Origin: Methanobacteriota archaeon
GTDB lineage: Archaea > Halobacteriota > Methanosarcinia > Methanosarcinales > Methanosarcinaceae
Assembly: GCA_016841625.1 (NCBI GenBank)
Contig: JAENYU010000031.1
Coordinates: 1 to 33,967, forward strand
DNA: 33,967 nucleotides
Direction: 5' to 3'
Position 1 is the stretch's first letter. Every line of letters starts with the position of its first letter. The translations under genes were made by a program, and so were the position numbers. Positions 1 to 33,967 of this stretch are shown one piece after another. The notes beneath the pieces were generated by a model. That model did no database searches, was not told where the DNA came from, and saw only the letters and a program-made list of their open reading frames with translations.

Positions 1-163
1 TCATAATATCCCCTCGAAAATTCTTTTTCTCTACGTAAAAATGAACATTCATTGTACTTCTTATTGGTGCTACTGACACTATTGATTTTTTTTAATATTG
101 GCCTTTAAGGGTAAGTCCAGATGAACAATTGGTCTCCGTATCCCGCAGTTTTTCGAGATGTTG

Positions 164-845
164 CAGCGCCGGTTAAGTTCTGAGCCGTCCACCCACTCGT
201 AATAAATAAAAATTGAGTTTTGAATTTGCCCCGCCCCTCTTCTCTTCCCCATTCGACCTTTAATTCCTCGAATTTCCTCTCTAATCCGTGCGTGAGCCCT
301 TCCATTACACGCTTGAAATCAAAAACCAGGTCGCAGAGCAAAAACCAAATGAGTTCTCAAAGGTATGCCGGGGATTTGAGCGGAAGTGTGGGGTGGGAAC
401 CGGGAGCCGGATGTTATTAGGGGGATTTGGGTTCAGGTTTTGTTTCGGCGTTGTTCTCTTCGGTGCATGGACTCCGGCAGCGCCGGTTAAGTTCTAAGTG
501 TCCCGGCACTGCCAAAAAATAAAAATTGAGTTTTGAATTTGCCCCGCCCCTCTTCTCTTCCCCATTCGACCTTTAATTCCTCGAATTTCCTCTCTAATCC
601 GTGCGTGAGCCCTTCCATTACACGCTTGAAATCAAAAACCAGGTCGCAGAGCAAAAACCAAATGAGTTTTCAAAGGTATGCCGGAGATTTGAGCGGAAGT
701 ATGGGATGGGAATCGGGAGCCGGATGTTATTATGGGGATTTTGGTTCAGGGGTTGTTCTGGCGCTGTTCTCTTCGGTGCATGAAATCCGGCAGCGCCGGT
801 TAAGTTCCAAGTGTCCCGGCACTGGCAAAAAATAAAAATTGAGTC
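164..845. repeat. 313-bp tandem duplication with a third partial copy
   Basis: The block starting at CAGCGCCGGTTAAGTTC (164) returns at 478 and again at 791, so the period is 313-314 bp. The first two copies are nearly identical through the shared stretch from GAGTTTTGAATTTGCCCC to the next junction. The third begins at 791 but diverges after about 55 bp. Each junction carries a short AT-rich motif of the type CAAAAAATAAAAATTGAG. The minus strand of each copy can be read as a short charged, coiled-coil-like peptide (about 213-340 and 527-655), but an in-frame TGA lies just upstream. I therefore read this as non-coding repeat or debris of a decayed gene, not a functional CDS. Confidence 0.85.
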
Positions 846-1242
846 TTGGAAATCCCCGGCGTTTATTTCTTCCCGGAAGTTCCGGTTCTTCGAATCTTCG
901 GAAGTTTTATATATTTTACGTGCTAATAATAAATTGTAATGAAGTCTCTATATCGGAGCGTGTTTTTTCCATAATGCTGCACAAAAGGATCACATATTGC
1001 GAGCCTGCAGATTTACCCAGGGGGAATTTTCAGCTTTTAGTCTGATTTTCAGGGCTTTGTAGATCTCATTTCTACGCTCTGGAATCCAGGACATTGTATT
1101 TTTTACCTTAGTTGGAAACAGCCTGGCGTAACAACAAATCAAAGTCAGGAAAAAGCACAGATCATAGAGAAAAACAGAAATTAAAAACTAACTAAAATAA
1201 AAACATTCTTAAAAATCTTTCTTAGGAGAGGTTTGAAACAAT
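846..1242. other. AT-rich intergenic region
   Basis: No convincing coding frame is visible. A TATA-like stretch lies around 905-917, and the A-rich sequence at 1170-1215 precedes the next gene and probably contains its promoter. Nothing else is recognisable. Confidence 0.4.
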
Positions 1243-1491
1243 ATGACCGAAGAATCCGATGATTCAGACAGTAGTGATAGTAGCGATAGTAGATGGCCTA
1301 AAACGATTACCACCTTAACCAGAATCGTGCTTTGCGGTGTACAGGTATTATTCTTCGTGTACATGATCGCAAAGTTCATGGAACTGGATTTCACAGAGGG
1401 GTTCAAATTCATGACACTTGCGTATTCGTCAGCGTTTGCATATTATGTGTTTGAGAATTCCAGTTTAAACCCTTCGATTATCAAAAGCTAA
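1243..1491 (+). CDS. small acidic-headed membrane protein, unknown function
   Basis: This 82-residue protein begins at an ATG preceded by AGGAGAGG at a good distance. Residues 3-16 are almost entirely Glu, Asp and Ser (an ESDDSDSSDSSDS-like run). They are followed by a short basic linker (RWPK) and two hydrophobic segments, roughly residues 25-43 and 53-68, that look like a helical hairpin. The C-terminus is short and polar. I do not recognise a family. The acidic Ser-rich head followed by two membrane segments suggests a small integral membrane protein with an acidic cytosolic tail. The SD, the clean downstream terminator and isolation from other genes support a real single-gene unit. Oddly, its last ~17 codons and terminator are repeated twice downstream. 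Confidence 0.7.
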   Translation: MTEESDDSDSSDSSDSRWPKTITTLTRIVLCGVQVLFFVYMIAKFMELDFTEGFKFMTLAYSSAFAYYVFENSSLNPSIIKS

Positions 1492-1502
1492 TCCGATAGG
1501 AG

Positions 1503-1531
1503 TGTGGATTCCCCCTATAATCCACATTTTT
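1503..1531 (+). terminator. hairpin terminator of the 1243 gene
   Basis: TGTGGATT and AATCCACA form an 8-bp stem with an 8-nt loop (1503-1526), followed directly by five T. The same hairpin recurs in the duplicated tails at 1712-1735 and, weaker, at about 1970-1990. Confidence 0.6.
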
Positions 1532-1597
1532 CCATTCTCTTTTTTCCTGTGTTTTCGAATGTGTTGAATTCTTTTCGTATCCTGATAGTGAATATTA

Positions 1598-1623
1598 GTC
1601 CGCTTGAGCGGAGCGAAACGGAC
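1598..1623. repeat. dispersed stem-loop repeat, copy 1
   Basis: A 26-nt imperfect palindrome begins GTCCGCTTGAGCGG and ends GCGAAACGGAC, so GTCCG pairs with CGGAC at the ends. The reverse complement of nearly the same sequence recurs at 28063-28087, about 26 kb away. Confidence 0.6.
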
Positions 1624-1806
1624 ACCGTGCTGCCGAAGCGGAACTCGGCTATTACGTGTTTGAGAATTCCAGTTTAAACCCTTCGATTATCAAAAGCTAA
1701 TCCGATAGGAGTGTGGATTCCCCCTATAATCCACATTTTTCCATTCTCTTTTTTCCTGTGTTTTCGAATGTGTTGAATTCTTTTCGTATCCTGATAGTGA
1801 ATATTA

Positions 1807-1832
1807 GTCCGCTTGAGCGGAGCGAAACGGAC
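1807..1832. repeat. dispersed stem-loop repeat, copy 2
   Basis: This is identical to the element at 1598-1623. It was carried along by the duplication of the 1441-1649 unit. Confidence 0.6.
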
Positions 1833-1840
1833 ACCGTGCT

Positions 1841-1888
1841 GTTGCACTTGCAGTGCAACTAAAAGAAAAATCATAGATTTTTCTGATC
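1841..1888. mobile_element. ~47-bp insertion made of two perfect hairpins
   Basis: Compared with the first tail repeat, the second carries about 47 extra bases here. They consist of two back-to-back perfect palindromes: GTTGCACT-TGC-AGTGCAAC (1841-1859) and AGAAAAATC-ATA-GATTTTTCT (1864-1884). The interruption of an otherwise near-identical repeat shows a discrete insertion. The size and double-hairpin structure suggest a miniature palindromic (MITE-like) element, which is an inference; no transposase is nearby. Confidence 0.5.
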
Positions 1889-2170
1889 CCGAAGCGGAAC
1901 TCGGCTATTACGTGTTTGAGAATTCCGGTTTAAACCCTTCGATTATCAAAAGCTAATCCGATAGGATTGTGGATTCCCCCTTGTATCCACTTTCCATTCT
2001 TTTTTCCTGTGTTTCCTTGTTTTCAAATGTTTTTAATTCTCCCTGAATAAGAAGAATTCTTTCCTTATCCTGATAGTGAATTATTTTTTATCTGCACCTT
2101 TGATTCCAGGTTGACCAATTTCTTGGAGTCACTTTTTATAAAATGAAATCAATTTTTCTTTGTGGCAGTT

Positions 2171-2467
2171 ATGACCCCAGCTATTGAGATTAAGACCGAT
2201 TCTCCGGATGACGAGGCCAGGGAGGTTTTAACTTCAGCTCTCAGGCAGTACAAATTCATTGCGGAATACAAAGCAAAGAGGTACGTGGAGAAATGTGCTA
2301 TTTTTGAGGCGAAGTACGAAATGGACTCTTCCGTTTTCCTTACAAAATTCGAAGGCGGGGGAATTGGGGACGAAGACGACTTTTTTGACTGGTACGCTGC
2401 TAAAAGGGGGCTTGATATCATGAACAGGAAATTAAAGGTCATTAAAGGAATTCAGGTCCGGGCCTGA
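2171..2467 (+). CDS. small acidic protein, paralogue 1 of 3 (FDWYAAKRG family)
   Basis: This ~98-residue soluble protein is of unrecognised function. It aligns along its whole length with the proteins at 4894-5184 and 5355-5651. The shared parts are an acidic beta-like N-terminus (EIKTDSP), a helix with EYKAKRY, a central FEAKYEMDSS-type segment, a KFEGGGIGDEDDFF turn and the block FDWYAAKRGLD. The ATG at 2171 matches the starts of its paralogues; GTG at 2162 is in frame and possible. No clear SD is visible upstream. Acidic helical proteins ending in an (F/E)WY block remind me of antitoxin-like partners in archaeal toxin-antitoxin loci. No toxin gene is adjacent, so that is only a guess. Confidence 0.65.
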   Translation: MTPAIEIKTDSPDDEAREVLTSALRQYKFIAEYKAKRYVEKCAIFEAKYEMDSSVFLTKFEGGGIGDEDDFFDWYAAKRGLDIMNRKLKVIKGIQVRA

Positions 2468-3007
2468 CATTCGGTTTTTTTCTTCTCTTTCTCCTTTTCA
2501 GTTCCCGGGGCCGGTTTTTAAGGGCCATGTCTATTTACCGGTGCAGCCGGCTTGTACGAATCATGTCTATTTCCCGGAGTGGCCGGAATATTTTATTATG
2601 GGGAGCTTGTCTGCACGAAGTGCGGCTTACCCGGGTTCACACTGAGGATGCTGCTCTGTTTCGGCTCTTAGCTGCCCGGAGCGGTTAATATATAATATTA
2701 AAGTATTGATCTGCTGATCTTTGAGCGGGCGAGGAAGATTTAGAATAACACAAATTCCGATGCTTAATTTTGGCTCCGTTCATTTTCAATTTCAGGGTTT
2801 TCATGCTCAGGCCCCACTTCGTTCGGGAGCAAAAACGCTTCGGGAAGGTATTCCGGCTGCTTTGTTTTTTCGTATCCTCTCTGATTCCGGTTTTAACCCG
2901 GTCCCGGGAAGTGCTCTTTTTCGAATCGTTTCGTCGGGAGCCGGGGTTTTGGATCTGGCGAGCCGGCACAGTACAAAAATAAAAAATAGTTGTTGGAAAC
3001 CCCGCCT
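2468..3007. other. non-coding, GC-richer gap with degenerate repeats
   Basis: I see no supported gene. A short motif (ATGTCTATTT followed by CCGG and GCCGG) occurs twice about 40 bp apart near 2527 and 2565. The end of the gap (about 2961-3005) resembles the junction motif of the 313-bp repeat at 164-845: GCCGGCAC, then CAAAAATAAAAAAT, then TTGGAAACCCC. It may be a diverged fourth copy abutting the ATPase gene. Confidence 0.35.
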
Positions 3008-4558
3008 TCACAGCATCTCGAAGTAATCCCCGAGCGTCAGCAGTAAAACTCCTTCCTCCTCCGCCGCTTTCCGCATCTCCTCCGTAAACCCTTCCTTGCT
3101 GATTAGGGCGAAATAGTCCTTCCTGTCGGGCAGCCACTGCACGTACCCTGCCTTTTCTTTCAGGGCGCGGTAGACATCGGTGTCCACGGGGCGGTCCTGC
3201 CATTTGCACTCGCAAAGGAGCATCTCGCGGGTATCGGGGTTGAGGGCGCAGAGGTCTATTTCGTAGTCGTTTTTGCCTTTCGGGGCTTTCGGGACCTTGC
3301 CCCACTGGCGGGCTATTTTCTTGAAGCGGAAGGGAAGTTTCCCGGCGGCGTTGAGGGCAAGGAGGAATTCCCTGGAGATCTGCTCAAAGGTCTCCCCCAG
3401 GAAACGGGGATAGTTTCCGCTGATGTCCTCAAGGACCGGGGTCATGTCGTTTATTTCGAGTTCGTCCCTGTGGGCGAGGACGAAGCGAAACCAGAAGCGC
3501 AGGAAGGGGTCGTCTATCCGGTAGATGCTCTTCTTTGTTGTGGCTTTGTCGGCTGCAGGGTGTTCTTTTCGGACGAAGCCCAGTTTCATCAGGACGTCCA
3601 GGTAGTAGGGGAGGTCTTTTGCTTCCAGGAAGGAGTGGTCCGCTATATCGCTTGGGCGGGTTGCACCACCGGCTATTGCGGAGAGGATGTTCATGAAGGT
3701 CGAGGGGTCCCTGAGCTCTTCTTTGAGCAGGAACTCCCCCTCGGCGTAGAGGACGGTTTCTTTTGAAAAGAAGGCTTTTTCCAGGTTCTCCCTGAACGAA
3801 AGGGCCGGGTCGAAGAAGCCGAGGTAAAAGGGAATTCCTCCCGCTGCCCCGTAGACCTGCACAAGCTCTTCTACAGACATTTCCGGGAAAAAGCCCGGGA
3901 GGTGGCGGAAGCGGACAGGCTCTATTTTTAGCTGGGCAGTCCTCCTGCCGTAAAGGGGACTCGAATAGGCAAGCACGCTTTTTTCCATCATCGAAACCGA
4001 AGAGCCGCAGAGGACCAGGTGGAAGGGGCCATCTTTCAGGACCTCGTCAACAATGAGCTGGAAGACGGATGGAATGGACTCGTCTTCCTGGGCAAGGTAG
4101 GAAAACTCGTCAATGGCGATTACTAGCTTTTCCCGGTTTTCCTCTTTCTCATGCTTTTTCCCTCTCTCATTTTTTACCCGGTTTTCCATGGTTTTCCCAT
4201 GCTCCTGTTTTTCCCGGCTATTCCCGGCTTTTTCCCTGACCATTTTCCAGTCGGATCCCTGTTCCCATTTTGTCTTTATGTAGCTGAAAACTTCGTCGAA
4301 GGTCTCAAGTTTCGGCTCGTAGTCCCCGAAAACCTCTGCCGCCCTTTTCCGGAACCTGGCGAGGTTCGCCTCCGTCCCCCGCCTATCGGCCAGGAAGTAG
4401 ATGTGGGGCATGTCCTTTAGAAAATGGCTGATGAGTTCGGTTTTTCCCACCCTGCGCCTGCCGTAGACCACCGTAAATGAAAAGGCATCGGAAGCATACT
4501 CGCGGTTCAGAGCGGCAAGTTCTTCCGTGCGGTTGACAAATTTTCTAGGCATAATCAT
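3008..4558 (-). CDS. archaeal AAA-type ATPase with C-terminal DUF234 nuclease-like domain
   Basis: This 516-residue protein has the layout of the archaeal ATPase (PF01637) plus DUF234 family. An N-terminal FVNRTEEL box is followed by Walker A GRRRVGKT (33-40), Walker B LVIAIDEF (145-152), a sensor-like LCGSS (183-187) and a winged-helix-like middle. The C-terminal domain has EIDLCALN (433-440) and ECK (450-452), the acidic and ExK residues of a PD-(D/E)xK-type core. Family members are often found next to mobile or defence genes, but their function is unknown. Between the ATPase strands, residues ~103-144 form a Lys/Glu-rich low-complexity insertion. ATG at 4558 and at 4552 are both in frame. 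A TATA-like ATAAATATT about 25 bp upstream suggests a nearly leaderless mRNA. It is flanked on both sides by the three small paralogues on the other strand. Confidence 0.85.
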   Translation of the reverse strand: MIMPRKFVNRTEELAALNREYASDAFSFTVVYGRRRVGKTELISHFLKDMPHIYFLADRRGTEANLARFRKRAAEVFGDYEPKLETFDEVFSYIKTKWEQGSDWKMVREKAGNSREKQEHGKTMENRVKNERGKKHEKEENREKLVIAIDEFSYLAQEDESIPSVFQLIVDEVLKDGPFHLVLCGSSVSMMEKSVLAYSSPLYGRRTAQLKIEPVRFRHLPGFFPEMSVEELVQVYGAAGGIPFYLGFFDPALSFRENLEKAFFSKETVLYAEGEFLLKEELRDPSTFMNILSAIAGGATRPSDIADHSFLEAKDLPYYLDVLMKLGFVRKEHPAADKATTKKSIYRIDDPFLRFWFRFVLAHRDELEINDMTPVLEDISGNYPRFLGETFEQISREFLLALNAAGKLPFRFKKIARQWGKVPKAPKGKNDYEIDLCALNPDTREMLLCECKWQDRPVDTDVYRALKEKAGYVQWLPDRKDYFALISKEGFTEEMRKAAEEEGVLLLTLGDYFEML

Positions 4559-4618
4559 TATGATGTATTTCCGAATATTTATCCCTTTTCCTTTTTACTA
4601 AATACAATCATTATGATT
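4553..4618 (-). promoter_or_regulatory. paired palindromes around the ATPase promoter
   Basis: AATCAT-T-ATGAT(T) occurs at 4553-4564 (over the start codon, last base mismatched) and as a perfect 13-mer at 4606-4618, 53 bp apart. An AT-rich, TATA-like ATAAATATT (minus strand, about 4573-4581) lies between them. The arrangement looks like two operators for one repressor, possibly the ATPase itself or one of the small neighbouring proteins. The operator role is inferred. Confidence 0.4.
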
Positions 4619-4680
4619 TAAATCCGTATTTTTTACTTCCCTATCCATTGCTTCTCCATTGCTTCTCCAGTCCTCTACAA

Positions 4681-4750
4681 TGCTCTCCACTGCTCTCCAG
4701 TGCTCTCCAGTGCTCTCCAGTGCTCTCCAGTGCTCTCCAGTGCTCTCCAA
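4681..4750. repeat. 10-bp tandem array, seven units of TGCTCTCCAG
   Basis: Seven in-phase 10-bp units run from 4681 to 4750. The first ends AC, the last AA, and the others are exact. The 5' side (from about 4650) holds looser relatives such as CATTGCTTCTC. It lies in the divergent gap between the ATPase promoter and the second small paralogue. A 10-bp period keeps each unit on the same helical face. Confidence 0.9.
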
Positions 4751-4893
4751 TTATCCCGGGTATCGACCCAGGCTTTCAGGCTCTGACCCTTTCTCCCATA
4801 ACGGATCAGGCTGTCAAACCCTGGTTCTTTTGGCTTCTCTTTAATTGAATCATCTTAAATAAAATGAGTAGCTATCCTAATCCGGGAATATTT

Positions 4894-5184
4894 ATGAGTT
4901 TCAATATGGAGATAGAAACTGATTTCTCGCCTCAGGAAGTCAGCGAGACTATCCGTTCTGCTGTAGAGCATGAAAAACACGTGGCAAAATACAAGATCAA
5001 GAGATACTCAATGATCTGTGAAGATTTCGAAACAAAGTTTGGGTACGCTTCCGGCGAGCTCAGGGAAAGGTTCGAAGCCGGAGACCTTGGGGATGACACG
5101 GACTTTTTTGAATGGTATGCAGCGAAAAGAGGACTTGACCACTGGAGCAAGAAGCTGGAGATACTTTCGGGAATTTCTTTTTAA
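4894..5184 (+). CDS. small acidic protein, paralogue 2 of 3 (FEWYAAKRG family)
   Basis: This 96-residue protein is homologous to those at 2171 and 5355. It has MEIETDFSPQEVSETI at the N-terminus, then EHEKHVAKYKIKRYSM, FETKFGYASGELRERFEAGDLGDD and the signature DFFEWYAAKRGLDHW. The start at 4894 is chosen because it aligns with the other two; the in-frame ATG at 4864 would add ten unrelated residues. The SD is weak (GGGA). The helices are charged and there is no signal or membrane segment. The function is unknown. Tandem placement with paralogue 3 suggests local duplication, and the two are closer to each other than to paralogue 1. Confidence 0.65.
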   Translation: MSFNMEIETDFSPQEVSETIRSAVEHEKHVAKYKIKRYSMICEDFETKFGYASGELRERFEAGDLGDDTDFFEWYAAKRGLDHWSKKLEILSGISF

Positions 5185-5354
5185 ATATATTTTTATATGG
5201 GCCATTTGAGTATCTTTAAGTGTTATCCGAGTGCTTTAATTGCTATTTGATTGCTTTCCAAAAGCTTTAATTGCTTTCAAACGCTTTTAAAGCGCCCTTG
5301 ACTGCTCTTTGTATATCTTCCCAGGCTCATTCGGGAACTATCGAGGATCATATC

Positions 5355-5651
5355 ATGAAACTTACTCTGGACCTGGAAATTGAAAAGGACATCTCCCGGC
5401 AGGAGGCCATTGACGTCATCCATTCGGCCCTGGAACATGAAAGGCACCTTGCCAAATACAAGGTATACCGCTATGCCATGATCTGCGATGAATTTGAAGA
5501 AAAGTTCGATCTAATCTCAACGGACTTCAGGACAAAATTCGAAGCCGGAGAACTTACCGATGATGAAGGATATTTTGACTGGTACGCTGCAAAAAGAGGG
5601 TTTGACCACTGGAAAAAAAGGGTGGAGCTCCTGGAAGCGGTAAAGATTTGA
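5355..5651 (+). CDS. small acidic protein, paralogue 3 of 3 (FDWYAAKRG family)
   Basis: This 98-residue protein starts at the ATG at 5355, with GAGG at 5343-5346 as SD. It shares EHERHLAKYKVYRYAMICDEFEEKF-like helices with paralogue 2. The run is interrupted at FRTKFEAGELTDDEG before the signature YFDWYAAKRGFDHWKK. The upstream 150 bp contain repeated GCTTTAATTGCT-like words. The protein is soluble, of unknown function, and has no partner of another family immediately beside it. The next gene downstream is convergent. Confidence 0.7.
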   Translation: MKLTLDLEIEKDISRQEAIDVIHSALEHERHLAKYKVYRYAMICDEFEEKFDLISTDFRTKFEAGELTDDEGYFDWYAAKRGFDHWKKRVELLEAVKI

Positions 5652-5785
5652 GCCGGGTGGTCAGGACCTGAGCCTTCAGACTCCTCTTTTTTTCTAAATC
5701 CTGAATTTCATATCTTCTTTTCAAAGCTCCTCTTTAAGGGTGCCTGCTGCCGGGACCCCGGATTTCATCTTCATTATCATCATAA

Positions 5786-6094
5786 TCATTTTTTTTCAAA
5801 CTTCTCAAAGCCTCTGTACATCCTGAAAAGCACTCCTACTGAGGACAGAAGGATAAGCTTTCCTACCCAGGCTTCCAGCTCAGGCACATATCCTATCAGG
5901 AGATGAATCAGCAGGAGGAGCAGCCCCAGAAGTATAATGTTCGAACCGCCCCATTTTGCAAACCCGGCTTTGTCCCTGATCTTTTTCGGGTCGTAAGCCG
6001 TGAGCAGCCCCGCAAGCTTGAAGTGCCAGACCAGGAAGCCGAGTGCAATGAAGAATATGCCGAGATAAATAAGAGGTTCTGCCGTTGTTTTCAC
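5786..6094 (-). CDS. DUF3784-like small membrane protein
   Basis: This 102-residue protein has three predicted membrane segments (about 8-25, 50-67 and 75-92). Between the first two lies the characteristic cytosolic block LLTAYDPKKIRDKAGFAKWGG. The pattern matches what I know as DUF3784, a family of short three-helix membrane proteins of unknown function. It is convergent with the small paralogue at 5355. A broken relative of the same family lies at 7512-7832, so the fae homologue sits between the intact and decayed copies. Confidence 0.7.
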   Translation of the reverse strand: MKTTAEPLIYLGIFFIALGFLVWHFKLAGLLTAYDPKKIRDKAGFAKWGGSNIILLGLLLLLIHLLIGYVPELEAWVGKLILLSSVGVLFRMYRGFEKFEKK

Positions 6095-6184
6095 CTTCTT
6101 GAGATTTTTCCCAGGGAAAGTTTACAACTGCAGGATAAATAAGTCTACTCATTTGTTTTCGTGCCCTTGCAGGCTTTCTTCTCA

Positions 6185-6420
6185 CCAGTGAAATAATTTG
6201 AAAAACTATTTATTCATGTTTGCTGTACACAGGCTGAATTATTTTGGCTATCTGCGGAAATAATTACACCTGCTTATCGATTCTTAAAATTTGTTCATTC
6301 TCAAAATCTGTTTATTCTTAGTATTTGATTGACTCTTGAAATTTGTCCTTACGGCTTCCCCTTCAATGGGGAGGTTCAGGTGTAATGCTTTCGTTGTGGC
6401 CCAGAGTTGAGGTGATATAT
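6185..6420 (+). promoter_or_regulatory. upstream region of the fae homologue
   Basis: This AT-rich leader contains three imperfect ~17-bp direct repeats at about 6280-6335 (ATTCTTAAAATTTGTTC, ATTCTCAAAATCTGTTT, ATTCTTAGTATTTG). A perfect SD, GAGGTGAT (6409-6416), ends 4 nt before TTG at 6421 and decides the start of the next gene. The exact TATA box is not certain. Confidence 0.4.
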
Positions 6421-6927
6421 TTGGTAAAAGTTATTCTAAAAAGTCTGGTTGGAGAAGCTCTCGTAGGTTCCGGTCCGGAAGTTGCCCATATCGACCTGGT
6501 CATCGGGCCGCGGGGCGGACCTGTGGAAACGGCTTTTATGAACTCCCTTGCAATGCCCAGGCAGGGACACACCCCGCTCCTTGCTGTCCTTGAACCGAAT
6601 GTCCAGCCAAAGCCGGTGACCCTGCTCGTAAACAAGGTCACGATCAAGAACGTGGGCCAGGCTGCCCTGATGTACGGGCCTGCCCAGGCTGCGATTGCAA
6701 AGGCTGTCATGGACTCGGTGGAGGCTGGCATGATCCCGATAGAGCTGGCTGATGACCTCTTCATCATCGTTTCAGTCTTCATAGAATGGGACGCAAAAGA
6801 CAAGGATAAGGTCTATGAGTATAACTACGAAGCTACGAAGCTTGCAATAGCCTGCGCCATGGATGAAAAACCGACCGTAGAAGAGGCCCTGGCTAAAAAA
6901 GACTCCGCAAAACATCCTTTCGCATAA
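6421..6927 (+). CDS. fae: formaldehyde-activating enzyme (Fae) homologue
   Basis: Fae (5,6,7,8-tetrahydromethanopterin hydro-lyase) condenses formaldehyde with tetrahydromethanopterin (tetrahydrosarcinapterin here) to the methylene derivative in the cytosol. This 168-residue protein shows the family core: LVGEALVGSGPEVAHIDLVIG with the conserved catalytic-region His at residue 23, GHTPLLAVLEPN, VTIKN, LMYGPAQAAIAKAV, ADDLFIIVSVFI and YEYNYEATKLAI. Start: GAGGTGAT at 6409-6416 points to TTG at 6421; ATG codons further upstream would add a non-homologous tail. It is a single-domain Fae, not the Fae-Hps fusion. It differs from typical Fae in an extended Lys/Glu-rich tail and in GPRGGPVETAF replacing the usual GAF-like segment. 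It may be one of several paralogues with a divergent role. Confidence 0.9.
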   Translation: MVKVILKSLVGEALVGSGPEVAHIDLVIGPRGGPVETAFMNSLAMPRQGHTPLLAVLEPNVQPKPVTLLVNKVTIKNVGQAALMYGPAQAAIAKAVMDSVEAGMIPIELADDLFIIVSVFIEWDAKDKDKVYEYNYEATKLAIACAMDEKPTVEEALAKKDSAKHPFA

Positions 6928-7146
6928 AACTCCTGGTCGCAGGCCGGTCAGGTTTTTCCCGGCAATTTGTAAGAGCCCGGAACCGGGTTAAGTAAAGTTT
7001 AAACCGTGAGCAAGTCGACCTGGGAGTGTTCGTTTCCCGGGCCGGCAGCTCTCTATTAGTAAGGTCCTATAATGTTAACCCCGTGGTCTAAATGTTAGAT
7101 CAATTAACTAAGGAATTAGATCTGAAATAACATTTTGTGTTAAAAA

Positions 7147-7362
7147 TAATATATAGCCGGGGGTCATAGTATAACTTGCGTTCTCATCTCTTTAACACTC
7201 TCTAGCAAACACCTACACCACGAAAACCATTACAAAATAAAGAGGTATGAAAGAGAAACTCACACCCCCCCGTGAGCCAAATACCTCAATAACTCTTCCC
7301 AAAGAAAAAATCTTTCCGTTTGGACCCCCCACAAAATCCGATCGGAATTTCCATTTTTTTTT
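7147..7362 (+). ncRNA. possible short transcript between TATA box and T-tract
   Basis: The gap 6928-7511 has no strong gene. A good TATA-like run (AAAAATAATATATAG, 7143-7157) would place a start near 7178, and a T10 tract at 7353-7362 could terminate it. Inside lie a CTCAC/GTGAG hairpin with a C-rich loop (7259-7276) and the palindrome CCGATCGG near 7338. A 59-codon frame (7247-7426) also fits here, but it runs through homopolymers and its GAGGT lies too close to the ATG. An RNA or a tiny protein are both possible; evidence for either is weak. Confidence 0.22.
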
Positions 7363-7511
7363 TCAGATGGGAACGCAAACTTTTCCTCCAAAAACGAAAC
7401 AATTCCCACTAACCCCCAATCAATAAAACACCCTTAATTTTTATTTCTTTTCGGTTCAAGTTAAGGGATGTGGCCTTTTCACCACCTATCGTGGGTAAGA
7501 TAAGTTTCAAT

Positions 7512-7832
7512 TCAAGGCCATGTCTGTTTTTGCTCATACTTGCCGGTTCCGAGTGCCGTCAGGACAGCCAGTGCAAAAATGATCAGGAAGTCAAGAAGGA
7601 CCGATTTTTCAACGAGGCTTAATCCTGCAATGTCTAAGCTGACGTTGAGAATGATGAGAACTCCCGTCAAAATAAGGTTTCAGCTTATCCATTTTGCAAG
7701 ACCTTCCTTATCCATAACTTTCTTCTCATCATATCCGGCGAGGATATTTACCGGCTTCATGCGCCAGAATAAAAGCCCCCGCAAAATTAAGAATGTCCCG
7801 TAAATCAGGCGGATAAGGCTCAGAGGTTCCAT
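7512..7832 (-). pseudogene. DUF3784-like membrane protein gene with one internal TGA
   Basis: From ATG at 7832 the frame reads 106 codons to TGA at 7512-7514 with a single interruption, TGA at 7680-7682 (codon 51). The product would align with the intact protein at 5786-6094: a first hydrophobic helix, then NILAGYDEKKVMDKEGLAKW followed by IS-stop-NLIL, then two more hydrophobic helices. The start is preceded by a strong GGAGGA SD, so it was clearly once a gene. UGA is not known to be recoded in Methanosarcina (UAG is, as pyrrolysine), so I call it a recent pseudogene. A sequencing error at one base would restore it. Confidence 0.75.
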
Positions 7833-7920
7833 TTTTTATTCCTCCTGCATTCATTCTTTCTGCATTCACGGTTTCCTTATTCAGTATGTCCTGAAAAATC
7901 CGCGGAACGGGGCTTGAAGC

Positions 7921-8571
7921 TTACATTTTCTGCAGTTTTTCGTAAATCCTTTTTATGTGTTCCGAGCGCGTGATTATTATCAGCTCGTCTCCCTCTTCGA
8001 GTTTCGGGCCTTCCCGGGCAAGGAAAAAGTCGTTTTTCCGGTAGATTCCGATACATTCGGTTTTATCCGGGAGCGGGAGTTCGGAGATTCTTTTCCCTTT
8101 ATGCTGTTCTCCTGCCAGGAAGCTGATGAAGCGGACGTCGGTCCGGACCAGGTTGCTGAGCTGGATGGTGTCAACCCCTCGGAGGACGTCGGTGATGATG
8201 GTGGAAGAGACCTGCGGGGGGTTGATAAGGTAGGTGAAGCCGAGTTTCTTTGCGACCTGCATGAACTTCTCGTCATCAGTCTTGATGATGGCTTTTTCTA
8301 TCCCGGCTTCCCGGGCGATAAGCCCTATGAGGATATTGTCCTGGTCGTGGTTCGTGCAGGCCACAACCGCATCCGCAGCCTCTATCCCCGCCTTTTCCAG
8401 GATGTCCGGGCGGGTGCCTTCGGCATTGATCACCGTGCAGTCCAGTTCTTCCGCAAGGTCTCTTGCAATCTCTTCGTCTCTTTCGATCAGAACCACTTCA
8501 TTTCCCTGCCGGATCTGGATACGGGTCAGTTGCGTCCCCAGGGCACTCGCCCCCACAATAATCAGTCTCAT
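7921..8571 (-). CDS. trkA: TrkA-type potassium uptake regulatory protein
   Basis: This 216-residue protein has one RCK_N plus one RCK_C domain. The N-terminal Rossmann fold starts with a G-x-S/A-x-x-G loop (IIVGASALG, residues 4-12) and has the acidic end of strand 2 (LIERDEE) expected for NAD(H) binding. The AEGTRPDILEKAGIEAADAVVA block is typical. The C-terminal ~75 residues (ISFLAGEQHKGKRISEL to GDELIIITR) form RCK_C. It gates the TrkH channel at the cytosolic face of the membrane. It lies 127 bp downstream of trkH on the same strand, so an operon is likely. The loop lacks the middle Gly of GxGxxG (Ser-Ala instead), which occurs in some archaeal members. Confidence 0.9.
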   Translation of the reverse strand: MRLIIVGASALGTQLTRIQIRQGNEVVLIERDEEIARDLAEELDCTVINAEGTRPDILEKAGIEAADAVVACTNHDQDNILIGLIAREAGIEKAIIKTDDEKFMQVAKKLGFTYLINPPQVSSTIITDVLRGVDTIQLSNLVRTDVRFISFLAGEQHKGKRISELPLPDKTECIGIYRKNDFFLAREGPKLEEGDELIIITRSEHIKRIYEKLQKM

Positions 8572-8698
8572 TTCTGTGTTCCCCTTTTATGCTTCCTATT
8601 TTTGGGCTCCCCTTTTTTATGCTTCCTTTTTTCCTATGCTCTTCTTTTCTCTCGTTTTTATTTATCTCTGCCGCCCTTCAAACTGCTCCTTTTCGGGT
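8572..8698 (-). other. trkH-trkA spacer with direct repeats
   Basis: The spacer holds two ~30-bp direct repeats on the plus strand (CCCCTTTTATGCTTCC at about 8580 and CCCCTTTTTTATGCTTCC at about 8610), then further pyrimidine-rich words. No hairpin strong enough to be a clear terminator is visible, so trkA may be co-transcribed with trkH. Confidence 0.35.
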
Positions 8699-10141
8699 TT
8701 AACGCCTGCTCTCCAGCCAGGTACGGGGTAAAAGCAGGATGCAGAGCGGGATTACTTCTACCCTCCCGAGCAGCATATCCGCACAGAGCACGAGCTTTAG
8801 CAGGGCAGGCATGGCGGGGTTCGTAACCCCTACGGATAAGCCTGCAGTTGCCAGGGCGCTTGAGGTCTCAAAGACGGCATCTCCCGAGTTGACCCCGTAA
8901 AGCATGAAAATAAAGGCCGAAAGGATCAGGGTCCCCGAATAGAGCAGCACGTAGGTCATGATGCGGTATATCTCCTCGGAATCGACTACCTGCACCCCCA
9001 CCTTCAGGGGGGTAACTGCTTCCCTCGGGAGGAAAAAACGGTAGAAGACCAGCCTGACCAGCTGCACGATCACGATCAGCCGGAAAAGTTTGATCCCGCC
9101 CGTGGTGGAGCCGATGCTGCCCCCTATGCACATGAAAGCGCTGAGGAAGCCTTTTGAGGCATCGGAAACGGGGGCAAGGTCTATTGTAGAAAAGCCCGTG
9201 CCTGTGAGGGCCGAAGCCATCTGGAAAGCGGCGTCCGGCAGTACCCTGAGGAGTTCGAGTCCGGGGTCTCCCCCCGAAAGGGTGAAAGCGAAGATAGGGG
9301 TGCCCAGCAGGGCAAGCCAGAACATGTACCTGACCTGGGGGTCTCGCGTGAGAGTCTTCCGGTCCCTGAGGATTTCGGGGTACAGGGAGAAGCTGATTGC
9401 CCCCATGACGCAGGAGACAGTTATCAGGAAGGGGATTAGAAAGCCCCCGTACGCCGCAATGCTCTCGGGCTGGGTGGAAAAGCCGCCCGTGGAAATGGCG
9501 CTCAGGGTGTGGCAGAGAGCGTCGTAAAAGGGCATCCCGGAAAAGAGCAGGAGCAGGAGGGAGAACAGGGTCAGGCCCAGGTAGACTGCCCCGAGTGCCC
9601 TGGCTGTTGCGATGACGCTAGGCCGGATTCGGCTTTCCCCGAAATTCACCCTGTAGAGCCGGAAAGCCGTGGTCCCCGGCCGGATAAGGATTCCGAGTAC
9701 GAGCACGATGATGCCTATCCCACCCACCCACTGCAGCCAGGCGCGGGTGAAGAAAAAAAGCCTTGTCGGGGAAGCCGGGGCCAGGCTCAGGCCGGTCGTG
9801 GTCAGCCCGGAGACGCATTCGAAGTAGGCGTCCAGGAAAGGCATCCCGGCAGACAAAGCCATGGGAATCGCGCTTACGAAGGAACAGAGGGGAAAGGTGA
9901 TGGCTGCAAGGATGACCGCCTCTTTGACTTCCAGTTCGTAGTCCGGGAGCGTTTTGTAGAGTAAGCCGCCTATAACCGCGCTTATGAGGACAGTTACCCC
10001 GTAAATGGAGACCGCGTCCATCTCCCCGAGTAGCAAAGCGGCGAACATGGGTACAAGCAGGACCCCTGCAAAAACCAGCAGGAGGTGCCCCGTGTACCTG
10101 AGGACTGCGACCGGATTTACAGGGGAGACGAGTTCGTACAT
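8699..10141 (-). CDS. trkH: TrkH/KtrB-family potassium channel subunit
   Basis: This 480-residue polytopic membrane protein mediates K+ uptake together with TrkA. Four pore-loop repeats with filter glycines can be seen: SGLTTTGLSL (about 110-119), SAISTGGFST (about 215-224), SALTGTGFSTID (about 311-322) and SALATAGLSVGVT (about 430-442). Long hydrophobic helices lie between them. An SIGSTTGGIKLFR segment typical of the family follows the third loop. The length fits the family. The ATG at 10141 opens MYELVSPVN. It is divergent from the permease at 10285, with which it shares a 143-bp AT-rich promoter region. Confidence 0.93.
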   Translation of the reverse strand: MYELVSPVNPVAVLRYTGHLLLVFAGVLLVPMFAALLLGEMDAVSIYGVTVLISAVIGGLLYKTLPDYELEVKEAVILAAITFPLCSFVSAIPMALSAGMPFLDAYFECVSGLTTTGLSLAPASPTRLFFFTRAWLQWVGGIGIIVLVLGILIRPGTTAFRLYRVNFGESRIRPSVIATARALGAVYLGLTLFSLLLLLFSGMPFYDALCHTLSAISTGGFSTQPESIAAYGGFLIPFLITVSCVMGAISFSLYPEILRDRKTLTRDPQVRYMFWLALLGTPIFAFTLSGGDPGLELLRVLPDAAFQMASALTGTGFSTIDLAPVSDASKGFLSAFMCIGGSIGSTTGGIKLFRLIVIVQLVRLVFYRFFLPREAVTPLKVGVQVVDSEEIYRIMTYVLLYSGTLILSAFIFMLYGVNSGDAVFETSSALATAGLSVGVTNPAMPALLKLVLCADMLLGRVEVIPLCILLLPRTWLESRR

Positions 10142-10284
10142 AAGAGCTAATAGCAGTTTTTTCTTTAAGTCTGTTTCACTGAAATAATTTTATGGTAATG
10201 CCCTGATTTTTTTATGATGGGATCTAATTTTTATTATAGAATTCAATTTTTAACGGGTATAGGGTTTGGGGGATAAGATCACAC
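10142..10284. promoter_or_regulatory. divergent promoter region, trkH and permease
   Basis: This 143-bp AT-rich gap lies between two divergent starts. It contains several TATA-like runs (TAATTTTATGG near 10185, TTTTTATTATAG near 10230). GGGGGATAAGAT lies about 10 nt ahead of the ATG at 10285 and can serve as SD. I cannot assign individual TATA boxes with confidence. Confidence 0.4.
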
Positions 10285-12093
10285 ATGAGTTCCGGCATGA
10301 CACCTGAAATCCTGCTGGTGCTGCTGGTCCTTGCCGGCACAGTCGTTCTCTTTGTGGGGGAGTTTTTCAGGGTGGACGTAACCGCAGGTCTGGTTATGCT
10401 GACCCTTGCCTGGACAGGCCTGGTGAGCCCCAAAGAGGCTTTTTCCGGCTTCGGGAGTAATGCCGTGGTGTCCATTATCGGGGTGATGATCCTGGGCAGG
10501 GGCATTGACAGGACCGGGCTCATGAACCGGGTGAGCCGGAAGATTCTTTCCCTTGCAGGTGCCAGTGAAACAAGGCTTATGGGGGTTATCTGCACGGTTG
10601 TGGGCCTTATTTCGGCTTTCATGCAAAACATCGGTTCTGTTGCCCTTTTTTTGCCTGCGGTCCTCCGGATTTCCAGGGCTGCAAAAATCCCGGCTTCCCG
10701 GCTGCTAATGCCCATGGGCTTTGCGGGGATCCTGGGGGGCACCCTTACCATGGTGGGTTCCGGGCCCCTGATCATCTTAAATGACCTCCTCCGGCAGGGT
10801 GGGCAGGAACCTTTCGGGCTCTTCAGCGTAACTCCCGTGGGGCTTGCCCTGCTCTTTTCCGGGATCGCATATTTCCTGCTCTTCGGAAAATATGTGCTCC
10901 CCTCAAAAACTCCGGAAGAGGAAAAAGCGGAGAGGGGAGGTCCCCAGCAGCGCCTGATAGAGACCTGGCAGCTCCCTTCCGCAATTTCCTGTTTCAGGGT
11001 CCCTGAAGAATCTCTCCTTTCCGGAATGACCAGGGAAGAGTCAGGGGTCTGGCGGGACTACGGGGTGCACCTGCTTGCCCTTCTTGAAGGGGATGAACTT
11101 TCCTATGCCCCCTGGCGCTACACCCGCTTTGCTGAAGGGCAGGTCCTGGCCCTGCTTGGGGAAATGGAGGATATCGGACGCTTTGCTTCGGTTTACGGGC
11201 TTGAGCCTGTGGAAAAGTCCCTGCTCTGCACCGAACTATCGGGGGAAGGAGCTGCCGGGTTTGCTGAAATTATAATCCGTCCCAGGGCCTCAGTTTCCGG
11301 AAAGACCCTCCGGCAGATTGCTATGCGCAAGCACTTCGGGGTGGACCCGATCCTGCTCCTGAGCGGGGCAGAGGAAGTCCGGGGGGATTTTTCCGACCAG
11401 GTCCTGCAGGCAGGGGCTACGGTAATCGTCTATGGGCCCTGGAACGCGGTGCGGTCCCTGGGGGAAAATCCCGATTTCGTACTCCTGACCCCGGTAGAAG
11501 AAGAAAAAGCAAGGGAGGGAAAAGTCGGGATTGCTTCTCTCTGCTTCCTCGGGGCAATAGCTCTTGCCATCTCGGGCTTTACCCTTTCCCTTAGCCTGCT
11601 TTCGGGAGCTCTGGCAATGGTTCTCTTCCGGGTGCTTTCCATCGAAGAAGCTTACAGGGCGGTGGACTGGAGGACGGTCCTCCTGCTGGCAGGGCTGATA
11701 CCTCTCGGCATCGCCATGGATACGAGCGGGGCTGCTGCCTTTGTTGCGGGGGAAATGATGAAGGTGCTTACAGGAAGCCACCCCCTGCTCATCCTCTTTT
11801 CCATTGCGATCCTTACCACCCTTTTTTCCCTCTTCATGTCCAACGTGGCCGCAACGGTGCTCCTGGTCCCCCTGGTCCTTATCATAGGGGAATCAACAGG
11901 TATATCCCCGGGAGCCCTTGCTCTGCTTGTGGGGGTCTCGGCTTCCAATTCCTTTGTGCTTCCCACGCATCAGGTCAATGCCCTCCTTATCGGGCAGGGA
12001 GGGTATCATAATGCGGACTACATAAAGGCAGGCGGGATAATGACGCTCATTTTTCTCCTGATCGAGGTGGGAATGATTTATTTTTACCTGTAA
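10285..12093 (+). CDS. SLC13/DASS-family permease with RCK_C domains
   Basis: This 602-residue transporter resembles sodium/sulfate or dicarboxylate symporters of the SLC13 (DASS, ArsB/NhaD superfamily) type. The N-terminal half (1-205) has GFGSNAVVSIIGVMILGRGI and the re-entrant FMQNIGSVALFLPAV. A cytosolic middle (~215-375) reads as two RCK_C (TrkA_C) modules, with FAEIIIRPRASVSGKTLRQIAMR typical of the second. The C-terminal half has the second signature SNVAATVLLVPLVL and VSASNSFVLPTHQVNAL. The substrate cannot be read from sequence. The downstream sulfur-handling genes make sulfate, sulfite or a sulfonate likely, but its being divergent from trkH leaves this open. Domain order N-half, RCK_C x2, C-half is the usual one for this subgroup. 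Confidence 0.85.
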   Translation: MSSGMTPEILLVLLVLAGTVVLFVGEFFRVDVTAGLVMLTLAWTGLVSPKEAFSGFGSNAVVSIIGVMILGRGIDRTGLMNRVSRKILSLAGASETRLMGVICTVVGLISAFMQNIGSVALFLPAVLRISRAAKIPASRLLMPMGFAGILGGTLTMVGSGPLIILNDLLRQGGQEPFGLFSVTPVGLALLFSGIAYFLLFGKYVLPSKTPEEEKAERGGPQQRLIETWQLPSAISCFRVPEESLLSGMTREESGVWRDYGVHLLALLEGDELSYAPWRYTRFAEGQVLALLGEMEDIGRFASVYGLEPVEKSLLCTELSGEGAAGFAEIIIRPRASVSGKTLRQIAMRKHFGVDPILLLSGAEEVRGDFSDQVLQAGATVIVYGPWNAVRSLGENPDFVLLTPVEEEKAREGKVGIASLCFLGAIALAISGFTLSLSLLSGALAMVLFRVLSIEEAYRAVDWRTVLLLAGLIPLGIAMDTSGAAAFVAGEMMKVLTGSHPLLILFSIAILTTLFSLFMSNVAATVLLVPLVLIIGESTGISPGALALLVGVSASNSFVLPTHQVNALLIGQGGYHNADYIKAGGIMTLIFLLIEVGMIYFYL

Positions 12094-12331
12094 GTCAGGG
12101 TTCACAGGAAGCGAAAATGACGGGCAAATATAATCCCGTAGCTGGGAACGCAGGTAAAACACTGTAATCAGGGGGCGGAGATGAGTATAAATAAATGGGA
12201 GTAAACAAATCAATATAATATAAGTCACAAAATGCTTAGTTGTCAGAAGGGACTTCAAAGACAATCTCACTAATGAACAGGTCGGCAGTTGAGCCGGCAG
12301 GTTTCACCTTTCATAAATTGGGGGATCTTGT
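12094..12331 (+). promoter_or_regulatory. upstream region of the sulfur fusion gene
   Basis: This 238-bp gap holds two TATA-like runs: GAGTATAAATAAATGG (about 12182) and CAATATAATATAAGTC (about 12212). A small CGGC/GCCG hairpin lies near 12282, and GGGGGATC 6 nt before the ATG at 12332 is a good SD. A separate promoter for the downstream genes is therefore likely. Confidence 0.4.
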
Positions 12332-13759
12332 ATGTTAGTACAGCAATTTTTCGTAAGAGGCATAGCGCACAGTTCTTACATCCTTGCCGGGAAAGAAAAC
12401 TGCGCAGTCATTGACCCGCGCAGGGATACCGACATTTATATCGAAGCGGCAAAGGCTTTTGGGGTGAAAATTACCCACATCCTGGAGACACACCTGCATG
12501 CCGATTTCATCTCCGGGCATATGGACCTGGCTGAAGCTACCGGGGCAAAGATTTACGCCCCGAAGTCCGGGAACTGCGAGTTCGAGCATGTGGGGCTGGC
12601 TGAAGGGGACAGTTTTGAGATCGAGGACATGACCTTACGGGTGCTGGAAACCCCGGGGCATACGCCGGAGCATATTTCCTACGTTGTCTCGGACACTTCC
12701 AGGGGGCCTGACCCGGTTGCGATTTTTTGTGGGGATACGCTTTTCGTGGGGGACGTGGGCAGGCCCGACCTTTTCCCGGGGAGGGCGAAGGAGCTTGCAT
12801 CCCGGCTTTACGACAGCCTCCATTCAAAACTGCTCTATCTTCCTGATTCCTGTGAGGTCTATCCGGCCCACGGGGCAGGGTCGCTTTGCGGGAGGTCCAT
12901 GGGGGCTAAGCGTTCGAGTACCATCGGGTACGAACGCAAGTACAACTACGCTCTGCAGATTCCTGACAGGGAACAGTTCGTAGAGGCGCTCACGACCGCC
13001 ATGCCTCCTGCCCCGGACCATTTTACCCGCTGTTCCGAAATCAACCGGAAGGGGCCGGAAAAGCTAAAAGCCCTCGCCCCTGTCAGGGAAATTCCTCCCT
13101 CTGAATTTTTCGGGCTTGCGGTAAGGGAGGACACAATAGTCCTTGACAGCCGCTGTTATGAAGGTTTTGGGGGGGGAAATGTGTCCGGCTCCTACAGCAT
13201 CGACCTGGGCGGCAACTTCGGGACATTTGCAGGCTGGCTTCTGCCCCCTGAGCGGCAGGTCCTGCTGGTTTCGGACAGTGAAACCAATGCCCGGGAAGCT
13301 GCGGTCTGGCTGCACAGAGTAGGGCTTGACAATATCACAGGCTTCCTGAAAGGTGGGATGTTTGCCTGGGTGACATTGGGCCTCCGGGCTTCACATGTGC
13401 CCCAGCTCTCGGTTCCGGAGCTCTATGGAAGGCTTGGGAAAGGGGAGGAGCCCCTGCTAATTGTCGATGTTCGGGCTCCTACAGAGTATGAGTCCTTCCA
13501 TATCGAAAATTCCCTTAACATCCCCGTACAGGACCTCCGGGTAAGGTATACCGAGCTTGACCCCGGGGACGAGATCGTACTCATCTGCAGCACAGGGCAC
13601 AGGTCGAGTATGGGCTGCAGCATCCTGAAACAGCACGGTTTCACCCGGGTCTACAATGCCGCGGGAGGGATGACCGGGTACAATGCCGCGGGCTTCGGGC
13701 CCGAATGCCCCATGTGCTCCCTCTCCTGGGCGGGGAAATCCGGCAGGAAGGATACCTGA
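12332..13759 (+). CDS. MBL-fold/double rhodanese fusion, persulfide dioxygenase (CstB/ETHE1) type
   Basis: This 475-residue cytosolic protein has a metallo-beta-lactamase domain (1-~210) with metal ligands in THLHADFISGH (His54, His56, Asp58), His110 in ETPGHTPEH, Asp135 in FCGDTLF and His180 in YPAHG. A degenerate rhodanese (~255-355) follows, with SDSETN where the active-site loop should be and no Cys. An active-looking rhodanese (~360-465) carries Cys419 in LICSTGHRSS. This order matches CstB-type proteins, which oxidise persulfides using a mononuclear iron and O2 and transfer sulfane sulfur. In a strict anaerobe the role may be sulfane-sulfur transfer or oxygen/persulfide detoxification. 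The protein ends in a CPMC motif. It is 28 bp upstream of the YeeE/YedE pair, so probably an operon. Confidence 0.88.
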   Translation: MLVQQFFVRGIAHSSYILAGKENCAVIDPRRDTDIYIEAAKAFGVKITHILETHLHADFISGHMDLAEATGAKIYAPKSGNCEFEHVGLAEGDSFEIEDMTLRVLETPGHTPEHISYVVSDTSRGPDPVAIFCGDTLFVGDVGRPDLFPGRAKELASRLYDSLHSKLLYLPDSCEVYPAHGAGSLCGRSMGAKRSSTIGYERKYNYALQIPDREQFVEALTTAMPPAPDHFTRCSEINRKGPEKLKALAPVREIPPSEFFGLAVREDTIVLDSRCYEGFGGGNVSGSYSIDLGGNFGTFAGWLLPPERQVLLVSDSETNAREAAVWLHRVGLDNITGFLKGGMFAWVTLGLRASHVPQLSVPELYGRLGKGEEPLLIVDVRAPTEYESFHIENSLNIPVQDLRVRYTELDPGDEIVLICSTGHRSSMGCSILKQHGFTRVYNAAGGMTGYNAAGFGPECPMCSLSWAGKSGRKDT

Positions 13760-13786
13760 GCCTGTAGCAAGCCGGGGGGAAGGACA

Positions 13787-14305
13787 GTGGACATATTTTC
13801 CATGGAGCAGTGGTCTCCTTATGCGGTTGGCATCGGGATAGGGGTTCTGAGCTGGTTTACCTTCCTGCTCTCGGACAAACCTATAGGGGCCTCAACGGCG
13901 TACGTCCGGACTGCCGGGATGCTCGAGAAGCTTTTCAGGGGGAAAAAAGTTGGGGAGATGGCTTATTTCAAAAAGTTCCCGCCGGTTGTTGACTGGGAAT
14001 GTATGCTCGTTGTGGGCATAGTGCTCGGCTCATTCCTTTCAGCCTGGCTCTCCGGGACTTTCCGGTTTGAGTGGGTCCCTTCAATCTGGGCTGCCAATTT
14101 CGGCTCCTCTCCCCTTACCCGGGTGCTTGCTGCCCTTGTCGGAGGCTTTTTTATCGGGTTCGGGTCCCGATGGGCCGGGGGCTGTACCAGCGGGCACGGG
14201 ATTTCCGGGACGCTTCAGCTTACCCTGAGCAGCTGGGTCTCGGTGATCTGCTTTTTCATAGGCGGTGTCATAACGGCTTTTTTTCTCTTTATTTTCGGGG
14301 CATGA
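13787..14305 (+). CDS. YeeE/YedE-family sulfur transporter, first half
   Basis: This 172-residue membrane protein has about four hydrophobic segments and the family signature RWAGGCTSGHGISG, with the conserved Cys133 thought to pass sulfur (thiosulfate in TsuA-type proteins) across the membrane. The GTG start at 13787 follows GGGGGAAGG by about 5 nt; the ATG a few codons later has no SD of its own. In bacterial TsuA the two repeats are fused. Here they are split, the other half being at 14495. It follows the MBL/rhodanese gene by 27 bp, pointing to co-transcription and to sulfur import for that enzyme or for cysteine/Fe-S metabolism. Confidence 0.85.
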   Translation: MDIFSMEQWSPYAVGIGIGVLSWFTFLLSDKPIGASTAYVRTAGMLEKLFRGKKVGEMAYFKKFPPVVDWECMLVVGIVLGSFLSAWLSGTFRFEWVPSIWAANFGSSPLTRVLAALVGGFFIGFGSRWAGGCTSGHGISGTLQLTLSSWVSVICFFIGGVITAFFLFIFGA

Positions 14306-14352
14306 AGGGGTAGATGAGATGCGGAACCGAATTCAGAACGGGGAGCCAGGTA

Positions 14353-14400
14353 GAATTGAGTGCCGGAAGCCGAGCCGAATTGAGTGCCGGGAGCCGAGCC
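14353..14400. repeat. two tandem 24-bp units
   Basis: GAATTGAGTGCCGG(A/G)AGCC-type units at 14353-14376 and 14377-14400 differ by one base. They are followed by ATGAAGAGTC words at about 14403-14425. The repeat fills the 189-bp gap between the two transporter halves and separates otherwise tightly spaced genes. Confidence 0.85.
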
Positions 14401-14494
14401 GGATGAAGAGTCGTATGAAGAGTCAGATGCAGTTTCATGTACGGGGAGAGATGAAAATTAAGGTCCTGATACAGGTTTTTACGGAGGGCAGGAT

Positions 14495-15088
14495 ATGAGT
14501 GCGCAGCCCCGGAAGCAGGTTAATGTGGGGTGGATAAAGGACCTCCATGCAAGGAAAGGGCTTCAGCTTGGGCTGGGCTTCTTTTTCGGGATTATCTTCG
14601 GTTTTTTGCTCCAGAAGGGGGGGGTTACCCAGTACGACGTGATCATCGGGCAGCTCCTTCTTTCCGATTTTACGGTGGTAAAGGTCATGCTTTCGGCAGT
14701 CATTACGGGCATGCTCGGAGTCCGTTTACTGAACAGCCTGGGTCTTGCCAGCCTGCACCCGAAGCCGGGTTCCCTGGGGATGAATGTGATCGGGGGACTT
14801 ATTTTCGGCATAGGTTTTGGGATTCTGGGCTACTGCCCGGGCACGATTGCAGGGGCTGTGGGAAACGGTTACCTGGACGCACTTTTCGGCGGACTTGTCG
14901 GGATCCTGCTTGGGGTTGCGGCATTTGCCGAACTGTACCCGAAGTTGGAGGGGGACATCCTGAAAAAAATGGATTACAGGGATGTAACTCTTCCAGAACT
15001 TTTACATGTCGACCCATGGGCTGCGGTTTTTCTTGTTGCGCTTCTCCTGGGAGGGGTGCTGTGGGGGCTTGAAAGGCTCGGGTTGTGA
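14495..15088 (+). CDS. YeeE/YedE-family sulfur transporter, second half
   Basis: This 197-residue integral membrane protein begins after a GGAGGG SD. It has about five hydrophobic segments with GLIFGIGFGILGYCPGTIAG around residues 101-120. Cys114 is the conserved sulfur-relay Cys of the family. Together with the 13787 product it should form one TsuA/YeeE-like transporter. A cytosolic stretch (~150-172, ending HVDPW) lies before the last helix. The two-gene arrangement is common in this family. Substrate specificity (thiosulfate versus other sulfur species) cannot be read directly. Confidence 0.85.
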   Translation: MSAQPRKQVNVGWIKDLHARKGLQLGLGFFFGIIFGFLLQKGGVTQYDVIIGQLLLSDFTVVKVMLSAVITGMLGVRLLNSLGLASLHPKPGSLGMNVIGGLIFGIGFGILGYCPGTIAGAVGNGYLDALFGGLVGILLGVAAFAELYPKLEGDILKKMDYRDVTLPELLHVDPWAAVFLVALLLGGVLWGLERLGL

Positions 15089-15434
15089 GTTCCGGTTTTC
15101 CCCTGGATTTTTCCATTCGGATATTTCGGGCTTATTTTCCTTAGTTCCCAAATATTATGCGTACATGAGTGATACTGAAAATATGCGAGGTCAATGGATT
15201 ACGATTTTGAAATCTTGCTAATTAGATTGTGTGCTTGAGTTTATGGGCATAATTCAATATCAAGAGACATAATCCGACTAAAAATGCGGAACTTAGACAT
15301 TTCCGTCTTCCCGGAAATGAAATATCGCCCAACTTCCTAAAAAAAACCATCTCTAGCAGATAAATATTTATAACAAGTAAAAAGATCTAATACTAAGCAA
15401 AAACGTAATGAATATTTTAGTGGGGGAAATTCAT
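15089..15434 (+). other. intergenic region upstream of DUF1699 gene
   Basis: No gene is seen. AT-rich sequence at 15355-15385 (GATAAATATTTATAAC) is a strong archaeal promoter candidate, with a likely start near 15395. The in-frame ATG at 15408 lies just after it but lacks an SD. Confidence 0.4.
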
Positions 15435-15842
15435 ATGAAGATACGTGTAGTTAGTTCTAGAGAAGAAATTTTTACGCTCAATCCCAATGAACGGGTTGTT
15501 CACCTGGCTTTCCGTCCTTCGAACAAGGACATCTTTGCGCTGGTCGAGACCTGCCCGAAAATTGAAGTTATCCAGCTTCCGAAATCTTACAGGCGGACGG
15601 TTTCAAAGTCAATCGAAATGTTCCTGGAAATGCAGAGAATCCAGCTTATAGAAGGGGATGTATGGGGTCACAGGAAGGACATTAACGAGTACTACAGCAT
15701 CCCGTCCTCTGTGATTGAGAAGATCAGGGAATTAAAGATGGAAGGCACACCTGCAGAGCGGATCGAAGAAAAGGTTTCAAGGGAAAGCAAGCTCAATCCC
15801 GAAATGGTTGCCTACATCCTTACCAAGGAAGTCACAGTTTGA
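15435..15842 (+). CDS. DUF1699 family protein (methanogen-specific)
   Basis: This ~135-residue protein matches my recollection of DUF1699, a family largely limited to Methanosarcinales: MKIRVVSSREEIFTLNPNER at the start, then LAFRPSNKDIFALVETCPKIEVIQLPKSYRRTV (split here by no gap), MQRIQLIEGDVWGHR and a C-terminal helical part. The start at 15435 is preferred because GGGGG lies 8-9 nt upstream; ATG at 15408 would add nine residues. It has no transmembrane segment. The function is unknown; the mixed alpha/beta start and C-terminal helices are compatible with a regulatory or binding role. It stands alone, with long gaps on both sides. Confidence 0.75.
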   Translation: MKIRVVSSREEIFTLNPNERVVHLAFRPSNKDIFALVETCPKIEVIQLPKSYRRTVSKSIEMFLEMQRIQLIEGDVWGHRKDINEYYSIPSSVIEKIRELKMEGTPAERIEEKVSRESKLNPEMVAYILTKEVTV

Positions 15843-16367
15843 TTTTCGGTTCCTTATGCAAAATGGCTGTCATGTGGGGTCCTAAATCTACCTTACTTCA
15901 GGTAAATAGTTCGTGCAGATAAATTTTATCAACTTAAAATTTTGAATTACCACTCCCCAGCCCCTTTTTTAAATAAGGAGGTTTGCAAAAACTTCATGTG
16001 TTAGTAGCCGAAGCTCTATCGATAGCTAAATTCTGGCTAATAGCCGAAGCTTTTCCGAAGCCTTTCTGAAGCTTCGTGTCTGTGAGGGTATGAACGGTAG
16101 ATGACTCACGATTAACAGTGGGAACTGTTGATAAAAGTTTTCGTTTTATTTAATAAATCTTTTCCGACCTTCCGATGTTTGTTAAGTTTTTGTGGAGATG
16201 TGGGGCGTGCAGGTTCTTATGAGGTGGGGAAAATTGTGACTTTTTTTATATCATCATCATTATAATAACATCTTCATTTTCCTTGCCCCTTCTGTGAACT
16301 TTTATATATCATCAGACATAAAGGCGAAAATGTGGGAGGAATGGTGAAATCATTTCCATATAAGCAG
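15843..16367. other. long intergenic region
   Basis: No gene is supported. Short repeats of TAGCCGAAGCT are seen near 16004-16080. A TATA box (CTTTTATATATC, about 16299-16310) would drive a transcript from about 16335. That transcript contains only tiny frames, one following GGGAGG near 16336. Confidence 0.35.
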
Positions 16368-16398
16368 GTTGCTGGGGAGTAGCAACAACTTATATAAA
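16368..16398 (+). promoter_or_regulatory. palindrome overlapping the TATA/BRE region of the FilR1-like regulator
   Basis: GTTGCT-N7-AGCAAC (16368-16386) is a perfect 6-bp inverted repeat ending 3 nt before the TATA box CTTATATAA (16390-16398). The gene starts at 16455. In archaea an operator in this position can block or recruit TFB/TBP. Autoregulation by the encoded winged-helix protein is a reasonable inference. Confidence 0.5.
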
Positions 16399-16454
16399 CT
16401 TCCTTTTCTATAAATGCATTTGAAAAATTATTGAATTGACCTGGAGACCGACGG

Positions 16455-17291
16455 ATGAAGTCTGAACTGATGGATATGGTTTTTCTTTCGGAAAAGAGAA
16501 AAAATCTGCTCCTCTTCCTGAAAAGCGGACCGAAAAAGATGGATGAAATCAAGGAAACTCTTCAGGTTAGTTCCACTTCCATCCTGCCTCAGATTAAGAA
16601 GTTGAAAGAACAGGAACTGGTGCTGCAGGAGGACAAAACCTACGAACTTGCCCCTATAGGAAAAGTTCTGGCTGAAAAAATGGAGCCCATTGTAAGCACC
16701 CTGGGACTTTTTGAGGGGAACCTCGAATACTGGGCTGAAAGGGACCTGCAGGGAATCCCTCCAGGGCTCCGGAAGCGGCTTTGGGAACTTGGGAAATGCA
16801 AAATGGTAAGGCCTGACCTTGACCGGATGTTCGAATTTGACCCGGAATTCATGGATAACCTCAACAAAGCGGAGCACGTCTTTGAAAGCATAGCCTACTT
16901 CCACCCTACTCTCATATCCCTCTGCCGGGATATTGCAAATAAAGGTGTGGAAATCTCTCTCCTTGTGGCAGAACCGGTGCTTCAGCGGTGCATAGACGAT
17001 TACAGGGAAGATCTCCTGCATTTCTTGAGTCTGGAAAACGTAAAGCTTTTCCTATATTCCGGAGAACTGAGAATTGCAAGCCTGACGGTAACTGATGACT
17101 CAATGGCTTTCTCTCTTTTTCCAAGAGAAAGACACTTTGACAGGGAAAGCCTGATTAGTTATGACCCCTCCTCCCTGAAGTGGGGAATGGAACTTTTCAA
17201 CCATTTGCTCAAAAACGCGGAGCAGATCACGGAAATTCCTGAGGGAACCCCTGATAAAACCCCTGAGGAAAACCCCCGATTAGATTCCTGA
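16455..17291 (+). CDS. winged-helix regulator with FilR1-type middle domain
   Basis: This 278-residue transcription regulator has an N-terminal winged helix (about 5-70; ILPQIKKLKEQELVLQEDKTYELAPIG contains the recognition helix and wing, here named by its ends). A long C-terminal domain follows with the features of the methanogenesis regulatory protein FilR1 family: WAERDLQGIPPGLRKRLWELG, then HVFESIAYFHPTLISLCRDI, then an EISLLVAEPVLQR segment and a KWGMELFNHLL end. Members in Methanosarcina (including the Msr group) control methyltransferase genes and respond to growth substrate. The start is ATG at 16455. No target gene is adjacent, so autoregulation or a distant target (for instance mtxXAH in this window) are both possible. 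Confidence 0.85.
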   Translation: MKSELMDMVFLSEKRKNLLLFLKSGPKKMDEIKETLQVSSTSILPQIKKLKEQELVLQEDKTYELAPIGKVLAEKMEPIVSTLGLFEGNLEYWAERDLQGIPPGLRKRLWELGKCKMVRPDLDRMFEFDPEFMDNLNKAEHVFESIAYFHPTLISLCRDIANKGVEISLLVAEPVLQRCIDDYREDLLHFLSLENVKLFLYSGELRIASLTVTDDSMAFSLFPRERHFDRESLISYDPSSLKWGMELFNHLLKNAEQITEIPEGTPDKTPEENPRLDS

Positions 17292-17303
17292 TAAAACCTG
17301 ATT

Positions 17304-17492
17304 TCAGGCAAGGTTAACAAACCAGTTTACCCTGTGGCGCTGTCCGCAGTCCGGGCAGATGAGTAAGACTTCAAAAAAGTCAGCTTTTTTTTGGAAGGAA
17401 ACGTGAAAACCCATCCTGTAGCCGCAATTCTCACATATGTGAAACTCTTCTTCAATTTTCTTTTCTATGATATTCTCCGAGATGTCTTTCAT
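17304..17492 (-). CDS. small zinc-ribbon protein
   Basis: This 62-residue protein has two CxxC knuckles, Cys20/Cys23 (CENC) and Cys46/Cys49 (CPDC), which should bind one zinc. The N-terminus is a charged helix and the strands between the knuckles are basic and hydrophobic. A strong SD (AGGAGGGG) lies upstream of the ATG. The function is unknown; small zinc ribbons of this kind often act in transcription or translation. It is convergent with the FilR1-like gene (12-bp gap) and divergent from the gene at 17589. Confidence 0.7.
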   Translation of the reverse strand: MKDISENIIEKKIEEEFHICENCGYRMGFHVSFQKKADFFEVLLICPDCGQRHRVNWFVNLA

Positions 17493-17588
17493 TTACATAC
17501 CCCTCCTAAATAGTACAATATTAACAAAGTTTATCTATTCCCTGCTTAATTTTCTTATACTCTTAAAGCTGAAGCAGGAGGATATCCC

Positions 17589-18071
17589 ATAACAGCCTTT
17601 TACGAACAGCGAGCTTCTTACGACACAACGGTAAAAACTCTGATGATCGCTGGTTTTCTGCTCATCCTGGCTTTTTACGTATTTTCCGTTTACGGGCTTT
17701 TCGGCTTCGGTAACGATCCTGAAGGGAAACGTGTCCTGCCCATTGTCCTGCTCCTCTTCCTTTTTGCAATGTGGAGTTTTTTCGGGATGAAATTCCGGAT
17801 CAGCTCTGACAGTGTGCTTGTAGTCTATCCCCCTTTCAATTACCGCATTCCCTTTTCCGGGATCCGCTCAGTGGAGCTCATGGAAGAATTCCCCTGGTAT
17901 ACGGGCTGGGGCCTCAGGATCCGGGGCCGTAAATTGCTTTTTGTGGGTAAACACGGAAGGTCTGTGGTCATCACAAAAGAAACGGGGTTTTTCAGGACGG
18001 TTGTCCTGGTCCCCGAAAATCCCGAAGAATTCAGGAGGAGAATTAGGATTGCCATGGGGCAGGCTCCGTAA
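17589..18071 (+). CDS. two-helix membrane protein with PH-like domain, apparent ATA start
   Basis: This protein is ~160 residues long. Two hydrophobic segments (about 20-42 and 50-68 counting from 17589) precede a soluble beta-rich domain with an FRISSDSVLVVYPPFNYRI-like opening and VVITKETGFFRTVVLVPENPEEF, which resembles bacterial PH-domain membrane proteins of unknown function. Start: the frame opens after a TAA, and no ATG, GTG or TTG occurs before the ATG at 17643, which has no SD. A textbook SD, AGGAGG (17576-17581), lies 7 nt before ATA at 17589. The 18 codons between read as a sensible hydrophilic N-terminus (TAFYEQRASYDTTVKTL). I therefore suggest ATA initiation, or a recently mutated ATG. 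Confidence 0.6.
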   Translation: MTAFYEQRASYDTTVKTLMIAGFLLILAFYVFSVYGLFGFGNDPEGKRVLPIVLLLFLFAMWSFFGMKFRISSDSVLVVYPPFNYRIPFSGIRSVELMEEFPWYTGWGLRIRGRKLLFVGKHGRSVVITKETGFFRTVVLVPENPEEFRRRIRIAMGQAP

Positions 18072-18096
18072 CCGTTGAATGACTGTATAGCCGTGG

Positions 18097-18249
18097 AACA
18101 AATTGTTTCCATGGAATTGACTGCACAGCCCCTGAACAAATTGTTTCCATGGAATCAACTGCACAGCCCCGGAACTAACTCACAGCAATCGACTGAATCG
18201 AACAGTCCCGGAACTAACTCACAGCAATCGACTGAATCGAACAGCTGCG
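18097..18249. repeat. two adjacent tandem duplications (38 bp and 39 bp)
   Basis: Unit A (GAACAAATTGTTTCCATGGA...) occurs at 18097-18134 and 18135-18171. Unit B (GGAACTAACTCACAGCAATC...) follows at 18172-18210 and 18211-18249. Both units contain CACAGC and begin with GGAAC, so B may derive from A. They fill the convergent gap after the 17589 gene. Confidence 0.85.
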
Positions 18250-18278
18250 GAATAATAGTTTATTTTACTTTTTTGCGA

Positions 18279-18725
18279 TCATGCCGGTTTGACCTGCAGT
18301 TTCAGCTTTTCGGCTATATCAACCCCCAGCCTCTTGCATTCCTGCAGGTCTTTTTCCGTGGGCTTGTGCAGAATGCGGAGCACCGGGTCGATAACGTACA
18401 TTCCCATTTCCCGCATCTGGCCCGCAATCACGATGGGCGCTTCTCCGCTCCAGCCGTAGGACCCGAAAGCAGCTCCGAGTTTCCCTGAAGGGTTTATGCC
18501 TGCAAGGGTTTCGTTCATGAATTTCTCCATGGGAGGCAGCATTTTGTAGTAGAATGTCGAAGAGCCGACTGCTATTGCATCCGCTTCTTTCAGTTCCTCG
18601 GGTTTTGCATCGTAGAAACTTACGACTTTTACATCGACATTTATCGCTTCAATCCCTTTTGCGATGGCTTCTGCCATAGCTTTTGTATTTCCTGAAGTAC
18701 TGAGATAGACAACTATTGCTTTCAA
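18279..18725 (-). CDS. flavodoxin-family protein
   Basis: This 148-residue single-domain FMN protein is expected to act as a low-potential cytosolic electron carrier. The phosphate-binding loop is at the very start (YLSTSGNTKAMAEAIAKG; Ser9-Thr14). The 50s loop region is ADAIAVGSSTFYYKMLPP, and a GAAFGSYGWSG segment (residues ~86-96) lies near the flavin ring. The length is typical of short-chain flavodoxins. The start is ATG at 18725. The region just upstream is a tandem array (18737-18848), unusual for a promoter, so expression may depend on it. Confidence 0.88.
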   Translation of the reverse strand: MKAIVVYLSTSGNTKAMAEAIAKGIEAINVDVKVVSFYDAKPEELKEADAIAVGSSTFYYKMLPPMEKFMNETLAGINPSGKLGAAFGSYGWSGEAPIVIAGQMREMGMYVIDPVLRILHKPTEKDLQECKRLGVDIAEKLKLQVKPA

Positions 18726-18736
18726 CTGGTATCCCC

Positions 18737-18848
18737 CACTTTAACTTACATCACTTTAACTTGCATCACTTTAACTTACATCACTTAGCTTACATCACTT
18801 TAACTTACATCACTTAGCTTACATCACTTTAACTTGCATCACTTTAAC
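18737..18848. repeat. 15-bp tandem array upstream of the flavodoxin gene
   Basis: About 7.5 units of CACTTTAACTTACAT run without gaps. Units 2 and 7 have TTGCAT, units 4 and 6 are 14-bp variants with TTAGC, and the last is partial. The array starts 12 bp upstream of the flavodoxin start codon on the minus strand and occupies its promoter region. Confidence 0.92.
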
Positions 18849-19065
18849 CGGACAAACAGGGTGCCCGTGGTAAACAGGAAGTAAAAATTTACATTCAGGT
18901 TTGTTTTCCTGTTTTCAGGTGTATTCCTGAAGTTAAGTGAATTTCCCGATGAAGACCCCGTGCATAACAGCTCACAAAAAAGGGGCTTTTACGCTTTTCA
19001 CTCCCCTACCTGGCATTATTTATAAAAATAATTTTTAATAAAGGTTTCGTCTGCTTTTAGATGTC

Positions 19066-19090
19066 TCCGGTCCGGTCCGGTCCGGTCCGG
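19066..19090. repeat. five TCCGG units
   Basis: TCCGG is repeated five times in tandem about 25 bp beyond the stop codon of the PAS/GAF gene. It is followed by TCCTC words. Confidence 0.85.
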
Positions 19091-19114
19091 TCCTCTCCTC
19101 TCCCGGCCCGGAGC

Positions 19115-20884
19115 TTATGCAAGGTCCGCTTCGATGCGGATCGGCGCGATATAGTTTACCACCTGGAGGGCGATGCTCTCAAGGAAATTCCGGACATTCC
19201 GGGGAATCTTATCCGTGGTATGGGAGGCAAGGTTCAGGCTGCCTATGATTTCTACCCTGTATTTCAGGGGGACTATTGCAACCGCCTTGATTCCTTCCTT
19301 CCTGATCGCATCAGCCATTTTTTCGGAGTAGAAATCCATTGTATAGATTGGCATTTCAATCCAGATCTGCCTTGCTTCCCTGGAATCGGCCTTATAACTG
19401 GCAACTTTTTCTTTGAACTCGGGGGAAATTCCCCTGTATGCTACCAGGTTTATCTGGTCCAGGAGTTCGTCCTTGAGGTATATGCCTCCCGCATCAATCC
19501 CGTTTATCCGGAGGCAGGCTTCCAGGACCTCATTTAGCATGGCCTGGAGGCTCCAGGTCGAACTCAGGGACATCCCGAGTTCCCGCTGGATATCGAGCAT
19601 TTTTTCAACTTCCTTGCGTCCGGTTGAGTCCAGGACTATGCCCTGGAAATGGGTTGCTTTGCCGTCCTCGTCCCGCTGGATAAAAGTCCTCTCTTCAACC
19701 CAGCGCAGATTTCCGTCTTTGGTGGAGATCCTGTATCCCATCTCAAAAGAGTCATGCCCCTCTCTTATGCATTTTTCAAGGGCTTCGGTGACCGCGCCTA
19801 TATCGTCCTTGTGGATAATGTTTCCGTAGGACACTTCTCCCGAAGTGAAGTCCTCAACAGTGTACCCGAACTGCAGCACGTTCTGGGTGACGAATTCCAC
19901 AGGCCAGTTCTCTTCGTTTTTCCATAGGAAGACAACTGCAGGGCTGTTGTTTATCACGGTCTTGAGGGCTTCCTGTGTTTCAAGGGCTTCCTTGAGAGCG
20001 GTTTCGCTTTTTTTCCGGTCGCTTATATCCATGACTATGCCCTGGAAATGGGTTACTTCCCCTTCTTCTTTCCTCTGGATAAAGGTCCTTTCGTTTACCC
20101 AGAGCAGGTCCCCGGCTTTCGTGAGGACCCTGTATTCCATTTTTAAGCCCACAGCCCCTTCCCGGATCCTTTTTTCAAGTTCTTCCTCTACCTTATTCAG
20201 GTCATCAGGGTGGATGATATCCCTGTACAGGATCTTTCCCGAGATGAAGTCATCAACCGTGTACCCGAACTGGATCACGTTTTCTGAAACGAACTCCACA
20301 GGCCATTTTTCTTCGTTCCTCCAGAGGAAAACCACTGCCGGGCTGTTGCTTATCACGGTCTTTAGTATTTCCTGCATCGCAAGGGCTTTTTTGAGGGCCT
20401 CCTCGCTCTTCTTCCGCTCGCTCACGTCCAGGACGATCCCCTGGAAATAGTTTACTTCCCCTTCTTCATTCCGCTGGATGAAAGTCCTTTCGTTTACCCA
20501 GTTCAGGTCTCCGGTTTTTGTCCGGATCCTGTACTCCATATTGAAGTCCTTACCCCCCTCTCTGATCCTCTTTTCGGTCTCTTCCTCCACTTTTTTCAGG
20601 TCGTCGGGGTGGATTATGTCTCCGTACAGGACCTCGTTTGAAATGAAGTCATCAACCGTGTACCCGAATTGGATCACGTTTTCCGAAACGAACTCCGCGG
20701 GCCATTTATTTTCGTTCCTCCAGAGGAAGACCACCACAGGGCTGTTGTTGATAATGGTTCTCAGGGCCTCTTCCCTTTCCATGGCTTCCTGAAGGGCTTT
20801 TCCCCTTTCGTTAGGTACGTCCTCTCCTTCAGAATGGTTTTCATCCGGAATTTCCGGGTTATCCTTTGAATTCTCGCTATCCAT
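19115..20884 (-). CDS. three-PAS plus GAF sensor protein without kinase domain
   Basis: This 589-residue soluble sensor has an acidic N-terminal tail (1-35) that leads into three tandem PAS/PAC modules, about 38-160, 165-290 and 295-415. Each contains NNSP(A/V)VVFLW, FVSENVIQFGYTVDDF-like text and an EGEV..FQGIV(L/M)D end. A GAF domain (about 430-585) follows, with LLDQINLVAYRGIS and AIVPLKYR. There is no histidine kinase, HTH, GGDEF or membrane segment. It presumably senses a small ligand or redox cofactor and passes the signal to a separate partner, as is common for Methanosarcina PAS proteins. The start is ATG at 20884 after GGGGAGGAA. The strong similarity of the modules shows internal duplication. 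Confidence 0.88.
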   Translation of the reverse strand: MDSENSKDNPEIPDENHSEGEDVPNERGKALQEAMEREEALRTIINNSPVVVFLWRNENKWPAEFVSENVIQFGYTVDDFISNEVLYGDIIHPDDLKKVEEETEKRIREGGKDFNMEYRIRTKTGDLNWVNERTFIQRNEEGEVNYFQGIVLDVSERKKSEEALKKALAMQEILKTVISNSPAVVFLWRNEEKWPVEFVSENVIQFGYTVDDFISGKILYRDIIHPDDLNKVEEELEKRIREGAVGLKMEYRVLTKAGDLLWVNERTFIQRKEEGEVTHFQGIVMDISDRKKSETALKEALETQEALKTVINNSPAVVFLWKNEENWPVEFVTQNVLQFGYTVEDFTSGEVSYGNIIHKDDIGAVTEALEKCIREGHDSFEMGYRISTKDGNLRWVEERTFIQRDEDGKATHFQGIVLDSTGRKEVEKMLDIQRELGMSLSSTWSLQAMLNEVLEACLRINGIDAGGIYLKDELLDQINLVAYRGISPEFKEKVASYKADSREARQIWIEMPIYTMDFYSEKMADAIRKEGIKAVAIVPLKYRVEIIGSLNLASHTTDKIPRNVRNFLESIALQVVNYIAPIRIEADLA

Positions 20885-20952
20885 TTCCTCCCCACCGCCT
20901 GCGCATAATTTCCGTAATATCTCGTCGGTCCCTTTTGCGGCTTTACCCTTCT

Positions 20953-21774
20953 TTATATAATTGGGTTTTTATCGAATATCAGTTTTTTTTCCAGACATGC
21001 TTCGATTTCCAGCCTTAGCATCCTGACCTGGACAGCTCCTTTGGCATCCGGGGGATGGCTTTTAACATAACGCTCTACCAGTTCGGCTATAAATTCCTGT
21101 TTCAGGCTTTCGGGAATTTTTTGCGTGAAGGGGTGCCAGGTCGAGGCTATCCAGGCCGAAAGGCCGTCTTCTCCCCCGAGCAGCATGTTTTTTGGGACAA
21201 GTTCCATGCGGCGGGGGAAAAAGCCTGCGGCTTCCAGCCATTCCCCGTATTCTTCCGGGCCGTAGAAACCGTAAGGAAACCCGAAATCCCTGAAATAGGG
21301 GCTCCATTTTTCGGTACTGAGCATCGAATCCAGGACTTCAAGGATTTCTGCGGCGTTTCCCCTACCGGCCAGCTGGACCAGCAGCCTGCCTCCGGGCTTC
21401 AGGCTTTTCCTGAAAGCTGCCAGGGCCGGGCGAGGGTCTTTTATCCAGTGAAGGGCGGCGTTGGAAAATATAACGTCGAATTCGGAGGCAAAGGGTAGGT
21501 CCCTTGCGTCTGCCTGCATGAAACTGAGGTTCGGGAACTCTTCGGGAGGAAAGTGTTTCCTGGCAAAGGCGACCATTTCTTCGGAAAGGTCGATCCCTAG
21601 CACCGAGCCTTCAGGGAAGTTTTTTGCGATTTCGGCGCTGAGTCTCCCGTCTCCGCAGCCCACGTCAAGCAGTCTTTCGTTTCCCCTGAGGGAGAGTTTC
21701 GAAATTAGTTCATGCCCCCAGTTTTGCTGGGCAGAAGAACTTGCAGCGTAAAGTTCGGGGTCCCACCGGTACAT
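20953..21774 (-). CDS. class I SAM-dependent methyltransferase (trans-aconitate methyltransferase-like)
   Basis: This 273-residue methyltransferase starts MYRWDPELYA. SAM motif I is LLDVGCGDGRLS (35-46), and an acidic end of strand 2 (GIDLSEEM) follows. QADARDLPF and FDVIFSNAALHWIKD are motifs II-III. The length, the WDPxxY start and the NAALHW motif are typical of the Tam (trans-aconitate 2-methyltransferase) subgroup. The substrate cannot be inferred. It is 68 bp upstream of the PAS/GAF gene on the same strand, and the two may be co-transcribed. Confidence 0.85.
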   Translation of the reverse strand: MYRWDPELYAASSSAQQNWGHELISKLSLRGNERLLDVGCGDGRLSAEIAKNFPEGSVLGIDLSEEMVAFARKHFPPEEFPNLSFMQADARDLPFASEFDVIFSNAALHWIKDPRPALAAFRKSLKPGGRLLVQLAGRGNAAEILEVLDSMLSTEKWSPYFRDFGFPYGFYGPEEYGEWLEAAGFFPRRMELVPKNMLLGGEDGLSAWIASTWHPFTQKIPESLKQEFIAELVERYVKSHPPDAKGAVQVRMLRLEIEACLEKKLIFDKNPII

Positions 21775-22183
21775 GAGAAATAAGCTGTCCTGTTTCCCGA
21801 TAAATGTTTCCCGAAGGCCGGGGTGAAAATAAGTTAGTGAACGGGTACGAACCTGTTGGGGTTGTAAAAGCTGGTTGTAGTCTGTTCGTAAAACGGAGTG
21901 ATCTTGTAGATGCAGGTCGGATTGGCCCGTTTACTATGTCTGTTCAACCCCGAGAAGGTCGGCTGGGCTATATAAGTATTCATGCATTATTATATTTCAT
22001 TTCCTTTTTTTGTGTCCGTATCTTCCCTTTTGGCGGACAAGTAAAGGAATTTTTACCGGTTTTTTCCTCATTTTCAGGAAACGTCAGCTTTCCTTTTCCC
22101 CTGAAATGCTCTTCACCAACCTGTTTTATAGTATGAAGTTTTTTCCTATTCTATAACATTTTCAGATCATAAGGAGATTCACA
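21775..22183 (+). promoter_or_regulatory. ilvD upstream region
   Basis: No gene is convincing in this 409-bp divergent gap. Two TATA-like sites are seen: GGCTATATAAG (about 21966) and GTTTTATAGTATG (22123-22135). The second would give a start near 22152. AAGGAG at 22171-22176 is the SD for the ATG at 22184. Confidence 0.45.
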
Positions 22184-23845
22184 ATGAGAAGTTCCATTAT
22201 CAAAGAGGGCCCTGAAAGAGCCCCCAACCGCTCACTTTTGAAAGCAACCGGGGTTACGGATTCCGAAATGAAGAAGCCGTTCATCGCCGTTGTCAATTCC
22301 TGGAACGATATCATTCCGGGGCACATCCACCTGAATAAACTGGCTGAGGCCGTGAAAGCCGGGATCAGGAATGCAGGCGGGGTGCCTTTCGAGTTCCACA
22401 CCATAGGGGTCTGCGACGGGATCGCCATGGGGCATGAAGGCATGAAATATTCCCTCCCGAGCAGGGAAGTCATCGAGGACACAATTGAGCTGATGGTAAA
22501 GGCTCACCAGTTTGACGGGATGGTCCTGATGCCCACCTGTGATAAGATCGTACCTGGACACCTTATGGCAGCCGGCAGGCTTGACATTCCTTCCATTGTG
22601 GTTACAGGAGGGCCCATGCTTCCTGGCTATGTGGACGACCAGTACACGGACCTGATCTCCGTCTTCGAAGGGGTCGGAGCCTACAAGGCAGGCAAGCTTT
22701 CCGAAGAGGAACTCACGAGACTTGAAAACCTTTCCTGCGCAGGTGCAGGGTCCTGTGCCGGGATGTTTACGGCCAACACCATGGCCTGCATGACCGAAGC
22801 CCTCGGCATGAGCCTTCCCGGCTGTGCCACAGCCCATGCCGTGGACGCTAAAAAGACACGCCTTGCAAAAGAGTCCGGGGAACGCATCGTGCAGCTCGTA
22901 AAAGAAAACATCACCCCACGGGAACTTGTTACTCTCAAGTCCTTTGAAAACGCGATCATGGTGGACATGGCAGTCGGGGGCAGTACCAACACGACCCTGC
23001 ACCTCCCGGCCCTTGCTCATGAGTTCGGGCTCAAGCTCCCCCTCGAAGCCTTTGACAAACTCAGCAGGACAACCCCTCACCTGATTTCCCTCCGCCCCGG
23101 TGGCCCGAATTTTATGCTCCACTTCGAAAGGGCAGGTGGGGTCCAGGCAATTCTCCAGCGGCTGGCTCCGAAACTCAACAGGGACCAGCTGACCGTTAAC
23201 GGGAAGACTATCGGGGAAAACCTGGAAGAGTACGAGATCGTAAACCCGAAGCTCAACAGGGAAATTGTCACGACCCTCGAAAACCCGAAACATGCCGAAG
23301 GTGGGATCGCAGTCCTCAAGGGCAGCCTTGCCCCGGACGGGTCGGTTGTGAAACAGGCTGCTGTGGACCCGAAGATGCACGTTCACACCGGCCCTGCCCG
23401 GGTCTACGACTGTGAAGAGGACGCAATGCAGAGCATCCTGGCAGGCGAGATCAAGCCCGGAGACATCGTCGTAATCCGCTACGAAGGCCCGAAAGGAGGG
23501 CCCGGGATGCGGGAAATGCTTGCTTCCACAGCCGCAATCGGAGGCATGGGGCTGCTGGACTCCGTGGCCCTTATTACGGACGGCCGTTTCTCGGGCGGGA
23601 CCCGTGGGCCCTGCATCGGGCACGTCTCCCCCGAAGCCAGCGAAGGAGGTCCAATTGCCCTCGTGAAAAACGGGGACCTGATCGAAATCGACATCTCGAA
23701 CCGGACCCTGGACCTGAAGGTTCCCGAAGAGGAACTGGAGAAAAGAAGGGCTGCGTTCGTGCCCCCGAAAAAGGAAGTCACCGGCTACCTGGCAAGGTAC
23801 CAGCGTGCTGTGCATTCCGCAAACACTGGCGGAATCGTTGACTGA
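22184..23845 (+). CDS. ilvD: dihydroxy-acid dehydratase
   Basis: IlvD dehydrates 2,3-dihydroxy-isovalerate (and the isoleucine precursor) to the 2-keto acid, the penultimate step of branched-chain amino-acid synthesis. The 553-residue length is typical. Family motifs include [12 protein letters not shown] (36-47), [12 protein letters not shown] (76-87), MPTCDK (116-121), [16 protein letters not shown] (185-200), SEGG and [10 protein letters not shown]-like [10 protein letters not shown] near the C-terminus. Cys77, Cys119 and Cys191 are candidates for iron-sulfur cluster ligands. The gene is monocistronic, with its own promoter, an AAGGAG SD and a hairpin terminator at 23898. Confidence 0.97.
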
Positions 23846-23897
23846 TTGGAACAATCGGCTTATTTGATATTCGTTGTTCTGACCTGAAAACCGTTCC

Positions 23898-23914
23898 GGA
23901 GGGGATTTCCCTCC
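23898..23914 (+). terminator. ilvD terminator hairpin
   Basis: GGAGGG-GATTT-CCCTCC is a perfect 6-bp stem 53 bp beyond the ilvD stop. A pyrimidine-rich tract ending in CTCTTTTTC follows. Confidence 0.55.
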
Positions 23915-23985
23915 TCTTCCACATTCTCTTTTTCTTAACCACTCCCTGTTCTGTGAAGGTTTCTGTTTTTTTGGGCCTCTGGAAA

Positions 23986-23994
23986 CGTTTATAC
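23986..23994 (+). promoter_or_regulatory. TATA box for the HIT-type zinc-finger gene
   Basis: CGTTTATACC lies about 25 bp before the expected start of transcription (near 24012). The resulting leader of roughly 30 nt contains GAGGAGGT (24026-24033). Confidence 0.45.
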
Positions 23995-24040
23995 CGCCTC
24001 GCATCCATTTTTTAACCGGAAACATGAGGAGGTCGAGATT

Positions 24041-24220
24041 CTGGAAGTAATGGGTTTATGCGCAATTTGCGGAAAATCGGCAAAACTTTATACCTGTCCC
24101 ATCTGCGGAAAACTTGTCTGCGGAGAGTGCATGGACCACAGGAAAGGCATGTGCATCCTCTGTACCCGTGGGAGAGGGGGGCCTGAGGGAGAGTACGGCG
24201 GTCCCGGAACTTATAGATAA
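24041..24220 (+). CDS. tiny HIT-type zinc-finger protein, possible CTG start
   Basis: This 56-59-residue protein is packed with zinc ligands. Counted from the ATG at 24050 they are Cys4, Cys7, Cys16, Cys19, Cys24, Cys27, His30, Cys35 and Cys38. The order CxxC, CPxC, CxxC, H, C fits the zf-HIT two-zinc fold. The tail is Gly-rich (GRGGPEGEYGG). HIT fingers usually mediate protein contacts in RNA or chromatin assembly; a role here is unknown. Start: SD GAGGAGGT ends at 24033, 7 nt before CTG at 24041 and 16 nt before the ATG at 24050. CTG is therefore the better-placed initiator, adding three residues. It has its own TATA box. Confidence 0.7.
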   Translation: MEVMGLCAICGKSAKLYTCPICGKLVCGECMDHRKGMCILCTRGRGGPEGEYGGPGTYR

Positions 24221-24399
24221 GCGGTTTTGATCACGCCGGTTATCCGGTTTAAGCAAGCTGGTCATCGAGTTTAAGTGCGCTGTTTGCTGGTCGGGGAGAT
24301 CGTAATAAGGGGCTATAGAGCTGGTTCGTTCATAAAGAGAGTTACGTGGAAGTAGGGCCGAAGCAGGAAAAAGGACTCCTAAGAGCTCGGCTTAAAAAG

Positions 24400-24455
24400 A
24401 GAAGTCGGATTAAACGGAGAAACCGGTTTAAAAGGAGAAATCGGTTTAAAAGGAG
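24400..24455. repeat. 17-18-bp tandem array
   Basis: GGAGAAATCGGTTTAAAA-type units start at about 24400, 24417 and 24435. They are followed by a partial unit at 24453. The array lies in the 288-bp convergent gap between the zinc-finger gene and the 24509 gene, where no gene is seen. Confidence 0.85.
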
Positions 24456-24508
24456 AAGTAGGGAAGAAAAGGCCTGCTTTCCTGTATTTTTCTGAAAAAG
24501 ATCAGGGC

Positions 24509-24865
24509 TTACCAGCCGTGGATTTCTCCATCAGGTTCGTTTTCGTCACGGTAGAAGCGGAACTCCTTCTTTTCGGAATCTTCCGCAAAGACAAATTTCT
24601 CCTCGACCCCCACTTTGGCAAAGGCAAGGGCATCGTCAGCGTCCCTTACAGCCGGGAGGAGGTCCACGTCAACGTGGTCATAGACCTTGCTCTCAGTCAA
24701 AAAAGCCGTGATGATGAACCAGTCGATGTCCCCTGCGTAGTCCTTACTTACGTATCGGCTCTGGTTCGGAGGAATTTTGGTGGCTTTCTGGTGCATTTCG
24801 GTCCCATCAGCCCGGTAAGCTACAAAACGGATGTTGTGATTTGTTTTATTCTTGATTATAGCCAG
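24509..24865 (-). CDS. hypothetical protein, possible CTG start
   Basis: This ~118-residue soluble protein is of unrecognised family. The N-terminus reads as a beta-rich stretch (AIIKNKTNHNIRFVAYRADG). The rest holds YVSKDYAGDIDWFIITAFL, an acidic VDVDLLPAVRDADDAL region and a polar acidic end (FYRDENEPDGEIHGW). The first in-frame ATG is at 24796, but sensible protein sequence continues upstream of it. CTG at 24865 sits 7 nt after GGGGAG (24873-24878 on the plus strand as CTCCCC) and about 33 nt after the likely transcription start set by AGTATAAATT (24921-24930). I therefore prefer CTG, giving M-AIIKNKT. It stands alone and is convergent with the zinc-finger gene. Confidence 0.6.
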   Translation of the reverse strand: MAIIKNKTNHNIRFVAYRADGTEMHQKATKIPPNQSRYVSKDYAGDIDWFIITAFLTESKVYDHVDVDLLPAVRDADDALAFAKVGVEEKFVFAEDSEKKEFRFYRDENEPDGEIHGW

Positions 24866-25041
24866 TATACCACTCCCCTGAATTTCGGCATGATGTGGAA
24901 TAGGTCCCCAATTTAAGGAAAATTTATACTATGTATGTGAATTCAAATAAGTAAATACTTATTGAAGCAGAGTTTCTGAAAAAAGGTTCTTCAGGACTGC
25001 CCCCCAGGCAGCCGAATAAGTTCTTCCTGGTATTAATTCCC

Positions 25042-25974
25042 TCAGACCAGAAGGTTAATGGGATGCCTGGCCGAGGGTTCAATGTCAAGGTCCGCTACGG
25101 CTTCTGCGATCATGATATCGCTCATGGCAGCCATGGGGAAGACGTACCTGGCATATTCGATGGGGCCGTAGAGGATGAAGTCCCCTGCGGCTGCCTGTTG
25201 CAGGCAGGTGGAACCTATGTCGCAGACCCTGTACACGATGGGGTCCTCTTCTTTTTTCCGCTGAAGCCAGTTCCAGGCCGAGGGCGCGTTGTGGATGCCG
25301 GAACCTGTGGGGTGCCCCCATCTAGCCTTGGCGGTGATCGTCATTCTGAGGGCGACTCCGGCCCCGTTTCCCATGGGGGTAATGCTTGGGTCGATCAGTT
25401 TGTTGACAATGCCGCAGCTGTCAGCAATGGAAAGGAGCCCTTCTTCGAGCATTCCGGCCCCGTTTTCAAGCATGTTCATCCTCCCCTGCAGGGAAGAGTC
25501 CACGGCATTGAAACCCAGGATAATTGAACTGTCAATGTCGGAGCGGGCAAGGGCTTCAATTTCAGCTTCGGTAATACTCATGTTTACGGAATTATAAACC
25601 GCCCTGTCCGCAAGCCCGATTTCACTCACGTACTCCGCTGCGTGTGCCCTTACGTCTCCTTCGGAGGAATCAATGAGGAAAGGAGCGTCAGACACCTCTG
25701 CGATAAAGTCAATGTAGCGGGTGATGCTTTCGGGAGTGGTCCCGTAGATGTGCACCATGTGGGGGTTTCCGGTCTCTTCCGAACTCGCTTCCTGTATGTT
25801 AACAACGCTTTCAGCCGCAGCCCTGTCAAACAGGCCCTTTGCCGCGTCCTCCACTATGCTGTGGTTGTTATAGAAAATAGTCCCTGCAAGCACGGTAGGG
25901 AGTTCTCCGGGCTGCCCGCCAAGCTTCACCCCTGCAATGTTAACGATTTCCTGTTCGTTCTGGAACTTAAACAT
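25042..25974 (-). CDS. mtxH: MtrH-like methyltransferase (MtxH)
   Basis: This 310-residue homologue of MtrH, the subunit of the tetrahydromethanopterin:coenzyme M methyltransferase, moves the methyl group from the pterin to the corrinoid. It opens MFKFQNEQEIVNIAGVKLGGQPGE, with VLAGTIFYNNHSIV, DAPFLIDSSEGDVR, NAVDSSLQGRM, GNGAGVALRM and HNAPSAWNWL, all MtrH-like. The start at 25974 follows GAGGG; ATG at 25995 is less likely because MtrH begins MFKF. Adjacent genes are mtxA and mtxX rather than mtrE-G, so it is the alternative system first named in Methanosarcina barkeri (my recollection). It probably feeds or drains methyl groups from an MtxA corrinoid. Confidence 0.88.
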   Translation of the reverse strand: MFKFQNEQEIVNIAGVKLGGQPGELPTVLAGTIFYNNHSIVEDAAKGLFDRAAAESVVNIQEASSEETGNPHMVHIYGTTPESITRYIDFIAEVSDAPFLIDSSEGDVRAHAAEYVSEIGLADRAVYNSVNMSITEAEIEALARSDIDSSIILGFNAVDSSLQGRMNMLENGAGMLEEGLLSIADSCGIVNKLIDPSITPMGNGAGVALRMTITAKARWGHPTGSGIHNAPSAWNWLQRKKEEDPIVYRVCDIGSTCLQQAAAGDFILYGPIEYARYVFPMAAMSDIMIAEAVADLDIEPSARHPINLLV

Positions 25975-26135
25975 TTTAATTCCCTCAAAATTCACCTGTT
26001 TTAAAATATATCCACCTGTTTAAAATAATTCGAAATTCACTTTTTTCATTTTTATCTATTTGCTTCGGATATATCAGGTACGAAATCTATTCAAAATTAA
26101 ATTATTTTCCCCTGAAAACGGTCCCTGTGCTCCGT

Positions 26136-26726
26136 TCAGAGGCTTTCGGCCGGGCAGACAATTCCTGCTTCTGCGTCCATGACAAATTCTTCGGAAATAA
26201 TCACGTCCCCGTTTACGGGAACTGCAAGCGAGCACTTCTTTTTCTTCGGGGAGCAGACGACCAGGGGCTCCTCGGGATACGCTTCTCCCTTGTCCTTATA
26301 CCCGTCAACGATTTTTTGGATTTCTTCCGGGTCGGTAAGGCCTATACGGTTGAACAGGATGACCTGCTGCTGGAAGCGTTCGACGGCTTCTCCTGTGATG
26401 TTTTCTATGAAAGGAATCGCGCCCTCTGACCCGACAATCCTGCCCCGCTCATCGACCCCGCCGGCGTGGATTGCAAGCAGGGACTGGCCTGCAAGGTGCC
26501 CTCTCGACTCAGTTCCGCAGACCAGGATGTACCTGATGTTTGAATTCGAAATAGTGTTAACGATAATTTTTTCTACCCCGAGGTTTTCTGTCTTGGAACT
26601 CCCCCAGAGCGCAGCTTCGGGATAGGCTTCCAGGTGGCTTGCAAGAGTTACCACTGCAATCCTTGATTCGGGATTCCCTACCCTGTAGTCCCCTTTTACC
26701 ACCGGCCAGTTCTCTGCAACCTTCAA
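26136..26726 (-). CDS. mtxA: MtrA-like corrinoid protein (MtxA)
   Basis: This 196-residue homologue of MtrA, the corrinoid-carrying subunit, has NWPVVKGDYRVGNPESRIAVVTLASH at the start, TENLGVEKIIVNTISNSNIRYILVCG and RGHLAGQSLLAIHAGG. His77 in the GH-AGQS motif corresponds to the cobalt-ligand His of MtrA (about His84). GRIVGSEGAIPFIENI also fits. Unlike most MtrA it ends without a membrane helix (FVMDAEAGIVCPAESL), so it should be soluble. It has an extra C-terminal block with CSPKKKKCSLAVPVNGDVIISEE. It lies between mtxX and mtxH. Confidence 0.88.
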   Translation of the reverse strand: MKVAENWPVVKGDYRVGNPESRIAVVTLASHLEAYPEAALWGSSKTENLGVEKIIVNTISNSNIRYILVCGTESRGHLAGQSLLAIHAGGVDERGRIVGSEGAIPFIENITGEAVERFQQQVILFNRIGLTDPEEIQKIVDGYKDKGEAYPEEPLVVCSPKKKKCSLAVPVNGDVIISEEFVMDAEAGIVCPAESL

Positions 26727-26801
26727 TTAATCACCTTTATTTAATAAGCTAATGAATTCCTTCAATGAATTTTTGAATCTTTCCGTGAATTCTTTTCGTG
26801 A

Positions 26802-26853
26802 ATTCTCTTTATGGATTCTCTTTATGGATTCTCTTTATGGATTCTCTTTTGAT
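26802..26853. repeat. 13-bp tandem array in the mtxX-mtxA spacer
   Basis: ATTCTCTTTATGG is repeated three times in perfect phase (26802-26840), then partially. Further GAATTC-rich words surround it. The 171-bp spacer may still be within an operon. Confidence 0.88.
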
Positions 26854-26897
26854 TCTCTTCCTGAATTGTCTTCCTAAATTATTTTTCGTAAATTCCC

Positions 26898-27755
26898 TTA
26901 ACGAATTCCCTCTTTTCTTTCCTTGTTCAGGTGGGAAAGCGCGCTTGCGAGCATGATGGCTTTTGTGAAGTGTCCGCCAACCCTGGATGTGTCCACAAAG
27001 ACGTAGTCGTCCATTAGCACGGGAGCCCCGAGCCCGTCTCCCCCGCCTAAGAATGCGATAGTCCGGAAGATCAGGTTTCCTGCTATGCCGTCCGGGGCCA
27101 TGATGAAGTTCGCTTCCTTTATAGCGTCTTCGATGAGGATGGTATGGTGCTTGATCTTGATCCCAAGTTCCGTCACCCGATTGCTTATGAATTCCCCGTC
27201 CGCAAGGGTCCGGTCCACCCGTTTGTCCCTGCCGATATCTCCCATCCTGCCTCCGGAAAGCACGCCCACCACAGGCTCGACCCCGAACCTTCTGATGTGT
27301 TCTGCGCCCAGGGTAATCATCTTGATCTTGTCTGCAAGGGAGTTCCCTTCGTCAATCCCCACAGGGGCAAGGAAAAAAGGCGTCCCGTCAACTGTCAAAA
27401 GCAGGGCTAGCCTGTAAATCTTCCTCATGCCCAGAGCCAGTTTCAGGTTGGTAAGGGTCCCTGAAGCCTTTGCAGTCCCCCGGATCGCAGCATCTACCTT
27501 CCGTGAGATGAGGAGTTCGATGAGAGTCTTTTCGGGATCCTCTGTATCAACTACCTCGAGTTCGGTCCCGATTTCGTCAATTTCCTTTTTGTTTCCCACC
27601 AGGACGACCTGTGCATAGCCCAGCATCTGGGCTCTCCATGCACTTTCAAGAAGCTTCGGGGTGGGTTCCCTTATTCCCATAGCCACCTTCGCCCGCTTTG
27701 CCCGGGCTCGTATTTCGATGGCCTCCAGGAGGGCCTCCATACCATTATTTTCCAT
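26898..27755 (-). CDS. mtxX: methanogenesis marker protein 4 / MtxX
   Basis: This 285-residue cytosolic protein is of the MtxX (methanogenesis marker 4) family, whose fold is related to phosphate acetyltransferases. Features: RAKRAKVAMGIREPTPKLLESAW, QVVLVGNKKEIDEIG, DAAIRGTAKASGTL, FFLAPVGIDEGNSL, ADGEFISNRVTELGIKIKH, FIMAPDGIAGNLIFRTIAFLGGGDGLGAP and VFVDTSRVGGHF. The biochemical role is not established. It is first gene of mtxX-mtxA-mtxH (minus strand), upstream of the MtrA- and MtrH-like proteins. ATG at 27755 or, five codons later, at 27740 could start it. A CTTAAATCTT TATA-like site lies near 27796-27805. Confidence 0.88.
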   Translation of the reverse strand: MENNGMEALLEAIEIRARAKRAKVAMGIREPTPKLLESAWRAQMLGYAQVVLVGNKKEIDEIGTELEVVDTEDPEKTLIELLISRKVDAAIRGTAKASGTLTNLKLALGMRKIYRLALLLTVDGTPFFLAPVGIDEGNSLADKIKMITLGAEHIRRFGVEPVVGVLSGGRMGDIGRDKRVDRTLADGEFISNRVTELGIKIKHHTILIEDAIKEANFIMAPDGIAGNLIFRTIAFLGGGDGLGAPVLMDDYVFVDTSRVGGHFTKAIMLASALSHLNKERKEGIR

Positions 27756-28016
27756 ATCGATCAGTACTGTAGATCATTACTTTTTAGTAAGATTTAAGGT
27801 AGTCTTTTGAAAAACAACACAAACATTAATTAACTTTACCTTTCAACCAAACTCCTTCCTTTTTGATTTGAGAGCTTCGTAGAGTGCCGGAAGCTTCCGG
27901 AATTTCCGCTTCGGAGCTTCGGATTTCACTTCATTCTTTGCAGCAATTTCTTGGGATAGCCACCTTTGTGCGGACAAAAACGGTTAAAAACGGTATTCTG
28001 GATGTCCCTGTTCAGT

Positions 28017-28049
28017 GCAACTTATCTGCAACTTATCCGCAACTCATCT
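28017..28049. repeat. 11-bp tandem array
   Basis: GCAACTTATCT, GCAACTTATCC and GCAACTCATCT follow each other without gaps. A partial fourth unit then begins GCAACTTTC. Confidence 0.85.
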
Positions 28050-28062
28050 GCAACTTTCACCG

Positions 28063-28087
28063 GTCCGTTTCGCTCACTCAAGTGGAC
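28063..28087. repeat. dispersed stem-loop repeat, copy 3 (opposite orientation)
   Basis: GTCCGTTTCGCTC is followed by ACTCAAGTGGAC. It is the reverse complement of the elements at 1598 and 1807 apart from one indel and two substitutions. Compensating changes keep the GTCC/GGAC ends paired. Confidence 0.6.
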
Positions 28088-28162
28088 TTAAAACAGGGCA
28101 GCGTTCATACTACCCTTTCCTTGTTTATTCTCAAAAACAGTATCCTAAGAGTTAGCGCCTAA

Positions 28163-28200
28163 AACCTTATACATGAAAAATTATTTTAACATATAAGGTT
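28163..28200 (+). promoter_or_regulatory. 9-bp inverted repeat in the rfcL promoter
   Basis: AACCTTATA (28163-28171) and TATAAGGTT (28192-28200) are perfect inverted copies 20 bp apart. The right arm contains the likely TATA box (ACATATAAGG) about 35-45 bp before the rfcL ATG. It may be an operator or a symmetric promoter. Confidence 0.45.
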
Positions 28201-28235
28201 ATGAATGAGTATCCTTTTTACTGGTATGGTTAAAA

Positions 28236-29894
28236 ATGACGGCAGCAATCGAATGGGCTGAAAAATACCGCCCCCGGACCCTCGCGGATGTCGTGGGGAA
28301 CAAGAAGGCAGTGCACGATTTCCGGAGCTGGGCCGAGGAATGGCTCGTGGGCACCCCTGAGAAGAGGGCTGTGATCCTGCACGGGTCTGCAGGGATAGGG
28401 AAGACTTCCAGTGCCCATGCCCTTGCCCGGGACTTTGGCTGGGAGGCGATCGAGCTTAATGCGAGTGACCAGAGGACGGCAGGGGTAATCGAGAAGGTTG
28501 CGGGTTCTGCGGCTTCCATGAACTCCCTTTACGGGGGAAAGCGCCTGATCATCCTGGACGAGGCGGACAATATTCACGGGAGCTCGGACCGCGGCGGGAT
28601 GCGTGCGGTCTCGGGGATAATTAAGAATACTCAGCAGCCGATTGTGCTTATTGCAAATGACCTCTACGGGCTAACCCCTACGATCCGGAACCTCTGCCTG
28701 GAAATTAAGTTCCAGGGCGTGCAGAGCCGGTCCATTGTCCCTGCCCTGAGGAGGGTCTGCGACGGGGAGGGGCTCCAGTGCAGCCCTGAGGCTGTCCTGA
28801 AGATTGCAGAAAATGCCGGGGGAGACCTGCGAAGTGCCGTAAACGACCTCCAGGCCGCGGCCAGCGGCAGGAAGCTTATAGAAGCTGAGGACATCAGCAC
28901 AGGCGAGAGGGACGTAAAGGAAAATATTTTTAAGGCGATGCAGAAGATCTTCAAGAGCACGGACCCGAAAAAAGCCCTTGAAGCCACATACGGGCTTGAC
29001 GAGAGCCCCGAGGACCTTGTGCACTGGATCGATGAGAACCTGCCTGTCCAGTACGCGGGAGAAGGTGGGGACCTTGAAGATATCAGGACCGGTTACAGCT
29101 ACCTCTCAAAAGCCGACCTCTACCTGGGGCGCGTAAAGAAACGCCAGAACTACCGGATGTGGAGATATGCAAGCACGCTCATGGTCTGCGGGACTTCCCT
29201 TGCAAAGTCGAAGCCTTACAGGGGCTTTATCAAATACCAGCAGCCTTCGGTCTGGAGGAGGCTCGGGCAGACCAGGGCGACCAGGAATATGCGGGACAAT
29301 ATCGCTTCGAAGATAGGAGATCACTGCCTGGAGTCCATGCACTATTCCAGGAGCAACCTGCTCGGGCTCTATTCCCGGATGGCAAACGACGAAGCTTATG
29401 CCGTGGACGTGACTGCCGGGCTCGGCCTTGAACTTGAAGAACTAATGTATCTCACCGGAAGCAAAAAAGCAAGCAAGAAGCTCCAGAAAATTTACGATGA
29501 CGCCCGGGAACTGCAGACAGCAACCGGGGCCCTTGAAGAGCCTGAGTTCTTCAAACCCCCCGTCGCGGGGGGAAATAAGCAAAAAACCCCTGACTTCTTT
29601 GCCGAAGCCGAACTATCCGGAAAAGAGGGGGTTTCTTCCGAAACAATTGAAACAAAGGCACCTGTTAGTTCTGATCGCAAACAAAGAACTCTAAATTTCG
29701 GGCTTGATAGTATTCAGGACAGTGTTCAGGACGGTGAAGAGAAACCCTCTAAAATAGAATCAGAAGACCCAGCAGAAGAAGCTCAGGAAGAAAAGCTTGC
29801 TTTAGATCCTGTCTCTGCGGACGGAGTAGCCAAACCTCGCGGGGAACCTAAAAAACCTGATAAAAAAACTCAGAAAACACTTTTTGACTTCTAA
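28236..29894 (+). CDS. rfcL: replication factor C large subunit
   Basis: RfcL with RfcS forms the clamp loader that opens and loads PCNA at primer ends. The 552-residue protein has an N-terminal AAA+ domain: [16 protein letters not shown] (7-22), Walker [12 protein letters not shown] (49-59), Walker B LIILDEAD (104-111) and [13 protein letters not shown] collar domain (~230-430) follows. The tail is acidic and disordered and ends in [16 protein letters not shown] (546-552) is a PIP box for [12 protein letters not shown] (483-490) looks like a weaker second one. A short leader carries the AACCTTATA/TATAAGGTT inverted repeat. The G-rich inverted-repeat element 1 begins 12 bp after the stop. Confidence 0.96.
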
Positions 29895-29906
29895 GTTGTT
29901 TTTTTA

Positions 29907-29987
29907 AGTGAGCGGATTTTTGGGGGTTGACTTAAAAGAAGAAGTTTGGGGAATTTTTGGGGAGTGGGGGTATGTTATCCGCTCACT
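29907..29987. repeat. G-run inverted-repeat element 1
   Basis: Perfect 11-bp arms AGTGAGCGGAT (29907-29917) and ATCCGCTCACT (29977-29987) enclose a 59-bp loop with four runs of at least four G on the plus strand. It is 81 bp in total and 12 bp after the rfcL stop, so it could also end that transcript. It belongs to the same family as the elements at 30370 and 30968. Confidence 0.8.
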
Positions 29988-30369
29988 AATATAATATATC
30001 GAAGTTGACTTATAAATACTTTTTTTATGTACTGTAAAATATTTTTGGTTATAGAGATAATTGATTGTATATTTAATTAACTTATATTTTGCAGGAGTTG
30101 TTTTGAAATCCAGTGAAAATAAGCGGAAATTACTGGGAGGAAAGGACTATGAAGATATTTTCCTGCTCTTGTGCGGGCAAGATCGGTAAGAGTACGGAGT
30201 TTTAAGGGTGAATATCCTCGAGGCCGGTTTTTACGAATGGCTTTCGAAGAATCGTAGGGCTTTAGATATTTGCGAAGGATGATTTCGAGGAGTGGTCGAG
30301 AAAAAAATTCGGAAATCGAAAATTATTGCGGAGAATGGATCTGAAGAGGATAAATGAAGAGAAATGAAA
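29988..30369. other. gap with possible decayed gene fragments
   Basis: There is no intact gene. Short sensible peptides can be read on the plus strand. One of about 18 codons lies after GGGAGG at 30149; others are near 30209-30285 and 30280-30360 (for example FEEWSRKKFGNRK). They do not join into one frame. A decayed gene is possible. Confidence 0.3.
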
Positions 30370-30488
30370 GGGATTAGTGAGCGGGCTTGGAGAGTATTTT
30401 GGGGGAATAGTTGGGGAATAGTTGGGGAATAGTTGGGGGATATGAGTTGGGGGTTATACTGTAAAAACAGACCCGCTCACTAAATCCC
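30370..30488. repeat. G-run inverted-repeat element 2
   Basis: Arms GGGATTAGTGAGCGGG (30370-30385) and CCCGCTCACTAAATCCC (30472-30488) pair over 16 bp with a single bulge. The loop contains five runs of at least four G, spaced by an 11-bp AATAGTTGGGG tandem unit. A small CTGT-AAAA-ACAG hairpin lies next to the right arm. Confidence 0.82.
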
Positions 30489-30692
30489 TCATAATATAAC
30501 ATTGTATATATAGTTTTCCCCATCATACACTTAAATTTATAATAACTGGTGATCTATCGAAAATTAATGAACTTCCGGTTTCCAGAGCTTTTTTTAACGG
30601 GGTTCCATACGAAATTTCCTGTTAATGGAACTGGCAGTCATAAATTAATATAAATATTTTTCTATATTTTTTCCACTTTTCAGGAGACAAAC

Positions 30693-30791
30693 ATGCACAC
30701 GTTCTTTTTGAAATGTGCTCCTGTGCCCATTTTGATTCGTCAAGAGCAAAAAACACGCCAGATGTCTGTAAAAGGATGTAAACGTATGTAG
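30693..30791 (+). CDS. possible 32-codon small protein ending in TAG
   Basis: ATG at 30693 follows CAGGAG by 7 nt. A TATA-like TTAATATAAATATT (about 30642-30655) would start transcription near 30672. The frame encodes 32 residues (MHTFFLKCAPVPILIR..., basic at the end) and stops at TAG 30789-30791. After that it continues 11 codons (TAC GCC GGG...) to TGA. In Methanosarcina TAG can be read as pyrrolysine, so a 44-residue form is conceivable. Good start signals make translation plausible, but there is no recognised family. Confidence 0.35.
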   Translation: MHTFFLKCAPVPILIRQEQKTRQMSVKGCKRM

Positions 30792-30967
30792 TACGCCGGG
30801 AATGTTTACAGCTACATGCAAGGATGAATAATAAGGATGAGTGGCAAGGAAGCAAAATGATGTGTGAAGATCGCAAAACGGTATGTACCCGATAGTACGT
30901 GTACAAAATGAGTTCTGGTAAAAAGTATGTTAGCAAAATAGGTTTTTTTCTGTAATATAATAATCAG

Positions 30968-31072
30968 TGTGAGCGGGTTGGGGAGTATGAATTGGGGAGT
31001 ATGAATTGGGGAGTATGAATTGGGGTTGTTGGGGGGTCGGGGTTATCTTACAAAATTAGAGACCCGCTCACA
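30968..31072. repeat. G-run inverted-repeat element 3
   Basis: Perfect 11-bp arms TGTGAGCGGGT (30968-30978) and ACCCGCTCACA (31062-31072) enclose six runs of at least four G. The first four lie in a 14-bp TTGGGGAGTATGAA tandem array, and these are followed by a GGGGGG and a GGGG run. The right side of the loop (GGGGTTATCTTACAAAA) resembles that of element 2. Confidence 0.82.
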
Positions 31073-31295
31073 ATTACCTTTCACTTTTGTCTGATATAAA
31101 TATATTATGCTTTGAAACTGGGATTAATTGACATGAAGTCAATTTCTGCTGGAATAAATAGACTTTTCTGATTCTAATGTGCTGAAGTTTTTTCAAATCT
31201 TTTTCAGAACTTTCGGTTTAAACTTTTTAACCTGCTGAAAGCGAGAAGGGAATCTGTTTGAATTTATTTTTCCGTGAATCTGCGGCTATCAAAAC

Positions 31296-31306
31296 ACATA
31301 TATATA
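31296..31306 (+). promoter_or_regulatory. TATA box of tRNA-Val
   Basis: ACATATATATAAC lies about 75 bp before the mature tRNA. A transcription start near 31327 is expected, giving a 5' leader of ~45 nt. Confidence 0.45.
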
Positions 31307-31370
31307 ACTTATGACATTTTGGAATTGCATTTGAGGAGCAATATTCCGAAAATGGTTCATACGGCAGGAT

Positions 31371-31444
31371 GGGCTCGTGGTCTAGACGGTTATGACATCG
31401 CCTTTACACGGCGGGGATCCTGAGTTCGAATCTCAGCGGGCCCA
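31371..31444 (+). tRNA. tRNA-Val (anticodon TAC)
   Basis: This is a 74-nt cloverleaf. Acceptor GGGCTCG pairs with CGGGCCC, with discriminator A at 31444. The D-arm contains GGTCTAGACGGTTATGAC. Anticodon stem TCGCC/GGCGG holds loop TTTACAC, with TAC at positions 34-36 reading GUA and probably other Val codons. T-arm CTGAG-TTCGAAT-CTCAG is perfect. CCA is not encoded. There is no intron. Confidence 0.97.
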
Positions 31445-31647
31445 TAACCCTTTTAAATCCTTTTTTCCTGATTTAGAGGTTTGATACACCATTTTTTTAA
31501 GTTTTTCAATTCTTAATTAAAGGTCAGATTTGCCGGTGAGTTGTACAACTTTTTCTTCTTGCACATCTATCAGTTTTATTGTGTATACCAGTTTCACTCC
31601 TAAAATAAATCCTTGTTGAAGATTCAATGGAATTATTTGAGGACAGG

Positions 31648-31683
31648 GAATGAATGAATGAATGAATGAATGAATGAATGAAT
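31648..31683. repeat. GAAT microsatellite, nine units
   Basis: Nine perfect GAAT units are present. The minus strand could be read as an IHSF repeat peptide in a 78-codon frame, but the frame has no SD or family resemblance. Confidence 0.92.
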
Positions 31684-31782
31684 TGTTGCTCTTCGTCTTT
31701 CTCCCTGGGTAAGATGAGGTTCAATTCAATACATTGTTGGTTTTTGTGAGGGATACTCACTCAAAAAAAGAGGAACCATTAA

Positions 31783-32022
31783 TTCTATAAGGTACAAGGC
31801 TATAAAAAAGATATTAAGCCCCTGGTTGAGGCAGCAGAATTGCTTTATACATTTAATGGATGAAAATTCTTTATCGCTTGAGTTGATGAGAAAAATCCTG
31901 ATTTCGTTTTTGAAAGAGATAGGGAGGAGGCTCCCAAATTCATTTTATTTTTCTTACTGCTTTTTTCGCTTATGCTCCTGCCTGTCTCATTCTTTCTGGT
32001 TCTTCTTTGTTTTATACATTAA
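31783..32022 (+). pseudogene. possible degenerate gene remnant with two TGA codons
   Basis: One plus-strand frame reads sensible amphipathic protein (YKKDIKPLVEAAELLYTFNG, TGA at 31861, KFFIA, TGA at 31879, VDEKNPDFVFERDREEAPKF). It ends in a hydrophobic tail and TAA at 32020-32022. Both TGA codons sit where Trp would fit. It has no start codon and overlaps the 3' end of the surface-protein gene on the other strand. It may be a relic of a lost gene, or chance. Confidence 0.25.
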
Positions 32023-32667
32023 AAATCCAGCGACCAGTAACAGCCCGATGCCACCTGCAACTATTAACATAGTGTTGGAGCCTTCTTCAACAGGAATTGA
32101 TTTTTCCTGAGCGCTTGCGGTAACGTCTTCTTTAATTTTGAGGGGTGCTTCGGAACCTATGTCACTTCTGGCAACTTCTTCCTGACTGGTGGTTTCGGGT
32201 TCTTGAGGTGTTTCTTCGATAAAACCGCCCATTCCGCCGGAAACTACTGGTTTCAGATTACTTTCTGATATTTTTGCGTTGATGTTCAGGTTCAGGAACC
32301 CATCGGAGTCTGGATTTCCAAACATGCTTGTATCCACTTCTATTTTTTCCCCGTTTATGTAGAATTCTACATTATTGTATTTTTCAGGTTCGTTGGGGAT
32401 TAAAATTTTATTTCCGAAGTTATCTCCAAATTTACCTTCAGTCTCTACCACTGTGGAATCCAGAACTTCTCCGTTTAGTTTGACTTCGATTTCAGTACCC
32501 ACAGGAGCTTTTTCCCCATTTACATAGATGTCTCCTGATAGGACAATGGGAAATTCAGGTTGTTGTGGAGAATCCTCGGCAGCAGCAATCCCTACTATTG
32601 CAAATAATATTACAAATATTTGTAATGCTGTTGAGAATCTTACTAAGAAACTATGATTCTTTTTCAT
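31987..32667 (-). CDS. secreted, membrane-anchored surface protein
   Basis: This 226-residue protein has an N-terminal signal peptide (about 1-31, ending GIAAAED). A beta-sandwich-like domain (about 38-135) follows, with IYVNGEKAPVGTEIEVKLNGE and an EFYINGEKIEVDTSM segment, the style of a small Ig-like/carboxypeptidase-regulatory module. Next comes a Pro/Glu/Thr-rich linker (~145-195) and one C-terminal membrane helix (about 200-219) ended by KTKKNQKE. It should be exported and anchored with the bulk outside. The gene follows the larger surface protein by 97 bp on the same strand and may be co-expressed. Confidence 0.78.
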   Translation of the reverse strand: MKKNHSFLVRFSTALQIFVILFAIVGIAAAEDSPQQPEFPIVLSGDIYVNGEKAPVGTEIEVKLNGEVLDSTVVETEGKFGDNFGNKILIPNEPEKYNNVEFYINGEKIEVDTSMFGNPDSDGFLNLNINAKISESNLKPVVSGGMGGFIEETPQEPETTSQEEVARSDIGSEAPLKIKEDVTASAQEKSIPVEEGSNTMLIVAGGIGLLLVAGFLMYKTKKNQKE

Positions 32668-32764
32668 ACAATTACTCCCCTATAATCATAAAATATAGTA
32701 AGTGAGTTCCGGAGAACTCACCTTCAATCCTATTTTCAATCTATTTTTTCTCTTTGTCTTTCAT

Positions 32765-33967
32765 TCAACAGCCTACAGGCCTATACGTACAATCCTCGGT
32801 CACATAAACCCAGTAGCCTTCATATGGGTTCATTTCAAAGACATCCGTACCCATGTGCTTTCCAGAGATCACTCCGGTGCAGCCGTTATAGCCGCACTGA
32901 GTGTAGGTCTGTGTGGCAGGGTCCCATGGTCCCATAATGTACTGATACCAGGCATCGATGCTGCCCAATGCAGTTTCGGCACATAGTGTGTCCGTAGAGT
33001 CGCAGTGTCCTATTCCGTTCCATCCTTCGCAAAGGTCGAGTGTTGCTGGAGTAGCAGGCACCTTCGGAACAAGGCGTTCTGCCGGGATACAGCAGTCTTC
33101 CGTTACGTGGATCCAGTATCCTTTCAAAGGCAGCCATTCTCCCCCAGTACAATCCCAGTCCTGTGTGCAAGGCTCGTAGTACATGACGAGATCAACATAC
33201 GGCAAGCCTTCGAGGACTTCTACGAAGCACTTGTTGTCAGGAGCAAGGGTGTACGGGATGGATACGAAGTTCCAGCCCTCACTGAGGCAGATGCCTTCAT
33301 CCGGAATGACCACGTCTTCTACTACATTTACCTGTGTATCACAGTCTACATCCTGGGTAGGATCTGCACTAAGTTTGTATTCTCCACTGAAAGTACAAAT
33401 TCCGCTTGCAGTTCCCGGGACCTGAACCTGATAGGTCAAAATTTTGTCAGAAACTGAACCCCCGGTTTGTACCCACTTGATGTGGCCTGCTTCAGTTGTA
33501 TCTCCTGTCCCAGCATTGACAATCGTCCACCCGGCAGGGTACACTTCATCAATGATAATACGGTCGCCACCGTCAATTGTGACATCCAGGGACACAGTGA
33601 TAATGTCACCAGGATTTGCTTCTATGGGAAGGTCTCTGCACACATTCTGCTCTGTAACAGGTCCTCCATCATCCACTATATTTACCTGCGTATCACAGTC
33701 TACATCCTGGGTAGGATCTGCACTAAGTTTGTATTCTCCACTGAAAGTACAAATTCCGCTTGCAGTTCCCGGGACCTGAACCTGATAGGTCAAAATTTTG
33801 TCAGAAACTGAACCCCCGGTTTGTACCCACTTGATGTGGCCTGCTTCAGTTGTATCTCCTGTCCCAGCATTGACAATCGTCCACCCGGCAGGGTACACTT
33901 CATCAATGATAATACGGTCGCCACCGTCAATTGTGACATCCAGGGACACAGTGATAATGTCACCAGG
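32765..33967 (-). CDS. repeat-containing secreted surface protein, 5' end outside the window
   Basis: At least 400 residues are visible; the coding frame stays open to the window edge, so the N-terminus is missing. The N-terminal part holds two near-identical 118-residue modules (NPGDIITVSLDVTIDGGDR to PTQDVDCDTQVN) of a beta-rich, DUF11/CARDB-like type. The C-terminal ~180 residues contain two Cys-rich WN-type segments (LSEGWNFVSIPYTL and LCEGWNGIGH), each followed by a GYW(I/V)(H/Y)VTEDC block. They resemble domains common in Methanosarcina surface proteins. About 20 Cys suggest disulfides, and there is no C-terminal membrane anchor. It is probably a secreted or S-layer-associated protein. 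Confidence 0.75.
   Translation of the reverse strand, partial: PGDIITVSLDVTIDGGDRIIIDEVYPAGWTIVNAGTGDTTEAGHIKWVQTGGSVSDKILTYQVQVPGTASGICTFSGEYKLSADPTQDVDCDTQVNIVDDGGPVTEQNVCRDLPIEANPGDIITVSLDVTIDGGDRIIIDEVYPAGWTIVNAGTGDTTEAGHIKWVQTGGSVSDKILTYQVQVPGTASGICTFSGEYKLSADPTQDVDCDTQVNVVEDVVIPDEGICLSEGWNFVSIPYTLAPDNKCFVEVLEGLPYVDLVMYYEPCTQDWDCTGGEWLPLKGYWIHVTEDCCIPAERLVPKVPATPATLDLCEGWNGIGHCDSTDTLCAETALGSIDAWYQYIMGPWDPATQTYTQCGYNGCTGVISGKHMGTDVFEMNPYEGYWVYVTEDCTYRPVGC
33327..33967. repeat. 354-bp repeat within the surface-protein gene
   Basis: 33327-33613 and 33681-33967 are identical over 287 bp except for one base (T versus C at the sixth codon-like site). The second copy is truncated by the window edge. 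The offset, 354 bp, equals 118 codons, so the repeat keeps frame. Confidence 0.93.

Follow-up and report, generated by a model that had tools for sequence, protein, structure and literature searches.

The interval between rfcL (28236–29894, plus strand) and tRNA-Val(TAC) (31370–31445, plus strand) raised the question of what three closely spaced inverted repeats enclosing runs of G might be. In the whole stretch of DNA analyzed (33,967 nucleotides, here the 34-kb window) exactly three inverted repeats enclosing at least four runs of four or more G were found: element 1 (E1, 29907–29987, 11-bp arms, four runs), element 2 (E2, 30374–30483, 12-bp perfect arms, five runs) and element 3 (E3, 30968–31072, 11-bp arms, six runs). 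Dinucleotide-preserving shuffles of the interval 29895–31369 returned at least one such element in only 3 of 2000 cases, confirming that the elements described by a first-pass annotation of the window are real. Their four, five and six G-runs, their common orientation and their position between rfcL and tRNA-Val were also as it had reported, and so were the tandem units within the loops, with periods of 11 (4.6 copies) and 14 (3.4 copies). The arm length of 11 bp was correct for E1 and E3, while for the second element, given as 119 bp with 16-bp arms, the perfect repeat is 12 bp and the 16-bp version requires a mismatch or a bulge. In the intergenic DNA beyond tRNA-Val, the tetranucleotide GAAT is repeated perfectly nine times (31648–31683).

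As judged from the signals it carries, the functional strand of the elements is the minus strand, i.e. the C-rich one. The predicted small RNA gene corresponding to E1 spans 29908–29986 on this strand, with a C-rich loop, a 5' arm running from 29986 downwards, a 3' arm ending at 29908 and a predicted start at about 29986; its putative TATA box, TTTATAAG, is located at 30009–30016 on the minus strand, its first base 30 nt before the 5' arm. The E2 copy (30377–30480, minus strand, predicted start at about 30480) has a loop containing (CCCCAACUAUU)n repeats and a candidate TATA box, TATATATA, 32 nt upstream (30505–30512, minus strand). The loop of the E3 copy (30969–31071, minus strand, predicted start at about 31071) contains (CCCCAAUUCAUACU)n repeats, and the box TTTATATC occurs 29 nt upstream (30 nt or so being typical of the set) at 31093–31100 on the same strand. 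All three boxes were assigned from the sequence and from the family-wide test described below. The first-pass annotation had overlooked these minus-strand boxes.

A pattern search across this genome detected a fourth close copy on another contig (E4, C17:18359–18431), and a fifth with a different stem was found at C58:18076–18141 (E5); neither had been noticed in the first reading of the DNA. E1–E4 are referred to below as the four close copies. On the C-rich strand the E4 RNA is closely followed by a near-perfect palindrome (AAAGTTTAACTTTTGTTAAACTTT; L001, about 1465–1492). These four copies recur in all three other genomes of the genus, where three of them stand side by side and adjoin tRNA-Val. 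Among the matches listed in a wider scan, mostly unrelated high-GC sequences, at least two named records, Methanosarcina sp. UBA402 and Methanosarcina sp. MSH10X1, contain the element. A search of this genome with the conserved core only (see below) returned two further RNA candidates on contig C3, which combine an unchanged core with a different stem (GGGCAUCCGG/CCGGGUGCCC) and have a TATA-like box at roughly the expected distance. They fall below the threshold used for the family with covariance model R2 (best E 0.0098) and are probably divergent relatives. Downstream of the two C3 loci (C3:61578 and C3:75270; L215 and L216) there are tandem CCCTCCTCCTCATATC units resembling an anti-Shine-Dalgarno sequence.

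The distribution of the family was defined with two covariance models, R1 built from 18 sequences and R2 from 63. R1 matched 91 of 101 genomes of the Methanosarcinaceae, in 12 of 14 genera, and R2 matched 148 of 150 genomes of the Methanosarcinales, in five families, with 1–15 copies each; a deeper search raised the maximum to 17 copies per genome. In a sample of the phylum 40 of 197 genomes matched, comprising 27 of the order, 8 of family f6, 4 of family f14 and a single weak match lacking a TATA box, and the 157 genomes without a match served as a specificity control. From their genomes (1,879,471 bp for f6; 3,179,916 and 2,957,635 bp for f14) we take f6 and f14 to be the Methanotrichaceae and the Methanocellaceae, respectively. 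Within the Methanosarcinaceae the family was missing from the small genomes of genera g10 and g11 apart from one match at E 0.012, thus indicating that it can be lost. The genomes with the RNA missing or with one marginal match are G012, G025, G013, G026, G035, G042, G049 and G056. The two genomes G147 and G158 (family f5, genus g19) show an expansion to 11–17 RNA copies each.

The promoter had been left out of the covariance search models and was evaluated on 120 non-identical family members. A TATA-like hexamer starting at −35 to −25 occurred in 98/120 members on the C-rich strand versus 6/120 on the G-rich strand and in 7–22 of the 120 for other upstream stretches of equal length, the opposite strand and the neighbouring stretches being the fair controls for a pattern composed after examples had been seen. 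On the C-rich strand, all copies within the genus are preceded by a TATA box, its start lying about 29–32 nt before GTGAGCGG. This distance puts the transcription start at or near the first stem base, and we infer that the elements are transcribed from the C-rich strand from that position; a TATA box about 25–35 nt before the start is what an independently transcribed archaeal small RNA gene should have. Immediately beyond the stem, the next 10 nt contain almost no G and much T and C, a composition that would be compatible with an archaeal 3' end.

The RNA architecture consists of a 9–11-bp terminal stem closing a large single-stranded loop. Folding of the C-rich strand returned this terminal stem and open loop with z values of −4.5 to −7.1 in the members tried, whereas the G-rich strand was closer to its shuffles in all three window copies (z −1.7 to −4.3). 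Among 103 distinct aligned members 96.1% of the stem cells were paired, versus 30–49% in slid stem registers, figures that are biased in favour of the stem by an alignment fitted to it. All 10 stem pairs covary with double-sided changes, 81 in total, and none of 500 shuffles reached the observed values of pairing and covariation. The exchanges are also visible by eye, GUGAGCGGGU being replaced by UUGCGCGGGU, GCGAACGGGU or GAACGGGCGAG, each with the matching complement. The family thus has the covarying structure of an independently transcribed archaeal small RNA gene.

The loop is arranged in the 5' to 3' direction as a U-run followed by C-runs. A run of at least four U was present in 113/120 members, with a median start at 15 nt, and the last C-run ended 2 nt before the 9-nt 3' arm in 70/120. 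In most genera the loop terminates directly before the 3' arm with the core UAACCCCCACUCCCCA or a close variant; this single-stranded 16-nt core is near-invariant, differing little among most paralogues across a class. Repeats extend the loop in Methanosarcina and its close genera, and their number varies between sister species while the C-runs stay, as in the E3 loop, which has three 14-nt units in this genome and one in G001. The paralogue-specific spacers of the loop are strongly conserved as well. E4 is 97.5% identical between this genome and G085 (5,751,492 bp, presumably M. acetivorans C2A), with 150-bp flanks at 56% and 32% identity, the baseline for shuffled flanks being about 40%. On the 5,751,492-bp chromosome, loci of the family include about 2,226,936–2,227,708 and 4,771,639–4,771,717. 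The most divergent window copy is E1, which showed 58% identity between G001 and G085 and a weak score for its G085 counterpart. A small protein-coding RNA was considered and rejected, since the 11- and 14-nt units, the varying lengths and, by eye, stops soon after GTG or ATG in several copies make a coding function unlikely.

Taken as a whole, the elements are very probably copies of a family of small non-coding RNA genes of about 50–110 nt, each with its own TATA promoter. The first-pass annotation had listed structured RNAs among the possible roles, which agrees with this evidence, although the strand is the C-rich minus and not the G-rich plus. Comparison of the window region and nine distant loci with Rfam 15 (4227 families) gave no match but tRNA and one sub-threshold tRNA-like hit. 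A search of article text in the open literature for the motif and for such RNAs found nothing relevant, and in the passages found a 2010 survey including archaea names flpD as the sole euryarchaeal motif. Within Rfam 15 and the literature searched the family as such is therefore uncatalogued; the numbered sRNA candidates of M. mazei or M. psychrophilus, which run to hundreds, may well include individual copies.

Several known RNAs resemble the family in part. CcsR/cuckoo RNAs of alphaproteobacteria (CCUCCUCCC motif), RsaE and LhrC are bacterial C-rich-loop sRNAs, which are likewise small, often multi-copy and provided with conserved C-rich single-stranded motifs; the present family differs in being archaeal, in its motif UAACCCCCACUCCCCA, in its loop of about 30–85 nt closed by a single terminal stem and in the lack of support for generic anti-Shine-Dalgarno matching. 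The M. mazei sRNA41, sRNA154 and sRNA162 are intergenic Methanosarcina small RNAs with single-stranded regions that act at ribosome binding sites (PMC5867862, PMC3510493). sRNA162, with 191 nt and three stem-loops, was found only in close relatives, whereas the present family is class-wide and multi-copy, with 50–110 nt, one terminal stem and a C-rich loop; for sRNA41 the comparison is by description. Nine highly conserved, cold-induced intergenic sRNAs of Methanolobus psychrophilus, a methanogen of the same family, were also compared by description only (PMC5378194).

We then considered how these RNAs might work. Each would be transcribed from its own TATA promoter from the first stem base, and the terminal stem would hold open the large single-stranded loop with its U-run and subsequent C-runs, the C-rich loop presumably being the working part. 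In trans, the loop would offer a conserved single-strand RNA-binding protein a binding platform or a decoy, a plausible but still tentative assignment, and the U-run may also recruit an archaeal Sm-like protein. Because the core is nearly constant throughout a class and the stem can vary freely, one conserved partner reading the single strand, most simply a protein, is favoured, and a protein platform appears more likely than generic anti-Shine-Dalgarno pairing. An attempt to single out the Sm-like protein by its phylogenetic profile failed, as this protein is also present in genera without the RNA. CsrB and RsmZ, protein-titrating RNAs with GGA loops, offer a likeness in their repeated binding motif and variable copy number; the family described here has C-runs rather than GGA loops and a proposed protein partner.

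The same genes could have a different partner, the C-rich loop pairing as an antisense RNA with G-rich stretches of specific mRNAs, e.g. at ribosome binding sites. sRNA41, sRNA154 and sRNA162 of M. mazei provide the precedent, masking of ribosome binding sites being the established mode for Methanosarcina small RNAs (PMC5867862, PMC3510493). Each paralogue has its own conserved loop spacers, which are no harder to reconcile with sequence-specific pairing than with a generic site for a protein, and some strong single complementarities occur in the sampled genome. The core and the E1–E5 loops, however, did not clearly bind 727 predicted start regions, relative to gene interiors, better than their own permutations; in this test on 1.07 Mb of the genome the starts were called crudely and a modest effect could escape. 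Permutations were at least as good in 16/20 cases for the core, 20/20 for E1, 14/20 for E2, 9/20 for E3, 2/20 for E4, the loop closest to beating its permutations, and 10/20 for E5, while an anti-Shine-Dalgarno control was enriched at starts (difference of −0.79 kcal/mol vs −0.36 for permutations). Generic anti-Shine-Dalgarno pairing was thus unsupported against permuted motifs on 221 and then on 727 start regions, and the 1.07 Mb sampled showed no generic complementarity of the sRNA41/sRNA154 type above permuted motifs. Exact or one-mismatch complements of the core in eight genomes were mostly the small-RNA genes themselves, and near-invariance over a class is unusual for antisense seeds. Antisense action is the chief rival, rated as possible but somewhat less likely than the protein reading, and specific mRNA targets are possible.

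Two specific candidates of this kind were rejected. For a dedicated mRNA with a near-perfect core complement, pattern searches of nine genomes yielded mostly small-RNA genes and scattered matches. Acetyl-CoA decarbonylase/synthase (ACDS), the sRNA41 target, was discarded as a shared target since this genome carries the RNAs yet has no CdhD (PF03599) match above the cut-off (none in G000 vs four in G085). The enzyme may be missing from the G000 lineage, or from the assembly.

The first-pass annotation had emphasised a G-quadruplex. In this rival reading plus-strand DNA or RNA would form the quadruplex, clamped by the inverted repeat, and the four to six runs of at least four G in the three window copies speak for it. 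A classical four-run quadruplex is possible in just 33/120 members (24/120 within the loop), many members having only two or three G-runs, so that the capacity is not conserved; moreover the G-rich strand has no promoter (6/120) and its fold is less distinct from shuffles, making this explanation very unlikely for the family.

The remaining readings were weighed against the genomic loci. By tblastn of the neighbours, rfcL proved to be a conserved neighbour of the small-RNA locus, with copies adjoining it across many genera of the Methanosarcinaceae as well as in one genome (L281) from a different family of the order; tRNA-Val is a conserved neighbour in Methanosarcina and close relatives. Other copies adjoin hppA in several genera, including loci outside Methanosarcina (L176, L301 and L183), and in three families copies stand next to an FAD oxidoreductase gene or to rtcA, which neighbours it. 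On this evidence the copies are ancient genes that have been passed on vertically at a small number of constant positions. E1 begins 13 bp past the rfcL stop codon, as a terminator or 3'-end stabiliser of the rfcL mRNA might, but neither E2 and E3 nor the copies at other loci follow a gene end in this way, those near hppA or the FAD oxidoreductase/rtcA pair have various orientations, and the covarying stem and core are identical in kind at all loci; such a role is highly improbable. The first-pass annotation had taken conservation only beside rfcL as the mark of a local function and many dispersed copies as that of a mobile family; in the other genomes the copies occupy orthologous loci beside rfcL and elsewhere. 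These loci disfavour a role tied to rfcL alone and suggest that the small RNAs act in trans. MITE-like mobile elements with 11-bp terminal repeats, to which several copies per genome, palindromic ends and the 11–17 copies in some genomes of one genus could point, are most unlikely, as the same intergenic loci, rather than dispersed non-orthologous sites, are occupied in different genera and families (a strong argument against mobility), most genomes hold few copies, conserved promoters lie outside the repeats and the loop is under purifying selection.

The elements between rfcL and tRNA-Val, read as small-RNA genes whose loop may bind a protein, probably have a regulatory function. Their absence from Rfam implies that the family is missing from automatic annotation. 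Since genetic systems are available for M. acetivorans and M. mazei, the function is directly testable. Speculatively, and with low confidence, a near-universal multi-copy RNA of methane-cycling archaea might sequester or guide a conserved C-rich single-strand RNA-binding protein, as a counterpart of CsrB-like or 6S-like global regulators that was lost in small-genome genera. Many of the archaeal small RNAs known to date are limited to a single genus. The near-universality of this family in the order and its reach into neighbouring groups, together with the near-invariant core, the ancient loci and the multiple copies, point to a fundamental role in methanogens and in archaea that oxidise methane anaerobically.
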